Positions 1 to 64,000 of a stretch of DNA of 64,000 bases are shown in pieces (position 1 is the stretch's first letter; each line of letters starts with the position of its first letter). This stretch comes from Methanothrix sp. Its GTDB lineage: Archaea; Halobacteriota; Methanosarcinia; Methanotrichales; Methanotrichaceae. The notes under the pieces were generated by a model. That model did no database searches, was not told the DNA's origin, and saw only the letters and a program-made list of their open reading frames with translations. The translations under genes were made by a program, and so were the position numbers. Location: positions 1-64,000 of the forward strand of contig JARYLI010000006.1 in NCBI GenBank assembly GCA_029907715.1, in the 5' to 3' direction.

Positions 1-2
1 GC

Positions 3-308
3 TATTTATTTGGTGACGGTGAATATGATTCCAGGAAATTTTTGAATGATGTTGTAGATAAAGGTTACATGCCTGTTATTAAACCGAGAAAAATAAGTGC
101 CGGTGGTTTTGGATCCAGAATCAGAGATCGGATCTTTAATAGCGAAATATACAAACACAGATCAGTTTGTGAAGGATTCTTTGGTGCTTTGACCAATTGG
201 TTTGGAGATAGAATACCATGTTTCCTCGAAGAGACAACTATTACAAGGATACTTCTGAGAGTACTGGCTTATGCATTGAGAATTCTATCAAGATTTAGTA
301 TAAAATAA
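3..308 (+). CDS. Transposase, C-terminal part (gene begins outside window)
   Basis: The frame is open from base 3, so this is the last 101 residues of a longer protein. A GDGEYDS segment fits the second catalytic Asp region of a DDE transposase of the broad IS4/IS5 type. About 50 residues later comes RSVCEGFFGAL, resembling the R-x-x-x-E-x-F-x-x-L signature around the catalytic Glu. The stretch is clearly AT-rich compared with the next genes, as expected for a mobile element. I saw no terminal inverted repeat in the 70 bases after the stop. The exact family cannot be fixed from this fragment. Confidence 0.7.
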   Translation, partial: YLFGDGEYDSRKFLNDVVDKGYMPVIKPRKISAGGFGSRIRDRIFNSEIYKHRSVCEGFFGALTNWFGDRIPCFLEETTITRILLRVLAYALRILSRFSIK

Positions 309-344
309 ATTTGAATGATAGACACACCCTTTATTACCATAATC

Positions 345-355
345 CTTAAATATAG
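345..355 (+). promoter_or_regulatory. TATA box for the metal-binding protein gene
   Basis: CTTAAATATAG lies 30-40 bases before the ATG at 385, so the transcript would start at or just before the start codon. This is the usual archaeal near-leaderless arrangement. Confidence 0.55.
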
Positions 356-384
356 AACTTATTAATCATTATTCTGTGATTAGT

Positions 385-1182
385 ATGAAGAAAGCGATAT
401 TGCTCCTGATTTTATCGCTGATCGCTGTTCACTCAGCATATGCTGAGCCGATCAAGATAGTGGCCACGACCTCCACCCTGGAGGATCTCATAAAGGGCGT
501 GGGCGGGGATAATGTCGATGTCACCTACATAGTCTCTTCCGGTGTGTGTCCAGATCACTGGGACCTGAAGCCATCGCAGGTTGCCGCTCTGAACGAGGCG
601 AGCATAATATTCCAGCATGGAATGGAGGGGTGGCTCAAGAACATCACAAGGCCAGATCAGAAGGTGATAGTCCTCTCCGGTCCCTGGAACACGCCGCAGA
701 TGGCGATAAACAAGACGATGCAGATCGCGGCTGCTCTCAAGGAGGCCGATCCGGAGCATGCAGGGGAGTATGATCGGAGAGCAGAAGTGCTGGTCGAGCG
801 CTTCCAGAACGTATCCGAGGTTCTGAGCAAGAGGGCTAGGGAGGCGGGCACGGAGAACGTGAAGGTCCTGTGCATGGAATGGCAGTCCGGCTTCGTCTCA
901 TGGATGGGATTTGATATAGTGAAGACGTACGCCTCTGAGGAGAAGCTCTCGCTGAAGGACGTGGACGATTTGATAAAGGCGGGCAGGGAGAACAGCGTCT
1001 CCATAGTTGTGGACAACCTCCAGAGCGGTGTCAGGGTGGGAGAGCAGATCGCAAAGGAGATCAACGCCACTCATGTGATCCTCACAAACTTCCCCGGGGC
1101 GGTCGAGGGAACAGAGACGCTCGATAAGATGATGCTCCACAACGGTGAGGCGCTGCTTGCGGCGGTCAGCGCAGCCGCTTGA
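385..1182 (+). CDS. Metal ABC transporter substrate-binding protein, ZnuA/TroA type
   Basis: A 265-residue exported protein with an N-terminal signal peptide (MKKAILLLILSL then AYA/EP). The start of the mature part (KIVATTSTLEDLIKGVGG) and the P-x-H-W-D-L-K-P-S segment match the cluster A-I (TroA) fold, in which a His after this Pro binds Zn or Mn. The family delivers divalent metal to a membrane permease. No permease or ATPase gene is adjacent, so the partner must be elsewhere. A GTG at 376 would add three residues; the ATG at 385 gives a better signal peptide start. Metal specificity cannot be read from the sequence. Confidence 0.8.
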   Translation: MKKAILLLILSLIAVHSAYAEPIKIVATTSTLEDLIKGVGGDNVDVTYIVSSGVCPDHWDLKPSQVAALNEASIIFQHGMEGWLKNITRPDQKVIVLSGPWNTPQMAINKTMQIAAALKEADPEHAGEYDRRAEVLVERFQNVSEVLSKRAREAGTENVKVLCMEWQSGFVSWMGFDIVKTYASEEKLSLKDVDDLIKAGRENSVSIVVDNLQSGVRVGEQIAKEINATHVILTNFPGAVEGTETLDKMMLHNGEALLAAVSAAA

Positions 1183-1315
1183 TGGCCAATCATGCGGAGG
1201 AAATGCTCCCCGACTTTTTTTGCCAGACCGATCGACTGTTTAGATCGGGGATCCACTCGGTTATCACAGAGTGGCTAAAAGTAAAGCGAATGCCTCCCAC
1301 AGCGCGGCCAGCCAT

Positions 1316-2518
1316 TCAGAGCAGGCTTCTCCTGTCAGCCAGCCCCAGAATATTCAGCAGCCCCAGCAGGTTCTCTCTCGATATCGACCCGTCGGAGACC
1401 TTCTTCAGCACATCCTTCGCATTGAACGCCACGCCGAGTCCTGCGTTCTGTATCATCAGACAGTCGTTTGCCCCGTCTCCAACAGCAACTATGTTGTCCG
1501 GGCTGATGCCCTCCATCTCAGCGAGCCGCTTGACTATCTCTCCCTTCGCCTCTGCATCGATGATCTCGCCCTTGATCTCCCCTGTCAGACGGCCGTCCTG
1601 TATCTCGAGCTCATTGGCGAATGTGTAGTCGAAACCAAGCCGCTCCTTCAATACATCGGTGAAGTATGTAAATCCTCCACTTATGAGCGCTATCTTGTAG
1701 CCCATCTGCTTCAGGTGGTGTATGAGCTCCTCAGACCCCGGCGTCAGGGAGAGCTGATCCGCGATCTCCTTCAGCGCCGAGACAGGCATCCCCTTCAGAA
1801 GCCTCACGCGGCGTCTGAGCGACTCCTCAAAATCGATCTCGCCGTTCATAGCCCTGTCAGTTATCATCCTCACCTCATCATCGACGCCAGCGAAGCTTGC
1901 AAGCCTGTTTATTATCTCGAAGTCAACAATCGTCATATCCATGTCGAAGACGATCAGACGCTTCTCCTTCTGGGCCTTATCCAGCCTCTGGACCACAACA
2001 TCGAGACCCAACCGCTCACACTCTGATCTGATCCACCGCCTGCACTCATCAGGGTCTGCCTCCCCGAAGTCCATCACGAACTCTATCGATATCAGATCGC
2101 CGCGAGCGGTCACTGCAGCCCTCTCGATGTTTATGCCTCTGGTGGACGCGACAGATGCAACATCTCTTATTATGCCGACCCTGTCCCTTGCGAGGATCGT
2201 GACCACGTAGAGGTTCTTCCTGCTCCTTCTTATTCCACGGTATCTCTCCAGCGGCAGGAACATGCACTGCACTCCCAGGGAATCGGATCGCCTCTGCATC
2301 TCCATCTCAAGCTCTTTTGGGTTGATCGCGGCTCTGCTGAAATCCGCGACCACGGACATGACGAACAGCCCCTGGAGCACCCTCTGGTCCATATCCACTA
2401 TGTTCACATTCCGCTCTGCAGGGAGCTGGAGTATATCACGTATGAGGCCGGGCCGGTCCCTGCCCACGAAGGTTATCACCCACAGGTCTTTAAAATGATC
2501 TCCAGGATCGGCGTTCAT
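1316..2518 (-). CDS. serB: Phosphoserine phosphatase with two ACT domains
   Basis: Hydrolyses O-phosphoserine to serine, the last step of phosphorylated serine synthesis, in the cytoplasm. Residues about 12-95 and 103-180 are two ACT domains (GRDRPGLIRDI and ARDRVGIIRDV), probably binding an amino-acid effector. A HAD domain follows, with nucleophile motif DMDMT (D192, D194), an ISGGF motif II region and GDGANDCLMI as the last acidic motif. At 400 residues it is longer than single-domain SerB, in line with ACT-containing forms. I chose the ATG at 2518; an in-frame upstream start at 2548 adds ten unconserved residues. Confidence 0.92.
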   Translation of the reverse strand: MNADPGDHFKDLWVITFVGRDRPGLIRDILQLPAERNVNIVDMDQRVLQGLFVMSVVADFSRAAINPKELEMEMQRRSDSLGVQCMFLPLERYRGIRRSRKNLYVVTILARDRVGIIRDVASVASTRGINIERAAVTARGDLISIEFVMDFGEADPDECRRWIRSECERLGLDVVVQRLDKAQKEKRLIVFDMDMTIVDFEIINRLASFAGVDDEVRMITDRAMNGEIDFEESLRRRVRLLKGMPVSALKEIADQLSLTPGSEELIHHLKQMGYKIALISGGFTYFTDVLKERLGFDYTFANELEIQDGRLTGEIKGEIIDAEAKGEIVKRLAEMEGISPDNIVAVGDGANDCLMIQNAGLGVAFNAKDVLKKVSDGSISRENLLGLLNILGLADRRSLL

Positions 2519-2763
2519 AACCAATATGCCCCTCCATTCAGCTCGCACACAAACCCGCTCTGAGCCCGGGCTCTGCAGTGCAAATAGCGCATGCAGTTAG
2601 TGAAATGCTGCCTCCAGGTCATTGATATCATATTCATGCCCCCACGAGAGCGGGCTTTCAGAGGGCTTCTGCGAGTCTGGGATCTGATCTGACCTGTGTT
2701 TATAGTTGCGCAAAGAGGTCTGCTGACAGCTGGCATCAGGCGTGATGGATGCATTTCTAGTAT

Positions 2764-3579
2764 TTAGATTTGAAGATATCCGGCGTCTGGTCCATTAGGG
2801 GCGCATTGACCGCTGCATTCACTGACCGATCTATTCGCAGACGCTCTCCATAATGCCTCTCCCAGATCCCTGTACATCCTGGAGAGCGCATCTCCCGCTG
2901 TTATCGCCATTGCCCCGTGCTCGCCGGAGACTATCACAAGCACATCGCCTCTGTCAGGTATCATCGCGCAGATCCCCTTCTCCCTCCAGGGATGGAATCT
3001 CCGCTCGGCACCAGGGATGTCCCAGACAGCTGTATCTCGAGGACATACAGCCCTGATCGATACGCCACGATCCAGCATATTTCTTACGAATTCATTCACA
3101 TGCAGGAATATGTTGTACAGATCCCCCATGCTCTCGAGAAGAGAGGGGTTGATTATGAGAAGATCCCGCTCTGCTCTTGATAGCACCTCAATAACCTTCT
3201 CGTACACCCTGCCGGCTCCCTGATGCACCCAGATCCCTATCTCCTCCTCCCCGCGCCCGAAACTGTCGGAAGAGTACACCTCCTCCAGCGCGTGCAGCGC
3301 AGCCTCTGCATCGGTCATGAAGCTGCTCTTCAGCCGCTCGAGCGCTGCAGCGGGATCCGCAACCCTGTACCTCATGGGCTTAGACGGCTGGACCTCCACT
3401 ATGCCCCTCATCACAAGCCTTTTCAGAGCGCCATATACTGCAGGCCTAGGTATTCCGGAGATCTGATGGATCTCAGAGGCTATCCCTGCCTTGAGCCTGG
3501 TAAGTGCTGTGTAAACTCTGGCCTCATACTCTGTGAGCCCGAGGTCACGCAGAGCCTTGATCGCATTCTTCTCCGACAT
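2764..3579 (-). CDS. TrmB-family transcriptional regulator
   Basis: 271 residues. The first about 75 form a TrmB-type winged helix: an LGLTEYEARVYTAL helix, an IPRPAVYGALKRL recognition helix and a wing. The rest looks like the effector-binding half of this family. It is transcribed divergently from the tetraether synthase homologue with only 53 bases between the starts, so it may regulate that gene, itself, or both. CAGTATG occurs at both ends of that gap. TrmB proteins usually sense sugars; the ligand here is unknown. Confidence 0.8.
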   Translation of the reverse strand: MSEKNAIKALRDLGLTEYEARVYTALTRLKAGIASEIHQISGIPRPAVYGALKRLVMRGIVEVQPSKPMRYRVADPAAALERLKSSFMTDAEAALHALEEVYSSDSFGRGEEEIGIWVHQGAGRVYEKVIEVLSRAERDLLIINPSLLESMGDLYNIFLHVNEFVRNMLDRGVSIRAVCPRDTAVWDIPGAERRFHPWREKGICAMIPDRGDVLVIVSGEHGAMAITAGDALSRMYRDLGEALWRASANRSVSECSGQCAPNGPDAGYLQI

Positions 3580-3603
3580 TCAGTATGTATCTTTGATAGA
3601 AGG

Positions 3604-3612
3604 TTTTATATG
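3604..3612 (+). promoter_or_regulatory. TATA box in the TrmB/tes divergent promoter
   Basis: TTTTATATG lies about 25 bases before the ATG at 3633, placing the transcription start at or next to that codon. No purine-rich ribosome binding site is visible, so the message is probably leaderless. Confidence 0.55.
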
Positions 3613-3632
3613 TCTTTCTGTAAAGTAACAGT

Positions 3633-5156
3633 ATGGTCGTTATGGCATTAAATACAATAGACAGGGATGTGGCTTCCGTCTGTCCGGTGTGTCTCAGGAC
3701 TGTAAGTGCGCGCATATTCCAGCGGGAGCAGGCAGTCATGATTCGGAAGTCCTGTCCGGAGCATGGAGAGTTCGAGGATGTCTATTGGTCAGATGCCGAG
3801 CTTTACAGAAGGTTTATGAGATATATCGAGACCGGCAGAAGCATAGAGAACTCCCTCACAAAGGGAGACTGCCCGTTCAGCTGCGGTCTCTGCGATAACC
3901 ACAAAACCTCAACGCTTCTCGCAAACATAGATGTTACGACAAGATGCAACCTCGCATGCCCGATATGCTTTGCAGATGCATCCCCCAAACGGGTCTACGA
4001 GCCCACTATGGAGCAGATCGAGCGCATGCTGAGGATCCTGCGGGAGGAGCGTCCGGTCTCTTGCTATGCTGTGCAGTTCTCAGGTGGAGAACCCACAGTG
4101 CGCGATGATCTTCCGGAGATGGTGGCTCTCGCCAGGAGCATGGGCTTCACGCAGATCCAGATCGCCACGAACGGACTGAGGCTCGCAGCATCTCCCGACC
4201 TGGCGCAACGGCTCAGCGAGGCAGGACTGAGCACGGTCTATCTGCAGTTCGATGGGGTGGATGCAGGTCCGTATATCAAAATGAGGGGCAGGGATCTGCT
4301 CGGCATGAAGATCCGCGCGATAGAGTCCTGCAGAAGAGGGGGGCTGAAGAGTGTAGTTCTGGTCCCAACGGTTGCGAAAGGAGTGAACGACTTCCAGTTA
4401 GGCGAGATCATCAGATTCGCGAGCCGCAATCTGGATGTCATCCGCGGGGTCAACATGCAGCCTATATCCTTTGCGGGGAGGGTCGAGGAGGCAGAGCGAA
4501 AATCAAACAGGATCACGATACCCGACCTGATAAGATCGATAGAGGAGCAGACTGAGGGGCAGATCTCCAGGGATGACTTCTATCCGGTTCCTTTCGTCGC
4601 TCCAGTCTCGAAGGTTGTGGAGGCACTGACCAACGAGCCGAAGCTGGTCTTCACAGTCCATCCATGCTGCGGTGCAGCAACCTATGTCTACTGCGAGGAC
4701 GAGAGGCTGATGCCCATAACGAGGTTTGTGGATGTGGAGGGCCTTATGGAGAGGCTCACTGAGATACTCCAGGAGTACAACGGGTCAAAGATATCGAGGC
4801 TCAGAATGCAGGCGGCACTCCTGAAGGATCTCCCCGGGTTTATAGATGAGAGCAGAGCCCCAAAGGATCTGCAGATCACAAAGCTCCTGATGAATGTTCT
4901 GAGGACGGGCACGTTCGACTCCCTGAGGGAGTTCCACTCCAGAAACCTGTTCATAGGTGCCATGCACTTCCAGGATCTGTACAACCTGGACCTGGAGCGG
5001 GTGAGCAGATGCGGTATACATTACGCCACTCCGGATGGCAGAATTATTCCATTCTGCACGTACAACACGATCCACAGGAGCGAGGTGGAGAATCGGTATT
5101 CCATTGCGGAGGCATGCGCACCTGCGCAGCGTGTGGGAGTGCCTCCGGTCATGTAA
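3633..5156 (+). CDS. tes: Radical SAM protein, tetraether lipid synthase (Tes) family
   Basis: 507 residues. An N-terminal rubredoxin-like part has CPVC (C17, C20) and CPEHGEF (C41), then CPFSCGLC (C80, C84, C87). The radical SAM cluster motif is C105-NLA-C109-PI-C112, followed by SGGEPT, which contacts SAM. The C-terminal half has further cysteines (HPCCG, CGIHY, PFCTYN) expected to bind extra iron-sulfur clusters. This order matches the family of Methanocaldococcus jannaschii MJ0619, which joins two archaeol tails into tetraether lipids. Function is inferred from family resemblance; the product (GDGT or macrocyclic archaeol) cannot be told. The start could also be the ATG at 3642. Confidence 0.8.
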   Translation: MVVMALNTIDRDVASVCPVCLRTVSARIFQREQAVMIRKSCPEHGEFEDVYWSDAELYRRFMRYIETGRSIENSLTKGDCPFSCGLCDNHKTSTLLANIDVTTRCNLACPICFADASPKRVYEPTMEQIERMLRILREERPVSCYAVQFSGGEPTVRDDLPEMVALARSMGFTQIQIATNGLRLAASPDLAQRLSEAGLSTVYLQFDGVDAGPYIKMRGRDLLGMKIRAIESCRRGGLKSVVLVPTVAKGVNDFQLGEIIRFASRNLDVIRGVNMQPISFAGRVEEAERKSNRITIPDLIRSIEEQTEGQISRDDFYPVPFVAPVSKVVEALTNEPKLVFTVHPCCGAATYVYCEDERLMPITRFVDVEGLMERLTEILQEYNGSKISRLRMQAALLKDLPGFIDESRAPKDLQITKLLMNVLRTGTFDSLREFHSRNLFIGAMHFQDLYNLDLERVSRCGIHYATPDGRIIPFCTYNTIHRSEVENRYSIAEACAPAQRVGVPPVM

Positions 5157-5327
5157 CCCCCTCCTCCCAATCGTCCTGCGTAATCCAGCATGCAGATCGG
5201 TACAGCGACTTCCTCATTCGAACCGGCCGGTTTCTGATGTGCAGCTCCATGCCACACACACCCGCATCTTCCCAGCTTCGTCCGGAGATATGGCGGTGGA
5301 AATAATATCATAAAGGAGGATAGCAGC

Positions 5328-6263
5328 GTGAGATACTCCGTGGAGTTGATCTCTCCAGATAGAAAGATCGAGCTCGCAGAGAGGTATGCGGATCAGGTTC
5401 TTTATGAGGTCAAATCTGAGATATACGGATGCTGCATAAAGCTTCTCACAGGCATGCGTGATGTGAGAAGCAGATGGGAGGATAGCTTCTACTTCATGTC
5501 CCAGAGCGTCCGCTCTCACGGGCGGATGTACGTTGTGAATGAGCCTGGGGAGAAGAACCGGGTTATGTACGATCCACAGTCGAAGACAGCGTTTCTTGTG
5601 AATTTCGATTACTATGGATGGATAAAGTCTCTTGCTCTCGCGCTGGCGGGAGACATCCTGGAGGATGAGCATGGGATACACTCAGTGCATGGCGCATGCC
5701 TCGATCTCGATGGCAGGGGGATATGCATCATGGGAGGCTCAGGCACGGGAAAGACGACGCACACCTACGGCCTTCTCAGGGATCCCAGGGTGCGGGTGGT
5801 ATCGGACGACTGGTTCTTCGGGAGGATCTACGGCAGAGACGTCCTGGGCTATGGATCCGAGAAGAATTTCTACATAAGATCCGAGCTCTCCAGCATCTGG
5901 AAGGAGTTCTCCTGGCTTGTGGAGAAGGCGGAGCTCGACTCCATGGGCCGGGGTGTGGTCGACCTCAGATGGGCCATAGGTAAGGGCAGAATACTCCCTC
6001 TCACCACGATACGGCATGTGTTCATCCTCAAACGAGATCGTTCGGACGACCGGATCGTGCGCCTCTCTCCTGAGGAGGCAGTGCAGAGGGTCGAAAAAAA
6101 CGGTTACTTCAACCCCCATCTGCTCGTAGATGGGGATCTCAAGAGGAGGATCCGGAGCGGGTTCTTCAGGGCGATGCTCTTGAGCTCATCTGTATGGGAG
6201 GTCAACACCACAGGAACGCCAGAGGAGACCCAGTCCATGATAAGAGATGCGATCGGCGTTTAG
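5328..6263 (+). CDS. HprK-like P-loop kinase of unknown substrate
   Basis: 311 residues. The core at about 116-165 reads HSVHGACL, then a Walker A loop GGSGTGKTT (G136-T143), then a SDDW acidic motif (D160, D161). This is the layout of HPr kinase/phosphorylase and PEP carboxykinase-like ATPases. The N-terminal about 110 residues resemble no family I know. I see no HPr or PTS gene here, and methanogens generally lack the PTS, so the substrate is not HPr. The GTG start at 5328 has a strong GGAGGAT site nine bases upstream. A transcript shared with the tes homologue is possible (171-base gap). Confidence 0.65.
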   Translation: MRYSVELISPDRKIELAERYADQVLYEVKSEIYGCCIKLLTGMRDVRSRWEDSFYFMSQSVRSHGRMYVVNEPGEKNRVMYDPQSKTAFLVNFDYYGWIKSLALALAGDILEDEHGIHSVHGACLDLDGRGICIMGGSGTGKTTHTYGLLRDPRVRVVSDDWFFGRIYGRDVLGYGSEKNFYIRSELSSIWKEFSWLVEKAELDSMGRGVVDLRWAIGKGRILPLTTIRHVFILKRDRSDDRIVRLSPEEAVQRVEKNGYFNPHLLVDGDLKRRIRSGFFRAMLLSSSVWEVNTTGTPEETQSMIRDAIGV

Positions 6264-6280
6264 TCTGATGCCTGTGACAT

Positions 6281-6664
6281 TCACCTGATGTCCATCTTGA
6301 CCTTCCCCATTGATGAGAGGTAGGCCACCTCCTTTCCGGGCTCAAGCTTTGGCTTCATATCCTCTGTTATCGGTACATCTATGGTGGTGTAGTCCTTGAG
6401 ATCCATGAGCTGAACGCTGGTCTCACCAACAGAGAGCACCTGCCCGGTCTTCCGCTCGACTATTGGGGCGTAGACCTTTGTGGTGACCGGCGCGACGATG
6501 GATCTCTTCTGATTGTCGAATATGCCTATCGCATCTATTCTCGCCTTGGCCGCACCATGCTTGCCTGGCTTCGAATGCGCTATGCTCTTGATTATGCAGG
6601 GCTCGTCATCGATTATTATATACCTTCCTTCCTTGAGTGTCCTTATCTCTACTTGCTCCTTCAT
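6281..6664 (-). CDS. eif5A: Translation initiation factor 5A (aIF5A)
   Basis: 127 residues, normal for the archaeal factor. It binds the ribosomal E site and relieves stalling at poorly reactive peptide bonds. The N-terminal SH3-like domain carries the conserved hypusine loop SKPGKHGAAK; K35 is the lysine that would receive deoxyhypusine or hypusine. The C-terminal OB-fold half includes the TTIDVPIT strand. It is convergent with the HprK-like gene, with 17 bases between stops. Confidence 0.95.
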   Translation of the reverse strand: MKEQVEIRTLKEGRYIIIDDEPCIIKSIAHSKPGKHGAAKARIDAIGIFDNQKRSIVAPVTTKVYAPIVERKTGQVLSVGETSVQLMDLKDYTTIDVPITEDMKPKLEPGKEVAYLSSMGKVKMDIR

Positions 6665-6710
6665 TTGGGATCAACCTTGGTCTTTCGTCTTCCGGTGGAA
6701 TGATCAGATC

Positions 6711-6721
6711 CTATATTTAAA
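6711..6721 (-). promoter_or_regulatory. TATA box for aIF5A
   Basis: On the minus strand TTTAAATATAG lies 47-57 bases before the aIF5A ATG, implying a 5' leader of about 20-25 bases. Confidence 0.5.
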
Positions 6722-7275
6722 GGTGAGGAAGATGCTCCATTCTGCATTACCCATGAATCTGCATGGTCATTCAGTCCAGCTTCGGCAATGGGCGCAGATC
6801 ACAGATAAGACCTTTATGAATTGGTTTCCGGTACAGCACCGCATGATTTCGGTTCTCCCGTAGTCTCGCTGGTTTGTCCCGTAGTTGGACGCTGTGTGGG
6901 CGTGATGGAATGTTAACGATTTTCATGCTCACACATTTTCTTTTCCCCTCCCCAACCCCCTCTCCTTGTGGTCTGTCACGCGAGCCGCGCCGTGCTGCGA
7001 AGCGAGCTCATTTCCACTACCAGGTGGACGAGCGATCGAAAGCATCTAGCGGCGCTGAAGAGCTCTTACATGCATACGAGTGATAGCCACCTGGCACAAA
7101 CCAGCATCGTGAGACGATAGTACTTTTCGACTTCGTCGAAACTCTTCGACGCAGTCGAAGGTAAGTCGAAACGAGCGCATAGCAGGATCGGGGTCTCTGC
7201 GAAAAAGTTGTCAGATGGATAAGAGCGATAGGTTGAATTTTCTGAGAGTTATAAATCAAAATCAATATACTTAAG
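6722..7275. other. Intergenic region with paired palindromes
   Basis: This 554-base gap contains no open frame with family features. It holds a pyrimidine-rich run near 6930-6970 and two 15-base palindromes of the form TTCGAC-N3-GTCGAA at 7126-7140 and 7145-7159, followed by a half-site AGTCGAA. Their role is unknown. Confidence 0.4.
7126..7159. repeat. Two adjacent TTCGAC-N3-GTCGAA palindromes
   Basis: Both 15-base units are exact dyads with different 3-base centres (TTC and GCA), four bases apart. They could be a double binding site or two small hairpins. They lie 117 bases downstream of the tRNA-Leu 3' end. Confidence 0.6.
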
Positions 7276-7360
7276 TGCGGGGGAAGGGATTTGAACCCTT
7301 GAACTCCTGCGAGAATAGATCTTGAGTCTATCACCGTTGGCCTGGCTTGGTTACCCCCGC
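7276..7360 (-). tRNA. tRNA-Leu, anticodon CAA
   Basis: The minus strand folds as a type II cloverleaf: acceptor GCGGGGG paired with CCCCCGC, anticodon loop CTCAAGA with anticodon CAA, a long variable arm, and T-loop TTCAAAT. Discriminator A suits leucine. CCA is not encoded and there is no intron. A TATA-like TTATATCA lies about 27 bases upstream, near 7388-7395. Confidence 0.92.
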
Positions 7361-7515
7361 GCTGTCTATTCCGTACCGGGTTCGTTTGATATAAGGCTTT
7401 CTGGTTCGGTGCTGAGCGCGCTGCTGTGCGATTCCATGCTGTTAATTCTCCTGCCTTTTTACTGCTCAGCTACCTCCATCTCCCTGCTGAAGAGGGCTGT
7501 ATCCCAAAATGTGCA

Positions 7516-7653
7516 TCAGCAGCAGCGCTTAATCTCCATGAGCATCTCGATCTCCCGCTCGTAGCACTTCTCGCATATCCTTCTGGGCCCCAGCTTCCTG
7601 TGCATGACCTTGAGAAGGGGCCCTCCCTCAGCACCGCATATCTCACATCTCAT
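7516..7653 (-). CDS. Small zinc-binding protein with two C-x2-C pairs
   Basis: A 45-residue ORF: CEIC at residues 3-6, then MHRKLGPRRICEKC at about 17-30, then a charged helix ending KRCC. The first two CxxC pairs, about 21 residues apart, suggest one zinc site. The composition is charged and protein-like. No strong ribosome binding site is visible upstream of the ATG. The function is unknown; adaptor or nucleic-acid binding roles are common for such proteins. Confidence 0.6.
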   Translation of the reverse strand: MRCEICGAEGGPLLKVMHRKLGPRRICEKCYEREIEMLMEIKRCC

Positions 7654-7795
7654 ACACCATGCTCTGAGCTGCGCGCTCTTATTGTTGACGCCCTCAGAAC
7701 ATCAGATCCAGGCGTCTGACAGAAGATCTGCTGCATATTTGAGACGCAGATCTCCAGACAAAACCGCTTTATCCTCGCGCGTCCGGCATCCATCT

Positions 7796-8533
7796 ATGAA
7801 TGCTGATGTGGTCATCGTCGGCAGGGTTCTGACACATGGGGGAGAGCAGAGCGAGATAGCCACGCCGTACGGAAACGTCAGGGCGATCTCATCGAGGATC
7901 AGCGGTAGGGATGTCCTCTTCATTCCAAGGCACGACGACAGACATCTCCCGCCGCACCGCGTCAATTACAGGGCGATAATCTGCGCCGCGGAATCTACGG
8001 GCGCTGAGAGAGTCATAGCCATAAACACGGTAGGCTCTATGATCTCACCCCCTGGGAGCTTCGTGATACCGAACGACTTCATAGAGTTCACGAAATCCAG
8101 GATATCCACATTCTACGAGGATCGCGCGGTTCATGTGGAGATGAGCGAGCCATACTGCCCTGAGATGAGAAATGTGCTGATGGAATCCTGCAGAGCCGAG
8201 GGGCATGAACCCTACGAGGGCGTCTATGTGTGCACCGAGGGGCCGCACTTCGAGACGCCCGCCCAGATAAGAATGCTCAGAAGCTTCGGCGATGTGGTGG
8301 GGATGACCGGATACCCGGAGGTTGTGCTCGCAAGGGAGAAATCCCTGTGCTACGCATCGGTCTGTCTGGTGACGAACACCGCAGGCGAGGGGCGGGTTGA
8401 TATCAGCCAGATCGTGAGCGTCGAGAGAAAATCCATGAGCGATCTCGCCAGGATAATCGAAAGAGCGGTCTTGAGGATCCCTGAGCAGAGATCATGCAGA
8501 TGCAGCAGAGCTCTGGAGAACGCAGAGTTCTAG
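7796..8533 (+). CDS. mtnP: Purine nucleoside phosphorylase family, MTA/MTI phosphorylase-like
   Basis: 245 residues. The family cleaves 5'-methylthioadenosine or related nucleosides with phosphate, salvaging the by-product of polyamine synthesis and radical SAM chemistry. Visible family features are PRHDDRHLPPHRVNYRA (phosphate and substrate binding), the CTEGPHFETPAQIRM motif, the VGMTGYPEVVLARE substrate segment and VTNTAGE. Asn replaces Asp in the last segment, a change associated with 6-oxopurine preference, so the substrate may be methylthioinosine. The ATG at 7796 is chosen because homology begins there; an open frame continues upstream without conservation. Confidence 0.85.
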   Translation: MNADVVIVGRVLTHGGEQSEIATPYGNVRAISSRISGRDVLFIPRHDDRHLPPHRVNYRAIICAAESTGAERVIAINTVGSMISPPGSFVIPNDFIEFTKSRISTFYEDRAVHVEMSEPYCPEMRNVLMESCRAEGHEPYEGVYVCTEGPHFETPAQIRMLRSFGDVVGMTGYPEVVLAREKSLCYASVCLVTNTAGEGRVDISQIVSVERKSMSDLARIIERAVLRIPEQRSCRCSRALENAEF

Positions 8534-8907
8534 GCGATCTCTCCCTGCAGATCGTGGTCTAATTCTCGAAGTCGTCTCAAAACTGCACCCGCAATCGGCT
8601 GCGATGGGTGATCCTGTAATGCCTCCGGGTTCAGAGACATTTACGCAATCCATCGATAGCTGGCTATTCTGAGACAATCTTCTAAGGTCTGTGCCCAGAC
8701 GCCCAAGAACATCCGAAGTTGATGATGATTCCGGTGTGCTGGCAGACCGCCCAGCCAGCACAACTTCGACTAAAGACGAACTGCATTCGCGGGCAGTTCT
8801 GCTGATTTATCGGGGTTTCTGATCCAGTGTACGACGAAAAGCTTATTATGCGATCAGATCCCTCTGCCATGAACATAGGCAAGTGACGAATACAAGGAGG
8901 TTATATC
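8534..8907. other. Intergenic region with a structured segment and promoter
   Basis: This 374-base gap has no convincing ORF. It contains the stem-loops described at 8715-8800 and, downstream, an AGCTTATTATG element near 8838-8848 that may be the TATA box of the secreted protein gene. Confidence 0.4.
8715..8800. other. Possible structured RNA element: compound stem plus second hairpin
   Basis: CGAAGTT (8715-8721) pairs with AACTTCG (8763-8769), and GTGCTGGC (8737-8744) with GCCAGCAC (8755-8762). The two stems abut on the 3' side, with a 15-base bulge on the 5' side. A second hairpin, GAACTGC/GCAGTTC (8779-8785 with 8794-8800), follows. All pairs are perfect. It could be an independent RNA or a 5' leader element; the strand is not determined. 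Confidence 0.4.
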
Positions 8908-9600
8908 TTGCTGACTAGGTTTCTGTACATGGGCTTGCTTCTTCTGCTCATCATCGGTGCAGCGATGTGCGAGGATCAGGCAGCGGGGGCGGAGAACGCC
9001 ACCATGAGCATGGATAACGTGACTGTGGATGCGAATGTGACATCGAATGTGACCGCTGAGGCGGCTCCGCTGAGCCTCCAGTACATCTGGTCCCTGAGCC
9101 TGAGCAGCGGGGAGCAGATAACCATGGCGCTGAACCAGAGCGGATCTGAGCTCTTCGGATCTGCGAAGTACGAGGGCGCTGAGCCATGGAACGGCGTTGT
9201 TGTTGGGAGTGTGAATGATAACAGCGTAGATCTTGTCCTGACCGCGCTGAAGGGCAAGAGCCTGGTGCCCATCGTGCTGAAGGGCAGCTACTCAGAGGAT
9301 ACAATCACAGGCACCTACAGTGTGTACAGCCCGACAGGTGTTGTGGATAGCGGAAAGTTCACAGCGATGTGGATAAATCCAGATACATCCGTGTACACAC
9401 CTGCGGTCATCACTGAGGCTGCACCGCCTGCACCGGCCGCTCAGACAAATGCAACAGAGACTGAGGAGACCACAACAACGAAACAGCCGACCCAGCTGAG
9501 CACGAGGAAGTTCTTCGATGTGACTGAGAAGAAGGAGGAGATATTCTCATCGCCAGCCAGCATAATACCGCCAGCCATGGGAATGAGCGCGCTGACGTAA
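8908..9600 (+). CDS. Secreted protein of unknown function
   Basis: 230 residues with a signal peptide (MLTRFLYMGLLLLLIIGAA). The TTG start is supported by an AAGGAGG site seven bases upstream. The mature protein has several N-glycosylation sequons near its N-terminus, a beta-rich middle with repeated short strands, and an Ala/Pro/Thr-rich linker at about 165-195. There is no clear C-terminal membrane anchor. I recognise no family; a cell-envelope role is inferred from the signal peptide and composition only. Confidence 0.65.
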   Translation: MLTRFLYMGLLLLLIIGAAMCEDQAAGAENATMSMDNVTVDANVTSNVTAEAAPLSLQYIWSLSLSSGEQITMALNQSGSELFGSAKYEGAEPWNGVVVGSVNDNSVDLVLTALKGKSLVPIVLKGSYSEDTITGTYSVYSPTGVVDSGKFTAMWINPDTSVYTPAVITEAAPPAPAAQTNATETEETTTTKQPTQLSTRKFFDVTEKKEEIFSSPASIIPPAMGMSALT

Positions 9601-9685
9601 GATTGCAACCAGGCATAGACCCACCATCAGATGTGAGGTCCATGCAATAATTTTTCATTCACCTTTTTGTTTGGCCCAAGCAGTA

Positions 9686-9800
9686 TTTGCTCAATATAGT
9701 GAGCGTGCTTGAGTTACCGATCAAGTGAAGCTGTTATGGCAGAGTCGTTCATCCAGAGATCCGTCGAGATGGCAATTTAGCTCAACGTATTGAGCATGTT
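9686..9800. repeat. Dispersed intergenic repeat, copy 1
   Basis: A 115-base element starting TTTGCTCAATAT and ending GTATTGAGCATGTT, so the ends are inverted (TGCTCAATA/TATTGAGCA). An internal GAGCGTGCTTGAGTTAC block is followed by ATCAAGTGA and, later, GGCAATTT. Copies lie at 51921-52029 and 55934-56052, with a fragment at 13497-13550. This copy sits between convergent genes. Confidence 0.8.
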
Positions 9801-9852
9801 CCCCAAGCATCTGCTCAAGCATCTCTGCCCCGAGCAGTTTTGTTCAGCGCTG

Positions 9853-10602
9853 TCAGGACAAACGCCGTGGGAGGAATCTCTCGTGAAGCCTTATCGCTGT
9901 TACGAGAAAGACGACTGCAAACAAACCCATGACCGCCAGATCCACATTGACTGAATAGTAGCTGATGCCGCTTATCGAATACCTCGCCAGATCGACAAAG
10001 TACGTGAGCGGTGAGACTGAGGATATGGCACGCCCCCATCCTGGCAGCTGATCCACCGGCACGAAGACTCCGCTGATAAATACCAATGGAAAGCGAACCA
10101 GTGAGGAGAGCATCATAACCGTCGCGGGCACATCCGTGGGCGGATAGGCTGACAGGAGTATGCTCAGAGATGCGAAGCAGAACGTCGCGAGGAGCATTCC
10201 CACTAAAAAGATCATAACATGGAGAACCTCAACTCCCATCATCACTGCGACAGCGAGGGGGAGCAGAGATATCATCATCCCGAAGACAAAGGATGCTATG
10301 ACGTCACCCAGAAGCAGTGCCCAAACCCCAACAGGCGCGGTCACGAGGCGCTCCAGGGTTCTGGACCGCGCCTCCCAGGGGATGATCGCCGGACCGACTG
10401 CTGTTGATGTGAAGAATATCGCCATGCCCATCAGCCCTGGAAAGAGGTCTTTTACTGTCATATTCCTCCCGATCGTGAATGCCATCAGCAGGAAGAGCGG
10501 GAAGATTATGCCGAAGACCATGACCGGACCTTTGGCGTAGTAGATCCAGACATCCTTTCTGGCGATGGCAAGAGATCGTCGAAGCTGCTCCAGATATCTC
10601 AT
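9853..10602 (-). CDS. ABC-2 type transporter permease
   Basis: 249 residues with about six hydrophobic segments, including GPVMVFGIIFPLFLLMAF near the N-terminus and VMGLFAVVFLVTAIRL at the C-terminus. The layout matches ABC-2 exporter permeases of the drug/daunorubicin export type. It directly follows its ATPase partner, which ends at 10603 on the same strand, so the two form a transcription unit. The substrate is unknown. Confidence 0.88.
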   Translation of the reverse strand: MRYLEQLRRSLAIARKDVWIYYAKGPVMVFGIIFPLFLLMAFTIGRNMTVKDLFPGLMGMAIFFTSTAVGPAIIPWEARSRTLERLVTAPVGVWALLLGDVIASFVFGMMISLLPLAVAVMMGVEVLHVMIFLVGMLLATFCFASLSILLSAYPPTDVPATVMMLSSLVRFPLVFISGVFVPVDQLPGWGRAISSVSPLTYFVDLARYSISGISYYSVNVDLAVMGLFAVVFLVTAIRLHERFLPRRLS

Positions 10603-11532
10603 TTATTCAGCTCCTGTTTTGTGCGTGAGCCTCACGAATATGTCCTCCAGAGAGGGCGCAAGCGTGTTGAGCGCCAAGATTCTCATGTTGTTGGTCTTGG
10701 CATACTCCACGATGCTTGCAATTGCAGTATCGATGTCATCAACGTACAACCTGAGCTTGTCTCCGGACTTCATGACCTCTCGAACAGAGTTTACGCCCGC
10801 TATCCCCCCTTCATCAACTGATCTGCTGAAGCTCACCTCGATGCAGTGATGTGCGCTGCCCGCCAGCCTGAGCGCCTCGGGGCGATCCACTGCGATGATC
10901 ACACCTCGATTTATGATCGCCACCCTATCGCAGAGCTGGCTGGCATCCTCTATGTCGTGCGTCGTCAAGAACACAGTCGTGCCATCTCGATTCAACTCAC
11001 GTATGACCTCCTTGATGAGCCTGGAGCTCTCGACGTCCAGGCCGGATGCAGGCTCATCGAGTATGAGCACAGGTGGATCGTTTATCAGCGCCATGCAGAG
11101 GAGAAGCCTCTGTCTCATTCCTTTAGAGAAGGCGCGCACCTGGTCGCCCCTCCGGTCGTAAAGGCCAAATCGCTTCAGGAGCTCGCTGGCGCGTCTCTCT
11201 CGCTCCCTCCGGCGAATTCCATAGAGCTCGCCCATGAACATCAGATTCCGCCATGCTGTCAGCTCAACATACGCATTGGCCATCTCCGGCACGAATCCGA
11301 TCGATTCCCTCGCCCTGATCGGATATTTACAGATGTCATATCCCATTACGGCGGCGATCCCTTCATCAGGCCTCACCGTTCCCGTCAGCATTCTTATTGT
11401 GGTGCTCTTGCCGGAGCCGTTCGGCCCCAGGAAGCCGAATATCTCACCCTCAGCAACGCTGAAGTTTATATGATCGACCGCTGTGAAGCTTCCGAATCGC
11501 TTTGTCAGACTGCTGACCTGAATCGCATTCAT
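10603..11532 (-). CDS. ABC transporter ATP-binding protein
   Basis: 309 residues: Walker A GPNGSGKSTT, a signature region FSKGMRQRLLL, Walker B VLILDEPASGLD and switch His in TTHDIED. The order and the C-terminal about 80-residue extension are typical of DrrA-like exporters. It powers the adjacent permease. The upstream winged-helix regulator and small coiled-coil protein lie on the same strand after a 144-base gap. Confidence 0.92.
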   Translation of the reverse strand: MNAIQVSSLTKRFGSFTAVDHINFSVAEGEIFGFLGPNGSGKSTTIRMLTGTVRPDEGIAAVMGYDICKYPIRARESIGFVPEMANAYVELTAWRNLMFMGELYGIRRRERERRASELLKRFGLYDRRGDQVRAFSKGMRQRLLLCMALINDPPVLILDEPASGLDVESSRLIKEVIRELNRDGTTVFLTTHDIEDASQLCDRVAIINRGVIIAVDRPEALRLAGSAHHCIEVSFSRSVDEGGIAGVNSVREVMKSGDKLRLYVDDIDTAIASIVEYAKTNNMRILALNTLAPSLEDIFVRLTHKTGAE

Positions 11533-11676
11533 CTATCCTCCAGTACACTGCCTCACGGCTAGGGATCATCCTATACTTCACTGGCACCAATCCGTTGGAA
11601 GCATACTGCCTATGGCCTGGAGTCCGCGCCCAGAGCTCTCCTGAAATAAGAAAATATGCCCATTCCACGATGCAAT

Positions 11677-11883
11677 TCATTCCTGTACATCGGACTGGAG
11701 AGCGCGAAGCCTCGCCTCGACGCGCTCCAGCTCGCTTTTCAGCTCCTCCCTGTACTCCTTAAGTCTCTCTACCATCTCCTCTCTGCCCGAGATCCTGCCG
11801 AATCCGGCGCAGCAGCAGAAATCACGCTGAGGCATTCCATGATGCATCGGCATCTCAAATACCATTCCTCTCATGTGGCACAT
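11677..11883 (-). CDS. Small Met/His/Cys-rich coiled-coil protein, DUF5320-like
   Basis: 68 residues. The N-terminal half is rich in Met, Gly, His and Cys (MPMHHGMPQRDFCCCAGFG), suggesting a metal or redox site. The C-terminal half is a charged coiled-coil helix (KEYREELKSELERVEARL). Its ATG directly follows the stop of the regulator gene, so translation is likely coupled. This composition resembles DUF5320 proteins; the function is not known. Confidence 0.65.
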   Translation of the reverse strand: MCHMRGMVFEMPMHHGMPQRDFCCCAGFGRISGREEMVERLKEYREELKSELERVEARLRALQSDVQE

Positions 11884-12204
11884 TCACTCCACCTCCGTCT
11901 CATCCAGCAGATCGATCACGATTCTACGGGTCCTCAACCTCCACACCTTCTCGGGTATGCCACCACCGCTCTCCCTGTACCCCGCCGCCTCGATGATGCC
12001 TGCCTCCCTTAAAGCGGAGAGGTGGTAGTAGAGTCCTGGCATTGAGATCTCTCCATAAGAGCTCAGCTCCTTATAGATCTCCTTCGTGCTCCTCTCCCCC
12101 TCCCCTATGCATCTGATTATGGCCCATCTGGTCGGACAGTGCATCGCACGGATGTATCGCTGGATCCTCTGGAGCGGTCCCAGAAGGTCTGGATATCTGC
12201 ACAC
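11884..12204 (-). CDS. ArsR/PadR-like winged-helix transcriptional regulator
   Basis: 106 residues. The winged helix covers about 20-85: HCPTRWAIIRCIGEGERSTKEIYKEL, then SMPGLYYHLSALREAGIIEAAG as recognition helix and wing. The start is GTG, about 15 bases downstream of a TATA-like element that overlaps a perfect 12-base palindrome, so autoregulation is plausible. Its position at the head of the small-protein/ABC exporter cluster suggests it controls that cluster; the effector is unknown. Confidence 0.75.
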   Translation of the reverse strand: MCRYPDLLGPLQRIQRYIRAMHCPTRWAIIRCIGEGERSTKEIYKELSSYGEISMPGLYYHLSALREAGIIEAAGYRESGGGIPEKVWRLRTRRIVIDLLDETEVE

Positions 12205-12217
12205 ATATGTTGCTTGA

Positions 12218-12229
12218 ATACTATAGTAT
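12218..12229. promoter_or_regulatory. Palindrome overlapping the regulator's TATA element
   Basis: ATACTATAGTAT is a perfect dyad, and the adjoining bases continue into GTTATATACTATAG on the minus strand. It lies 14-25 bases before the GTG start at 12204. An operator overlapping the TATA box would allow repression. Confidence 0.5.
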
Positions 12230-12644
12230 ATAACTTTAATGTATAAGCCATATGCTCGAAAACTCTGGTCAGGATCGAAGATTCATCCTGAGACTTCGAT
12301 AATCGATGATCTCGCTGGAGCGGTAATCCGCTGGAGATCTGTGATAGGGCGCATGTTCTCATGCCGTAGAAGATGGTATCTGGCGGCAGATCATGTATTG
12401 AGATATATGGATATGCAATGAAAAACACTCTCTATAAACACAACATTATGAGCACTTTTGCTTGTATCGTTTGAAGAAGCACAATTCATAAATATCAAAA
12501 GATTTTGATGCGTTATTGCTCAGATGCGTGTCGGAATGCGCTGCTGCACACCAATCCGATCGACACTCACGATACGGGTTCGTGGGAGGGATACAGCCGC
12601 CAGCTCTGAGCGTTCCAGATAATCTTGTACAGAGGGTTGGGCAA
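12230..12644. other. Intergenic region upstream of the DUF169 gene
   Basis: Between the divergent regulator and the DUF169 gene there is an AT-rich stretch near 12415-12500 that probably carries the promoters. The open frame extending upstream from 12645 is not conserved-looking. Nothing else is recognised. Confidence 0.35.
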
Positions 12645-13409
12645 ATGCCAGATATTGAAGATCTCCGGGAGCTCGGAAGTAGGATGATAGCGATACTGGG
12701 TCTGTCCACATCGCCTGTTGGTGTGAGGTTTCTGATGGATGGCAAAGTGGAGGGAGCTGATGTGCTTCATAGGCATCGATACTGCCAGGCGCTGATGCGT
12801 GCCCGCCATGGCAGAAGTGTCATTTTAAATGCCGAAGGGATATCGTGCCCGGCCGCTGCCCGAGCGTTCGGATTCAGGCCTCTGCCAGAGCCGCTGCGGA
12901 CCGGAAGGGGGATGGTGAGCTTCGGGATAGTCTCAGACGAAAGCGTCGCGCAGAGGATGTTTGAGGATATGCCGCATCTGGGGATGGGTGCGGTGAAGCA
13001 GATACATCTGTATCCTCTGGAGGCTGCAGAGCATCCGCCGGATCTGGTGGTTGTGGAGGGCGAAGCTGAAAAGCTCATGTGGATAGTTCTGTCGTACATG
13101 CACTCGCGGGGCGGAGAGAGGGTGCAGAGCAGCACCGCGGTTCTCCAGGCGACATGCGTCGACTCCACAGTTCTGCCTTATATTGAGAAAAGGCTGAACT
13201 TCAGCCTGGGATGCTATGGCTGCCGTGATGCCACTGACATGGGGGATGGTGAGGTGGTGCTGGGCTTCCCTGCTTCTTATCTGCCAGAGATCGTGAAGCA
13301 TCTCGAATTCCTCAGCAGAAAAGCGCTACCTCACTCCAGGGAGAAACATGCATTTGCAGCCCTGAAAAGTGATGAGCAGACAGAATGCTCAGAATCGGAT
13401 GTCGGATGA
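12645..13409 (+). CDS. DUF169 family protein
   Basis: 254 residues. The pattern LGLSTSPVGVRF near the start, CQALMRARHG, CPAAARAFGF, and the late GCYGCRDATDMGDGEVVLGFP block match the DUF169 family, widespread in methanogens and other anaerobes and without an assigned reaction. Conserved cysteines hint at metal or cofactor binding. I chose the ATG at 12645 because the family pattern begins there; the same frame is open back to 12516. It is convergent with the helicase gene. Confidence 0.75.
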   Translation: MPDIEDLRELGSRMIAILGLSTSPVGVRFLMDGKVEGADVLHRHRYCQALMRARHGRSVILNAEGISCPAAARAFGFRPLPEPLRTGRGMVSFGIVSDESVAQRMFEDMPHLGMGAVKQIHLYPLEAAEHPPDLVVVEGEAEKLMWIVLSYMHSRGGERVQSSTAVLQATCVDSTVLPYIEKRLNFSLGCYGCRDATDMGDGEVVLGFPASYLPEIVKHLEFLSRKALPHSREKHAFAALKSDEQTECSESDVG

Positions 13410-13496
13410 TTCCCTCCATCTGCATCATTTGGATTCCGCCTCCCACTGCCCTGAATGCTGGCTTGCTGCCTTAGGAGCTGAGTTGCGCCCTGCTCA

Positions 13497-13550
13497 CATC
13501 ATCGGGCATAGTCGTTCATCCAGAGAATCTGCCAAGAGGGCAATTCACCT
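13497..13550. repeat. Dispersed intergenic repeat, fragment
   Basis: This segment matches the central and right-hand part of copy 55934-56052 (CGGCCATAGTCGTTTATCC, then CCGCCAAGAGGGCAATTTAC) with few differences. The left end and right inverted end are missing. It ends at the 3' end of the helicase gene. Confidence 0.7.
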
Positions 13551-15986
13551 CTCCCCATCCACCCCTTCAATCCCCCTCTTCGATCTGGCAGCTTCCTCTG
13601 CGATCTCCATCTTCCCCAGAACCCTGGAAATCGCCTCGATCGCCTCCAGGTATCTCACAATCTGGTCGAGGTAGTTGATCAGATCCCCCTCGTATCCGTA
13701 GATCCCGTAATCGTCGCTCAAGGCGTACAGAATCCCCTTCGGGTCCATCCCCTGTGATCTCATCTCCAGGATCCACGTCGAGACTGCCCGCTCCACGCAT
13801 CCGCAGTACGGCGCCTCCCTGCACGTGCATCTCATGAAATCTCTGGCGAAGCGCAGGCACTCCTCTTGGATCCTGCGATCGAGCTTTAGGAGATCTGGGC
13901 TAGAGATGAGATCGAAGAATGACCCCTGGAATACCCTCTGTGCCAGCGGCATTCTGATCTTGAATGATATCTGGTCTGCTGCCCTCAGGAACAGGGCATC
14001 GAACTGCTCGAGATCGACGGCGATCTCTATGGGGGATCTCCCTGCATTTATGCCTCTTATCACGAGATCCGCCTGCTCCGGGCTCAGGAAGTGCGCTGCC
14101 ACCACCCTGCCGAGCCTCGTGGGAGATATGCCTCTCACGAGACCCCTCTCGCGCAGGATATCCAAGGCTCTGTTCAGATCGTCCAGACCGATCGTGAGCC
14201 TGTGCAGCTCCCTCAGCTCCTCCATGGATCGGGCGACAGCTGTATTTGCGAGGACCTCCTCGAGCTGCTGCTGCTCCTCATAATGCGGTGAGACATCCTC
14301 AACAGAGCTGCTGAGAAGCCTCAGGGCGACCTCATCCTCGCTCTCCAAGCCGTTATAGCGCCTCCCGGGCTCTGCGAGTATGTACACAAGACCCCTGTCG
14401 TGGTACCCGGGCCTGCCTGCCCTTCCGAGCATCTGGTTGAACTCATGGACGGTGAGCCACTCGATCCCCATCGCAAGCGTCTCAAATATCACCTGCGATG
14501 CGGGGAAATCCACGCCCGCTGCAAGCGCGGATGTCGTGACGACCGCGTTGATCTTACCCTGAGCGAAGAGCTCCTCTATCCTCTTCCTCTCATGGTACTG
14601 GAGGCCTGCATGATACGCAGCCGCCCCCGGAATCGACTGTGCGAGGGAGAAGCACTTTTTCCTGGAGTTCGTGAATATTATCGTCTGTCCCTTGTATCCT
14701 GTTGAGGATCTGAGAGACGCCCCGGAGCCAACCAGTTTTCTTATCAGATGCAGCTTGTCCGCAGGTGATGTGAAGATAAGGTGTCTCTCAATGGGCACAG
14801 GTCTTATCTCATATTCGACCAGCTCCGCGTCGAGGCTCTTTGCGAGAGCTGCCGGATTTCCGACTGTCGCTGAGAGGTAGATGAACTGCGCTCCGGGAGC
14901 GACGAATCTCAGCCTCGCGATCATTCCTGCTAGCCGGTGGCCGCGCTCTGGATCCTCGAGCATGTGGACCTCATCAATGACCACTGTTCCGATCCTGCCA
15001 GGGCTCCTGCCGCTCCGGAGAACCTGGTCGATGCCCTCGTATGTTCCAACGATGATATCAGCTTCCAGGTCAGTCGGCAGGCTGAACGCCCTTCCAAGCC
15101 GCAGCCGGCTCACGCCCACCCTTATCGATGTCCTGAATCCCAGCTCGGAATAAGCGGAGAGCTGCTCGAACTTCTGGTTGGCCAGGGCGACGAGGGGGAC
15201 GAGAAAAAGAAGCTTGCCCCTCCCTTCGATCAGGTTCTTTATACCAGCGATCTCTCCGATCAGGCTCTTTCCGGTTGCTGTCGCCGATACGACAAGAAGG
15301 CTTTTTCCCTCGAGAAGCCCCTTCCTCACAGCCAATGCCTGCACCGGCAGGAGATTGCTGAGCCGCCTCTTCAGATAATCCCTCAGCTCTGTGGGGATCT
15401 GGATATCATCAATGCTCAGAGATGCGACCTCTTCAGAGGCTGGTATGACATCGAAACGGGTGAGATCCGGATCTATCCTCTGGAGGTTCAGGAGATCCAT
15501 GACCTCATCCAGATCGCGCCTCCTCGCAAGTATCCCCGCGAGGTGCCTTCTCCCGGCTCTTCCTATCCCTCTGAACTCGGCCTCCCTGTTTATCTCATCG
15601 ACCGCACATCTGTAGCATATTCTGGAGCCCCTGTAGCTCACAGAGCCCTCTCCGAGAAGCGTGACCCTTTTTCTTCCGAGACAGTGCTGGCATACAGATA
15701 CCCTGTGATGTTTCAGCTGGTATGCATTAAGCAGCTCGACAAATCTCTGCTCCAGAGCCTCTTCGCCCTTGGCCACAAAGATGCCTCTTGCCTTCCGGAG
15801 CAGCTTCACGGAATCGTCTGGGGGTAGATACCTCACGGTATCTTTCTTGACCAGAAACTTGTATGGTCTGGGTCCGTTCGGGGTATCCTTTATGCGAAGA
15901 TATCCCTCGAAGACCACCCTGTCATCCTTTATGGGCAGCAGAAGAATCCTGGATTTCTCGGCCTGCGCCAGAACGTTCAAGCTCAT
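13545..15986 (-). CDS. DEAD/DEAH-type helicase with N-terminal zinc domain (DUF5814-like)
   Basis: 813 residues. Residues about 100-135 contain CQHCLGRKR and ICYRC, a zinc ribbon. The superfamily 2 core follows: Walker A SATATGKS, DEVH box, YLSAT motif III, and QMLGRAGRPG motif VI, resembling Hel308/Ski2-like enzymes. The C-terminus has a second cysteine group (CTCREAPYCGC) and a helical tail. It is expected to unwind nucleic acid with ATP. Its start overlaps the stop of the upstream regulator by four bases. The zinc/helicase/cysteine arrangement is methanogen-type; the substrate is unknown. Confidence 0.82.
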   Translation of the reverse strand: MSLNVLAQAEKSRILLLPIKDDRVVFEGYLRIKDTPNGPRPYKFLVKKDTVRYLPPDDSVKLLRKARGIFVAKGEEALEQRFVELLNAYQLKHHRVSVCQHCLGRKRVTLLGEGSVSYRGSRICYRCAVDEINREAEFRGIGRAGRRHLAGILARRRDLDEVMDLLNLQRIDPDLTRFDVIPASEEVASLSIDDIQIPTELRDYLKRRLSNLLPVQALAVRKGLLEGKSLLVVSATATGKSLIGEIAGIKNLIEGRGKLLFLVPLVALANQKFEQLSAYSELGFRTSIRVGVSRLRLGRAFSLPTDLEADIIVGTYEGIDQVLRSGRSPGRIGTVVIDEVHMLEDPERGHRLAGMIARLRFVAPGAQFIYLSATVGNPAALAKSLDAELVEYEIRPVPIERHLIFTSPADKLHLIRKLVGSGASLRSSTGYKGQTIIFTNSRKKCFSLAQSIPGAAAYHAGLQYHERKRIEELFAQGKINAVVTTSALAAGVDFPASQVIFETLAMGIEWLTVHEFNQMLGRAGRPGYHDRGLVYILAEPGRRYNGLESEDEVALRLLSSSVEDVSPHYEEQQQLEEVLANTAVARSMEELRELHRLTIGLDDLNRALDILRERGLVRGISPTRLGRVVAAHFLSPEQADLVIRGINAGRSPIEIAVDLEQFDALFLRAADQISFKIRMPLAQRVFQGSFFDLISSPDLLKLDRRIQEECLRFARDFMRCTCREAPYCGCVERAVSTWILEMRSQGMDPKGILYALSDDYGIYGYEGDLINYLDQIVRYLEAIEAISRVLGKMEIAEEAARSKRGIEGVDGER

Positions 15987-16783
15987 CCTGTCAGGGTGAG
16001 GTCGACGAGCTCGTACTTAATACCTTCTGACTCCAGCCGGTTCAGAATCCCCGGGATCTGCTCATCGACGCTTACTATTATGGAGGAGACGCCATGGTAG
16101 GCAGCCTCGACCACCGCCTCCTTGGAGCCGAAGAAGACATCCGGCTCCCTTCCGATCTTTCTCAGAGAGATCAAAGCCTCTATCCCCAGAGCTCCCACAA
16201 GACCTTTCTCAGGGATCAGGCCAGCAAGAGTCTTAAGATCAACACGCCTGCTCCCGCCCAGCTGGACCCTCGGGACCTTGCAGATCTTTATCCTGCCCTC
16301 CTCGAGACTTATGAGCCCTCGGAGGTCAGAGACCCCGACATCCTCTCCTCTGGAGGCATCTGAAATCGCTATGCCGCTGGCCTCAACATCCGGGCGGTAA
16401 TGCGTGGCATAAAGGAGGCCGTTCTCCATCTCGAGGGTCACACGCTCACCCTCTGATATATCATCCCTCGCGATCGCAGGCCATACGGAGACGTGGTTGA
16501 TGATCTCCTCCATCACGACCCTGGCATAGCGCTTGAGCTCAGCTGCACTCTCAAGGAGCCACTCAACGCCCCTCTTGGTTATCCTGTAGCGCATCCTGCC
16601 GTCTGTCTCGACGAGGCCATCTGCAACAAGCTCCTTTATGTACTCAGAGACAGCCTGTGGCGTCACACCGAGCTTGTCGGCCACCTCCTTCTGCCTGACG
16701 TTCGGCTGATGCGCAGCGATCTCCACAAGTATCTGGAACCTGGAGCTGTCCCGCCTCGACTGGAGAACATTTGGCATTGTCAC
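15983..16783 (-). CDS. Winged-helix regulator with C-terminal ligand domain
   Basis: 266 residues. An N-terminal MarR/Lrp-like winged helix (VRQKEVADKLGVTPQAVSEYIKEL then DGLVETDGRMRYRITKRG) is followed by a beta-rich middle (MENGLLYATHYRP) and an alpha/beta C-terminal part (EKGLVGALGIEALISLRKIG), perhaps a sensor. The helicase gene starts within its last codons, so the pair is translationally coupled. I know similar proteins only as conserved methanogen regulators. ATG codons at 16783 and 16777 are both possible. Confidence 0.72.
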   Translation of the reverse strand: MTMPNVLQSRRDSSRFQILVEIAAHQPNVRQKEVADKLGVTPQAVSEYIKELVADGLVETDGRMRYRITKRGVEWLLESAAELKRYARVVMEEIINHVSVWPAIARDDISEGERVTLEMENGLLYATHYRPDVEASGIAISDASRGEDVGVSDLRGLISLEEGRIKICKVPRVQLGGSRRVDLKTLAGLIPEKGLVGALGIEALISLRKIGREPDVFFGSKEAVVEAAYHGVSSIIVSVDEQIPGILNRLESEGIKYELVDLTLTG

Positions 16784-16816
16784 TACCTCTCCGGCCTGAA
16801 TGACCTGCGCCTGGAA

Positions 16817-17329
16817 TCAATCCTCTGAGAGCTCTATCCTCTGACCCCTCACCGTCAACCCCTTCGCACGTTTGGCAGCGGCCTTCAGATACATCTGGCT
16901 CTTTCCGAGATCCCGTGAGAGCGTTGATATTGATGTCACGCCTGAACGGACCCTCTCCCTGAGCCTTTCTGTTATGTCCCTGAGCTCCTCATCAGACATG
17001 AATGTTACCCTGATGAGGTCGCTGAGATCCTCCATGGACGAGAAAAAGTTCGCCTGAACCCTCGAGAAAGCTGAATGATACTCCTTCTCCGGGCTCTTTC
17101 CAGGCTCCGGCACCCTCCACTTCGTCTCTATCAGGCCGCTCTTCCGGAGAAGCTCTATGGACTGGCTGACACTCTCGTTGTCTCCGAAGATCTCAACAAG
17201 CTCCCTCTCAGTAAGCCACTGATCACAGAGCTTATCGAAAACTCTTTTGTGAGATTCAGAGCCAAAAACCTGGAGCAGAGGGACCAGATCAGATGGATCG
17301 TTGATGATCCTGGTTCTTTTCCCGTTCAC
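16817..17329 (-). CDS. ArsR-like winged-helix protein
   Basis: 170 residues. A winged helix covers about 15-75: SESHKRVFDKLCDQWLTERELVEIFG, then SVSQSIELLRKSGLIETKW. A helical C-terminus (MEDLSDLIRVTFMSDEELRDI, and a basic SQMYLKAAAKRAKGL segment) follows. It is 33 bases upstream of the other regulator and probably in the same transcript, making a regulator-regulator-helicase unit. Function unknown. Confidence 0.68.
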   Translation of the reverse strand: MNGKRTRIINDPSDLVPLLQVFGSESHKRVFDKLCDQWLTERELVEIFGDNESVSQSIELLRKSGLIETKWRVPEPGKSPEKEYHSAFSRVQANFFSSMEDLSDLIRVTFMSDEELRDITERLRERVRSGVTSISTLSRDLGKSQMYLKAAAKRAKGLTVRGQRIELSED

Positions 17330-17489
17330 AGAGCATCCCAGCTTCTGTTTTGGAGCTTACACCACTTAAAGCTTTTGAGAGAACAGCCAGGATGCGCACT
17401 TTTGTGATTGAATGTGAGGGAGCTTCGGGGAAAGAGTCATCGACAGATATAGATGTATGGATGGCCACACGGGGTTGAGAGGTAGATGA

Positions 17490-18593
17490 ATGAAAGTAGC
17501 ATCTGTTGTCGGGGCGAGGCCGAACTTCATAAAGCTCGCGCCCGTCTCAAGGGCTTTGCGGGAGAGGTTTCAGGAGGTGATAGTCCACACAGGCCAGCAC
17601 TACGACTACGAGATGGACAGAATATTCTTCGAAGAGATCGGGATACCTGAGCCTGACCACCATCTCGGGGTGGGATCCGGCAGCCACGGCAGGCAGACGG
17701 GGGAGATGCTGGCCCGCATCGAGGACGTCCTGATCAAGGAGGAGCCGGATGCGGTCGTGGTCTTCGGAGACACGAATACGACGCTTGCTGGAGCGCTGGC
17801 TGCGGCGAAGCTCCACATCACCCTGGTCCATGTGGAGGCTGGACTGCGGTCATATGATCGGAGAATGCCTGAGGAGATCAACCGCGTGCTTGTCGATCAC
17901 TGCTCGGATCTACTCAGCTGTCCCACAGAGACTGCTGTGGATAACCTCCGGCGCGAGGGTATTGTGGATGGCGTGTACCTGACAGGAGATGTGATGGTTG
18001 ATGCGATGAACCTCTGCATGGACATATCAAAGCGCTCGACGATTCTGGAAAGGCTGGAGCTCAGGCCGAAGGAGTACATTCTGGCGACGCTCCACCGTGC
18101 TGAGAACACCGATGACAGTGAAAGGCTGCGGGAGATCATCGGCGCGTTCGAGGATATCGGAAGCAACCTGGTATTTCCATGCCATCCCAGAACTGAGAGG
18201 AGGCTCAGGGATCTCGGGCTCTGGGATTCCCTGAAGGAGAGGATAAAGGTGATAAAGCCTGTGGGGTATCTGGATATGCTCCAGCTTGAAATGAACGCCT
18301 TGAGGATACTCACAGACTCGGGAGGCGTGCAGAAGGAGGCGTATATATTCAGGGTACCATGTGTCACGCTCAGAGAGCGCACCGAGTGGGTTGAGACCGT
18401 GAACGATGGCTGGAACGTGCTCGCCGGAGCCTCCAGGGAGAGCATCGTGAGGCATGCAAGAGGCTTTGTGCCGCCCCGATCACAGACGCATGTCTTCGGG
18501 GACGGAGAGGCGGGCCGCAGGATCGCGGATCTGATTGAGAGCTTTATGAGCTCAGGCCGCGGTTGCTCAGGAGGGCGTTTCGCGGCCTCATAA
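17490..18593 (+). CDS. wecB: UDP-N-acetylglucosamine 2-epimerase (non-hydrolysing)
   Basis: 367 residues, the usual length. It interconverts UDP-GlcNAc and UDP-ManNAc for surface polysaccharide or glycoprotein glycans. Motifs: GARPNFIKLAPV at the N-terminus, TGQHYDYEMD, VFGDTNTTLAGALAA, VEAGLRSYDRRMPEEINR, LTDSGGVQKEAY and RERTEWVET, all contacting the nucleotide or substrate. A secreted sequon-containing protein follows after nine bases and may be co-transcribed. Confidence 0.95.
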   Translation: MKVASVVGARPNFIKLAPVSRALRERFQEVIVHTGQHYDYEMDRIFFEEIGIPEPDHHLGVGSGSHGRQTGEMLARIEDVLIKEEPDAVVVFGDTNTTLAGALAAAKLHITLVHVEAGLRSYDRRMPEEINRVLVDHCSDLLSCPTETAVDNLRREGIVDGVYLTGDVMVDAMNLCMDISKRSTILERLELRPKEYILATLHRAENTDDSERLREIIGAFEDIGSNLVFPCHPRTERRLRDLGLWDSLKERIKVIKPVGYLDMLQLEMNALRILTDSGGVQKEAYIFRVPCVTLRERTEWVETVNDGWNVLAGASRESIVRHARGFVPPRSQTHVFGDGEAGRRIADLIESFMSSGRGCSGGRFAAS

Positions 18594-18602
18594 TGTGAAT
18601 TC

Positions 18603-19451
18603 ATGGAGCGGACGCGTCTGATGAGAATATTCGCTCTGATTCTGGCGATTCTGATCGCCTCTCTCACAGCAGATGCGAGACCAGAGCTTGCGGTTGAGAG
18701 TGTGAGCTCAGAGCTGGACGCCGGAAGGATTGGCAGCATGATTCTGAGCATCAGAAACGCTCAGACGAATGCCACAGAGGAGACACTCTACACCCTCAAC
18801 AGCTCTGATGCTTTATGTCTGGTCCTGAGGGCGGTCAGCCACGATGAGAGGTTGAGGGTGCTGAGCGAGCCACTGCATCTCGGCTCTCTCCGCTCCGGGT
18901 CCGGGATCACAGTGGAGGTCGCCGCGCTTGCAGGCGAGAATATCGGCGTCTATCCCGTGGACATCATACTGAGCTACATGTGGCTCTCCGGCATCGAGAC
19001 GTCTGGAGGGGCATCTCCCGAGGTGTATTTCCTGTATGAGAACTCCACCGATGTCTTCCCTGTTGAGGTGAAGGTCGTCTCAGGTCCGGTTCTTTCACTG
19101 ATCTCCAGTGGATCCTCTCTTGAGATCAGGAATCTGGGCGACAGGACAGCGAAGAATGTGAGTGCTCAGATCGAATCTCCGGTGGTTATTAGGAGATCAG
19201 GGATCGAGCTCGGCGAGATCCATCCCGGGAAATCGAAGAGCATCGAGATCCCCAAACTGGGGGAGGGGGAGTACCCTGTGGTGTGCAGGGTGAACTACAC
19301 ATCTGGGTTTACTGAGGTCAGCACAGAGCTGGCGACCGTGGTCCGGGTGCGCCATCTTCCGGGAGTTTCGATGCTGCTGGTGCCGCTGATCGCTGCGGCG
19401 CTTTACGTGGTGCTGAGGAGAGACGAGCTGAGAAGGATTATCAGGCGGTAA
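18603..19451 (+). CDS. Membrane-anchored surface protein, archaeal S-layer-related type
   Basis: 282 residues. A signal peptide (MRIFALILAILIASLTADA from the second Met) is followed by two beta-rich domains of about 100 residues resembling CARDB/NEW3 extracellular folds (SGITVEVAALAGENIGVYPV; GDRTAKNVSAQIESPVV). A C-terminal membrane helix (MLLVPLIAAALYVVL) with a basic tail faces the cytoplasm. N-x-T/S sequons are present. No specific function is recognised. Confidence 0.65.
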   Translation: MERTRLMRIFALILAILIASLTADARPELAVESVSSELDAGRIGSMILSIRNAQTNATEETLYTLNSSDALCLVLRAVSHDERLRVLSEPLHLGSLRSGSGITVEVAALAGENIGVYPVDIILSYMWLSGIETSGGASPEVYFLYENSTDVFPVEVKVVSGPVLSLISSGSSLEIRNLGDRTAKNVSAQIESPVVIRRSGIELGEIHPGKSKSIEIPKLGEGEYPVVCRVNYTSGFTEVSTELATVVRVRHLPGVSMLLVPLIAAALYVVLRRDELRRIIRR

Positions 19452-19777
19452 ATGATCTGAAAACCGGGCTCCTGGAGATACCCGATGCCTGGAGCTCTCG
19501 CCAGCACTTCGAGGGGCGTATACATGTCGAGTATTCCTATTAACCCCCATTTTCTGCGATCTGCCCATGTCGATAAGTAATTGTATAGATGCTATTTTAT
19601 ATCAAAAAATCAGGTTTTTAGGGATTCTCATGTCAACTGCTCCGGCCGATGACTGGAGTTTCCGCCACCCCTGCAGACCAGGAGGTTATACGATTTGCGA
19701 AAATCGCTGTGATGCATGGTGAATTCCAGTCCGGGGCGAAGGCTGCCCTGCTCCTGGGCGCAGCCACAGGGGCAACA
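19452..19777. other. Intergenic region before tRNA-Ser
   Basis: No convincing ORF. A very AT-rich patch (about 19570-19620) may be a promoter. A short GC-rich dyad, CTCCTGGGCGCAG, lies near 19750. Nothing else is recognised. Confidence 0.3.
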
Positions 19778-19787
19778 GATATAAACC
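19778..19787 (+). promoter_or_regulatory. TATA box for tRNA-Ser
   Basis: AGATATAAAC lies 25-34 bases before the first base of the tRNA gene, the normal archaeal spacing. Confidence 0.6.
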
Positions 19788-19833
19788 ATCAGATCTCTCA
19801 GCTGAAGTCGTGCCGGGGTGGCAGAGCGGACAA

Positions 19834-19866
19834 GCTCTGGGCCGTGCTCCAGCGGCAGAGGTCCAT
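19834..19866 (+). other. tRNA intron 1 (D-arm)
   Basis: 33 bases with an internal CTCTG/CAGAG helix. The 4-bp exon/intron helix GGAC/GTCC lies between bulges AAG and ATA; cutting after the second base of each bulge gives the boundaries used. Confidence 0.75.
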
Positions 19867-19917
19867 ACGCGGCAGGCTCGAGACCTGTTGTCCCTTCCAG
19901 GGACGCTTGGGTTCAAA

Positions 19918-19947
19918 ATGGCGCGGACGCTGAGTCCACCATGAAAA
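19918..19947 (+). other. tRNA intron 2 (T-loop)
   Basis: 30 bases with internal TGG/CCA and GGAC/GTCC pairing. The TTCA/TGAA helix lies between bulges AAA and AAT; cutting after the second bulge base restores a perfect T-loop TTCAAAT. Confidence 0.8.
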
Positions 19948-19996
19948 TCCCAACCCCGGCGCCAAATGACATCCTTCATCGGGGAGAGTAACCATC

Positions 19997-20143
19997 ATGG
20001 CCAGATTTCCAGAGGCAGAAAATCGAGTTCTGAATGTCAAGATATGCATGCGCTGCAATGCGCGCAACCCGGTCAGGGCGACACGCTGTCGTAAATGCAG
20101 GTACAAGGGTCTCAGGATGAAGTCCAAGGAGAGCAGAGGATAA
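19997..20143 (+). CDS. rpl40e: Large-subunit ribosomal protein eL40
   Basis: 48 residues, normal for archaeal L40e. A zinc ribbon of two C-x2-C pairs (CMRC, CRKC) sits between basic segments, with the family pattern CxxCxARNPxxAxxCRKC. It binds the large subunit near the factor-binding region. It lies nine bases upstream of the GGGP synthase start, so the two are probably co-transcribed. Confidence 0.95.
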
Positions 20144-20151
20144 ACGGGTCT

Positions 20152-20919
20152 ATGCTCAGAAAGCGTGTCGAGATAGGTCCTGTGGAGTCGGAGCTCTGGG
20201 ATGCCGTGGAGTCGCACGGCGCGGCACACCTGACCCTCATAGATCCGGCGTCGCAGGATCCGGAGCGGGCTGCGCAGATGGCGAGATCAGCAGCGGACGC
20301 GGGCACCACGGCTATCATGGTCGGCGGATCTGTCGGTGCCACCGGCTCCACACTGGACAGGACCGTTCGCGCCATAAAGGAATCTGTGGATCTGCCGGTG
20401 ATTCTCTTTCCTAGCAGCGCTGCGGGTCTTTGCGATAGCGCTGATGCTGTATTCTTCATGAGCCTTCTGAACTCGAGATCCACCGGATACCTCATAGAGA
20501 ACCAGGCGCTGGGCGCGCCGGTTGTCTCCAGATACAGACTCGAGGCGATACCCATGGGCTATATAGTGGTGGAGCCTGGGGGTACGGTCGGGTGGGTTGG
20601 TGACGCGAAGCTCGTGCCGCGGAGAAAGCCAGAGATCGCGGCTGCGTATGCCCTCGCCGGGCGCTACCTCGGGATGCGGCTGATATATCTGGAGGCAGGC
20701 TCTGGCGCAGAGTCGCCCGTGCCTGCCAGCATGGTATCTGCGGTCAGGGATGCCATAGGTGATGCCCTTCTTGTCGTGGGCGGCGGGATACGCGACGCAG
20801 AGAGCGCCAGGAAGCTCGTGTCTGCGGGCGCAGATCTGATTGTCACCGGCACAGGCGTCGAGCAGTCCGGCGACGTCTTCGGGTTTGTTAGGGATATGGT
20901 CACAGCGATACATGTCTAG
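20152..20919 (+). CDS. Geranylgeranylglyceryl phosphate synthase
   Basis: 255 residues. It forms the first ether bond of archaeal lipids by joining geranylgeranyl diphosphate to sn-glycerol-1-phosphate. The TIM-barrel motifs are visible: HLTLIDPASQ near the N-terminus, VGGSVGATGSTLD, LFPSSAAGLCDSADAVFFMSLLNS, IYLEAGSGA, VVGGGIRDAESA and ADLIVTGTGVEQ for phosphate binding. The ATG at 20152 follows the L40e stop by eight bases; the M24 peptidase ATG overlaps its end by eight bases. Confidence 0.93.
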   Translation: MLRKRVEIGPVESELWDAVESHGAAHLTLIDPASQDPERAAQMARSAADAGTTAIMVGGSVGATGSTLDRTVRAIKESVDLPVILFPSSAAGLCDSADAVFFMSLLNSRSTGYLIENQALGAPVVSRYRLEAIPMGYIVVEPGGTVGWVGDAKLVPRRKPEIAAAYALAGRYLGMRLIYLEAGSGAESPVPASMVSAVRDAIGDALLVVGGGIRDAESARKLVSAGADLIVTGTGVEQSGDVFGFVRDMVTAIHV

Positions 20920-22063
20920 AGATGCTGTTGTTGGCGCTGTCAGAGCTCTTGGAGTCGATGGGCTGCTTCTTGTGGGCGACAGCATCTGCGATCCTGACAT
21001 ATTCTATGCATCGAGTTTCCTCTCCAGCGACAGGTTCGCTGTGCTGATCACAGACAGGGTTCACCTTCTGGTATCCAGCATGGAGAGATCGAGAGCCTCA
21101 GCAGAATCAAAGGCTGATGCGGTGGAGACGACGAGTGATTACTCCCTGAAATCCTGGATCGAAGAGCTCGGGAGTGCTGAGAAGGCATACATGAGGGTCC
21201 TCGAGGAGTTCGTCTCTGCACGCGGGATCTCGCGGTTGGGGATGCCCTCGAATGCTCCGGCTGGCATTTACAGAGGCCTGTCTGGGCGATTCGATCTCGT
21301 ACTCCTGGACAGACCATTCGAGCGTGTCCGTGCTGTTAAAACGCCTGAGGAGATCTCCGCGATTGAGGATGTCCAGGGGGCATGTGAATCTGCGATGGAT
21401 GTCGCAGTAAAACTCATCAAAAAATCGAAACCTTCTGGTGGCATTCTTGTTTCAGACGGCGCGCCTCTCACCTCTGAACGAGTGAGATGCGCTGTTGAGC
21501 TCAGGCTGGCGGAGCTTGGATGCGAGACCCTGGATACAATAGTCTGCGGCGGTCTCATGAGCTCCAATCCGCATTCAAGGGGCACTGGACCGCTTCCCGC
21601 GGACATGCCGATAGTCATAGACATATTCCCTCGATCGAAGATCAGCAGGTACTTTGCGGACATGACCCGCACAGTCGTCCGCGGGGAGCCGTCGTCGGAG
21701 ATCGTGGAAATGTACAATGCTGTGAAGGCTGCTCAGGAGGCGGGGCTGATGTGCATAAAGGATGGCGTGAGCGGGGCTGATGTGCACGAGGCTGTGTGCA
21801 GGACATTCGATGATTTTGGATACAAAGAGCGCGAGGAGAAGGGCTTCATCCACTCAACAGGCCATGGCGTCGGGCTGTCGATACATGAGAGCCCATCTCT
21901 GAGCGAGCGTGGGGAGATGCTCAGATCGGGCAATGTGGTCACCGTCGAGCCCGGGCTTTACTACCCCGATACTGGCGGCGTCAGGCTTGAGGATCTCGTT
22001 GTTGTCAGGGGGAATGGCTGCAGGAACCTGACGGCATTCGAGAAAGAGCTCGTGATCCGGTAG
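20912..22063 (+). CDS. M24 family peptidase, Xaa-Pro dipeptidase/aminopeptidase type
   Basis: 383 residues. An N-terminal creatinase-like domain precedes a pita-bread catalytic domain. Metal ligands are visible in order: Asp in VIDIFPR, Asp in YFADMTRT, His in HSTGHGVGLSIHE, Glu in TVEPGLYY and Glu in GVRLEDLVV, giving the five-ligand dinuclear site. It should remove residues preceding proline during peptide turnover in the cytoplasm. The start overlaps the lipid gene, so expression is probably coupled although the functions look unrelated. Confidence 0.9.
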   Translation: MSRDAVVGAVRALGVDGLLLVGDSICDPDIFYASSFLSSDRFAVLITDRVHLLVSSMERSRASAESKADAVETTSDYSLKSWIEELGSAEKAYMRVLEEFVSARGISRLGMPSNAPAGIYRGLSGRFDLVLLDRPFERVRAVKTPEEISAIEDVQGACESAMDVAVKLIKKSKPSGGILVSDGAPLTSERVRCAVELRLAELGCETLDTIVCGGLMSSNPHSRGTGPLPADMPIVIDIFPRSKISRYFADMTRTVVRGEPSSEIVEMYNAVKAAQEAGLMCIKDGVSGADVHEAVCRTFDDFGYKEREEKGFIHSTGHGVGLSIHESPSLSERGEMLRSGNVVTVEPGLYYPDTGGVRLEDLVVVRGNGCRNLTAFEKELVIR

Positions 22064-22148
22064 GCATACCCCTTTGAAAGAGATGCAGTCAGTGAAGAGT
22101 CCGTCACAGATGCACAAACCATCCATGGTATGCCGGGTCTTCAGAACA

Positions 22149-22188
22149 TGATTGACCTGAATACCTGAACCGGTCAATCAACAGGTAT
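22149..22188 (+). promoter_or_regulatory. Two interleaved inverted repeats at the DUF389 promoter
   Basis: TGATTGACC (22149-22157) pairs with GGTCAATCA (22172-22180), and ATACCTG (22161-22167) with CAGGTAT (22182-22188). The two dyad centres are 10 bases apart, about one helical turn. The second overlaps a TATA-like GGTATATC at 22184-22191, 41 bases before the next start codon. Two repressor dimers on one DNA face, or alternative hairpins, would fit. Confidence 0.55.
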
Positions 22189-22231
22189 ATCATGATCGAG
22201 CGTCTGGGTTACCACAGGAGCTTGTCCGCAA

Positions 22232-23287
22232 ATGGAGCTTCGTCTGATCGAGGTGGTCCTTCCAGAAAGGAATCTTGAGGCTTTGGAGAAGCTGCTCGAC
22301 GGCAGGGGCGAGGTTCTCGATGTTATGCTGCTGAGATCCCTTGGCTCCTACAGGTATCCTGTTCTGGGCGTATGGAGGGAGCGCTTCTCCACAGAGGAGA
22401 TAATCGTAAGAATACTTGCATCCGCCGAGAAGACCGAGGCTCTGACAGACCTCATATCAGATCGTTTTTCTAATGAGGATGGCTTCAGGATAAATATAAT
22501 CCCAGTTATGGCCACAATACCGGGCATGCCGGAGAGGGCAGAGCCAAGTCACACAGAGGTATCTCCAGAGGATAACAAGGTCTCGAAAGAGCGGATCAGC
22601 CGGGAAGAGCTCTACTCGTCCCTGGAGACTGCAGCGAAGCTGACCAAGGTGTACATCGCCATGATAGTTCTGTCATCCATCATAGCAGCAGCCGGCCTGC
22701 TCAGCAACAATGTTGTGTTGATAATCGGTGCAATGGTGGTGGCTCCGCTGATGGGCCCGAATGTCGCCCTGGCGCTTGCCACCACGCTGGGAGATCTGAC
22801 ACTGGCAAGAAATGCACTGAGGACCGATCTCGTCGGGATCTCGCTTGCCATAATCCTGTCGGTTCTTCTTGGATTTGTTCTCCCGGTCGATCCATCGATG
22901 CCTGAGATCCGATCAAGAACAAGTGTTGGGCTCGCAGAGGTTATTGTCGCGTTCGCATCAGGATGTGCAGGTGTTCTGGCGTTCACCACTGCAGCCCCAG
23001 CTGTGATAATTGGCGTGGCTGTCGCAGTCTCCCTTCTACCTCCACTTGTTGCTTTTGGTCTGCTCCTGGGCGCAGGGTATGTCTCACATGCAACCGGCGC
23101 ACTCCTGCTCTTTCTTGTTAACCTGATATCCGTGAACCTTGCTGGCGTTGCAACGTTCATAGCGCAGGGGATACTTCCCAGAAACTGGTGGGAGGCTGAC
23201 AGAGCCAGAAGGGCAACATCCATAGCGATTGTGCTGTGGGTGTTGCTGCTTGCGGCTCTGCTGATGATACTTGCCTTCAGAATCTGA
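22232..23287 (+). CDS. DUF389/TIGR00341 integral membrane protein
   Basis: 351 residues. The N-terminal about 75 residues form a small soluble alpha/beta domain, then a charged linker (about 100-130). About six membrane helices follow, with the family motif ASSIIAAAGLLSNNVVLIIGAMVVAPLMGPNVALAL-like region at about 150-185 and NLISVNLAGVATFIAQG near the C-terminus. The family is widespread and its function is unknown; transport or signalling has been suggested. It is transcribed alone behind the interleaved dyads. Confidence 0.85.
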   Translation: MELRLIEVVLPERNLEALEKLLDGRGEVLDVMLLRSLGSYRYPVLGVWRERFSTEEIIVRILASAEKTEALTDLISDRFSNEDGFRINIIPVMATIPGMPERAEPSHTEVSPEDNKVSKERISREELYSSLETAAKLTKVYIAMIVLSSIIAAAGLLSNNVVLIIGAMVVAPLMGPNVALALATTLGDLTLARNALRTDLVGISLAIILSVLLGFVLPVDPSMPEIRSRTSVGLAEVIVAFASGCAGVLAFTTAAPAVIIGVAVAVSLLPPLVAFGLLLGAGYVSHATGALLLFLVNLISVNLAGVATFIAQGILPRNWWEADRARRATSIAIVLWVLLLAALLMILAFRI

Positions 23288-23607
23288 TTGGATCTGCTCT
23301 CCGGGCCTTCCCAGGCTGGATGAAGCCACAGGTATCTGAAGATGACAAAACAGACAGGTGGGAAAGAGTTCAAGCCTCAAACCCTGCATGAATTCGATCT
23401 CGCCCTTATCTTGACATTGCCATCTCCTACTACTATTTAGAGGACGATGCTGCAGATCTTCGGTGGATCGAGCCATGCTAAATACTGTGAGGGATTGTGG
23501 GCTGCTTTTCGGGCGTCTCGCACCGGAAGATCTAACTCTGATAAACACACCGGTAAACATCAGGCGCTCCTTACTGATCCCGGAGCTTTCCAGCAGCCGG
23601 AGGCGTT
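23288..23607. other. Intergenic region, one weak small ORF
   Basis: An open frame of 53 codons starts at the ATG near 23475 (MLNTVRDCGLLF) and runs 30 bases into the UPF0282 gene in another frame. It has no recognisable motif or clear ribosome binding site, so I do not call it. A CGGAGGCG site just before 23608 serves the next gene. Confidence 0.35.
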
Positions 23608-24486
23608 ATGAACCTGAATCCCATTGCCTTCGATAGCCTTGGCGTGAGATCGATGGCCACATGCCTGGAGGCCGGAGGTCTCAGAGTCATGATAGATCCT
23701 GCGGTCTCACTTGGTCCAAGAAGATACGGCCTGCCACCGCATCCCGTTGAAATAGAACGGCTCAATGCAGCATGGCAGGATGTCAGAGGCATCGCGGAAT
23801 CCAGCGATATAATAATCGTCACGCATTACCACTACGATCATCATAACCCTGATGATCCGGATATCTACAAAGGAAAGATCGTTTATATCAAGGATCCAAA
23901 GAACAGGATCAATTTCAGCCAGAAGCGTCGAGCCCATTACTTTCTGAGCAGGATCGAGGGCGAGGATATAAGGATCGCGGATGGTGGGGAGTTCAGCCAC
24001 GGGCCCATCACGATAAGGTTCTCCCAGCCTGTGTACCACGGCACCGGAAACAGGCTCGGGTATGTTATTGAGGCATCAATCTCATGCGGGGAGGATAAGG
24101 TGCTGTACACAAGCGATGTCGAGGGGCCAGCAGTGGATGATCAGGTCTCGTTCATACTCGAGGAGAATCCCAGGACCCTGATCCTCGATGGCCCGATGAC
24201 ATACCTGCTTGGCTACCGCTACTCGGAGGAGGATCTGGGAAGATCTGTGGATAATATAATAAAAATAATAAGTAACACGTCCATCAAAACCATCGTTATA
24301 GATCATCACTTCATGAGGGATCTGGCTCATGCTGATAGGATCCCTGAGGTCTACAGGAGGGCGCAAGATGCCGGCGTGAGGGTGCTGAGCGCTGCGGAAC
24401 TCATGGGCAGAACGCCGGATCTGCTGGAGGCCAGGAGGAAGGAGCTCTACAGAACATATCCGGTAAACAGGGAGAGCAGCATGTGA
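23608..24486 (+). CDS. UPF0282 metallo-beta-lactamase-fold hydrolase
   Basis: 292 residues. The zinc motif THYHYDHH (H73, H75, D77, H78) is followed by a late Asp and His ([19 protein letters not shown]) as in other metallo-beta-lactamase folds. The start [18 protein letters not shown] is typical of the archaeal UPF0282 group. Substrate unknown; nuclease or esterase activity occurs elsewhere in the fold. The ribosome binding site GGAGGCG is well placed before the ATG. Confidence 0.85.
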
Positions 24487-24764
24487 GAAAAGCGGTTGCG
24501 CGCTTTATCATTGATAGGCATGCGACACCGCGGGTTCATCTGGCATTTTGTCAATGCATGCTGAATCCTGACGCACCATTCAGCCATTCGAGCAAGCAAC
24601 CAGAAAAGCATGCAGAAGACCCAAAAACCCCACGCCTGCAGCCAGAACCAGGCCTGATTCTATCGACCCTGTAGACACCACGAACTGCCGGTAAACAGAT
24701 GCCTCACGACGCCAGCGCAGTGCTGAGAAACCCAATGTGCGATAAAAATGATGCTGTAACGGCA
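24487..24764. other. Intergenic region
   Basis: No gene is recognised in the 278 bases between the hydrolase and the small membrane protein. Both strands have open frames, but none with motifs or a ribosome binding site. Confidence 0.3.
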
Positions 24765-24881
24765 CTACGTCAGACCAAAGAGTGCCGACAGCAGATATAT
24801 CGGGAACATGAATGCGATCAGGAAACCCAACACCATCACTGCCATTGCGAAGCCGTTTCCTCCCATACGATCCACCACCAT
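24765..24881 (-). CDS. Small single-pass membrane protein
   Basis: A 38-residue ORF: MVVDRMGGNGFA, then an uninterrupted hydrophobic helix of about 24 residues (VMVLGFLIAFMF and following), ending GLT. On the minus strand a TATA box TTAATATATC (24899-24908) lies 18-27 bases before the ATG, giving a leaderless message. An internal Met6 preceded by GGTGGTG could also be the start. No family is recognised. Confidence 0.55.
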   Translation of the reverse strand: MVVDRMGGNGFAMAVMVLGFLIAFMFPIYLLSALFGLT

Positions 24882-24949
24882 ATGCCATTCTAAGGAGCGA
24901 TATATTAACCTTTGGGAGAACAATATCGCCCCGATATCCTTCCAAGAAA

Positions 24950-24960
24950 TCTTAAATATG
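24950..24960 (+). promoter_or_regulatory. TATA box for the GAPDH-like gene
   Basis: TCTTAAATATG lies about 40 bases before the TTG start at 24996, leaving room for the AGGAAGTGAT ribosome binding site. Confidence 0.5.
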
Positions 24961-24995
24961 GTGCCTTCTCAACACCGCGCAGGAAGTGATCGTAC

Positions 24996-26150
24996 TTGAA
25001 TAAGAACGCTGGCTTTGTGGGTTTTGATGGCACGGAGAGCAAGAGGACCATATTCGCCCTGCATGCCGTTAAGCAGGCAGCCGGCATCGGTGGCGACATA
25101 AATGTGCTCGTGAGAAAACCGCACGCCAGAGCTGTATCGATGCTGAGGAAGATGATCAGGATCTGCGGTGTCAGGGCATATGCCAGCAGTGACGAGGACA
25201 GAGCAAAATGGGAGAGCGCGGGTTTCAGGCTTGAGGGAGGATACAGGGATTTTTTCGATAGCTCCGAGTTTATCATGATCGGCACACCGGGGGATGAGGA
25301 GCTCCCCTACCTGAAATCAGGGCTTGAACACGGCTGCTTTGTCGCTCTGATGGGGGGAGCCCACAGGGATGAGCTGCAGAAGGGCCTTGAGGAGGAGGGC
25401 TTCCAGCTCACAGATGATGTGAGGGAGGATCTCAGGAGGGAGTTCTTCTTCGGGCTTGAGAACTACGAGAGATTTCTTAAGGCGAAGCCAAAGGTCGTGC
25501 AGTGCACAAGCTGCAACACGACAGGCCTGAGCAGGCTTGCATATGCCGCGCGGCCTCTCGGTCTCTGCGGCATGATCGGGAATATCGACAGAAGACATGG
25601 TGATCCGCACACGGTCGTGCGCGCATCGCCAAGCGCCATACAGTTCGGGAGGGGCGCAGGGCATCAGGGTGCAGATGCTGGCACGATATTCAAGGACGTA
25701 AAGTTCTCGATACGCGCCTCTAAGGTGCCGACGACGGTACCGCACACGAACTTTCTCAACCTGATCTTCAAGGGGCACCCGACACCGCAGGAGCTCGTCG
25801 AGAGGCTTGCCAGCACGCGCGAGGTGGTCGTGATACCCTACCAGGATGCGGGCGGAAGACGGCACGAGTGGACGAGCGAGATCCTCGAGGCATTTCTGTC
25901 TGGCTTTGAGAGGCCAATCTCTCCGGAGATATTCGAGCTTCTTGTATCAGATGCGATAATACCATTCGAGCTCGGCGATTACACGATCATGCAGACGGTC
26001 TCGATGGTTGAGCAGATGTCGATCGCTGTGCCAAACCATGTTGAAGCGTACATGCTCTCATGCGGCTACCCCGCTGCTGATGTGCACGAGACGGTGGACA
26101 GAGCCATCGGAGTGGTCCATGGCATATGGCCGGACAGGCTGAGCATCTGA
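24996..26150 (+). CDS. Divergent archaeal glyceraldehyde-3-phosphate dehydrogenase homologue
   Basis: 384 residues. The SCNTTGLSR motif with catalytic-type C173, NIDRRHGDP, and the HQGADAGTIFKD segment align with type II archaeal GAPDH. The N-terminus reads GFVGFDGTESKR instead of the family's NGYGTIGKR, so the dinucleotide-binding glycine loop is not intact. It is also longer than typical archaeal GAPDH (about 340). It may use another cofactor or substrate, or have lost dehydrogenase activity. The TTG start is backed by AGGAAGTGAT upstream. endA starts three bases after its stop. Confidence 0.65.
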   Translation: MNKNAGFVGFDGTESKRTIFALHAVKQAAGIGGDINVLVRKPHARAVSMLRKMIRICGVRAYASSDEDRAKWESAGFRLEGGYRDFFDSSEFIMIGTPGDEELPYLKSGLEHGCFVALMGGAHRDELQKGLEEEGFQLTDDVREDLRREFFFGLENYERFLKAKPKVVQCTSCNTTGLSRLAYAARPLGLCGMIGNIDRRHGDPHTVVRASPSAIQFGRGAGHQGADAGTIFKDVKFSIRASKVPTTVPHTNFLNLIFKGHPTPQELVERLASTREVVVIPYQDAGGRRHEWTSEILEAFLSGFERPISPEIFELLVSDAIIPFELGDYTIMQTVSMVEQMSIAVPNHVEAYMLSCGYPAADVHETVDRAIGVVHGIWPDRLSI

Positions 26151-26152
26151 GA

Positions 26153-27208
26153 ATGTCAGATGAGCCGCTGCTCGGAAGGCTTGAGTCTGGAAGGGTGCAT
26201 CTCGGAAAAGATGCTGTGAGGGCCATCTACGAGCAGGGCTACTTCGGGCGGCCTCTTCAGGACGGGCTTGAGCTGACGCTCGTCGAGGCCGCATATCTTC
26301 TCGACAGATCCAGATTGAGGATCGAGTCTGATGGGAATATCCTGAGCTTCCGGAGCTTCTTCGAGCTCGCATCCTCCTTTGAGAAGGGCTTCGAGTTCAG
26401 GTATGTCGTCTACAAGGACCTGAGGGAGAGGGGCTACTATGTCCAGCCCGGGATACCGGACTTCAGGGTCTACCCGCGCGGCGGTCACCCCGGAAAGACG
26501 CCTGCAGAGTTCTACGTGCTCGTCGTCTCTGAGAGGACTCCGCTGCCTCTGGAGAGGATCGTTGAGCCGCTGAGGCTCTCAAGCCAGATGAGGAGACGGC
26601 TAATGCTTGCGGTCGTCGATGAGGAGAGCGATATAACATACTACGAGGTGAGGGTATCGAATCCCGCAGGCAGGACAGAGGCTGCAGAGCCCGGCGGGCA
26701 GGCGACGCTTCTTGATGACAGGGTGGTGCTCTGGGACCCTGCGGCATCGGAGCGGCTGCACAGGCACGGCTTTTATGGAAAGATGATCGGAGAGAGGCTC
26801 CAGCTCTCGCTTGTGGAGACCGCATACCTTCTTGAGAGGGGCATGATCCAGCTCGTTGACCGATCAGGTGCTCCAGTCCCGTTTGAGGAGCTGATGAAAA
26901 GGGCGTCAGAGATCGAGGATGAATTTGATATGAAGTACCGGGTCTACAGGGATCTGAGGGACAGGAGGCTTGTCGTGAAGACAGGCTTCAAGTTCGGCAC
27001 GCACTTCAGGGTGTACAAGAGCGTCGATGCGGAAAAGAGGGGCACGCACTCAGAGTACCTGGTGCATACTGTGAGAGGTGATCATGTGTTTCACCTCCCC
27101 GTGCTCTCCAGAGCGGTCCGTCTGGCTCACAGCGTGCGCAAGATGATGGTGTTCGCATACACCGATGACGGCGTGGAGTATGTGGAGATAAGGAGGCTCA
27201 AGCCATGA
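26153..27208 (+). CDS. endA: tRNA-splicing endonuclease, double-length homodimer type
   Basis: 351 residues formed by two tandem EndA-like units. It cuts archaeal tRNA introns at bulge-helix-bulge motifs. The C-terminal unit keeps the triad Y288 (GTHFRVY), H299 (GTHSEYLVH) and K330 (SVRKMMV). The N-terminal unit keeps the FRVY Tyr but has TPAEFY for the His region and MRRRL for the Lys, so it is structural. The family acts as an alpha2 dimer. It begins three bases after the GAPDH-like stop. Its likely substrates include the intron-containing tRNA-Ser at 19812-19964. Confidence 0.93.
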   Translation: MSDEPLLGRLESGRVHLGKDAVRAIYEQGYFGRPLQDGLELTLVEAAYLLDRSRLRIESDGNILSFRSFFELASSFEKGFEFRYVVYKDLRERGYYVQPGIPDFRVYPRGGHPGKTPAEFYVLVVSERTPLPLERIVEPLRLSSQMRRRLMLAVVDEESDITYYEVRVSNPAGRTEAAEPGGQATLLDDRVVLWDPAASERLHRHGFYGKMIGERLQLSLVETAYLLERGMIQLVDRSGAPVPFEELMKRASEIEDEFDMKYRVYRDLRDRRLVVKTGFKFGTHFRVYKSVDAEKRGTHSEYLVHTVRGDHVFHLPVLSRAVRLAHSVRKMMVFAYTDDGVEYVEIRRLKP

Positions 27209-27455
27209 GATCGCGGATGGGCCGTAGACTATGACTATGGGCTTCAAGACCGCATGCTGGGCACAGGATCCGCAATCTCCAGCCGATCGGAGAGATCACA
27301 TGCGCGAATATGGTGGTCTGATCACGGGCTGATTATCTCGCAGGCTGCGAGCAGAGCAGCACGCTCTGGTAACAGTTTCTTTCAGCCTTTTGCATGCATC
27401 CCGCATTGAGGTCTGTCTGAGAGCGCGCAGGTGGCCTTCTGCGAAATGGAACGAT
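27209..27455. other. Intergenic region before the ABC cluster
   Basis: No ORF with a recognisable feature in this stretch. The operator-like repeats and TATA element of the ABC cluster follow it. Confidence 0.3.
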
Positions 27456-27488
27456 CTGTACGTTCACTGTACGTTCGATCGGTACACA
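27456..27488 (+). promoter_or_regulatory. Tandem CTGTACGTTC repeats at the ABC operon promoter
   Basis: CTGTACGTTC occurs exactly at 27456-27465 and 27467-27476, an 11-base period. A partly inverted half-site, ATCGGTACAC, follows at 27479-27488. It is next to CAATTTATC, a TATA-like element about 25 bases before the ATG at 27514. This looks like a binding site for a cooperating regulator. Confidence 0.5.
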
Positions 27489-27513
27489 ATTTATCTATCG
27501 TTCCGCGGATCTC

Positions 27514-28242
27514 ATGAACGGTAATGTTGGTGCACGTGGTGATGCTGGATTGAGGGTTATATCGCTCAGCGACATAAGAAAGACATACATCACAGGCGAT
27601 GCAGAGCTTCCCGTGCTGAAGGGAATCAACCTCAGCATAGAATCCGGAGATTTCCTGGCGCTGATGGGGCCGTCGGGCAGCGGGAAGTCAACGCTCATGA
27701 ACATCATCGGTTGTCTCGACAGGCCAACAGCAGGCACCTACACGTTACTCGATCAGGATGTGAGCAGGGCCTCCGAGGAGGAGCTGGCGATGATAAGAAG
27801 AGACAGAATAGGCTTCATATTCCAGGCCTTCAATCTCATCGGGCGAATATCTGTGCTCAAGAACGTCGAGCTGCCGATGATGCTCAAAGGCATGCCACGT
27901 GATGAGCGGCGGGCCAGAGCGATTCAGCTGCTGGAGTCGGTTGGCGTGGTGCACAGGGCGGATTTCAGCCCGCTCAACATCTCCGGAGGAGAGAGGCAGA
28001 GGGTCGCGATAGCCCGGGCGCTTGCAAACAACCCTGAGATCATAATCGCTGACGAACCAACAGGGAATCTCGATCTCAAAAGCACAGAGGAGGTAATGGA
28101 TATTCTGAGCGGTCTGAACAGAGAAGGCCGGACGATCATAATGGTCACACACAACCCTGAGATCACAAAGTACTGCAATCGAGTTATACGAATGAGGGAC
28201 GGCAGAATACTGGATCAGTCATCGATGGAGGAATCACCATGA
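27514..28242 (+). CDS. ABC transporter ATP-binding protein, MacB/LolD type
   Basis: 242 residues: Walker A GPSGSGKST, Q-loop GFIFQAFNL, signature SGGERQR, Walker B IIADEPTGNLD and switch THNPE. These match MacB/LolD-type ATPases that work with FtsX-like permeases in mechanotransmission or export. The next two genes supply an extracellular beta-domain protein and the permease. The next ATG overlaps its stop by four bases, indicating an operon. Confidence 0.93.
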   Translation: MNGNVGARGDAGLRVISLSDIRKTYITGDAELPVLKGINLSIESGDFLALMGPSGSGKSTLMNIIGCLDRPTAGTYTLLDQDVSRASEEELAMIRRDRIGFIFQAFNLIGRISVLKNVELPMMLKGMPRDERRARAIQLLESVGVVHRADFSPLNISGGERQRVAIARALANNPEIIIADEPTGNLDLKSTEEVMDILSGLNREGRTIIMVTHNPEITKYCNRVIRMRDGRILDQSSMEESP

Positions 28243-29096
28243 GATTTCCAATGTGGACGATATCATTGCTGCTCATCATCTCAGTCGCATGCGCTTACCT
28301 GTATCACATGCCGGTGAACATACAACCGACCGTGGATCCGGCTGTCCTCATGCCTGGGGATGACGCAGTGATCGCCATAGAGCTGGAGAACGGCGCAGCC
28401 AGCTACGGCGCCGGCGGGGAATCTGTCGCCGGGACATCAGCCCACAGCACGCTCATCTCGACCCCGCTCAATGCCACAAGGCTCACAGGCACTGATATGA
28501 TCGAGGTTCTCACAGGGGATTACCGTAACCTAGGGATGATCGGCCCAACAGACAGGATCACGATCTACTACAAGATCAGGGCTTCCGGGAACGCCACGAT
28601 GGGTACGCATCTTCTTGATTTCGAGGTGCAGGGTGGTTACGATGGCATAACGATCCACAGAACGATACCTGTGAAGGTGGATCCAGCAGCAGTCACACTG
28701 ACTCGAGCAGAGGATACGACCATGGGCAGCATCAATCTCAACGTTGCCAACCCGCGCGAGAATACTGTGAACGCTGTTACAATAATTCCATCTGCGAGGG
28801 GCGTCAGGTTCTCGCCCGAGGAGTACTACATAGGCACCATGGACCCTGACGAGGTCTTCACGATAAGCTTCAAGGTAAATCCCTTGGGGCAGACAGAGCT
28901 TAATGCGCCCATCAACCTGAGCTTTGTGGCGCGGTTCAAGAACGGCGAGACCTGGCATGAGTCTGAGGCATATGTGACGCGATACTCACCGCCTCGAGTA
29001 GAGCCTAAACGGAACAACCTTTTCCTCGCAGGCGTGGCGGTTCTGCTCCTGATACCGGCTGCTTACATCTACAGGCGGAAGAGGCTGAAAGTTTAG
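28239..29096 (+). CDS. Membrane-anchored extracellular beta-domain protein of the ABC operon
   Basis: 285 residues. An N-terminal signal or anchor helix (MWTISLLLIISVACAYLY) is followed by two immunoglobulin-like beta domains resembling COG1361/NEW3 archaeal surface proteins (MPGDDAVIAIELENG; MGSINLNVANPRENTVNAV; EVFTISFKVNPLGQ). A C-terminal membrane helix (LFLAGVAVLLLIPAAYIY) ends in a basic tail. It sits between the ATPase and permease genes, so it probably acts outside the membrane with the permease. Several sequons are present. Confidence 0.75.
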   Translation: MRFPMWTISLLLIISVACAYLYHMPVNIQPTVDPAVLMPGDDAVIAIELENGAASYGAGGESVAGTSAHSTLISTPLNATRLTGTDMIEVLTGDYRNLGMIGPTDRITIYYKIRASGNATMGTHLLDFEVQGGYDGITIHRTIPVKVDPAAVTLTRAEDTTMGSINLNVANPRENTVNAVTIIPSARGVRFSPEEYYIGTMDPDEVFTISFKVNPLGQTELNAPINLSFVARFKNGETWHESEAYVTRYSPPRVEPKRNNLFLAGVAVLLLIPAAYIYRRKRLKV

Positions 29097-29112
29097 GATC
29101 TGGAGCTGCAAC

Positions 29113-30321
29113 ATGAAGCTTTACGACATCCTGGATCTGATATCTATAGGATTCAAGGCAGATCGCTTCAAGACGCTGATGTCCAGCCTTGGAATAATAA
29201 TAGGGGTTATGGCCATAGTGGTCATGCTCTCTGTTGGCGAGGGGCTGTACTCCGGCGTCTCATCACAGTTCAGCACACTGGACCTCGATGTCATACATGT
29301 GATCCCGGGCAGATTCAGCTTCGGAGGACCGCCAGCCAGGAGCCCTGAGGAGCCAGCAAAGTTCACAGACAAGGACACGAAGCTCCTGGAGAACATTCCT
29401 GGAGTGAGAAATGTGGCTCCCCAGACATCTGCAGGTGTGATAATCGGCTTCAGGAATACAAACGCCTCCGCCACCCTGGTCGGGGTCGATCCGGAAAAGG
29501 AGCACGATCTCAAATCGAAGATCTCTCAGGGGAGATTTCTCACAGAATCCGACTACACATCGATTGTAATAGGCAGCGGCGTCGCCGATGGACTCTTCAG
29601 AATGAGGATCTCGCCGGGAAACAGGATCCGTATATACTACGAGGACAATTACATGGACTTCAGGGTTGTGGGGGTCCTCAGAGAGGAGGAGTCATCCGGA
29701 ATCAGAGTGGGTAACATCAACACCCAGATGTATGTCACACACAGGGCCATGAAGGAGCTTCTCGGGAGGGAGAACTACTACTACGGAACTTTCCAGGTCA
29801 CGGTCGACGATCCTGAGAGCATCGATGATGTGGTCGACCGGATAAAGCTTGATCTGAAGAGGTATCACAGGGACGAGGCATATGATGCGACGACACCGAG
29901 GGATATGCTCTCCTCCCTGATGAGCATACTGAGCATGATCAAGTATGCGCTTGCTGGAATAGGCGCGATATCGCTTGTCGTTGGCGGTATAGGCATCGCA
30001 AATGTGATGATGCTCACCGTGAAGGAGAGGATTCGGGAGATAGGGGTAATGAAGGCCCTCGGCGCAACAACGCGGGATATCCGCATTCAGTATCTCCTGG
30101 AGGCCGGCCTGCTGGGGGTGGTCAGCAGCATCATCGGGATAGTGCTAGGCATCGTCGTATCATCTGCCATAGGATCTCTTGCAGGTCTGCCTTCCGCCAT
30201 AAGGATACAGTCGATGCTCACAGGGATGCTTTTCGGAGCCGTCTCCACAGTAATAGCAGGAGTTTATCCTGCCAACAGGGCCGCCATGCTGGATCCGATC
30301 GAGGCTCTGCGGAGCGAGTGA
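29113..30321 (+). CDS. ABC transporter permease, FtsX/MacB type
   Basis: 402 residues. An N-terminal membrane helix (FKTLMSSLGIIIGVMAIVVM) precedes a large extracellular MacB periplasmic-core-like domain (about 45-270). Three C-terminal helices follow; the first carries VGGIGIANVMMLTVKERIREIGVMKALGAT, the family's intracellular coupling-loop hallmark. The protein would transmit ATPase motion to the outside. Spacing to the preceding gene is 16 bases. The substrate is unknown. Confidence 0.9.
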   Translation: MKLYDILDLISIGFKADRFKTLMSSLGIIIGVMAIVVMLSVGEGLYSGVSSQFSTLDLDVIHVIPGRFSFGGPPARSPEEPAKFTDKDTKLLENIPGVRNVAPQTSAGVIIGFRNTNASATLVGVDPEKEHDLKSKISQGRFLTESDYTSIVIGSGVADGLFRMRISPGNRIRIYYEDNYMDFRVVGVLREEESSGIRVGNINTQMYVTHRAMKELLGRENYYYGTFQVTVDDPESIDDVVDRIKLDLKRYHRDEAYDATTPRDMLSSLMSILSMIKYALAGIGAISLVVGGIGIANVMMLTVKERIREIGVMKALGATTRDIRIQYLLEAGLLGVVSSIIGIVLGIVVSSAIGSLAGLPSAIRIQSMLTGMLFGAVSTVIAGVYPANRAAMLDPIEALRSE

Positions 30322-30492
30322 GTGCAAGGAGTTGAGCCACCTGAAGCACATAAAGGTACACGCATACGTATCATTACAATATCCGTGTAAATTAACGTAA
30401 TTCGTGTGAGATCAGCATCTCTTTTGACATCGAAAACCATTTCTACGTATTGAAGCAAGTAGACCCAGAAGAGCAGCGCATGTGAAGGCAGT

Positions 30493-31554
30493 ATGAATCA
30501 AACGTCCAGGCTGTTGATCAGAGCTGCAAAGGTCCTCTGGATTTGCGTCCTATTTTTGCTCGTAATGAGCAGTGCCGCTCTATCAGCTGATGAGAACAGG
30601 TCTCTCGTTCTGAACGTTTACCTCGACTGGACCGGCAAGGCGCTCATAACCGGGTACGCGGACAGCATTGAGGGGCTTCCATTTCTGAGATCATCCCAGT
30701 ACACCTACGATAACTCCACATCCCAGCTCTATGCCCTCACAAACACGCTCACATCCAAGGCTGGAGATGCATGGACCCTTCAGATCCAGTCTTATGGATC
30801 ATACGAGCGGTACAGCATGATGCTATACCTTCCAGGAGACGCGATGCTCAGCAGCATAAGCCCTTCAGATGGCCTGAGCTATCTTGTATCATCCACAAAC
30901 CAGTCGTTAGCTGTCGATCTTCAGGGATACGATCTGGTGGATCCTTCTGTTCTGGTCGAATACAGGCAGCCGCTCCTGGCAGGCTCGAACGCATCATCGG
31001 TAAATGCATCTCTGCCGCCAGGAAGGAAGAGCCAGGCGTATTTTGCAGCGGCAGCATCTGCTCTGCTCATCGCATGTGGCAGTGCCTTCTTGATCCTGAG
31101 AAGAAGGATGGGGTCGCAGGTAGTACCATCGCAACATGAGCCACAGGCAATCAGCCCGCAGGATATCCAGCGGATGGAATCGGATGGATCGCTCCGCTCT
31201 GAGCGCGCTTCCGAGGGTGAGTTTCACGATGTCGCGATGGATGCTGATCAGCCTCAGGATGCCACCAGAATTCCCTTCATTCCGGGCTCTGAGCCGATAG
31301 AGATAACAAGAGAGATGGCCGCGGTGATAGAGACTCTGACCAGCAGGGAGAAGGCCGTCATAGAGACGCTTCTGAAGAGGAGCGGGCGGATGACCCAGGC
31401 GGATCTTCGATACGAGACCGGCATACCGAAGTCGTCATTGAGCGGCATCCTGAACTCTCTGGAGAGGAGAAAGCTGATAAAGAAGAGGGAATGGGGTAGA
31501 ACAAACGTTATAGAGATTGCAGAGTGGTTTGTTTCTGGAAAGGAACAATCCTGA
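30493..31554 (+). CDS. Membrane-anchored winged-helix regulator
   Basis: 353 residues. A signal/anchor (VLWICVLFLLVMSSAALS) is followed by an extracellular beta-rich domain with sequons (about 35-175). A membrane helix (YFAAAASALLIACGSAFLIL) and a long acidic linker precede a C-terminal winged helix (EKAVIETLLKRSGRMTQADLRYETGIPKSSLSGILNSL). This is a one-protein sensor with an outside domain and an inside DNA-binding domain. Its position 170 bases after the ABC operon suggests it may regulate that operon or the next secreted genes. Confidence 0.72.
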   Translation: MNQTSRLLIRAAKVLWICVLFLLVMSSAALSADENRSLVLNVYLDWTGKALITGYADSIEGLPFLRSSQYTYDNSTSQLYALTNTLTSKAGDAWTLQIQSYGSYERYSMMLYLPGDAMLSSISPSDGLSYLVSSTNQSLAVDLQGYDLVDPSVLVEYRQPLLAGSNASSVNASLPPGRKSQAYFAAAASALLIACGSAFLILRRRMGSQVVPSQHEPQAISPQDIQRMESDGSLRSERASEGEFHDVAMDADQPQDATRIPFIPGSEPIEITREMAAVIETLTSREKAVIETLLKRSGRMTQADLRYETGIPKSSLSGILNSLERRKLIKKREWGRTNVIEIAEWFVSGKEQS

Positions 31555-31658
31555 ACATTTCTGGTCTGAAAATACCGACTATATGGACGTTCGTCCTGCA
31601 TGCCTCTTTTATATCGTTCAGACAGAGCAGATCCTGCCCGAGAGGGCGAGGTGATGAT

Positions 31659-32354
31659 GTGTCAGGACTGAAGATTATGGGTGTGCTGGCGCTCGCAGCG
31701 CTTCTTGCTGTGCCAGCGATGTCCATGCATGATGGCATGCGTGGCAGATTTTATGATCGAGGGTATGGCCCTGAGGTGGGGCCTGGCGGCGTCTGGCTCC
31801 TCATGGATGACCTCACGCAGGAGGATCTCGACAACATGACGCTTGCGGAGATCAGGGAGCTCAGGGAGACGAAGAGAGCCGAGCTGGAGAACATGACTTT
31901 GGCGGAGATCAGAGAGCTGAGGGAGAAGAAGATAGCGGAGATGAACAACACGACGCTCGCGGAGATGAGGGGAAAATACATGGAGTGCCCCTACTGGCCC
32001 ATGGGCGGAGCTCAGGGTCCGAGGGCCGGAGCGCCAGGTGCAGGCCGTGGCTGTGATGGACGCGGTCTCGGCATTGCTCCATTCGGAGGTCTATGGATGC
32101 TCATGGATGACCTCACGCAGGAGGATCTCGACAACATGACGCTTGCGGAGATCAGGGAGCTCAGGGAGAAGAAGAGAGCCGAGCTGGAGAACATGACTTT
32201 GACGGAGATCAGAGAGCTGAGGGAGAAGAAGATAGCGGAGATGAACAACACGACGCTCGCGGAGACGAGAGGAAAATACATGGAGTGTCCCTACTGGCCC
32301 ATGGGCGGAGCTCAGGGTCCCAGAGGTATGGGATACGGAAAGATGCAGAGATGA
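31659..32354 (+). CDS. Secreted repeat protein with N-glycosylation sequons
   Basis: 231 residues. The GTG start at 31659 has GAGGTGAT six bases upstream; an ATG at 31677 is also possible. After a signal peptide (MGVLALAALLAVPAMS) come two nearly identical blocks of 74 residues. Each contains DDLTQEDLDNMTLAEIRELRE, a second NMTL unit and an NNTTLAE unit, giving mini-repeats with N-x-T sequons and charged heptads. Each block ends with CPYWPMGGAQGP. The structure is probably a glycosylated surface coiled coil. The two blocks also match closely in DNA, so the duplication is recent. Confidence 0.7.
   Translation: MSGLKIMGVLALAALLAVPAMSMHDGMRGRFYDRGYGPEVGPGGVWLLMDDLTQEDLDNMTLAEIRELRETKRAELENMTLAEIRELREKKIAEMNNTTLAEMRGKYMECPYWPMGGAQGPRAGAPGAGRGCDGRGLGIAPFGGLWMLMDDLTQEDLDNMTLAEIRELREKKRAELENMTLTEIRELREKKIAEMNNTTLAETRGKYMECPYWPMGGAQGPRGMGYGKMQR
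31801..32322 (+). repeat. Intragenic duplication: two 222-base units, 300 bases apart
   Basis: Units 31801-32022 and 32101-32322 differ at only a few bases (for example ACG/AAG, GCG/ACG and GCCC/GTCC changes). The 78-base spacer between them is not repeated. Within each unit are nested mini-repeats of about 17-20 codons. Confidence 0.8.
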
Positions 32355-32383
32355 CTATGGTATGGGGTTCCCCTGCAGGATCG

Positions 32384-32404
32384 GCTGGCCTTCAGCAGGC
32401 CAGC
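32384..32404. other. Perfect hairpin after the repeat-protein gene
   Basis: GCTGGCC/GGCCAGC with a 7-base loop, 30 bases after the stop. It is not followed by a T-run, so a terminator role is uncertain. Confidence 0.35.
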
Positions 32405-32508
32405 AATCCTGATAACCTTTATGTAATGCATATCGCACTGCATATTTATCCATGCAACTGCAGCAGATCTTTGCATCTCAGCCGGAGCATCTGGGCGTGG
32501 TGTGATTG

Positions 32509-33165
32509 ATGCATAAACTGGCAGTAGCCATGATCGTTGGATTCATTGTTATCGGCTCATCCTCTTGCATTCCATTCTCAGGCTCGCTGAGCAGGGATGC
32601 CCCTCCGGATATGCCTTCACCGGATCCTCCGCAGGAGCTGGACGTGCTGCGTCATGGGATGTGCATGCAGGAGGGCTGCATGATCCCGATGCTACACTAC
32701 CGTGGGTTCGCCCTGCGCGAAAACGTATCCTCCATGCTGAGCATCTGGATCGAGGGCATGAGGGAGGTGGATCCGGCAAAAGCGAGGGAGCTGCTCTCAT
32801 CGAACATGAGCCTGGAGGAGATACAGGCAGAGATCAGCAAGGGCAACATCACGTACAGAGGCGTTCTCCGGGTCGCGCAGGATGTTTACCAGCTGAGAGG
32901 GATCGCTCTCTCGCAATCGGGAAATATAACCAGAATAGATGCGGAGCTGGCCAGAATCAGGTTCGGAGACGCAGGAGCCGGGGAAGGAGCTGAAGCTGGT
33001 GAGGTAGCTGGTGACATAAGTCTCACGATCGACGACGATCTGCAGCTCGGCAAGGGCAGCATGAGGATCAACGCGGGCAGCGCGAGGGGCAGCTACAGCA
33101 TCATCCTCGAGACTGTTCCGGAGGGAATGAGAAGGGGCTGGCATCATCAGGCTCCTCGCGCTTGA
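32509..33165 (+). CDS. Secreted protein with sequons
   Basis: 218 residues. A lipoprotein-like signal sequence (MIVGFIVIGSSSC) precedes a Pro-rich linker, a CMQEGCM pair and helical segments with NVS, NMS and NITY sequons. The C-terminal part (DISLTIDDDLQLGKGSMRI) is beta-rich. It is preceded by GGTGTGAT as ribosome binding site. Like the upstream repeat protein it has NMSLEEIQAEI, hinting at shared helical mini-repeats. No known family. Confidence 0.6.
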   Translation: MHKLAVAMIVGFIVIGSSSCIPFSGSLSRDAPPDMPSPDPPQELDVLRHGMCMQEGCMIPMLHYRGFALRENVSSMLSIWIEGMREVDPAKARELLSSNMSLEEIQAEISKGNITYRGVLRVAQDVYQLRGIALSQSGNITRIDAELARIRFGDAGAGEGAEAGEVAGDISLTIDDDLQLGKGSMRINAGSARGSYSIILETVPEGMRRGWHHQAPRA

Positions 33166-33417
33166 CAGTCCAGACAACCAAACCGGAAATTGCAGGCTTG
33201 CAGACGATGTACCCGAAAATAACATCGTAAGAGAATCAATTTCTTCCGCATGGGTGACCCTGCGTCATGAGCATTTTCTGTTGGTGCTGGGCTGTTGCAA
33301 AGCACGGCAATCTGCTTCCAGAACTCACATCACTGTTACACACTCCCAAAAGCACAGCGTCAATCCCATTAATGAGATCGTCGGGATCCGAGTTAAACTT
33401 TTTTGATACATAATCAA
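33166..33417. other. Intergenic region upstream of cbiM
   Basis: No gene seen. No conserved cobalamin-riboswitch sequence is recognisable by eye. The cbiM promoter follows. Confidence 0.3.
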
Positions 33418-33420
33418 GTA

Positions 33421-33434
33421 ATCTTTATATATCT
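33421..33434 (+). promoter_or_regulatory. TATA box for the cbiMNQO operon
   Basis: ATCTTTATATATCT lies 20-33 bases before the ATG at 33454, giving a leaderless or nearly leaderless transcript. Confidence 0.55.
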
Positions 33435-33453
33435 GTTACGCGGATCAGGGCTC

Positions 33454-34137
33454 ATGCACATCATGGAGGGGTTTCTCCCGCATCCCTGGTGGGAGATCTG
33501 GTTTGCAGCATCGCTTCCCTTCGTGGCCTACGGGGTGAGCAGGATTGGCAGGATGGCGCGCGAGCGGCGCGAGACGATGCCGCTCCTGGCGGTAGCCGGC
33601 GCCTTCATATTCGTGCTCTCTTCCCTGAAGCTCCCCTCTGTCACAGGGAGCTGTTCGCATCCCACAGGCACCGGGATAGGCGCCATACTCTTTGGGCCTT
33701 GGATAACATCCGTCCTTTCCACAATCGTTCTCCTATACCAGGCGCTTTTTCTGGCACATGGAGGTCTGAGCACGCTCGGGGCGAACGTCTTCTCCATGGG
33801 GATTGCCGGGCCTGTCGTGGGTTATCTGGTTTACAGAGCGACGCAGAGGTTCAATCTCTACCTTGCGGTCTTCCTGGCAGCTGCGCTGGCAGATCTCGCG
33901 ACATACATCGTGACATCGCTGCAGCTCGCGCTTGCGTTTCCGGCTGCTGATGGTGGTGTTCTTCTGTCACTGAAGGCGTTTGCTGCTGTGTTTGCGATCA
34001 CACAGGTGCCGCTGGCGGTCATAGAGGGTGTGGTCTCGGCTCTGATGTTCAAGTACATACTCCAGGCGAGGAGCGAGGTTCTGCTGAGGCTCAATGTGGT
34101 ATCAAAAATGGATCTGGTGAGGCTGCAGGGGGGATGA
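33454..34137 (+). CDS. cbiM: Cobalt ECF transporter, substrate-specific component CbiM
   Basis: 227 residues with about six membrane helices. The exact start MHIMEGFLP is the family hallmark; His2 and the amino terminus bind Co(II), so the ATG at 33454 is firm although the frame is open upstream. The VTGSCSHPTGTG segment supplies the conserved His-containing loop. Cobalt is needed for the corrinoids used in methyl transfer. It heads cbiMNQO with 1-base spacing to cbiN. Confidence 0.95.
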   Translation: MHIMEGFLPHPWWEIWFAASLPFVAYGVSRIGRMARERRETMPLLAVAGAFIFVLSSLKLPSVTGSCSHPTGTGIGAILFGPWITSVLSTIVLLYQALFLAHGGLSTLGANVFSMGIAGPVVGYLVYRATQRFNLYLAVFLAAALADLATYIVTSLQLALAFPAADGGVLLSLKAFAAVFAITQVPLAVIEGVVSALMFKYILQARSEVLLRLNVVSKMDLVRLQGG

Positions 34138-34138
34138 T

Positions 34139-34423
34139 ATGAGAGGAGAGCTCATAGCACTCGCATCGATACTGATCTTCTTCGTGGCATTCCTATGGAC
34201 CAGTCAGAGCGGTCTGCACGAATGGGAGGGCGCTGATTCGAAGGCTGAGGGTGTGATAGAGGAGCTGACAGGCGGAAGCTATACCCCATGGCTGAAGCCG
34301 CTCTGGGAGCCGCCAAGCGGCGAGATCGAGAGCCTATTCTTCAGCCTCCAGGCAGCGATCGGCGGCCTGGTCATAGGATACTTCCTGGGGTACTACAGAA
34401 GGAACGCTGGGGACGGAAACTAG
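34139..34423 (+). CDS. cbiN: Cobalt transporter accessory protein CbiN
   Basis: 94 residues with two membrane helices (LIALASILIFFVAFLW; AAIGGLVIGYFLGYY) flanking an extracellular loop with WEGADSKAEGVIEEL. This topology and position between CbiM and CbiQ are diagnostic. CbiN assists metal loading of CbiM. Confidence 0.92.
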   Translation: MRGELIALASILIFFVAFLWTSQSGLHEWEGADSKAEGVIEELTGGSYTPWLKPLWEPPSGEIESLFFSLQAAIGGLVIGYFLGYYRRNAGDGN

Positions 34424-34426
34424 GGT

Positions 34427-35191
34427 ATGCACAGGCTCCTGGACGACTATGCGCATGAGAACGGATTGAGGGGGGTGAGCCCGAAGCTCAAGCTCGCTAT
34501 AGGCGTGTTCTCAATAATCGCATGCATCGCATCCCCAATGCCTGCTGTGCCCCTTGCTGTGTCAGCATGCCTGAGCGCTGCTTTGATCGCGCTGGCCAGG
34601 ATACCCTGGAGGCTTTACATCGGTCTGACCGCAATACCACTCTCCTTCGCGCTCCTTAGCGCCTCAGTCGTCGCGCTCATCAGCCCCGGGGAGGCGCTGG
34701 TGAGCATCGGCGCTCTCAGGCTCAGCAGCGAGGGGATGTGGCTTGGCCTGCTTCTGGTATCGAGGACGATCGGCGGCACATCCTCACTCTTCTTCATGGC
34801 CCTCACAACCCCCATGACTGAGATCTTCGCCATTCTGAGATCCATGGGACTGCCGGAGTCACTGGTGGAGCTCTCGATGCTCATATACCGCTATATCTTC
34901 GTCCTCCTTGAGGAGGCGATGATGGTGCACAGCGCTCAGGATATGAGGATGGGATACTCAAGCATCAGGAGCTCCATCAGCTCCTCCGCCATGCTCGCCA
35001 GTGTTCTCTTCATAAGGGCCTGGGAGAGGGGAGAGAGGCTGATGGTGGCCATGGACTCGAGATGCTACAGCGGTAGGATGCCTCTGGTGGAGAGCCATTC
35101 TGTGAGGCTGGACCATCTTGCAGTATCTGTTATTTACATTCTCTCGATCACAGCACTGCTGCTCGCGGTTATCAGGGGAGGATCAGCTTGA
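34427..35191 (+). CDS. cbiQ: Cobalt ECF transporter transmembrane component CbiQ
   Basis: 254 residues with about five membrane helices and the two cytoplasmic coupling motifs, MRSMGLPESLVEL and ARAWERGERLMVAMDSRCYSG-like (here IRAWERGERL, AMDSRCYSG). The last codon overlaps the TTG start of cbiO by four bases, so the two are translated together. Confidence 0.93.
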   Translation: MHRLLDDYAHENGLRGVSPKLKLAIGVFSIIACIASPMPAVPLAVSACLSAALIALARIPWRLYIGLTAIPLSFALLSASVVALISPGEALVSIGALRLSSEGMWLGLLLVSRTIGGTSSLFFMALTTPMTEIFAILRSMGLPESLVELSMLIYRYIFVLLEEAMMVHSAQDMRMGYSSIRSSISSSAMLASVLFIRAWERGERLMVAMDSRCYSGRMPLVESHSVRLDHLAVSVIYILSITALLLAVIRGGSA

Positions 35192-36384
35192 GCGAGATAC
35201 TCGGGCTCAGGGATGTGTGCTACATCTACGGAGATGGGCATGCTGCTCTCAGGAACGTCACCCTCTCCATAGAGAGCGGCAGCAAGGTCGCCCTCGTCGG
35301 TCCCAATGGCGCTGGAAAATCCACACTGCTGCTGATGCTCAACGGTACCCTCAGACCATCATCTGGAACGGTCCTTTTCAGGGGCGAGCCGATGAGGTAT
35401 GATTCTCGCTCTCTCATGGATGTCAGGAAGAGTGTGGGCATGGTATTTCAGAACTCAGATGACCAGCTCTTCGCCCCCACTGTTGAGCAGGACATCGCAT
35501 TCGGTCCTCTTAATCTGGGGTATCCGGGAGACAAGATCGAGAGATATGTTGGCTATGCTCTGAGCTATGTGGGTCTGGAGGAGCACCGGAACCGGCCTCC
35601 ACATCACCTCAGCGGCGGGGAGAAGAAGCGGGTCGCCATAGCAGGGATCCTGGTGATGGAGCCGGAGGTTCTGGTTCTGGATGAACCGACAAGCAACCTG
35701 GATCCTGCGACATCTGAGGAGATCATGGAGATGCTCGATGAGCTGAACCTCTACGGGAAGACCGTGGTGATCTCCACCCATGACGTGGAGCTCGCGTACC
35801 GCTGGGCTGATGAGGTTGTGCTGATGGACGGCGGGGAGGTTGTGCGCACCGGCCCGCCGGAGAAGGTGTTCGCGGATTCCGATACACTCAGGAAGGCTCG
35901 CCTGAAGCTTCCCGCAGTTCTGGAGATCTACAGGGAGATGCTGGGGAGGGGGCTCCTGGCGCCAGTGGACGAGATGCCAAGGAACATTGTGGATCTGATG
36001 CACCTGATAGAATCAGCAGCTGGAATATCGGGGAGGAAACCGGGCAGGATATACATATGCGACATCTCCGGCACCCCGCCCTCAAGGATTCGCGATATAC
36101 TCTCATCTGGCGCAGTGAGCTACATCGGCGCAATGGGGACTAAGGCGAAGATGGTCGCAAACGAGGAGCTTCTGGAGCTTGATTTCTCCTATGGGGTCGT
36201 GGACAAGTGTGTGCTCAAGGCGATAGCAGGCAGGAGCTCTCTCATCATAACATCCGGCGGCATGGTGGAGCATGCAGAGCGCAGGATCAGGTCCTACGCG
36301 GAGGAGTTCGGCATCGATATCGAGGTTATACTCCTCCCCAGGGCGCATGCATCCACACCAGTAGATAATATTAATTTATATTAA
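35188..36384 (+). CDS. cbiO: Cobalt ECF transporter ATPase CbiO with C-terminal extension
   Basis: 398 residues; ordinary CbiO is about 270-280. The ATPase part has Walker A GPNGAGKST, Q-loop VFQNSDDQLF, signature SGGEKKR, Walker B LVLDEPTSNLD and THDVE. From about residue 275 an alpha/beta domain follows (GRIYICDISGTPPSR, AVSYIGAMGTKAKM, SSLIITSGGMVEHAE), which may bind a regulatory ligand. The TTG start overlaps the cbiQ stop and has GGGGAGGAT upstream. The operon ends in an AT-rich region. Confidence 0.9.
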   Translation: MSEILGLRDVCYIYGDGHAALRNVTLSIESGSKVALVGPNGAGKSTLLLMLNGTLRPSSGTVLFRGEPMRYDSRSLMDVRKSVGMVFQNSDDQLFAPTVEQDIAFGPLNLGYPGDKIERYVGYALSYVGLEEHRNRPPHHLSGGEKKRVAIAGILVMEPEVLVLDEPTSNLDPATSEEIMEMLDELNLYGKTVVISTHDVELAYRWADEVVLMDGGEVVRTGPPEKVFADSDTLRKARLKLPAVLEIYREMLGRGLLAPVDEMPRNIVDLMHLIESAAGISGRKPGRIYICDISGTPPSRIRDILSSGAVSYIGAMGTKAKMVANEELLELDFSYGVVDKCVLKAIAGRSSLIITSGGMVEHAERRIRSYAEEFGIDIEVILLPRAHASTPVDNINLY

Positions 36385-36509
36385 TATTATGTGATCTTTC
36401 ACTTTCTGTGCACGCAGAACAAAAATCAAAAAATATGATTATGGTTCATGGCATCAAAATATTATCATCAATGGAAAGTTATTAATACTCTTATTACAAC
36501 CATGTACAT

Positions 36510-36626
36510 ATGAAACAGATGAAGTGCACTAAATGTGGATACCAGTGGGTTGCAAGGGTGAGCAAGCCGAAGGCATGTCCGAGATGCAAGGCACGCCTGG
36601 ACATCAAGAGGAGGAGACGCGTCTGA
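36510..36626 (+). CDS. Small zinc-ribbon protein
   Basis: 38 residues: MKCTKCGYQW then ACPRCKARLDIKRRRR. The two C-x2-C pairs about 18 residues apart form a rubredoxin-like zinc ribbon with a basic tail, suggesting nucleic-acid or ribosome binding. An AT-rich stretch upstream (TTATTAATACTC near 36480) may hold the promoter. Specific function unknown. Confidence 0.7.
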   Translation: MKQMKCTKCGYQWVARVSKPKACPRCKARLDIKRRRRV

Positions 36627-36806
36627 GGGCAGGCTGTGCCCTCCAGATCTCTCCACTGGCGTATCGCAGCTGTCCGGCGGTAGGCCGGCATGAACTGCTG
36701 GAAAACAGCCCCATAAATGTATCCGGCTCCAGCCTGGTGGCATGCAGGCTTGATGCGTTATTCCGTAAGATGGCTGGGTCGGTACTTCTCACAGCCGATC
36801 AGCGTC

Positions 36807-37184
36807 TCAGCTTATCACGTGGCGTATTCTGTAACCTGTCCTGGGCGCTGTCATGTTGAGCGAGATGTATGGAGGCGAGATGCTCACGTTCATGAGCATT
36901 GACAGCTCTGAGAACAGCGTGTTGTTTACGAGATCACCAATGTAAGGTGGGCTGTAGATCATGCTTATGGATGTGCGGTCTGTCGAAACATAGCCTGAGT
37001 ACTCTGATATCTCCTCGACGGGTTTGGCCTGTGCTGTTGTCTGCCCCTCCTGCCTGCCCGAGAAGAGCTCCTCGAGCTCATCTAGCTCGCTCTTCGATAC
37101 ATCCTTCTCCACAACCTTCGGTATTGAGAGGACAGGTGAGAGCATGAGATACGCCACGATCACCAGCACCATCAATCTCTGCAT
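36807..37184 (-). CDS. Small secreted protein of unknown function
   Basis: 125 residues. A signal peptide (MQRLMVLVIVAYLMLSPVLS) precedes a charged helix (KSELDELEELFSG), a linker and a C-terminal part with sequons NNTL, NVSI and NMTA. An in-frame start at 37196 adds four residues. It is six bases downstream of the tRNA-Thr 3' end on the same strand and may share its transcript. No family recognised. Confidence 0.55.
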   Translation of the reverse strand: MQRLMVLVIVAYLMLSPVLSIPKVVEKDVSKSELDELEELFSGRQEGQTTAQAKPVEEISEYSGYVSTDRTSISMIYSPPYIGDLVNNTLFSELSMLMNVSISPPYISLNMTAPRTGYRIRHVIS

Positions 37185-37202
37185 GATAACCCCCACAGGA
37201 GA

Positions 37203-37276
37203 AGCCCCGGGCGTGATTCGAACACGCGACCTAGTGATTACAAGTCACTCGCTCTGACCAGCTGAGCTACCGAGGC
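37203..37276 (-). tRNA. tRNA-Thr, anticodon TGT
   Basis: 74 bases with no intron: acceptor GCCTCGG/CCGGGGC (one G-T pair), anticodon stem AGTGA/TCACT around loop CTTGTAA with anticodon TGT, and T-loop TTCGAAT. The discriminator is T. CCA is not encoded. Its TATA box (TTTAAGTCATAAAA on the minus strand, 37300-37313) lies inside the 3' end of the tRNA thiolase frame. Confidence 0.92.
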
Positions 37277-38225
37277 GAACATCGGGGCATGAGTTCTCGC
37301 TTTTATGACTTAAAGGCTTTGCTCTGAACTCCTCCAGCAGCTGGCATGTCTTGCAAACACTGCTCCCCGCAGGCTCGCCGCACCTCTCGCACCGCTGGAG
37401 ATCAACGTGAACATCGGGCGCAAGCTCGCGGATCCTGTCGAACCCCCTCAGGATCGAGTACTTCGTGCCCGGATGTCTTGCCTCCAGATCGTTGAGCATG
37501 TTCTTGACTTCAAGCCTCATCGCTCTGGGGACGTTCGGGCAGGATTTGTGGGTGCGGGGAAATATACCATGAAGCATCGCGTAGGTTGCGACCTCGCGCT
37601 CCGGGATCCTCCTCAGGGGCTTTATCCTGTAGACCATCCCCTCCCTGTGGCGCTTCGGTACAAGCCTGAAGAGTCTGTCGACATCGCCCCTCAGGTAGTT
37701 CAGAAGCACGGTCTGGGCCTCGTCATCGAGATTGTGGCCTGTGGCAAGCGCGATTGCGTTGAGCTCCCTAGCTGATCTGTTGAGAAGGTGCTTTCTCATG
37801 ACGCCGCAGTAGGTGCATGGCGCCTGGCTGAGATCCTCTCTTGCGATCTCATCAATGGTTATGCTGAACTCCTCTCTGAAGCTGAGGGTGATGTAGGGCA
37901 CCTCAAGCCGATCCGCAAGCTCAGAGGCAGTTTGCAGTGTGCCCTCCCTGTAGCCGCTTATGCCCTCATCGACCATCAGGGCGACGAGCTCGATATCCCT
38001 GCGGTGGGAGAATATCATCTTCAGCGTGTAGAGCAGCACAGAGCTGTCCTTCCCTCCGCTCAGGGCGACTGCCACCCTGCCCCCTCTGGAGAATATCCGG
38101 CAGGCCCTCAGTGTCTCACGGATCTTCCTCTGCACATCCTCCTCGAAGTGCTCAGCGCACAGATTGAGGCCCGAGTAGCGCTGGTGTATCACCGAGGGCC
38201 TGCTGCACCTGCTGCAGGGGATCAT
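37245..38225 (-). CDS. ncsA: tRNA 2-thiolation enzyme, NcsA/Ctu1 (TtuA-like) family
   Basis: 326 residues. It activates tRNA uridine with ATP for sulfur insertion. Zinc fingers flank the core: C4, C7, C23, H26 at the N-terminus, and CERCGEP with CKTC near the C-terminus. The PP-loop is SGGKDS (56-61), and PCTYCGVMRK supplies cluster/sulfur cysteines. The TGHNLDDEAQT motif is present. The frame runs 32 bases into the 5' part of tRNA-Thr on the same strand before its stop, so the last about 20 residues are read through the tRNA promoter and are probably dispensable. Confidence 0.88.
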   Translation of the reverse strand: MIPCSRCSRPSVIHQRYSGLNLCAEHFEEDVQRKIRETLRACRIFSRGGRVAVALSGGKDSSVLLYTLKMIFSHRRDIELVALMVDEGISGYREGTLQTASELADRLEVPYITLSFREEFSITIDEIAREDLSQAPCTYCGVMRKHLLNRSARELNAIALATGHNLDDEAQTVLLNYLRGDVDRLFRLVPKRHREGMVYRIKPLRRIPEREVATYAMLHGIFPRTHKSCPNVPRAMRLEVKNMLNDLEARHPGTKYSILRGFDRIRELAPDVHVDLQRCERCGEPAGSSVCKTCQLLEEFRAKPLSHKSENSCPDVRLGSSAGQSE

Positions 38226-38265
38226 GGCTTGATACTCTCTTCAGGCTGGGTGACTGTTTATACTT

Positions 38266-39060
38266 TCAGGGCTGGGTCTTGCTGTCAGAGTTCTCTCCAG
38301 AGTCCGCACCCACATTCTCCTGCCCTGGCTTCTCAGTCTCTCCCGACTCTGAGTCCTCCGCCGGCTTCTCAGGAGGCGATATCAGCTCAGCACGTAACCT
38401 GTCCTCGGGGGTATGCCTCTCGACAAACCTGACCTCCTTCAGCCCCAGAGTCCTGAGGGCCATATCTGCAAGCCAGCGCCTTATCATGAGCCAGTCCTTG
38501 AAGTAGGATATCTCCCACGGGACTATTATCTCAGCCACGTCGTCTGTGATCCTGGATTCAAGATCGATATCGCTGAAGATCTTGATCATTGCTCTGAGCT
38601 TCTCCTCCCTGTCCTCTATGCGCTCCAGTATCCTGTAGTCGAACCTCACGCTCTTATCGGCGAATGGATGATTGAAGTCGATCGTCGCCTTTCTCCCGAC
38701 GATCCTTGTAACAACCCCTATTTTTCCATCGACAGAGACGCGCATCCCAGGATACGGCTTATCCTCCTTGAACCTGTTTAGCATCACGGTCTCAATCTTT
38801 TCCGGATCGCGAACGCCGTATGCCTTCTCCGGCGGCAGCTCCACGGATCCTGATTGGCCCGGCTCCTTTCCCATCAGCTCCTCCTCGAGCCCGGGAACTA
38901 TCTGGCCAGCTCCCAGTATCACGATCCTGGGACCGTATATCACATTCTCGTCGTATATCCCGTTCTCTCTTGCGACATCTGCGCTTGTGGATGTGAACAC
39001 CCTGCCGTCCACGATCCCTGTATATTCCAGCTTTATAATATCTCCTTTATTCAGACTCAT
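38266..39060 (-). CDS. FKBP-type peptidyl-prolyl isomerase, SlyD-like with C-terminal extension
   Basis: 264 residues. The FKBP domain with an insert-in-flap covers about 1-150 (DIIKLEYTGIVDGRVF; GPRIVILGAGQIVPGLEEELMG; GEKAYGVRDP-like PPEKAYGVRDP; IDFNHPFADK). The extension to about 230 is helical/beta and ends in an acidic disordered tail (EKPAEDSESGETEKPGQ). It helps proline isomerisation and folding. The ATG at 39060 is preferred over 39102 because the domain begins MSLNKGDIIKLEY. Confidence 0.88.
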   Translation of the reverse strand: MSLNKGDIIKLEYTGIVDGRVFTSTSADVARENGIYDENVIYGPRIVILGAGQIVPGLEEELMGKEPGQSGSVELPPEKAYGVRDPEKIETVMLNRFKEDKPYPGMRVSVDGKIGVVTRIVGRKATIDFNHPFADKSVRFDYRILERIEDREEKLRAMIKIFSDIDLESRITDDVAEIIVPWEISYFKDWLMIRRWLADMALRTLGLKEVRFVERHTPEDRLRAELISPPEKPAEDSESGETEKPGQENVGADSGENSDSKTQP

Positions 39061-39316
39061 CTCATAACCATCCTGATGATCGAGATAACGCACAAGAACC
39101 ATGGGTACTTTTACTTATATCTATCTGGTGTGAGACTGCGGCAGGGGCCGGTTGTGAACACCAGATGTGGCTAGACCGATCTCGAGGCGAGCATGCAGAG
39201 GTGCATGCCCTGGAGAACTGCAGCGGCTCTGTATCTCAGAGAGGGGCACAGGGGAGTTCAGGAGCTCTGCCAGGAGAGCGATAAAGCTATAACTGACAGG
39301 GGGCTATTACGCATCA

Positions 39317-40408
39317 ATGACTCAGCTACTAAAGACCGCAGCCCTTACGGTCGACTTCATCGATGAGGCTCGGAGGATCGAGGCGCATGGGGCTCTCTCA
39401 CTCATGGTCCAGCCGATACTGAAGAAGATAAATGATAGGCTGGCGGAGGAGAAGCCTGCGCTTGTGAGGAGCGATGCGATAATACCCTCAACCTGGCTGC
39501 CACCGATACCAAGTGGGCCCTTCAGGCGGCTCATCATGAATGAGGCAAGGATGGCGATAGGCAGGGAGGTCCCCCAGACGGTAAGCATAGAGGTGACACG
39601 CAGGTGCGGGTGCAGGTGTGAGCACTGCACGCTCCAGGAGGGCGAGGGCGAGCTCTCCTCAGAGGCGATCAGGAGCGTCATAGATCAGGCTCTGGATCTG
39701 GGTGCGTGCATAATCACGTTCACCGAGGGAGATCCTCTCCTCAGGCCCGACATCATCGATCTTGTGAGGCATGTGGATAAGGACAGGGCTGTCGTAAATC
39801 TCTTCACCCCTGGGCTTGAGATGACCCCTGAGATCGCTGATGCATTGAGGGATGCAGGCCTTTACAACCTGATCATAGGTGTTTACAGCACTGACTCGAG
39901 GATCCACGATGAGATCCGTGGCGTCATCGGGGCCCATGAGAGGGCTCTGGATGCCATCAGAATGGGGCTGAAGGCAGGCCTGATGGTGACGATGTCAACT
40001 CATGTGAACTCCGAGAGGGTCAATACGCTTCCGGAGCTCTACGAGCTTGCCAGAGATCTAGGGGTTCATGAGCTATCTGTGTGGGAGGCGGTACCGAAGA
40101 GGGAGGAGGAGCGCCTGACCCGTATCGACAGGGAGAAGATCATACGCTTCTACAGGAAGATGAACTCATCCCAGGACGGGCCAAGAGTCTTCGCGAGCAC
40201 GTACTTCGAGGGCGAGATGCTGGGATGCATGGCAGGCAGACGCTGGCTGCATGTGGGTGTGGACGGTGGCGTCAGGGGATGTCCTTACCTCAGGACGGTC
40301 TACGGGAACGTTCTGGATGCACCTCTATCTGAAATATGGATGGCGATGAGACGCTCCGGCGATTTTAAAGGGTTCAGATCCGAGTGTCCGGCTCAGGAGA
40401 TCGTATGA
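39317..40408 (+). CDS. Radical SAM protein with SPASM-like C-terminus
   Basis: 363 residues. The cluster motif is C97-GCR-C101-EH-C104, followed by TEGDPLLRP (in place of GGEP) as the SAM-contact segment. Near the C-terminus, MLGCMAGRRWLHVGVDGGVRGCPYLR and a final CPAQE supply SPASM-like cysteines. The N-terminal about 85 residues are helical. The reaction is unknown. It lies 656 bases upstream of mcrB on the same strand, but nothing shows that it modifies MCR; known McrA arginine methylase has a different cysteine pattern. Confidence 0.72.
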   Translation: MTQLLKTAALTVDFIDEARRIEAHGALSLMVQPILKKINDRLAEEKPALVRSDAIIPSTWLPPIPSGPFRRLIMNEARMAIGREVPQTVSIEVTRRCGCRCEHCTLQEGEGELSSEAIRSVIDQALDLGACIITFTEGDPLLRPDIIDLVRHVDKDRAVVNLFTPGLEMTPEIADALRDAGLYNLIIGVYSTDSRIHDEIRGVIGAHERALDAIRMGLKAGLMVTMSTHVNSERVNTLPELYELARDLGVHELSVWEAVPKREEERLTRIDREKIIRFYRKMNSSQDGPRVFASTYFEGEMLGCMAGRRWLHVGVDGGVRGCPYLRTVYGNVLDAPLSEIWMAMRRSGDFKGFRSECPAQEIV

Positions 40409-40963
40409 AGGGTATTCGATCGCATTCCTGGGATAATCTCTGCAGGCTTAAGATTCATTAACATCTGACCAAGGTGATATCCGAACCCCAGGCATTAGAG
40501 CTCATATGGATTTTTCAATTGTTAAATTTAAAGTCAATATCTTTTTAATGTTTTGTACCTCAGAGAAGAGTAACAAATGTCATCATTTTTGCACCACCTA
40601 ACTCTATAGATGTAGTAAAATATCATATTTGCAGACTCATGAGCGTGAGCGGCATTCGCCAGGCAGAACGCATCAGAATAAATTATAAAATATTATAAAT
40701 AATAATCTATCCTCCGGACATCGCGCAGAAATTGTTCATTCACAAAACCATCCGGTTTGCTCCCTGCGATCTATGATGCGATTTCTCTGATCTGTGTGAG
40801 ATCTGGTGTCTTTAGTTATTAAAATACGTGGCGTTTTTTAAAAAACTTTGTTAATTATAATTTTCCTCCACGATCTTATTAAAATAATTTATTATTTATT
40901 TCAAATCTCGATCAAAACATTTAAGTAGATATGCATCGACTGTATTAGCGGCGGGAGGTTGTA
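40409..40963. promoter_or_regulatory. Long AT-rich regulatory region upstream of mcr
   Basis: 555 bases with long A/T runs, unlike the GC-rich neighbours, and no convincing ORF. Several TATA-like sequences occur; the best-placed for mcr is CATTTAAGTAGATATG (40919-40934), which would start transcription near 40945-40955, just before the leader's GGGAGG at 40953. Strong expression and regulatory binding are expected here. Confidence 0.55.
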
Positions 40964-41059
40964 ATGATATGGCCGGACCTGGATACGGCTTGCTGTCGTA
41001 TCATCGCTCCAGGGTACGGTTTCCATTGCGCCTTTCTGCTAGAAGGTAAAGGAGGATAA
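40964..41059 (+). CDS. Possible leader peptide of the mcr operon
   Basis: A 31-codon ORF ([12 protein letters not shown] at its start) with GGGAGG five bases upstream. Its TAA lies in the AAGGAGGATAA that serves as the mcrB ribosome binding site, five bases before the mcrB GTG. An overlapping frame from 40969 (26 codons, ending 41049) is also possible. Translational coupling to mcrB would fit; the peptide itself has no recognised motif. Confidence 0.4.
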
Positions 41060-41064
41060 GGAAC

Positions 41065-42369
41065 GTGTCTGACAAGATAGACATATATAGTGACCGTGGG
41101 GTTCTTTTAAAGAGTGACGTTGACCTCAGCGCCATCAGCCCACTCAGGAACGCAGCTATTCAAAAGCTTGCGAAACTGACAAGGCGAACTGTCGCAGTAA
41201 ACCTGGCAGGAATTGAGAATGCACTGAAAACAGGACGCGTCGCTGGTGGCAGAAGGCAGATCAAGGGCCGCGAGCTGAACTACGATATAGTCGCAAATGC
41301 AAAGCCACTCGCTGAGAAGATAAAGGCCCTTCTGCAGGTAACACCCGGTGACGATACCAATGTGCAGGTCCTCGGTGGAGGCAAGCAGCTCCTCGTCCAG
41401 ATCCCCTCGGCCAGGGCGGAGATCGCCTCTGAGTTCGTGGTCGGAATGACGGCTGCCGCAGCTGCCACAGTAGAGGCGATAATCCAGCACTTCAAGGCAG
41501 GTCTCTTCGATGCTCCGATGGTTCATGCTGCAGTGTGGGGCGAGTACCCGCAGACCGTCGGCATGAATGGCGGAAACGTGGCGTCTGTTCTCAACATCCC
41601 CCAGAACGATGAGGGTCTGGGCTTCGCATACAGGAACGTCATGGCGAACCACATCGCTGCGATCACAAAGAGGAACGCCATGAATGCCGCATCCCTCGCC
41701 GCAATACTTGAGCAGATGGGCGAGTTCGAGATGGGCAACGCGATCGGCATATTCGAGAGACATCAGCTCCTTGCTCTTGCGTACCAGGGTCTCAATGCCG
41801 ATAACATGGTCTATGATCTGGTCAAGAAGAACGGCAAGACCGGCACAATAGGCACAGTCGTCCACAGCGTCGTCGAGAGGGCGCTTGAGGACAAGGTCAT
41901 AAAGCCCGGCAAGAAGTTCCCCTCTGGATACGTGATGTATGAGGCCAATGATGTATCCAAGTGGAACGCTTACAACGCAGCTGGCGTTCTCGCTGCCACA
42001 ATGGTCAATTGCGGTGCTCTGAGGGGCGCTCAGGCTGTATCCTCGACGCTGCTGTACTACAACGACCTCGTCGAGAAGGAGACCGCTCTGCCTGCATGCG
42101 ACTTCGGCAGGGTGATGGGTACTGCAGTCGGCTTCTCGTTCTTCAGCCACTCGATCTACGGCGGCGGCGGTCCCGGTGTGTTCAACGGCAACCACATCGT
42201 GACCAGGCACTCCAGAGGCATGGCCATACCCTGTGTCGCAGCTGCTGTGGCTCTTGATGCAGGCACGCAGATGTTCACACCCGAGATGACATCCGGCCTC
42301 GTCGGGGCCATCTACGGAGAGATAAAGGAGTTCCGTGAGCCGATTGTATCGGTGGCGGAGGCAATCTAA
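41065..42369 (+). CDS. mcrB: Methyl-coenzyme M reductase, beta subunit
   Basis: 434 residues, normal length. Part of the alpha2-beta2-gamma2 enzyme that makes methane from methyl-CoM and coenzyme B in the cytoplasm. Family features include [24 protein letters not shown] in the N-terminal domain and the [26 protein letters not shown] segment, which lines the coenzyme B channel. The GTG start has GGAGGAT eight bases upstream. It heads mcrB-D-G-A, spaced 14 bases from mcrD. Confidence 0.97.
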
Positions 42370-42383
42370 GATAGGCGAAACAC

Positions 42384-42896
42384 ATGGTCACTATTAAATC
42401 AGACACGGATTCGGAGCCAGTCCAGGTGGAGATCCTGCCCAGCAGGTTTCTCTCGCCAGAGACCACCCAGAAGCTCCTGAACGAGCTCTACAAGAGCGGA
42501 GGTATCGTCCGAATGATGATTCAGGGGCCAAACCTCCCGAGGACGGTGACATACGGCCCTGGAAAGGGCCTGCCCATAGAGGAGCACCGTAACCTCCTCG
42601 TGGAGGTTGGGGGCGAGGTCTTGGAGCTCAGGGTCAAGGTCGGCAGGGTCCGACTGGAGCTCGAGGGCGAGGAGTTCCTTCCTGGAATCCAGGCGGCGTG
42701 TGAGCGAGCGCTGCCCTTTGGCTTCCAGATAAAGAGAGGCAGATTCTTCCGCGAGATCTCCACGATCTCCGACTACGCAAAGTACGGGAAGGATGCGGAT
42801 AAGCGCATCCTCGGACTGGTCGATCCGCGAGCCAAGAAGGAATCAGCTCTGGCCATTCTGTCTGAAAAGGATAGTGACGAGAAGGAGGAGAGATAA
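42384..42896 (+). CDS. mcrD: Methyl-coenzyme M reductase operon protein D
   Basis: 170 residues. McrD accompanies McrBGA but is not part of the crystallised enzyme; it is thought to help assembly or F430 insertion. Conserved parts include VEILPSRFLSPETTQKLLNELY and GPNLPRTVTYGPGKGLP. The charged C-terminus is poorly conserved. It is two bases from mcrG. mcrC, which in many methanogens follows mcrD, is absent here. Confidence 0.95.
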   Translation: MVTIKSDTDSEPVQVEILPSRFLSPETTQKLLNELYKSGGIVRMMIQGPNLPRTVTYGPGKGLPIEEHRNLLVEVGGEVLELRVKVGRVRLELEGEEFLPGIQAACERALPFGFQIKRGRFFREISTISDYAKYGKDADKRILGLVDPRAKKESALAILSEKDSDEKEER

Positions 42897-42898
42897 AT

Positions 42899-43666
42899 AT
42901 GGCATACACACCCCAATACTATCCCGGCAACACCTCTGTTGGCGCCAACAGAAGGAAGCACATGTCCGGAAACCTCGAGAAGCTCAGAGATATTCCCGAG
43001 GCAGATGTAGTTGCTATCATGGGCCACAGGGCCCCAGGTGCCGACTACCCGAGCACCCATCCACCACTGAAGGAGATGGGCGAGCCTGACTGCCCGATAA
43101 GGCAGCTCGTCGAGCCCACACCGGGCGCTGCGGCAGGAGATCGCGTCAGGTATTCCCAGTTTGCTGACTCGATGTACTTCGCCCCGTCGATCCCGTACTG
43201 GAGGTCCTACTGGGCGGCTATCAACTGCAGAGGCGCGGATCCAGGCACCCTCTCAGGCAGGCAGATCATAGAGGCCCGCGAGAGGGATATCGAGGCGTAC
43301 ACAAAGAAGCTGATGGACTCTGAGATGACAGATGTCGCCAGGTGCTCCATGAGGGGCTGCACGGTCCACGGCCACTCCCTGAGGCTTGAGGAGAACGGCA
43401 TGATGTTCGACATGCTGGCGAGGACCGAGATGGGCGCCGACGGCAACGTCTACTACGTCAAGAACCAGGTCGGCATACCGCTGGACAAGAAGATCAATGT
43501 CGGCAAGCCAATGAGCGAGGATGAGCTCAAGAAGCGGACAACGATCTTCAGGTACGACAACATACCCTACGGCGGCAAGGTGGGCGCCAGGAAGTTCGAT
43601 GAGGCGCTGGAGGCCCTGCACCACATGTGGGAGCTCAGGACAAAGTGGGGCTTCAGGCCGGAGTGA
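42899..43666 (+). CDS. mcrG: Methyl-coenzyme M reductase, gamma subunit
   Basis: 255 residues, normal length. The family start YTPQYYPGNTSVGANRRKHM and the VAIMGHRAPGADYPSTHPPL and CSMRGCTVHGHSLRLEENG motifs are present. McrG contributes to the F430 and coenzyme binding cleft. The ATG at 42899 follows the mcrD stop by two bases, implying coupling. Confidence 0.97.
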   Translation: MAYTPQYYPGNTSVGANRRKHMSGNLEKLRDIPEADVVAIMGHRAPGADYPSTHPPLKEMGEPDCPIRQLVEPTPGAAAGDRVRYSQFADSMYFAPSIPYWRSYWAAINCRGADPGTLSGRQIIEARERDIEAYTKKLMDSEMTDVARCSMRGCTVHGHSLRLEENGMMFDMLARTEMGADGNVYYVKNQVGIPLDKKINVGKPMSEDELKKRTTIFRYDNIPYGGKVGARKFDEALEALHHMWELRTKWGFRPE

Positions 43667-43679
43667 GGAGGCGATATAA

Positions 43680-45359
43680 ATGGCAAAACTTCATACCAAG
43701 AAGCTATTCGTCAGGGCTCTGACCAAGAAGTTCGGAAAGGACTTCGACCTCTCGAGCCAGAAGACCGAGTACAAGAGGCTCGGTCCCGAGCAGAGCGCTC
43801 GTAAGAGAGAGTTCATGGAGTACTCCAAGAAGCTAGAGGGGAAGCGCGGCATATCATTCTACAACCCATACCTGCACTGCGGCGGAATTCCGCTGGGCCA
43901 GAGGCAGCTGGTCCCCTACAAGCTGTCTTCCACTGAGTACATAGTTGAGGGTGACGACCTGCACTTCGTCAACAACCCTGCGATGCAGCAGATGTGGGAC
44001 GATATACGCAGGACCGTCATCGTAGGCCTCGATATGGCCCATGAGGTGCTTGAGAAGCGCCTGGGCAAGGAGGTCACACCCGAGACGATCAATAACTACC
44101 TGGAGATCCTCAACCACGCGATGCCCGGCGCAGCCGTGGTCCAGGAGCACATGGTTGAGACCCATCCAGGGCTGGTTGAGGACTGCAACGTCAGGGTCTT
44201 CACTGGAGATGATGACCTCGCTGACGAGATCGATCCGCAGTACCTCATAGACATCAACAAGCTCTTCCCGACAGACCAGGCGGAGCAGCTCAAGGCTGCC
44301 ATCGGCAAGACCACCTGGCAGGCGATCCACATCCCCACGATCGTTGTCAGGAGCTGCGATGGTGGAACGACCTCAAGGTGGAGCGCGATGCAGCTCTCGA
44401 TGACGTTCATCGATGCGTACAACATGTGCGCCGGTGAGGCTGCAGTCGCTGATCTGGCGTATGCTGCGAAGCACGCCGCGGTCCTCCAGATGTCCGACAT
44501 GCTGCCTGCACGCCGCGCTCGCGGTCCCAACAACCCGGGCGGCCTGAGCTTCGGCTTCATGGCTGACATGGTCCAGACATCGAGGGTCAAGCCCTGGGAT
44601 CCGACTGCTGTGTCTCTGAACGTGGTTGCCGCAGGCACAATGCTCTACGATCAGATCTGGCTGGGCAGCTACATGTCCGGAGGCGTCGGATTCACACAGT
44701 ACGCCACAGCAGCGTACACCAACGATGTCCTGGATGACTTCTCCTACTATGGCGTCGATTACGGCATGGAGAAGTACGGCGGCTTCGCCAAGGCGCCGGC
44801 CAACCTGGAGGTCGTCAAGGATCTGGCCACAGAGGTCACACTCTACGGCATCGAGCAGTACGAGTCGTTCCCGACCCTGCTTGAGGATCACTTCGGCGGA
44901 TCCCAGAGGGCGTCTGTCCTTGCGGCTGCATCCGGTATCACCTGCGCTATAATGACCGGAAACAGCCAGGCAGGCCTTGCTGGCTGGTATCTCTCCATGC
45001 TCCTGCACAAGGAGGCCTGGGGACGCCTTGGATTCTTCGGCTACGACCTGCAGGATCAGTGCGGCCCAACCAACGTCTTCTCGTACCAGTCGGACGAGGG
45101 CAACCCGCTCGAGCTGAGGGGCGCCAACTATCCGAACTACGCGATGAACGTCGGCCACCAGGGCGAGTATGCGGGCATCTCAAGCGCTGCTCACGCAGGC
45201 CGCGGCGACGCCTTCGCATGCAACCCGCTGGTCAAGGTGGCATTCGCCAACCCCGCGCTGGTCTTCGACTGGACCGACATCAGGCTCTGCTTCGGCAAGG
45301 GCGGTGCACGCGAGTTCCGCGCTGCCGGCGAGAGATCCCTCGTCATGCCAGCTGTGTAG
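43680..45359 (+). CDS. mcrA: Methyl-coenzyme M reductase, alpha subunit
   Basis: 559 residues. The catalytic subunit holding nickel F430. Landmarks of the modified active site are visible: H265 (KHA, equivalent to the N-methyl-His), R279 (LPARRARG, equivalent to the methylated Arg), and [10 protein letters not shown], with G454 (thioglycine position), D459 (didehydroaspartate position) and C461 (S-methylcysteine position). The primer-site regions GGVGFTQYA and NYPNYAMN are intact. Whether each residue is modified cannot be seen. A perfect hairpin plus T-run terminator begins at the stop codon. Confidence 0.98.
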
Positions 45360-45382
45360 GCCAGAGGCCTACAAACTTTTTT
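45355..45382 (+). terminator. Terminator of the mcr operon
   Basis: TGTAGGCC-AGA-GGCCTACA is a perfect 8-bp stem with a 3-base loop (45355-45373), followed by AACTTTTTT. The mcrA stop codon TAG lies in the left arm. Confidence 0.75.
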
Positions 45383-45891
45383 ATTACTTCGTGTTGTATC
45401 AGTATCAGGTAACTTCTTGCAGCAATTCTTCTCACACCACTTGCAGGCAGCGCTGCGATCCCACACATGCCAGACATGAGCTGCTGTTGCTGTACTGTGT
45501 GCAGCTCTCGCATCAGTTTATGACATGCATGGTGTTCACCGGTGTTCACCGATCGCATCGCGCACTGCCTGGCAGCAAACAGTCTGGTTGATGCGCCGTC
45601 CAGACATTCGCATACTGTGTTCTATATTAATATTACTTCATCATATAAATTTATAGCTTTGATTGTTGTTTTGAATAATATTTGAGAATCTGATAGCATA
45701 GGGCCAATTCATACAAATTGTAATTATAGTAAAAACCGGTGGCGTTCAACCTTATAGGCCTTAATTATTCAACACAGCAGCTTTGATTGCAAAATCGCGC
45801 CTACCGCGATTACGTACCATTGATATTGTCCTGAGATACTGATTTCATTTTCTGTGTGTCTTAAATATCTTCCAGTCGAACGTATCGATCG
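45383..45891. other. Intergenic region after mcr
   Basis: 509 bases with an AT-rich core (45620-45780) and no convincing ORF. A small perfect hairpin, AATCGCG/CGCGATT with a 5-base loop, sits at 45793-45811. A TATA-like CTTAAATATC lies near 45862, before the next gene. Confidence 0.4.
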
Positions 45892-45900
45892 GTGAGACAG

Positions 45901-46188
45901 ATGTACAGACATACTGGCGTATTTTGCGCCCTGCTGGTTCTTCTGGCCCCAGCACTTTGCATGGACTCCGTGCTGATGGGATTGCTGAGTTCATATGATG
46001 ATCCTCTCATGACATCTCAGGATCTTGCATTCCTGCTCGTCACACATGGGTTCGATGCGACCCCTGTGGATGGGTACGTGGTCGTGGTTACTGAAAATGC
46101 GACATACACGCTCATGCCCAACGGAGATAAACCCGGCCTGGCCGACACATATAACACATCTGAGACTGCGGGCATGGCTTTTATCTGA
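45901..46188 (+). CDS. Small secreted protein of unknown function
   Basis: 95 residues. A signal peptide (MYRHTGVFCALLVLLAPALC), perhaps of lipoprotein type, precedes a short mature part with MTSQDLAFLLVTHGFDAT and a strand VDGYVVVVTENATYTL, which looks like a small alpha/beta domain. A GTG at 45892 would add three residues. No known family. Confidence 0.5.
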   Translation: MYRHTGVFCALLVLLAPALCMDSVLMGLLSSYDDPLMTSQDLAFLLVTHGFDATPVDGYVVVVTENATYTLMPNGDKPGLADTYNTSETAGMAFI

Positions 46189-46279
46189 GAGATCTGTCTC
46201 ACCACAGCAGCTTGAGCGAACATCATTCCACTCAGCCCGAGAGCAAACAATTTAACCTTGCAGATCACATGTTCCGATC

Positions 46280-46429
46280 GTGATAGTGATCTGGAACGAT
46301 GCCGAGATTGAGGTCCCCGAAGGGGAGAGATGCCAGATATGCGGCTGCGAGCTCGATGAGTTCGACGAGGTCACTGGCACGCCGGTTTTCGGCTACTATC
46401 ACTGGACCTGCATAACGCATGTGGATTGA
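46280..46429 (+). CDS. Small zinc-finger protein
   Basis: 49 residues: ERCQICGCELDEFDEVTGTPVFGYYHWTC. C-x2-C-x-C plus a distant H-x2-C suggest a treble-clef-like zinc site. The GTG start at 46280 follows a TATA-like CAATTTAACC (46248-46257) by the distance expected for a leaderless gene; GTG at 46286 is an alternative. Function unknown. Confidence 0.6.
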   Translation: MIVIWNDAEIEVPEGERCQICGCELDEFDEVTGTPVFGYYHWTCITHVD

Positions 46430-46774
46430 TGGCGAAAGCACTCCACACAGCCAGGCGCCATCGATAACCGGATCCCAGAGGCACTGCATCATCGAGAGCT
46501 GCATCCAACGCCCCGATCTTCGCTCCTGTCCATATGATAACCATAACCCATAGATACACTGGTTTGGCCATGCGCTCTGGCGAGTGTGCGCTTCCAGCGG
46601 TCAGCCCGCAGACCTCCAGGTTCCCGGCCACTTGAGAGTGCTGATCTTTTACAGAGTCTGTCACATCTTGACACAAAATGTATATCTTCCTGAAAGATGT
46701 TCGCCAGATGGTTGACGCATGCTCGACAACACCAGGGCGTGACCATCCACTCAGAAAAAAGCAGGGGTGCTTAA
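46430..46774. other. Intergenic region upstream of the acyl-CoA synthetase
   Basis: 345 bases without a clear gene. A minus-strand frame (MAKPVYLWVMVIIW) overlaps the zinc-finger gene and has no ribosome binding site. A TATA-like TGTATATC lies near 46678, about 95 bases before the next start. Confidence 0.35.
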
Positions 46775-48859
46775 ATGACCGGCAACTTCGAGAGGATAGC
46801 TGCACAGGCGCTTGGGGAGGGAAGGACGTATCTGATGGAGCACGAGAGCAAGCGCATTCTCATGGATGCCGGGCTGGAGACCACCGGCGCTCATCTCGCA
46901 TCCAGCGCCGATGACGCTGTGAGAATCGCGAACCAGCTCGGCTATCCCGTTGTGCTCAAGGTTCTCTCTAAAGATGTGATACACAAATCGGATGCGGGCG
47001 GAGTCAGGCTGAATCTCCAGGACGCTGATGCTGTGAGATCTGCATACGATGAAATACAGAAGGCATTCCGGGAGCTGGGCATGATCGGCGTATCGGTTCA
47101 GAGGATGGCCAGCCCCGGGATAGAAGTGATCATCGGTGTCACAACGGATCCAACATTCGGACCGGTTCTAATGTTCGGGCTCGGCGGCATCTTCGTGGAG
47201 ATACTCAGGGACGTGAGCTTCAGATCCATACCCATCTCTGAAATGGATGCAGAGTCGATGATCCGGGAGATCAGGGGCTACCCTCTGCTCAGAGGATACC
47301 GCGGCATCTCCGGGGATATCGATGCAATAAAGAGCATGCTCCTCAGGGTATCAGATCTCGTCAGGGAGCATTCGATCATAAAGGAGATGGACCTCAACCC
47401 TGTCTTCGTATATCCCAGGGGATACACAATAGCGGATGCCAGGATCATACTTGACAGCTCATCTGCTGCATCAGCTGCAGACACTGCGCCATCTCAGGGG
47501 GTGGGTGGTCTTAGGGGCCTGTTCTACCCGCAGAGCATAGCTGTGATCGGGGCATCAAACACAAAGGGGAAGCTTGGATGGAACGTGTTTTATAACCTGC
47601 TCAGTCATGGCTATAAAGGCAGGCTATATCCTGTCAATCCGAATGCATCAGAGGTCCAGGGCGTGAGGGCATACCCGAGCATAAAGGACGTGCCGGAGGC
47701 TGTGGATGTCGCGATAGTGCTCGTGCCCGCCAGCCTGACGCCACAGGTCGTGCAGGACTGCTGTGCAGCAGGCGTGAAGTACGTCGTTGTCGAGTCCGCT
47801 GGATTCGCAGAGCTCGGCGATGAGGGGAAGAGGATAGAGAGGGAGCTCCTCTCCATAGTGAGGAGGCACGGGTGCAGGCTGCTGGGGCCGAATTGCTCCG
47901 GGATCATAAACACAAACTGCGGCGTGGTTGAGTCAATAGGGGTCGTGGACGAGCTCAACAGAGGGAATGTGGGGCTCATAGCCCAGGCTGGAGTTTATGC
48001 AGCCGGGTATCTCTGGGGTCTGAGGAAGGTGCTGGACTTCGGGATCATTGCGACGATCGGGAACAAGCTGGATCTAAACGAGACCGACATGCTCGAGGCC
48101 ATCGGGATGGATGAGAACATAGATGTGGTCTGCATGTACCTTGAGGACGTCAAGGGAGGCAGGCGTTTCATAGATGTCGCCAGGGAGGTCTCGAGACGGA
48201 AGCCGGTCGTGGTCCTGAAGACCGGCAGGACCGAGGCTGGAAAGAGGGCGGTCTCATCGCACACAGCATCACTTGCAGGGAACGACGAGATCTACAGCTC
48301 TGTCTTCAGGCAGGCCGGGCTCATTCGAGCGAGAGACAACGACCACATGTTCGCGCTCGCCAGGGCCTTCTCGAAGCAGCCCCTGCCCGTTAACGATGGG
48401 GTTTTTGTCATATCATACGCCGGCTCACTGGGCGTTGCGGCTGCAGATGCCATATCCATGAACGGCATGCGTCTCGCAGAGCTCTCTCCCGATCTCAAGG
48501 AAGAACTCCGCAGGGTGCTGCCGAAGTACGTCTCGGGCATGAACCCGGTTGACTTCACGTTCGACCAGACCCCTGATCAGGTCAGGAGAACCATAGAGAT
48601 CGCCGTACGGAGCGAGGACGTTGGCAGCTTTATAGTGGTCATGCAGACCGAGATGCTTGGATCATACATCGATACGCTCAGATCCATCGACTACATGGGA
48701 AGGCCAGTACTGGCGGTCGTCGCATCCAAGGAGTTCGTGATCGACGATACGATAAAAATGGAGCGTGCCGGCATACCTGTCTACTCCACACCGGAGCAGG
48801 CTGCGGAGGTCCTCGGAGCTATGTGGAGGTACAGGAAGGAGCGCAGATGGCAGGAGTAG
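46775..48859 (+). CDS. ADP-forming acyl-CoA (acetate-CoA) ligase, fused subunits
   Basis: 694 residues. The N-terminal about 225 residues are an ATP-grasp domain (beta type: GYPVVLKVLSKDVIHKSDAGGVRLNL; FGLGGIFVEILRDVSFR). From about 245 follow a CoA-binding Rossmann domain (FYPQSIAVIGASNTKGKLGWNV), and two ligase domains with GPNCSGIINT and the phosphohistidine-type region VSSHTASLAGNDE. The order is beta-alpha, reversed from some fused enzymes. It interconverts acyl-CoA, ADP and phosphate with acid and ATP. The substrate is not determined. Confidence 0.9.
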   Translation: MTGNFERIAAQALGEGRTYLMEHESKRILMDAGLETTGAHLASSADDAVRIANQLGYPVVLKVLSKDVIHKSDAGGVRLNLQDADAVRSAYDEIQKAFRELGMIGVSVQRMASPGIEVIIGVTTDPTFGPVLMFGLGGIFVEILRDVSFRSIPISEMDAESMIREIRGYPLLRGYRGISGDIDAIKSMLLRVSDLVREHSIIKEMDLNPVFVYPRGYTIADARIILDSSSAASAADTAPSQGVGGLRGLFYPQSIAVIGASNTKGKLGWNVFYNLLSHGYKGRLYPVNPNASEVQGVRAYPSIKDVPEAVDVAIVLVPASLTPQVVQDCCAAGVKYVVVESAGFAELGDEGKRIERELLSIVRRHGCRLLGPNCSGIINTNCGVVESIGVVDELNRGNVGLIAQAGVYAAGYLWGLRKVLDFGIIATIGNKLDLNETDMLEAIGMDENIDVVCMYLEDVKGGRRFIDVAREVSRRKPVVVLKTGRTEAGKRAVSSHTASLAGNDEIYSSVFRQAGLIRARDNDHMFALARAFSKQPLPVNDGVFVISYAGSLGVAAADAISMNGMRLAELSPDLKEELRRVLPKYVSGMNPVDFTFDQTPDQVRRTIEIAVRSEDVGSFIVVMQTEMLGSYIDTLRSIDYMGRPVLAVVASKEFVIDDTIKMERAGIPVYSTPEQAAEVLGAMWRYRKERRWQE

Positions 48860-49010
48860 CTGCGCCATTTGAGAGCATTCAACCGGTTCCAGAGTTATCC
48901 CGTTCAGGTTCTCCATCAGCGCATTCAAATGGAATCCGCAGCAGGATGGGGATCTGCAGGAATCTCGATGCGAACCATAATACAGCATCAACTGTTAACA
49001 GCTGAAGCAC

Positions 49011-49628
49011 TTATATCCTGATCGGCTCCACCATCATCCTTCTTGCTATCAGTGCGGGGATGTCCAGCGCGCTGGAGACGCGATCTATGATGATGCCATC
49101 GCTTGTGGCCACAACCGCGGACGAGCTCTTCAGAGCCCTGTCCACGTCTCTTGCTGTTCTCGCGGTGCCGGGGATTCCCGCGGCTGAGAACGCCTCTCCT
49201 ATATCAGAGGCGAGCTCTCCGGACCTGCTTATCTGTTTGTCCAGGAGCAGAAGGATCTCAGACGGCCTGGCTCTTGATATCGTATCGATCATCAGCTGAA
49301 CCGCCTCATCCGTGGCCTCGGATCTCCGGTATTTCCTGAAGATGCAGCGCATGTCTCTTATGAAGCCATCATCGCAGAGGAAGATATCCTCTCCGGAGAT
49401 GATGCTCTCCACTGTGATCAGCACATTGTATCCATCGATATGCAGTCCCCTGCCCCTGAGATCCTCGAGGCTGATCGCCTTGAGTCTCCTCGAGCTTGCA
49501 ACATCCTCTGAGAGCACGGCCCTGGCCAGGATGTTTCTGTAATCCTTATCGATGCGGTAGTGATCTGCCACGAACCTCACCGCGGGACCTGGAGGATAGC
49601 CTCTGTTCAGGAGGTATCTCAGATCCAC
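49011..49628 (-). CDS. DUF434 family protein
   Basis: About 205 residues. The DUF434 start VDLRYLLNRGYPPGPAVRFVADHY is followed by DUF5616-like segments (GRGLHIDGYNVLITVESII; PSEILLLLDKQISRSGELA; ATSDGIIIDRV), suggesting a PIN/nuclease-like alpha/beta fold. The start is uncertain. GTG at 49628 is used, but the domain suggests a few earlier residues, possibly from CTG at 49643. The open frame further upstream lies inside fumB and is not protein-like. It is the last gene of the DUF166-fumA-fumB operon. Confidence 0.7.
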   Translation of the reverse strand: MDLRYLLNRGYPPGPAVRFVADHYRIDKDYRNILARAVLSEDVASSRRLKAISLEDLRGRGLHIDGYNVLITVESIISGEDIFLCDDGFIRDMRCIFRKYRRSEATDEAVQLMIDTISRARPSEILLLLDKQISRSGELASDIGEAFSAAGIPGTARTARDVDRALKSSSAVVATSDGIIIDRVSSALDIPALIARRMMVEPIRI

Positions 49629-49639
49629 TGCAGCGGATC

Positions 49640-50170
49640 TCAGCGCTTCAGGTGCTTCTTTGCAGATTCTCTCACCTCTCTGTAAAGATCCCTTCCGTGG
49701 GAGTCTATCGCAACGACCATGGGGCCGAGGTCGGTGGCCTCGAGCACCCAGACAGCCTCTGCCATTCCAAGCTCCGGGAGAGAGACGCCGCGCACGCTCA
49801 GGGATCTCGCGGCTGCAGCCCCGCATCCCCCTGGGTAGGCTAGGTAGACAGCTCTTCTTCTTATGAGCTCCGCAGCCCCGGGCATCCCGCCCTTACCTAT
49901 GATGCACCTCACCCCGAGGTCGAGAACCTGTGGAAGGTATCGCGCCAGCCGGACGCTGCTCGTCGGGCCTGCTGATACAACAGTCGTGTCTCTTATGAGC
50001 GGTCCGCAGTGGTATATCACCCCGCCCCGCAGATCGAATTTCACCTCTCCGAGCCTCTGGTGAGCCTTGTCTCTCGCCGTATAGACAGTGCCGCTCAGCC
50101 AGACGATGTCGCCTGCTGAGAATCTGGACACGTCACCCTCAGAGAGGGGGGATCTCACTCTATGCTCCAT
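49640..50170 (-). CDS. fumB: Fumarate hydratase class I, beta (C-terminal) subunit
   Basis: 176 residues. It pairs with FumA to hydrate fumarate to malate. Family motifs include GDIVWLSGTVYTARDKAHQRL, GGVIYHCGPLI, GPTSSVRLARYLP, CIIGKGGMP and YPGGCGAAAA. The ATG at 50170 overlaps the fumA stop by 16 bases; the upstream open frame is inside fumA. Confidence 0.92.
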   Translation of the reverse strand: MEHRVRSPLSEGDVSRFSAGDIVWLSGTVYTARDKAHQRLGEVKFDLRGGVIYHCGPLIRDTTVVSAGPTSSVRLARYLPQVLDLGVRCIIGKGGMPGAAELIRRRAVYLAYPGGCGAAAARSLSVRGVSLPELGMAEAVWVLEATDLGPMVVAIDSHGRDLYREVRESAKKHLKR

Positions 50171-50994
50171 CCATCCTCCGTCACTCTGGCAGTCGCCCTT
50201 CTGTTCGCCCAGCACTGGAGGTTGACGGCCACAGGCAGTGATGCTGTGTGGCAGAACGCCCTCTCTATTTTCACGCCCAGAGCTGTGGTGTCACCTCCGA
50301 GCCCCATGGGGCCTATTCCGAGATTGTTGATCCTCCTGAGAAGCAGAAGCTCCTCCTCGCTCTCCCCTGGAACGCCCATGATCGCGCGCTTCGCGAGGGC
50401 TGCAGCCTGATCGAATGTCCCGCCAATCCCCACACCGACGAACACAGGCGGGCAGGCGTTCGACACACGCTCCGCGAGGTTCTCCAGGATGTAATCGAAC
50501 GGATCATCCGCTGGATTGAGCATCCCCAGGAAGCTCATGTTCTCAGATCCAGCTCCCTTTGGAAATGCGGTTATCCTGAGCGCATCTCCCGCAACCTGAT
50601 CCGCGATGAGGCAGGGCATGCCGGGTCCTGTGTTGTCCCCTGTGTTCGACCTGCTCAGCGGATCCACAACATTCGGTCTAAGCATGCCCTTTCCTGTCGC
50701 CATCCTCACTCCCTCCGCGATCGCCTCCCACAGATCGAATTCCAGGTGGAATCTCTCCCCGATCTCCACATGAAACACAGGAAGGCCCGTATCCTGGCAT
50801 ACCGGTCGTCCATCAGATTCTGCAATTCGTATGTTGTTCAGTATCGCCTCCAGATGGTACCTCGCTATCTCGTTTCTCTCCCTGCGAAGGGCGCTCTCTA
50901 TTGAGCGGACGACCCAGCCTGGCAGCGAGATCTGTGCTCTGCATAAGACCGCTTCAGTCGCCTCCACAACATCACGACGTCTCAACAACGCCAC
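50155..50994 (-). CDS. fumA: Fumarate hydratase class I, alpha (N-terminal) subunit
   Basis: 279 residues. The three cluster cysteines lie in PVCQDTGLPVF, VGVG-preceded NACPPVFVG, and a late ERAFCHTASLPVAVN, binding an oxygen-labile 4Fe-4S cluster. MGLGGDTTALGVKI is a substrate-region signature. It overlaps DUF166 by 23 bases upstream and fumB by 16 bases downstream. In methanogens the enzyme serves the incomplete citric acid pathway. Confidence 0.93.
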   Translation of the reverse strand: MALLRRRDVVEATEAVLCRAQISLPGWVVRSIESALRRERNEIARYHLEAILNNIRIAESDGRPVCQDTGLPVFHVEIGERFHLEFDLWEAIAEGVRMATGKGMLRPNVVDPLSRSNTGDNTGPGMPCLIADQVAGDALRITAFPKGAGSENMSFLGMLNPADDPFDYILENLAERVSNACPPVFVGVGIGGTFDQAAALAKRAIMGVPGESEEELLLLRRINNLGIGPMGLGGDTTALGVKIERAFCHTASLPVAVNLQCWANRRATARVTEDGWSIE

Positions 50995-51703
50995 CCCTTA
51001 TCCTGATCGGCCTCGACTGTTTTGGAAGATCGAGCTCTGATTGCAGGCCCAGAGCGCGCTCCATCGCATTCTTGTGCAGATCCCCTGATGTGTGAATACC
51101 TCCAGGCGTGCCGCGCACAGCCCTGCACGGATACTGCTGGCATGCTAGGCCTGCGAGAGATGGCGCCTCAGCGGTGCTCTTTCCGATGAGCTCGCTGGCG
51201 ACATGCCATGTGCTGCCGCATGGCGATCCTCGAACCACATCCACCCTGCTGATCCTGCCACTGTTCAGCTCGACCCTCAGCTCCGGTCTTCCCAGGCGCT
51301 CTGCGAACTCGTCGACAGCATCCACCCCGACCTTCTCAAGGGTGCAGCAGATCTCATCGACCTCTATGTAGATGTTATACCTCTCAGAGATGCTGCGCAG
51401 CTCCTCTATCGAGCCTGCCCTTCCGATGCCGCCGGGTATCAGAAGCGCCTTCACCCCGCGCTCCCCGGCCATTTTTGCTATTGCAGGCGTGAGATCCGGA
51501 TGCAGCGTGTACATGACAATCAGGTCCGCGCTGAAGACGTCCTCATTCAGGTCGATGCTCCTGAGAAACTCGTCCGGGTCCTCGATGAATCCGGGGAGCA
51601 GCTCCGGAACAGCCGCATGCACCACATCGAAGTCGGTATGCTTCATTATCGTATCTATGAGCCGCTCTCCGTACTTGCCTCTGGTGATCACTCCAACACG
51701 CAT
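50972..51703 (-). CDS. DUF166 family protein
   Basis: 243 residues. The start MRVGVITRGKYGERLIDTI is typical of DUF166. Later blocks are DLIVMYTLHPDLTPAIA, EVDEICCTLEKVG with two cysteines, SPCGSTWHVASELIG and CQQYPCRAVRGTPGG. Together the conserved cysteines look like a metal or iron-sulfur site. Its stop overlaps the fumA start, so it may act in fumarase maturation or be merely co-expressed. The ATG at 51703 is firm; the upstream frame extending to 51982 crosses an intergenic repeat. Confidence 0.82.
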   Translation of the reverse strand: MRVGVITRGKYGERLIDTIMKHTDFDVVHAAVPELLPGFIEDPDEFLRSIDLNEDVFSADLIVMYTLHPDLTPAIAKMAGERGVKALLIPGGIGRAGSIEELRSISERYNIYIEVDEICCTLEKVGVDAVDEFAERLGRPELRVELNSGRISRVDVVRGSPCGSTWHVASELIGKSTAEAPSLAGLACQQYPCRAVRGTPGGIHTSGDLHKNAMERALGLQSELDLPKQSRPIRIRGGVVETS

Positions 51704-51920
51704 GAACTGAGATTCATCACCGGTTATAAGAGATCTTCTGGACAGACCGGTGCGATCTGGATTGAAGCATCCCGTAATGCTCAGGGCGGTAAACCACAGC
51801 TGCTTGCGGCCTGGCGCAAGACCCCACACAGGCCATCTGCAGGAGTTCAACCGATGGGCGTTGCTCCGTGATGAAATTCTCCAAGACAGGGGGACCAGGC
51901 ATGTGGAGATCATCGATATC

Positions 51921-52029
51921 TGCTCAATATCGGGAGCGTACTTGATTTGCTGATCAAGTGAAACCGCTATGGCACAATCCATACAGAAATCTGCCAGGAG
52001 GGCAATTTACCTCAACGTATGAGCAAGTT
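51921..52029. repeat. Dispersed intergenic repeat, copy 2
   Basis: A 109-base copy starting TGCTCAATATCGGGAGC and ending CTCAACGTATGAGCAAGTT. It shares ATCAAGTGA, GGCA and GGGCAATTTACCTCAAC blocks with the copies at 9686-9800 and 55934-56052. It lies between two same-strand genes. Confidence 0.8.
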
Positions 52030-52042
52030 TTCATCGCACTGC

Positions 52043-53005
52043 CTACATCCACTCGTAGTGCATCATGACCTCAGGGACCATCTCGTATAGCAGGCTGTTC
52101 TCGACGTAGCCGAAGAACATGCATCCACTGCAGCCCTCTGATACCTTTTTACGCATCTCGCGAGACTCGCGCCAGACATCTGATATGCCCCCGGACACAT
52201 GGCCCAGAGGCTCGTCATGTACGCGGCAGACGTAAATTCTCCCGTCCGCTGAGACATGGAGTATCAGATCCGCTGCATGGCATCTGAACTTTGGATCTCT
52301 CTCCTGTATCATACGGAGGTATGTGATTGAGTTTATGATCGGAGCGCCTCTTGATTTGAGATCGATCAGCTTCCCGATCGCCGATCTGTAGCGCTCCATA
52401 TCTCTGATCCTCAGATCATCGCACTCCGTCTCATCAAACTCGTGGAGCGGCTCGAACGAGATCCATGCATCGATCTTTCTGGCAAGCTTCACAAGGCTTG
52501 TGAGCTCTTCCAGATTTTTATCGCTGATCACACAGTTCATCAGGACCTCAATTCCCATTCTCCTGGCCTCCACGATGCCATCCACGATCTCATCGATATC
52601 TATACCTCTTATCTCCCTGAGACTCTCGATACCGTCCACCGAGACCGTGAGGTAGTTGAGGCTCTCGAGATCATTCATCCTCTCGCTCAGCAGAATGCCG
52701 TTCGTCACCAGCGATGTTATCATTCCCAGAGATCTCGCGTGCCTCAGGATCTCTGGAAGATCATCCCGGAGCAGAGGCTCGGTGGCCCATGCATTGTATG
52801 CGCCTATGCCGAATCGCGATGCGTCATCCAGCATCCCTGTAATCTCCCCGAGGCGCATCTCGCGGCCGCGCCTGCGCCAGTGAGGGCAGAAGCTGCATCT
52901 GAGGTTGCAGGCCGTGTTCACAGTGTGCGATAGAACAAAGGGTCTGCGTCTCACACGCAGCTGCCACACCGCTCTCATCATGAGCTTCGGATCGATTCTT
53001 CTCAT
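52043..53005 (-). CDS. Radical SAM protein, SPASM-like
   Basis: 320 residues. The cluster motif is C33-NLR-C37-SF-C40, with later C in KFRCHAADLI, YVCRVHDE and a C-S-G-C-M pair, forming a SPASM-like C-terminal cysteine set. The domain MITSLVTNGILLSERM and YLTVSVDGIESLREIRG is typical of the PqqE/MoaA branch, which modifies peptides or cofactors. No peptide precursor is seen nearby. The GTG/ATG start at 53005 seems right because homology starts at about 25. Confidence 0.75.
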   Translation of the reverse strand: MRRIDPKLMMRAVWQLRVRRRPFVLSHTVNTACNLRCSFCPHWRRRGREMRLGEITGMLDDASRFGIGAYNAWATEPLLRDDLPEILRHARSLGMITSLVTNGILLSERMNDLESLNYLTVSVDGIESLREIRGIDIDEIVDGIVEARRMGIEVLMNCVISDKNLEELTSLVKLARKIDAWISFEPLHEFDETECDDLRIRDMERYRSAIGKLIDLKSRGAPIINSITYLRMIQERDPKFRCHAADLILHVSADGRIYVCRVHDEPLGHVSGGISDVWRESREMRKKVSEGCSGCMFFGYVENSLLYEMVPEVMMHYEWM

Positions 53006-53297
53006 GTGATCATCGCCACCTGATCAGGAATGCAGGCAGTCTCCTGTACGGGCGCAGGTGCCCACCGGCTGGAACCCACATCCTGGAGACGATCGAGGAT
53101 CCCCATTAACCTTCTGTTATGGGATCTGCGAATGCTTCTGCATGCGTTATCAGAGAAGCTCTACACCAACTGGATTTTAGGAATCCTCAATCTCACAATA
53201 ACTCATCCATTACGCGCTTAGCACGATCGCACTATCAGAGACAGACCTGTAGGGGAAATGCACGATCAAAAATAAAAGGGGGGCTGAAAGGCCCTGC
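53006..53297. other. Intergenic region downstream of secD
   Basis: 292 bases with no recognised gene, repeat or strong hairpin. Confidence 0.3.
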
Positions 53298-54974
53298 CTA
53301 TGCGACCTCCCCCAGGATGTAGCCGATTATCCTGCCGTATGCAGGCCTTGCAATGCCCACGCCTATCAGGACGCCGATTATGGTGATCAGGGCGAAGCCC
53401 ATCAGCGCGCCGAAGCCCATCCAGAGGAGCGGTATCATCGCGGCGATGGTGGTTGCAGCCGCTCCCAGGATGATGTAGAACGCCCTGGAGAGCCTCGCGA
53501 GGTATATCTTGCCTGTGAGCAGGACGCCCTTCGCCTCCTGCTCGTTCCTCTCTGTGATCCTCTCCCCATGGAGGAGCTCATCTGTTATTATGAAGAGGTG
53601 ATCCACACCGGTGCCTATCACCATTATTATTCCAGCGATGCTCGCGAGATCAAGCTGCCATCCAGCCGCAGACCATATGCCGAGCATCATGATGACCTCG
53701 CTGAATGAGGTGCAGACGATGGGCAGCACTATCCTCCTCTCTCTGTATCTGTAGAAGACCATGAGACCCACGGCAAGTATCGCGAGGATCCCTGCAAGAG
53801 CCACCTGGAACTTGAACTGGGATCCCAGTGCAGCATCAACCTGCCCGGAGCCTATGATCTTGACGTTCACAGGCAGCGCGCCCTCCCTCAGGTGGATGTA
53901 CAGCTCCTTGGCCTTCCTGGATCCCGCCTCACCTGTGCCGACCTCGGCGACCAGGCTTCTCATTGGCGCTTTGTCGAGAGCGGATGCGAGTTCGGGGGCA
54001 AGAGGAGCGCTGAATATCTCATCCCTGTCCAGGTACATCGATACCTCATGCGCCTTCGGATTCCTGGTGGCTCCGACCTCTTTGGCTATCCGCTGGAATG
54101 TGAGAGCCCCCTCCTCTGAGAGAGTGAAGGGCACGCCCCACATATCGTTCCTGTCTCCCCTCGGGAGCTCCACAGACTCAACGGCATCTCCGTACACGAC
54201 ATGCCTGGTCTCGTTCGGACCAACCTGGATGCGGATCTCAAACTTTCCTGGCTTGCCCACGACCTCCTCGGCGGTTGAGACGTTTACGCCCGCGAGATCT
54301 ATCGTTATGAACCTGTTATCTACGACTCTGACCTTGATATCCTTGAGACCCAGACGGTTGAGCTTCTTGTCGAGAACCTCCTTGGTCTCGTCGACAGTCT
54401 CGGGTGTGAGGCCGCTGATGAATGCGTCCTCTCCAGGGGCGATCCTGCCGCCGACATCTGAGAGGATCGATTCGAGCTTCTCTCTTGTCACATTCGACCT
54501 TATCTCGTAGCGCACCGGCTCAAGCCCAACGATCCTCACATCCGAATCGAGGCGCGTTTTGAGGTAGTTCACAACAACGCCTTCAGGGGAGGCAGGCACT
54601 GTGATCCTGGTTGTGTTGGCCCTCACCAGAACCTTCGATCCAGGATACCCGAGATCCTCAGGCAGCGTCTCCGGAACATTTCCGTCTATCGTTATCACAT
54701 AATTATCACCTCTCCTTGAGACATCCTCTACGACCCACGCGCCCTGGAACTCCTTCTCCAGGATCTTAACAGGATCGACATCGAGCTGGACAATCGCCCC
54801 CTCAAGCTCCAGCTGGAGCCACGAGCCACCCTCCAGGTCAAGGCCGTACTTGAGGCCGTGGTTCATTCCGAGATATCCGGGTATCGGAGTGAGCATGAAG
54901 ACCAGAGCGAGAACCACAGCCGCGATGTAAATGACAACCCTTGGATCCTTTGAAATGCTGCCTGCAAGGCTCAT
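53298..54974 (-). CDS. secD: Protein-export membrane protein SecD
   Basis: 558 residues. An N-terminal membrane helix (VVIYIAAVVLALVFML) precedes a large extracellular domain with LKYGLDLEGGSWLQLELEG, and five C-terminal helices. A GIIMVIGTGVDHLFIITDELLHGE segment is the family's D4-motif-like region. SecD with SecF aids Sec-dependent export using the membrane potential. Its start overlaps the secF stop by four bases, as usual. Confidence 0.93.
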   Translation of the reverse strand: MSLAGSISKDPRVVIYIAAVVLALVFMLTPIPGYLGMNHGLKYGLDLEGGSWLQLELEGAIVQLDVDPVKILEKEFQGAWVVEDVSRRGDNYVITIDGNVPETLPEDLGYPGSKVLVRANTTRITVPASPEGVVVNYLKTRLDSDVRIVGLEPVRYEIRSNVTREKLESILSDVGGRIAPGEDAFISGLTPETVDETKEVLDKKLNRLGLKDIKVRVVDNRFITIDLAGVNVSTAEEVVGKPGKFEIRIQVGPNETRHVVYGDAVESVELPRGDRNDMWGVPFTLSEEGALTFQRIAKEVGATRNPKAHEVSMYLDRDEIFSAPLAPELASALDKAPMRSLVAEVGTGEAGSRKAKELYIHLREGALPVNVKIIGSGQVDAALGSQFKFQVALAGILAILAVGLMVFYRYRERRIVLPIVCTSFSEVIMMLGIWSAAGWQLDLASIAGIIMVIGTGVDHLFIITDELLHGERITERNEQEAKGVLLTGKIYLARLSRAFYIILGAAATTIAAMIPLLWMGFGALMGFALITIIGVLIGVGIARPAYGRIIGYILGEVA

Positions 54975-55861
54975 CTCTTACCACCCCTGGCGAGCTTTGG
55001 ATTCCGCTGTATGTACCACCGCAAAGCCTGGACGTTTGTTATCCAGGTGTTCATCATATCCGCAAGGAGGCCGAAGAAGAGCACCACGGATATATCGGAT
55101 ATCACATCGATCTTCGTGAAGCTGGGGGACACCAGGTAGATTATGCTCGATACAAGTATCAGCACGATGACCGCGGACAGTGTCGTGGATGTCATCATCA
55201 GTCCGGTCCTCATCGCCCCCAGAACCTTCTCATTTAATGGACCCTTTCTCTTGAGCACCCTCACGGTGAGTAATATGTCTGTATCCACAGAGTAGCCTAT
55301 GAGCATCAGAAGGGCAGCAACCGTGCCAAGCGAGAGCTTCACGCCCACAGCGGTCATCATCCCTGCAGCTATTATTATGTCCGCAAGGGCGCAGATCACG
55401 ACAATACCGGATATGACAGGCTGTCTGAACACGAAGAAGACCACCAGAGCCATGAGAAGGAAAGACATCAGAAGGTACCTTGGAGCATCGCTCTGGAGCT
55501 GCTTGCTGTACACAGGCCCTATGTATCTGAGCTCAGCATCCGAGAACTTCTCATTCACAGTCCGCGCCAGGCTCTTGTAATCCTCGGATCCCATCGGGGG
55601 GAGCTGGATGTAGTATCTGCTTCCAACCCTTCTCAGCTCGGAGACATCATAACCCTCAAGCTTGCTCAGGACTTGCGACTCAGGCTCCTCAGCGGGAACT
55701 GTTATGAGCGTGCCACCCGTGAACTCGATACCCATTCTGACCGGTGATCCTGTGGTGAAATACGTTGCGGCCAGAATAATGATAGATAAAGCCAGTACAG
55801 CGGCTGGAACTGCAATCATCTGCCGCCTGTCTATCTTCCTGATGAACTCCTCTAAATCCAT
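54971..55861 (-). CDS. secF: Protein-export membrane protein SecF
   Basis: 296 residues. An N-terminal helix (MIAVPAAVLALSIIILAATYF) precedes VRMGIEFTGGTLITVPA, a soluble domain, and five C-terminal helices; the last part has IGYSVDTDILLTVRVLKRKGPLNEKVLGAMRTG, the SecF hallmark. The ATG at 55861 is used; an open frame to 56092 extends through an intergenic repeat and is not conserved-looking. Confidence 0.93.
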   Translation of the reverse strand: MDLEEFIRKIDRRQMIAVPAAVLALSIIILAATYFTTGSPVRMGIEFTGGTLITVPAEEPESQVLSKLEGYDVSELRRVGSRYYIQLPPMGSEDYKSLARTVNEKFSDAELRYIGPVYSKQLQSDAPRYLLMSFLLMALVVFFVFRQPVISGIVVICALADIIIAAGMMTAVGVKLSLGTVAALLMLIGYSVDTDILLTVRVLKRKGPLNEKVLGAMRTGLMMTSTTLSAVIVLILVSSIIYLVSPSFTKIDVISDISVVLFFGLLADMMNTWITNVQALRWYIQRNPKLARGGKR

Positions 55862-55933
55862 ACAAGCCTCCTTTCTGGCTGAACCACGCTCAATATATTT
55901 ACGATTTTTGTGCCGTGCGCTCTCTGCGAGGTA

Positions 55934-56052
55934 TTTGCTCAATATCGTGAGCGTGCTTGAGTTACTGATCAAGTGAGGCCCTATCATCGGCCATAGTCGT
56001 TTATCCAGAAATCCGCCAAGAGGGCAATTTACCTCAACATATTGAGCATGTT
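55934..56052. repeat. Dispersed intergenic repeat, copy 3
   Basis: A 119-base copy starting TTTGCTCAATATCGTGAGC and ending ACATATTGAGCATGTT, with an internal CTTGA-N8-TCAAG dyad and CGGCCATAGTCG. It lies in the divergent gap between secF and the nitroreductase gene. It is the closest match to the fragment at 13497-13550. Confidence 0.82.
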
Positions 56053-56264
56053 CTCTGCGAGCCGCATGGAATTCGATGATCGAGGTCTCCAAAATCCGGA
56101 TCGCGGGCTCGAGCTGGGGCTTGAACTGCTGAACGGTGTTCCACCATCGGGACTCAGTGGCACAACACCAGCAGACCTCGAGCTGCGTGCTTTGGGTTCA
56201 GTGATCGGACAGACAGGGATATGAGAGGAGTAAATCTAAATTCATCGACTGTCAACATGGATTC

Positions 56265-56774
56265 ATGGACGTGTTCGATGCGCTTAAAGGAAGGAGGTCG
56301 ATCAGGGCCTATCAGGAGAAACCTGTACCCAGGGATACTGTGGAGATGCTGCTTCAGGCGGCTGAGCTGGCGCCATCTGCGGGCAACCTTCAGTCCAGGA
56401 GGTACGTGGTTGTGATGCGGCAGGATCTCAGGAAGGCTCTGGCCCTGGCCGCATACGGCCAGAGCCAGATATCCTCCGCGCCTGTGGACATCGTCGTATG
56501 CGCTGATGTGAGGCGATCGAGCAGGCGGTATGGTGACAGGGGAAGCCTGTACGCGATCCAGGATGCTGATGCTGCTGTGATGTGCATGCTGCTTGCAGCA
56601 CATGCAATGGGCCTGGGCGCATGCTGGAACGGCGCGTTCGACGATGGGATGGTGAGAGACATCCTGGGCATCGAGGAAGGTGTCGTGCCAGTCGCCATAA
56701 TCTCCCTCGGCTGGCCTGCCGAGTCGCCTGAATCTCCCGGGAGGCTGCCACCCAATGCGCGCTGGGAGGTATGA
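56265..56774 (+). CDS. Nitroreductase-family flavoprotein
   Basis: 169 residues. The FMN-binding start KGRRSIRAYQEKPVP is followed by AELAPSAGNLQSRRYVVV and LLAAHAMGLGACWNG, and the C-terminal LGWPAESP. This is a short, common member of the NADH/flavin nitroreductase fold; the physiological substrate is unknown. It is nine bases upstream of elp3 and probably co-transcribed. Confidence 0.9.
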   Translation: MDVFDALKGRRSIRAYQEKPVPRDTVEMLLQAAELAPSAGNLQSRRYVVVMRQDLRKALALAAYGQSQISSAPVDIVVCADVRRSSRRYGDRGSLYAIQDADAAVMCMLLAAHAMGLGACWNGAFDDGMVRDILGIEEGVVPVAIISLGWPAESPESPGRLPPNARWEV

Positions 56775-56783
56775 GAGAGGCTC

Positions 56784-58322
56784 ATGTACAGGGATCTGAG
56801 GGATATCGTGGAGGCGATCATATCAGGGGTGATAAGGAGCGAGGAGGATCTTGAAAAGGCGAAGAGATCGCTTGCATCCAGCTTGAATCTTTCAGAGATT
56901 CCAGGCAACCCTGAGATACTCGCTGCAGCCAGAGCTGATGAGAGGGATCGGTTGAGGCTGCTGGTGAAAAAGCCGACACGCACGCTCTCAGGGGTTGCTG
57001 TGATCGCCGTCATGACGAGCCCGGCCCGCTGCCCGCATGGCACCTGCGTCCCCTGCCCTGGTGGCGTTCTGGGCGAGAGATGCTCACCGCAGAGCTACAC
57101 AGGTCGGGAGCCCGCAGCGCTCAGGGCGGTACAGCACAGCTTCGATCCATACGCCCAGGTGGCTGCCAGGCTCAGACAGCTCTCGGAGACAGGCCACCCT
57201 GTCGACAAGGCAGAGCTCATTCTCATGGGAGGAACAATCACCTCCAGGCCACTGGGGTACCAGTGCTGGTTTGTGAAGAGGTGTCTGGAGGCGATGAACG
57301 ATTACCCTGATACGGTGAGCAGAGCACGCTGGAGATCCTTCAGAGAGGTGACAGATGCAAACAGCAGTGCAGCCGTGAGAAACGTCGGCATAACCTTCGA
57401 GACCAGGCCCGACTGGTGCCGGAGCGGTCACATTAAAAATATGCTCCTCCTCGGCGGGACAAAAGTCGAGCTCGGGGTGCAGAGCATCCACGACGATGTT
57501 CTGAAAGCGATCAGGAGAGGCCACTCTGTGAAGGATACCATCAGAGCGAACCGGTTGTTGAGAGAGGCTGGCCTGAAGGTCGGGTTCCACATGATGCCCG
57601 GGCTGCCGGGATCGAACCCCGAGAGGGACCTCAGGATGTTCAGGGAGCTGTTTGAGAGCAGCGATTACCGGCCAGATTACCTCAAGATATACCCCACGCT
57701 GGTTATCGAGGGAACGGAGCTCCACAGGATGTGGATGCGTGGCGATTACGAGCCTCTTTACGATGATGAGGCTGCTGAGCTGGTATCACGCATCAAGGAG
57801 ATCCTCCCGAGGTACACCAGGCTCCAGCGCGTGCAGAGGGATATACCTGCGCACCTCATAGCGGCTGGTGTCAGGAAGAGCAACCTCAGACAGCTCGCAA
57901 AGAAGAGGCTCGAGGAGCGCGGATCGAGGTGCGTGTGCATAAGGTGCAGAGAGGCCGGGCTTCGCGGAATATCCGAGGGGGATATCGCATTGAACACAGA
58001 GAGCTATGATGCATGCGGAGCTAAGGAGCACTTCATATCTTTTGATACCGTGGATGACACCCTCGTCGGATTCCTCAGGCTGAGGCTTGGCGCCGAGGCC
58101 AGGATCAGGGAGCTGCATGTATACGGCCCGCTCGTACCTCTCGGAAGGAGAGGGGGATGGCAGCACCGCGGTATCGGCGCAAGGCTGATAGAGAGAGCTG
58201 AGGAGATGGCAAGGGATCAGGGCTACGACAGGATCACAGTCACAAGTGGCATAGGCGTCAGGAGCTACTACGCCTCTCTCGGCTACAGACTGAACGCGCC
58301 GTACATGGAGAAGGCGCTTTGA
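56784..58322 (+). CDS. elp3: tRNA uridine-34 carboxymethyltransferase Elp3
   Basis: 512 residues. It makes cm5U-type wobble modification with acetyl-CoA and SAM. The cluster motif is CPHGTCVPCPGG (C83, C88, C91), followed by a radical SAM barrel with LILMGGTITSRP. A zinc/cysteine region RCVCIRCREAG lies at about 382-392. The C-terminal GNAT domain has GGWQHRGIGARLIERAE for acetyl-CoA. It may act with the thiolase at 37245-38225 on the same wobble bases. Confidence 0.94.
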   Translation: MYRDLRDIVEAIISGVIRSEEDLEKAKRSLASSLNLSEIPGNPEILAAARADERDRLRLLVKKPTRTLSGVAVIAVMTSPARCPHGTCVPCPGGVLGERCSPQSYTGREPAALRAVQHSFDPYAQVAARLRQLSETGHPVDKAELILMGGTITSRPLGYQCWFVKRCLEAMNDYPDTVSRARWRSFREVTDANSSAAVRNVGITFETRPDWCRSGHIKNMLLLGGTKVELGVQSIHDDVLKAIRRGHSVKDTIRANRLLREAGLKVGFHMMPGLPGSNPERDLRMFRELFESSDYRPDYLKIYPTLVIEGTELHRMWMRGDYEPLYDDEAAELVSRIKEILPRYTRLQRVQRDIPAHLIAAGVRKSNLRQLAKKRLEERGSRCVCIRCREAGLRGISEGDIALNTESYDACGAKEHFISFDTVDDTLVGFLRLRLGAEARIRELHVYGPLVPLGRRGGWQHRGIGARLIERAEEMARDQGYDRITVTSGIGVRSYYASLGYRLNAPYMEKAL

Positions 58323-58529
58323 TCTGAGATCCGTGGAGGCCGGCTCGAAGCATCTGAATCTGAAACTCTTCGAATGGGGCGCGTGCGGTGCATGCCTCAG
58401 ATGCAGCGCGCTCTCCGTGATCTGGAGCAGCTTATCCGCAGTCAGATCATCTGTCTTCAGGAGATTGATTGGTTATATATCCCTTGAGGATCTATAACTT
58501 CACAGCAGCGTGCAGGAGAGGTATGAGAA
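58323..58529. other. Intergenic region with promoter of the ferredoxin-AOR unit
   Basis: A TATA-like GTTATATATCCC near 58471-58482 is about 50 bases before the ferredoxin start. No gene is seen here. Confidence 0.4.
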
Positions 58530-58988
58530 ATGGCGGGAGCTGTTGCTGGTAAACCCAGCGCGGAGGCCGCGAAGAGGCCCAAGAAGCGGAGGAGGTTGAA
58601 GGTCGCCCATCCGGAGAGGTGCATCGGATGTCTGAGCTGCATGTTCGCATGCAGCAGGATAAACACCGGGCGTGCATCGCTTGAGCGCTCGGCGATAAGG
58701 ATAAAGACGCAGGGTGGGATCGAGGGGGACCCCATAATAGTGGTCTGTCATGCGTGCGAGGATCCTGCATGTGTCAGGGCATGCCCGACGGGAGCTCTCT
58801 CCAGGAAAGAGGATGGGAGTGTTGTTTTTGATAGAGATCTCTGCGACGGATGCGGCAGGTGTGTGGATGCGTGCCTCATAGGAGCGATATCCCTCGACAG
58901 CGAGGGCAAGGCCGTGAAGTGCAAGCACTGCGGGGCATGTGTTGCATTCTGCCCGCATGATGTGCTCAAGCTGATCGAGGTGGATTAA
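58530..58988 (+). CDS. Polyferredoxin-type 4Fe-4S protein, AOR partner
   Basis: 152 residues. Four cysteine groups are visible: CIGCLSCMFACSR, CHACEDPACVRACP, CDGCGRCVDAC and CKHCGACVAFCP, enough for four 4Fe-4S clusters. It ends two bases before the aldehyde oxidoreductase gene, so it is probably that enzyme's electron-transfer subunit. An alternative upstream start would add only an unconserved tail. Confidence 0.9.
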   Translation: MAGAVAGKPSAEAAKRPKKRRRLKVAHPERCIGCLSCMFACSRINTGRASLERSAIRIKTQGGIEGDPIIVVCHACEDPACVRACPTGALSRKEDGSVVFDRDLCDGCGRCVDACLIGAISLDSEGKAVKCKHCGACVAFCPHDVLKLIEVD

Positions 58989-58990
58989 GC

Positions 58991-60727
58991 ATGCTGAGAA
59001 GAGTTCTTTACATAGATCTCACCAGAGGCGAGAGCTGGGTCGAGGAGAAGCACGACCTCTTCGAGGAATGGCTGGGAGGCACAGGGGTCGCAACACAGCT
59101 CCTGCTCAAGGAGGCTCCTGCTGGAGTCGATCCCCTGTCGCCGGAGGCTCCGATAATCTTCAGCATAGGGCCTCTCTCAACGATGTTCCCGGCGATGACG
59201 AAGACCGTGGCCCAGTTCAAGTCCCCGCTGACAGGAGAGCTCGGGGAGTGTTACGCAGGCGGGAGGCTCGCAATGGCGATGAGGTTCGCGGGCCACGAGT
59301 CGATTGTGATAAAGGGCAGAGCTGAGCGCCCCTGCTACATATCCATAGAGAATGATACGGTGAGGATACGGGATGCCACATCGATATGGGGGATCGGCGC
59401 CGCCCGCGTTGGAGTCATCCTGAGAGATGTCGAGAGGGGAGTTGGGAGGAGAAGCATCATCAGGATAGGGCCTGCCGGCGAGAGGATGGTCAGGTACGCC
59501 TCTGTGGTTGTCGACACCTACAGGCACTTCGGCAGGCTCGGCCTAGGCGCTGTCTTCGGATCCAAGAACCTGAAGGCAATCGTGATATCGGGGACAGAGG
59601 ATGTTGCGATCCCAGATCCGAAGAGATATCGAGAGGTCTACAACCGTATTTACAGAATGGTCGTCCAGACAGACGCAATGGAGAAGTACCACGACCTCGG
59701 GACTCCCATGAACGTGAACGTGCTGAACCAGCTGAAGGGGCTGCCGACACGCAACTTCCAGTCGAGCTCGTTTGCAGATGCAGAGAACATAAGCGGTGAG
59801 AGGCTCGCGGAGGAATACCTCTTCAGAAGGGTCTCATGCGCGCACTGCCCGATAGGGTGCATCCACGTAGCGATGCTGAAGACCGCGTTCACCCCACATC
59901 ACGAGTTCGAGGTGAGAAGGGTCAGCTATGATTACGAGCCGATTTACTCTCTGGGCAGCAACCTGGGGGTTACGACTGCTGAGGGTGTGCTGGAGCTGAT
60001 AGACACATGCGAGCGCCTGGGACTGGATGCGATGAGCACAGGCGTGGTGCTCTCGTGGGCGACGGAGGCCTACGAGAGGGATCTGATCACGCCTCAGGAG
60101 ACTCTGGGAGTGCCGCTCCAGTGGAACAACGTGAAGGGCTACGTAAAGGCGATGGAGAATATCGTGGCTGCGCCGAACGAGTTCTATTCTGCGCTTGCGA
60201 GGGGTGTTGAGTTCGCTGCTTCCAGATACGGCGGAACCGATTTCGCGATGGCCCTGGGGAAAAACGAGGTCTCAGGATACCACACAGGTCCTGCATCCAT
60301 AGTCGGGCAGCTAGTTGGTGTGAGACACTCACATCTGGATAACGCTGGATACAGCATAGACCAGACGGCTGCCAAGAAGCAGCTCGATCCGGCCGCTATG
60401 GTTGATCAGATAATCAGAGAGGACGACTCGAGAGGGGTGTTCAATTCGCTCGTAGGATGCCTCTTCGCAAGAGGTGTTTACACAGATGAGAACATGATCG
60501 ATGCTCTGGGTTCTGTTGGAATAACAAAGAGCCGGGAGGAGCTGACAGAGCTCGGGAGGAGGATCTTCCTGGAAAAGTACAGGTTCAAGACCAGGGAGGG
60601 CTTCGATCTCTCGAAGGCGAGGATACCCAGGAGGTTCTTCGAGACCGTGAGCACCCTCGGCCGTATAGATCCCGAGACTGTGGAGAAGATGATCGCTCTC
60701 TACAGGGAGAGACGCGGATGGGCATGA
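58991..60727 (+). CDS. Tungsten aldehyde ferredoxin oxidoreductase
   Basis: 578 residues. It oxidises aldehydes (or reduces acids) using a tungsten bis-molybdopterin and one 4Fe-4S cluster. The cluster ligands are SCAHCPIGC and a later GCLFARG. N-terminal cofactor regions include GELGECYAGGRLAMAMRFAG and FGRLGLGAVFGSKNLKAI. The substrate cannot be told. It is tightly coupled to the preceding iron-sulfur protein. Confidence 0.9.
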   Translation: MLRRVLYIDLTRGESWVEEKHDLFEEWLGGTGVATQLLLKEAPAGVDPLSPEAPIIFSIGPLSTMFPAMTKTVAQFKSPLTGELGECYAGGRLAMAMRFAGHESIVIKGRAERPCYISIENDTVRIRDATSIWGIGAARVGVILRDVERGVGRRSIIRIGPAGERMVRYASVVVDTYRHFGRLGLGAVFGSKNLKAIVISGTEDVAIPDPKRYREVYNRIYRMVVQTDAMEKYHDLGTPMNVNVLNQLKGLPTRNFQSSSFADAENISGERLAEEYLFRRVSCAHCPIGCIHVAMLKTAFTPHHEFEVRRVSYDYEPIYSLGSNLGVTTAEGVLELIDTCERLGLDAMSTGVVLSWATEAYERDLITPQETLGVPLQWNNVKGYVKAMENIVAAPNEFYSALARGVEFAASRYGGTDFAMALGKNEVSGYHTGPASIVGQLVGVRHSHLDNAGYSIDQTAAKKQLDPAAMVDQIIREDDSRGVFNSLVGCLFARGVYTDENMIDALGSVGITKSREELTELGRRIFLEKYRFKTREGFDLSKARIPRRFFETVSTLGRIDPETVEKMIALYRERRGWA

Positions 60728-60766
60728 GCCTGTAATCTTAACCCCCTCCAGGCAGGGAGAAGTGCC

Positions 60767-60841
60767 ATGAACAGAAAGCATATGGCAGGAGATGTGATGG
60801 ATCCATCGGTGATCCATCAGTACACGGGAGAGGCGCCATGA
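60767..60841 (+). CDS. Possible 24-residue upstream ORF coupled to the nucleotidyltransferase
   Basis: MNRKHMAGDVMDPSVIHQYT and four more residues, preceded by GGGAG eight bases upstream. Its TGA overlaps the next gene's ATG (ATGA). GTGCCATGAACAG around its start resembles GCGCCATGAACAG at the downstream start, suggesting a short duplication. It may be a leader or chance. Confidence 0.35.
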   Translation: MNRKHMAGDVMDPSVIHQYTGEAP

Positions 60842-62070
60842 ACAGCATGCAGGCGATAATACTGGCTGCAGGCGAGGGCTCCAGGATGAGGCCCCTGACA
60901 GCGAACAGGCCGAAGGTCATGCTTCCTGTGGGTGGAGCCCCGCTGCTTGAGGAGCTCGTAGTCAGATGCAGAGATGCTGGGATAAACAGGTTTGTCTTCG
61001 TTGTGGGCTATCGCAGAGATGTTATAACATCCTACTTCAGGGACGGCAGCGATTTCGATGTGGAGATCAGCTATGCAGTACAGGAGAAACAGCTGGGCAC
61101 AGGCCATGCGCTGATGGTCGCCCAGGACCTCTCGGATGAGAGGTTCTTCGTCATAAACGGGGATGTGCTTCCTGACGTCGAGGCGCTCAGGCACATGATG
61201 TCGATGGAGGATCTGAGTGTTGCGACACATCGTGTCGTTGAGGCGAGCCGTTATGGCGTGTTTCTGCTGAAAGATGGGCTCGTTGAGGGGGTCATAGAGA
61301 AGAGCCCGTCGCCGCCATCTGACATGGCAAACGCTGGCGTATACCTGCTTGACAGGGATATCTTCGAGCTCATGGATGAGGTGCCTGTCTCGATCAGGGG
61401 CGAGTATGAGCTCACCGATGGAATAAACGCTCTTGCAGCTGCTGGGAGAAGAATATGGGCTGTCGAGCTCAGCGAGTGGGTTGAGGTCGGCGTTCCGTGG
61501 GACATACTCACAGCCTCGAACGCTGTGCTCTCGAGAAAGAGCCCCGTCATGGAGGGGGATGTGGAGAGCGGCGCCACGCTCAAGGGGAATGTTTCAATCG
61601 GCAGCGGCACCCTGGTGAGGGCTGGAGCATACATCGAGGGTCCCGTGTGGATCGGCAGGAACTGCGATATAGGGCCGAACTGCTACATTCGCGCAGGATC
61701 CTGCATAGGGGACAGCGTGAGGGTTGGAAATGCCGTTGAGATAAAGAACTCGACAATCATGGACAACACCAAGATAGGCCACCTCTCCTACGTCGGGGAC
61801 AGCGTCATCGGGTACGGCTGCAACCTGGGCGCCGGCACAATCGTATCAAACCTCAGGCATGATAACAGAAACATCCGCTCTTACGTCAAGGGCGTGCTTG
61901 TGGACACGGGCAGGAGAAAGCTTGGCGTGATAATGGGGGACGGCGTTAAGACAGGAGTGCACACGTGCATCTACCCGGGAACCGTTATAGAGCCCGGCTA
62001 CCTCTCCAGGCCAGGCGAGGCTCTCAGAGGATACGTGAAATCCATGCTGCAGAGCACGTCCGTGGGCTGA
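60838..62070 (+). CDS. Bifunctional sugar-1-phosphate nucleotidylyltransferase/acetyltransferase
   Basis: 410 residues. The N-terminal nucleotidyltransferase has LAAGEGSRMRPLTANRPK and VINGDVLPD. From about 250 a left-handed beta-helix follows, with hexapeptide repeats (VSIGSGTLVRAGAYIEGPVWIG) and LGAGTIVSNLRHDN for acetyl transfer. This is the archaeal GlmU-like or glucose-1-phosphate thymidylyltransferase-like layout, making UDP-GlcNAc or a related activated sugar. It would feed wecB (17490-18593). The first ATG could be 60838 or 60847. Confidence 0.9.
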   Translation: MNSMQAIILAAGEGSRMRPLTANRPKVMLPVGGAPLLEELVVRCRDAGINRFVFVVGYRRDVITSYFRDGSDFDVEISYAVQEKQLGTGHALMVAQDLSDERFFVINGDVLPDVEALRHMMSMEDLSVATHRVVEASRYGVFLLKDGLVEGVIEKSPSPPSDMANAGVYLLDRDIFELMDEVPVSIRGEYELTDGINALAAAGRRIWAVELSEWVEVGVPWDILTASNAVLSRKSPVMEGDVESGATLKGNVSIGSGTLVRAGAYIEGPVWIGRNCDIGPNCYIRAGSCIGDSVRVGNAVEIKNSTIMDNTKIGHLSYVGDSVIGYGCNLGAGTIVSNLRHDNRNIRSYVKGVLVDTGRRKLGVIMGDGVKTGVHTCIYPGTVIEPGYLSRPGEALRGYVKSMLQSTSVG

Positions 62071-62545
62071 GCGATCTCCCTGCAGGCCCGAACTGCAATG
62101 CATATCCAGCGTGCCCGCTTTACAGAATTTTTATGTGATCTCGTGTTCAACTATCTTCTCGAATCGCTGAGACCTGACGCGTCAAGCCTGCAGTATTCAC
62201 GAACGCTCTTTCTGGTGACCGAATGGTCATGAGCTCCGCCAGCCTGGAAGCGTTAAGGCGTCTGCGGTATTCACGAACGCTCTTTCTGATGACCTGCACT
62301 GAGAGCCACTGGTCCAGCCATGCGTTCCTGGCGAATGGATGGGTGCTTCCAGCAACCTGCCGCTGTGAACTTCAGGGGCACACAAGAGCAAGCACTGCAT
62401 GCATGTTTCATGCACACAACCAGAGATCGATCCGGCTGGTTGCAGCAGTGCGGCAGGCTTGATCGACAAACCTTATATTCTTCAAGGAAAAACAATTTTG
62501 TCAGAGGGCAGCAAAATCTTTGCTGGTTGGAGAGGTGCACTCAAC
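62071..62545. other. Intergenic region with direct repeat and dyad
   Basis: 475 bases without a convincing gene. It contains a direct repeat (62187-62220 and 62261-62294), an inverted repeat CAACCAG/CTGGTTG (62416-62422 with 62435-62441), and a TATA-like CCTTATATTC (62471-62480). The last probably serves the winged-helix gene, whose ribosome binding site GAGAGGTG is upstream of 62546. Confidence 0.4.
62187..62294 (+). repeat. Direct repeat of about 34 bases with a 74-base period
   Basis: GTATTCACGAACGCTCTTTC occurs at about 62193-62212 and 62267-62286. Flanking bases also match (CTGCAG/CTGCGG before, TGGTGACC/TGATGACC after). It may be a duplicated binding site or remnant of a larger duplication. 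Confidence 0.65.
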
Positions 62546-62797
62546 ATGCCGTCCAGACGGAGCAGAGCGCAGATCATGTCAGATATACTGGAGATATGCA
62601 TCGATGGGGCCAACAAGACGAAGATAGTTTACAATGCGAACCTGAACTTCAAGATGCTGAACTCCTACCTTGATGCGCTCACAAAAAAAGGCCTTCTTCA
62701 CGTCAGGAAGGATCACGGCAACGAGTATGTGACCACAGAAGAGGGCATCAGAATGCTTGAGACGTGCAGGAGCATAGATCTCGAGCTCGGTCAGTAA
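62546..62797 (+). CDS. Winged-helix regulator, HTH_45 type
   Basis: 83 residues: SRAQIMSDILEICIDGANKTKIVYNANLNFKMLNSYLDAL then GLLHVRKDHGNEYVTTEEG. This helix-turn-helix with wing is the common small archaeal HTH_45-type domain. The ATG at 62546 follows GAGAGGTG and a TATA-like CCTTATATTC. Targets unknown; the repeats upstream are candidates for its own site. Confidence 0.78.
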   Translation: MPSRRSRAQIMSDILEICIDGANKTKIVYNANLNFKMLNSYLDALTKKGLLHVRKDHGNEYVTTEEGIRMLETCRSIDLELGQ

Positions 62798-63127
62798 GAA
62801 TTGCTCTCATCTTCTGATTCCTGTTCTGCTCATCCCATGCATCTTTGTCGCTCTTCCGCTTTGAACATGTGTCTGCTGAACGCCCTCATACGTTCGTCAG
62901 ATGGCTGAACCAGTGCTCCCGCGGAGCAAGTCCACATCCGAGAGCGTCTGGAGGCACGCACTTGATGTGTGGAAGGCACATAACAAGGGCCGCTCTTATC
63001 CATCTGATAACTTGCCCGAAGAGGCACCAGTCAAGCTATGCGCCAATGGCGAGCGAATGAGTGCATTCAGCAACCGGCCTGCATATCCTTCAAGTTGCTG
63101 AATACATAAGAGCAACAAGGGCTGCAT
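62798..63127. other. Intergenic region
   Basis: 330 bases. Open frames on both strands have no family features; nothing is recognised. Confidence 0.3.
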
Positions 63128-64000
63128 TTAGCCGTCATGCAGGTTCCCGAAGGCTCTCGCCACAACCTCGCTTATCGCCGGGTGGATAACCTGCGATCTT
63201 GCCATCGGCGTTACATCCTGATTCTCGGCGTTCATCAGATACGTGACCTGCTGCACAAGCTCCGGTGCAGAGGATCCTATGACGTGGAATCCCAGGATCC
63301 GCCCGCTTCTGGCATCGACTATCGCCTTGGCCATGCCGTCCTCATCCATCGCATAACCCATGGCTGTCTGTTTGTAGTAAGCACGCCCGACGAGGATATC
63401 GTACCCGTTGGCCCTCGCCTGCTCCTCTGTCATTCCGACGCCCGCGATCTGGGGATATGTGAAGATAGCATGCGGCACTGCATGGTAATCCACCTTTACC
63501 TTCTCCTTTTCTCCTCTGGCAGCATTGATGAGGTTGTGGGCCACGATCGATGCCTCGTAGTTCGCGGTGTGCCTGAACATGTGCTTTCCAGTGATGTCTC
63601 CGAGGGCCCATATGCCGGGAGCTGTGGTCTCCAGGTGCTCATTCACCCTGACCCAGCCGGCCCTGTCAATCTCCACTCCGCTCTTTTCCGGCTGCAGCAT
63701 GTCGGTGTTCGGACGCCTGCCGGCTGCCAGGAGTATCTCATCACCCACAAAGCTCACTGTCTCACCCCTGGATCTATCGATCGCTGTCACGACCTTCTTC
63801 CCGCCCTCCAGATCCACACGTATCGCCTCCATGTTCGTGTGGATTCGCATGTGTTTGGATAACGCCCTCAGCGCCATATCCGATATCTCGTGATCCTCTG
63901 ATTTGAGAAGCCGGGGGTTCCGCCCCACTATCGTGACATCAGAGCCCATCGCGGAGAAGAAGTGCCCGAACTCGCATGCGATGTATCCCCCTCCCAGGAT
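63128..64000 (-). CDS. Pyridine nucleotide-disulfide oxidoreductase, C-terminal part (gene begins outside window)
   Basis: The frame is open to the right-hand edge, so 290 residues are visible. The edge encodes ILGGGYIACEFG, the NAD(P)-binding glycine motif. GDITGKHMFRHTANYEA binds FAD, and the dimerisation domain has FTYPQIAGVGMTEEQA and SQVIHPAISEVVARAF. The HPAISE His-Glu pair matches glutathione/mercuric/mycothione reductase and dihydrolipoamide dehydrogenase. The redox-active disulfide would lie outside the window. The substrate cannot be told. Confidence 0.85.
   Translation of the reverse strand: MLGGGYIACEFGHFFSAMGSDVTIVGRNPRLLKSEDHEISDMALRALSKHMRIHTNMEAIRVDLEGGKKVVTAIDRSRGETVSFVGDEILLAAGRRPNTDMLQPEKSGVEIDRAGWVRVNEHLETTAPGIWALGDITGKHMFRHTANYEASIVAHNLINAARGEKEKVKVDYHAVPHAIFTYPQIAGVGMTEEQARANGYDILVGRAYYKQTAMGYAMDEDGMAKAIVDARSGRILGFHVIGSSAPELVQQVTYLMNAENQDVTPMARSQVIHPAISEVVARAFGNLHDG

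Follow-up and report, generated by a model that had tools for sequence, protein, structure and literature searches.

The window, that is, the whole stretch of DNA analyzed (64,000 nucleotides, bases 1-64000 of contig C6 from a Methanothrix genome of 2.0 Mb in 55 contigs), carries a dispersed repeat of which an earlier note had reported three full copies and one fragment. A profile of the genome's own copies hit the window at exactly these four places, namely copy 1 at 9683-9801 (E 4.6e-39), copy 3 at 55931-56053 (E 1.3e-37), copy 2 at 51917-52029 (E 4.9e-28) and the fragment at 13502-13551 (E 4e-10), and independently found repeat families agree with them. The ends given in that note, the CTTGA/TCAAG dyad and the GGCAATTT block were all seen in the sequence. 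Its coordinates located the repeat but not its limits: the element begins 3 bases earlier and stops 1 base later, at target-site duplications, and the true ends, a few bases outside, read GTATTTGCTCAATA ... TATTGAGCATGTTC. The features are as follows.

9675-9682, no strand: left target-site duplication of copy 1, CCCAAGCA (flank comparison, sequence).
9683-9801, plus strand: MITE copy 1, 119 bp, in a convergent gene gap (profile/model match, duplications).
9683-9697, plus strand: left terminal inverted repeat of copy 1, GTATTTGCTCAATAT, the same end as in the autonomous IS66-family element L152.
9788-9801, minus strand: right terminal inverted repeat of copy 1, TATTGAGCATGTTC, the same end as in the autonomous elements L151 and L157.
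9802-9809, no strand: right target-site duplication of copy 1, CCCAAGCA (flank comparison, sequence).
13497-13552, plus strand: internal MITE fragment without ends, model positions 53-107 (profile/model match).
51910-51915 and 52031-52036: TCATCG, 6 bp, abutting both ends of copy 2, an eroded duplication.
51916-52030, plus strand: MITE copy 2, older, in the gap between a DUF166-family gene (5' end) and a radical SAM gene (3' end).
55923-55930, no strand: left target-site duplication of copy 3, TCTGCGAG (flank comparison, sequence).
55931-56053, plus strand: MITE copy 3, 123 bp, upstream of a SecD/SecF-family gene (profile match, duplications, empty sites).
56054-56061, no strand: right target-site duplication of copy 3, TCTGCGAG (flank comparison, sequence).

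The copies of this genome are 113-125 bp long and hold no gene or coding capacity. According to a rough ORF survey, the gaps that they occupy are tandem (24), convergent (10) or divergent (4), with two at contig edges and one copy apparently inside an ORF. This last case is copy 3, which falls in a TTG-extended frame; the SecD/SecF domain starts far downstream. The ORFs that overlap copies are spurious extensions and, once these are discounted, all copies are intergenic and none contains an ORF, as had been claimed. The MITE as source of the start codon of the ORF at 50972-51982 was also considered and rejected, because the start MRVGVITRGKYGERL sits just before the DUF166 domain, which begins at residue 98. 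It is improbable that some copies were co-opted by the host after insertion, as a transcription end, a promoter or a protein-binding site: their intergenic position, taken from the rough ORF survey, argues weakly for it, since copies that landed in genes would disappear in any case, while the copies have no common gene neighborhood and no orientation rule and their presence or absence varies between close relatives. Elsewhere in the window, positions 31785-32323 hold a direct repeat of 239 nt (95% identical, 300 nt spacing), probably in coding sequence.

Lining up 41 own copies with their flanks set the ends at GTATTTGCTCAATAT and TATTGAGCATGTTC. The terminal inverted repeats (GTATTTGCTCAATAT / GAACATGCTCAATA) retain their end-to-end pairs in 96% of cells. 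Target-site duplications, which the earlier note had proposed to look for, were found: perfect 8-bp duplications flank 16 of 37 copies and 22 of the 37 match at 7 or more of the 8 bases; shuffling the right flanks 2000 times gave a mean of 0.66 and at most 5.

Flank pairs were joined without the element and searched in relatives, and the results were aligned. The orthologous empty sites in the aligned relatives are precise or near-precise. At one locus (L024), G005 is empty, with a single GTCGAT target and 93% flank identity, and G002 is filled; a second locus (L017) is also empty in G005. The site of copy 3 is empty in G005 and in G003, and the joined-flank search found copy 3 in none of the five close relatives (G001 to G005). 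For copy 2, the flanks are present in G005 and the intervening DNA is too short for the element. The copy 1 locus shares 71% identity with G005, a divergence too great for precise comparison. G002 carries the element at the copy 1 site; within it sits an unrelated MITE of about 190 bp, whose insertion duplicated ATTTGCTC.

Other repeats were seen along the way. A second, unrelated MITE family has a 124-bp copy in the window at 62990-63113 (ends CGCTCTTAT...ATAAGAGC), with the 8-bp duplication AACAAGGG at 62982-62989 and 63114-63121, and a stretch related to this family lies at about 7175-7227; the MITE of about 190 bp in the copy 1 site of G002 belongs to it as well. A third repeat of about 90 bp, with roughly 40 matches in G002, lies in the left flank of L024.

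The full-length sequence-only model gave 74 matches in the 2.0 Mb of the genome, counting full copies, fragments and tandem units, which is far beyond chance; the coincidental similarity that the earlier note had allowed for is thus not borne out. BLAST with copy 1 gave at least 44 matches in the same genome (40 candidates were scored), and the 21-base right end gave 66, versus 0 for the same pattern read backwards as a control. Some of the aligned own copies are nearly identical to one another. Among the close relatives, the model matched 5 times in G001, 24 in G002, 0 in G003 and 13 each in G004 and G005; it matched 11 times in a genome of a different genus (G014) and not at all in G021 and G036. 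The repeat is therefore common to 5 of the 8 relatives searched, with 0 to 74 matches per genome, and the named records with the element's ends are mostly Methanothrix MAGs. One locus of the own genome (L035 1032-1408, contig C15 at about 34.7-35.1 kb) holds a tandem array of four 92-bp units that correspond to the MITE minus its left end, with 93% matches. The array is a minisatellite born from the MITE. A similar stretch lies at C15:33.5-33.7 kb.

The earlier note had offered a MITE or a structured RNA or binding element. Folded singly, copies are more stable than their shuffles (z -2.4 to -3.2). This foldback arises because the terminal inverted repeats pair, and inverted ends fold back in any MITE. 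In 54 copies from the own genome, several same-genus relatives and one genome of another genus, the named pairs were paired in 93.5% of cases both as observed and after shuffling, two-sided pair changes numbered 2 versus 1.9 in shuffles and the covariation score was 0.057 versus 0.056. The covariance analysis thus gave nothing above shuffles. RNAalifold on the aligned copies gave no consensus pair, and an Rfam search of the window returned two tRNAs only and no family matching the repeat. A structured RNA or regulatory element under selection, riboswitch-like or small-RNA, is highly improbable on this evidence. The folding of single copies, their intergenic position and interior blocks partly common to another genus would fit such an element, but the fold is that of any inverted ends, the insertion-site duplications and empty sites indicate mobility, and one close relative has zero copies. 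Of the two proposals, the MITE stands, backed by terminal inverted repeats, 8-bp duplications, empty sites and an autonomous element whose ends it shares, and the structured RNA is not supported.

The autonomous partners were reached through IS ends at contig breaks of G021, which led to a transposase C-terminus, then by peptide search to full elements. Three full-size elements of about 1.5 kb (L151, L152 and L157) were found in other Methanotrichaceae genomes. They carry the 14-base end motif of the MITE at both ends, with up to one mismatch, and each has a perfect 8-bp duplication: L152 (1528 bp) is bounded on both sides by GTATTTGCTCAATA, with the duplication GATAATTC, L151 (1532 bp) has the ends GAACATGCTCAATATCGTG/GAATATGCTCAATAT and the duplication GTCTTCTT, and L157 (1596 bp) is bounded on both sides by GAACATGCTCAATAAA, with the duplication GAAACGAT. 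The MITE and L152 share the left end GTATTTGCTCAATA, L151 goes on from its left end with GCTCAATATCGTG as the MITE does, and over 20 bases the MITE's right end is identical to the start-side end in G021, GAACATGCTCAATACGTTGA. No match between the interior of the MITE and those of the autonomous elements was visible beyond about 20 bp from each end.

L151 and L152 have a single open frame each, of 475-495 codons, that codes for the transposase. Both match the Pfam model DDE_Tnp_IS66 above its cut-off (1.7e-21 and 1.4e-21, respectively) and NCBIfam IS66 below that model's curated cut-off (5.9e-42 and 2e-43); the partner transposase scores 148.9 bits against a cut-off of 180, which suggests a divergent IS66 member. 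In L157, no ORF of 200 codons was present in the stretch read, and its frame is broken or short. The ends of the MITE and of the autonomous elements begin GTAT or GAAC, not GTAA, and ends beginning GTAA are typical of classical IS66. Elements of the IS66 family with a single transposase gene presumably correspond to the ISBst12-like subgroup.

The autonomous transposon with the same ends that the earlier note had suggested searching for thus exists in other Methanotrichaceae genomes and not in the own genome, where just an IS end remnant is left; a partner in the same genome is usual for a MITE, though not required. A search for PF03050 in the own genome and the five close relatives gave no match. 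The L152 transposase found one chance-level match in each of these six genomes, a 506-codon frame with a similar score in all of them. The own assembly, a MAG in 55 contigs, could hide a multi-copy IS; G002, a single contig of 1,879,471 bp in which an assembly gap is no possible reason, also lacks the transposase. With no such gene found in any of these six genomes, the family is a transposase orphan there: the mobilizing enzyme is missing where copies are most numerous, although some copies are nearly identical.

The IS end remnants of the own genome lie at C6 ~114.6 kb and C5 ~23.6 kb (L117 and L094), and their end resembles that of the G021 element. Next to the IS66-type end in L117, positions 1728-3021 (C6 ~113.2-114.5 kb) contain a broken IS256/Mutator-type transposase gene (PF00872, 2.2e-45), itself beside a fragment that is IS630-like by eye, a picture of nested IS remnants. 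An origin of the MITE from Mutator/IS256 was considered, as the pseudogene at C6 ~114 kb adjoins a matching end, and was rejected: in sequence, that end agrees with the IS66-type element of G021 instead, and IS256 thus looks like a nested insertion or an unrelated neighbor. An IS3-like C-terminus, recognized by eye beside the end in L094, was likewise taken as a nested remnant. Matches to the end pattern in Methanosarcina (L128-L132) have no adjoining transposase, lie near or inside genes and look like chance. On contig C4 (L092), two ends separated by 3 kb do not bound one large element, as ordinary genes lie between two MITEs.

The status of the repeat as a MITE is confirmed by its ends and duplications, by empty and filled orthologous sites, by its copy number, by autonomous elements with matching ends and by the absence of coding capacity. 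Its ends match those of the single-ORF IS66-family ISs of Methanotrichaceae, and it is very probably a non-autonomous element moved in trans by such a transposase, whose gene was since lost or was transient. We infer mobilization in trans by the partner transposase. An IS66-family transposase supplied in trans would bind the MITE ends, cut the element and join it into new sites, leaving 8-bp target duplications. Its gene would have been lost from the host lineage, or only passed through it, and orphan copies would be left behind.

The absence of copy 3 from all five relatives, together with the near-identical copies, suggests that the element kept moving after a resident transposase gene was gone, or moved without one. 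A different resident transposase recognizing the same ends might have moved the MITE in the host lineage. We consider such cross-mobilization unlikely: the near-identical copies and a copy 3 site that is empty in all five relatives would fit it, given that none of the six genomes showed an IS66 transposase, but the ends and 8-bp duplications fit IS66-family elements of the same archaeal family, and the IS end in the remnants L117 and L094 resembles the one of the G021 element. It is also rather doubtful, if a little less so, that the family still amplifies without an IS66 transposase, either because an unrelated resident enzyme took over the ends or because the transposase arrives transiently by transfer; if true, this would be a MITE family outliving its maker.

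The assignment to a non-autonomous IS66-type element explains the conspicuous intergenic repeats of Methanothrix and ties them to a named transposon family. The precise ends and insertion sites can be used for dating strain splits. With 74 matches versus none in a sister species, and no transposase gene, the family offers a test case for the spread and persistence of non-autonomous elements in archaea.

A search of open papers found none pairing Methanothrix with a MITE. Archaeal MITEs are listed in a 2024 review for Sulfolobus, Halobacterium, Haloquadratum, Desulfurococcus and "several other archaeal genomes", and Methanothrix is not named (PMC10969869). In a 2008 IS survey, Methanosaeta thermophila PT appears just for genes beside recently active ISs. 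Like other prokaryotic MITEs (PMC10969869), the repeat is short and geneless, has terminal inverted repeats, target-site duplications and many copies, and is presumed to be mobilized in trans by an autonomous element; it differs as a new sequence family. REP/BIME and other palindromic intergenic repeats are also short, intergenic and prone to foldback, whereas the Methanothrix repeat has defined ends, target duplications and an autonomous IS partner. With single-gene IS66 ISs, it shares 8-bp duplications and nearly the same inverted repeats as L151, L152 and L157; unlike them, it has no transposase and an interior unrelated past about 20 bp per end, and its GTAT/GAAC ends depart from the GTAA of classical IS66. 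It appears to be a new, IS66-type family of MITEs of an ordinary kind, in which nothing but the amplification as an orphan is mildly surprising.
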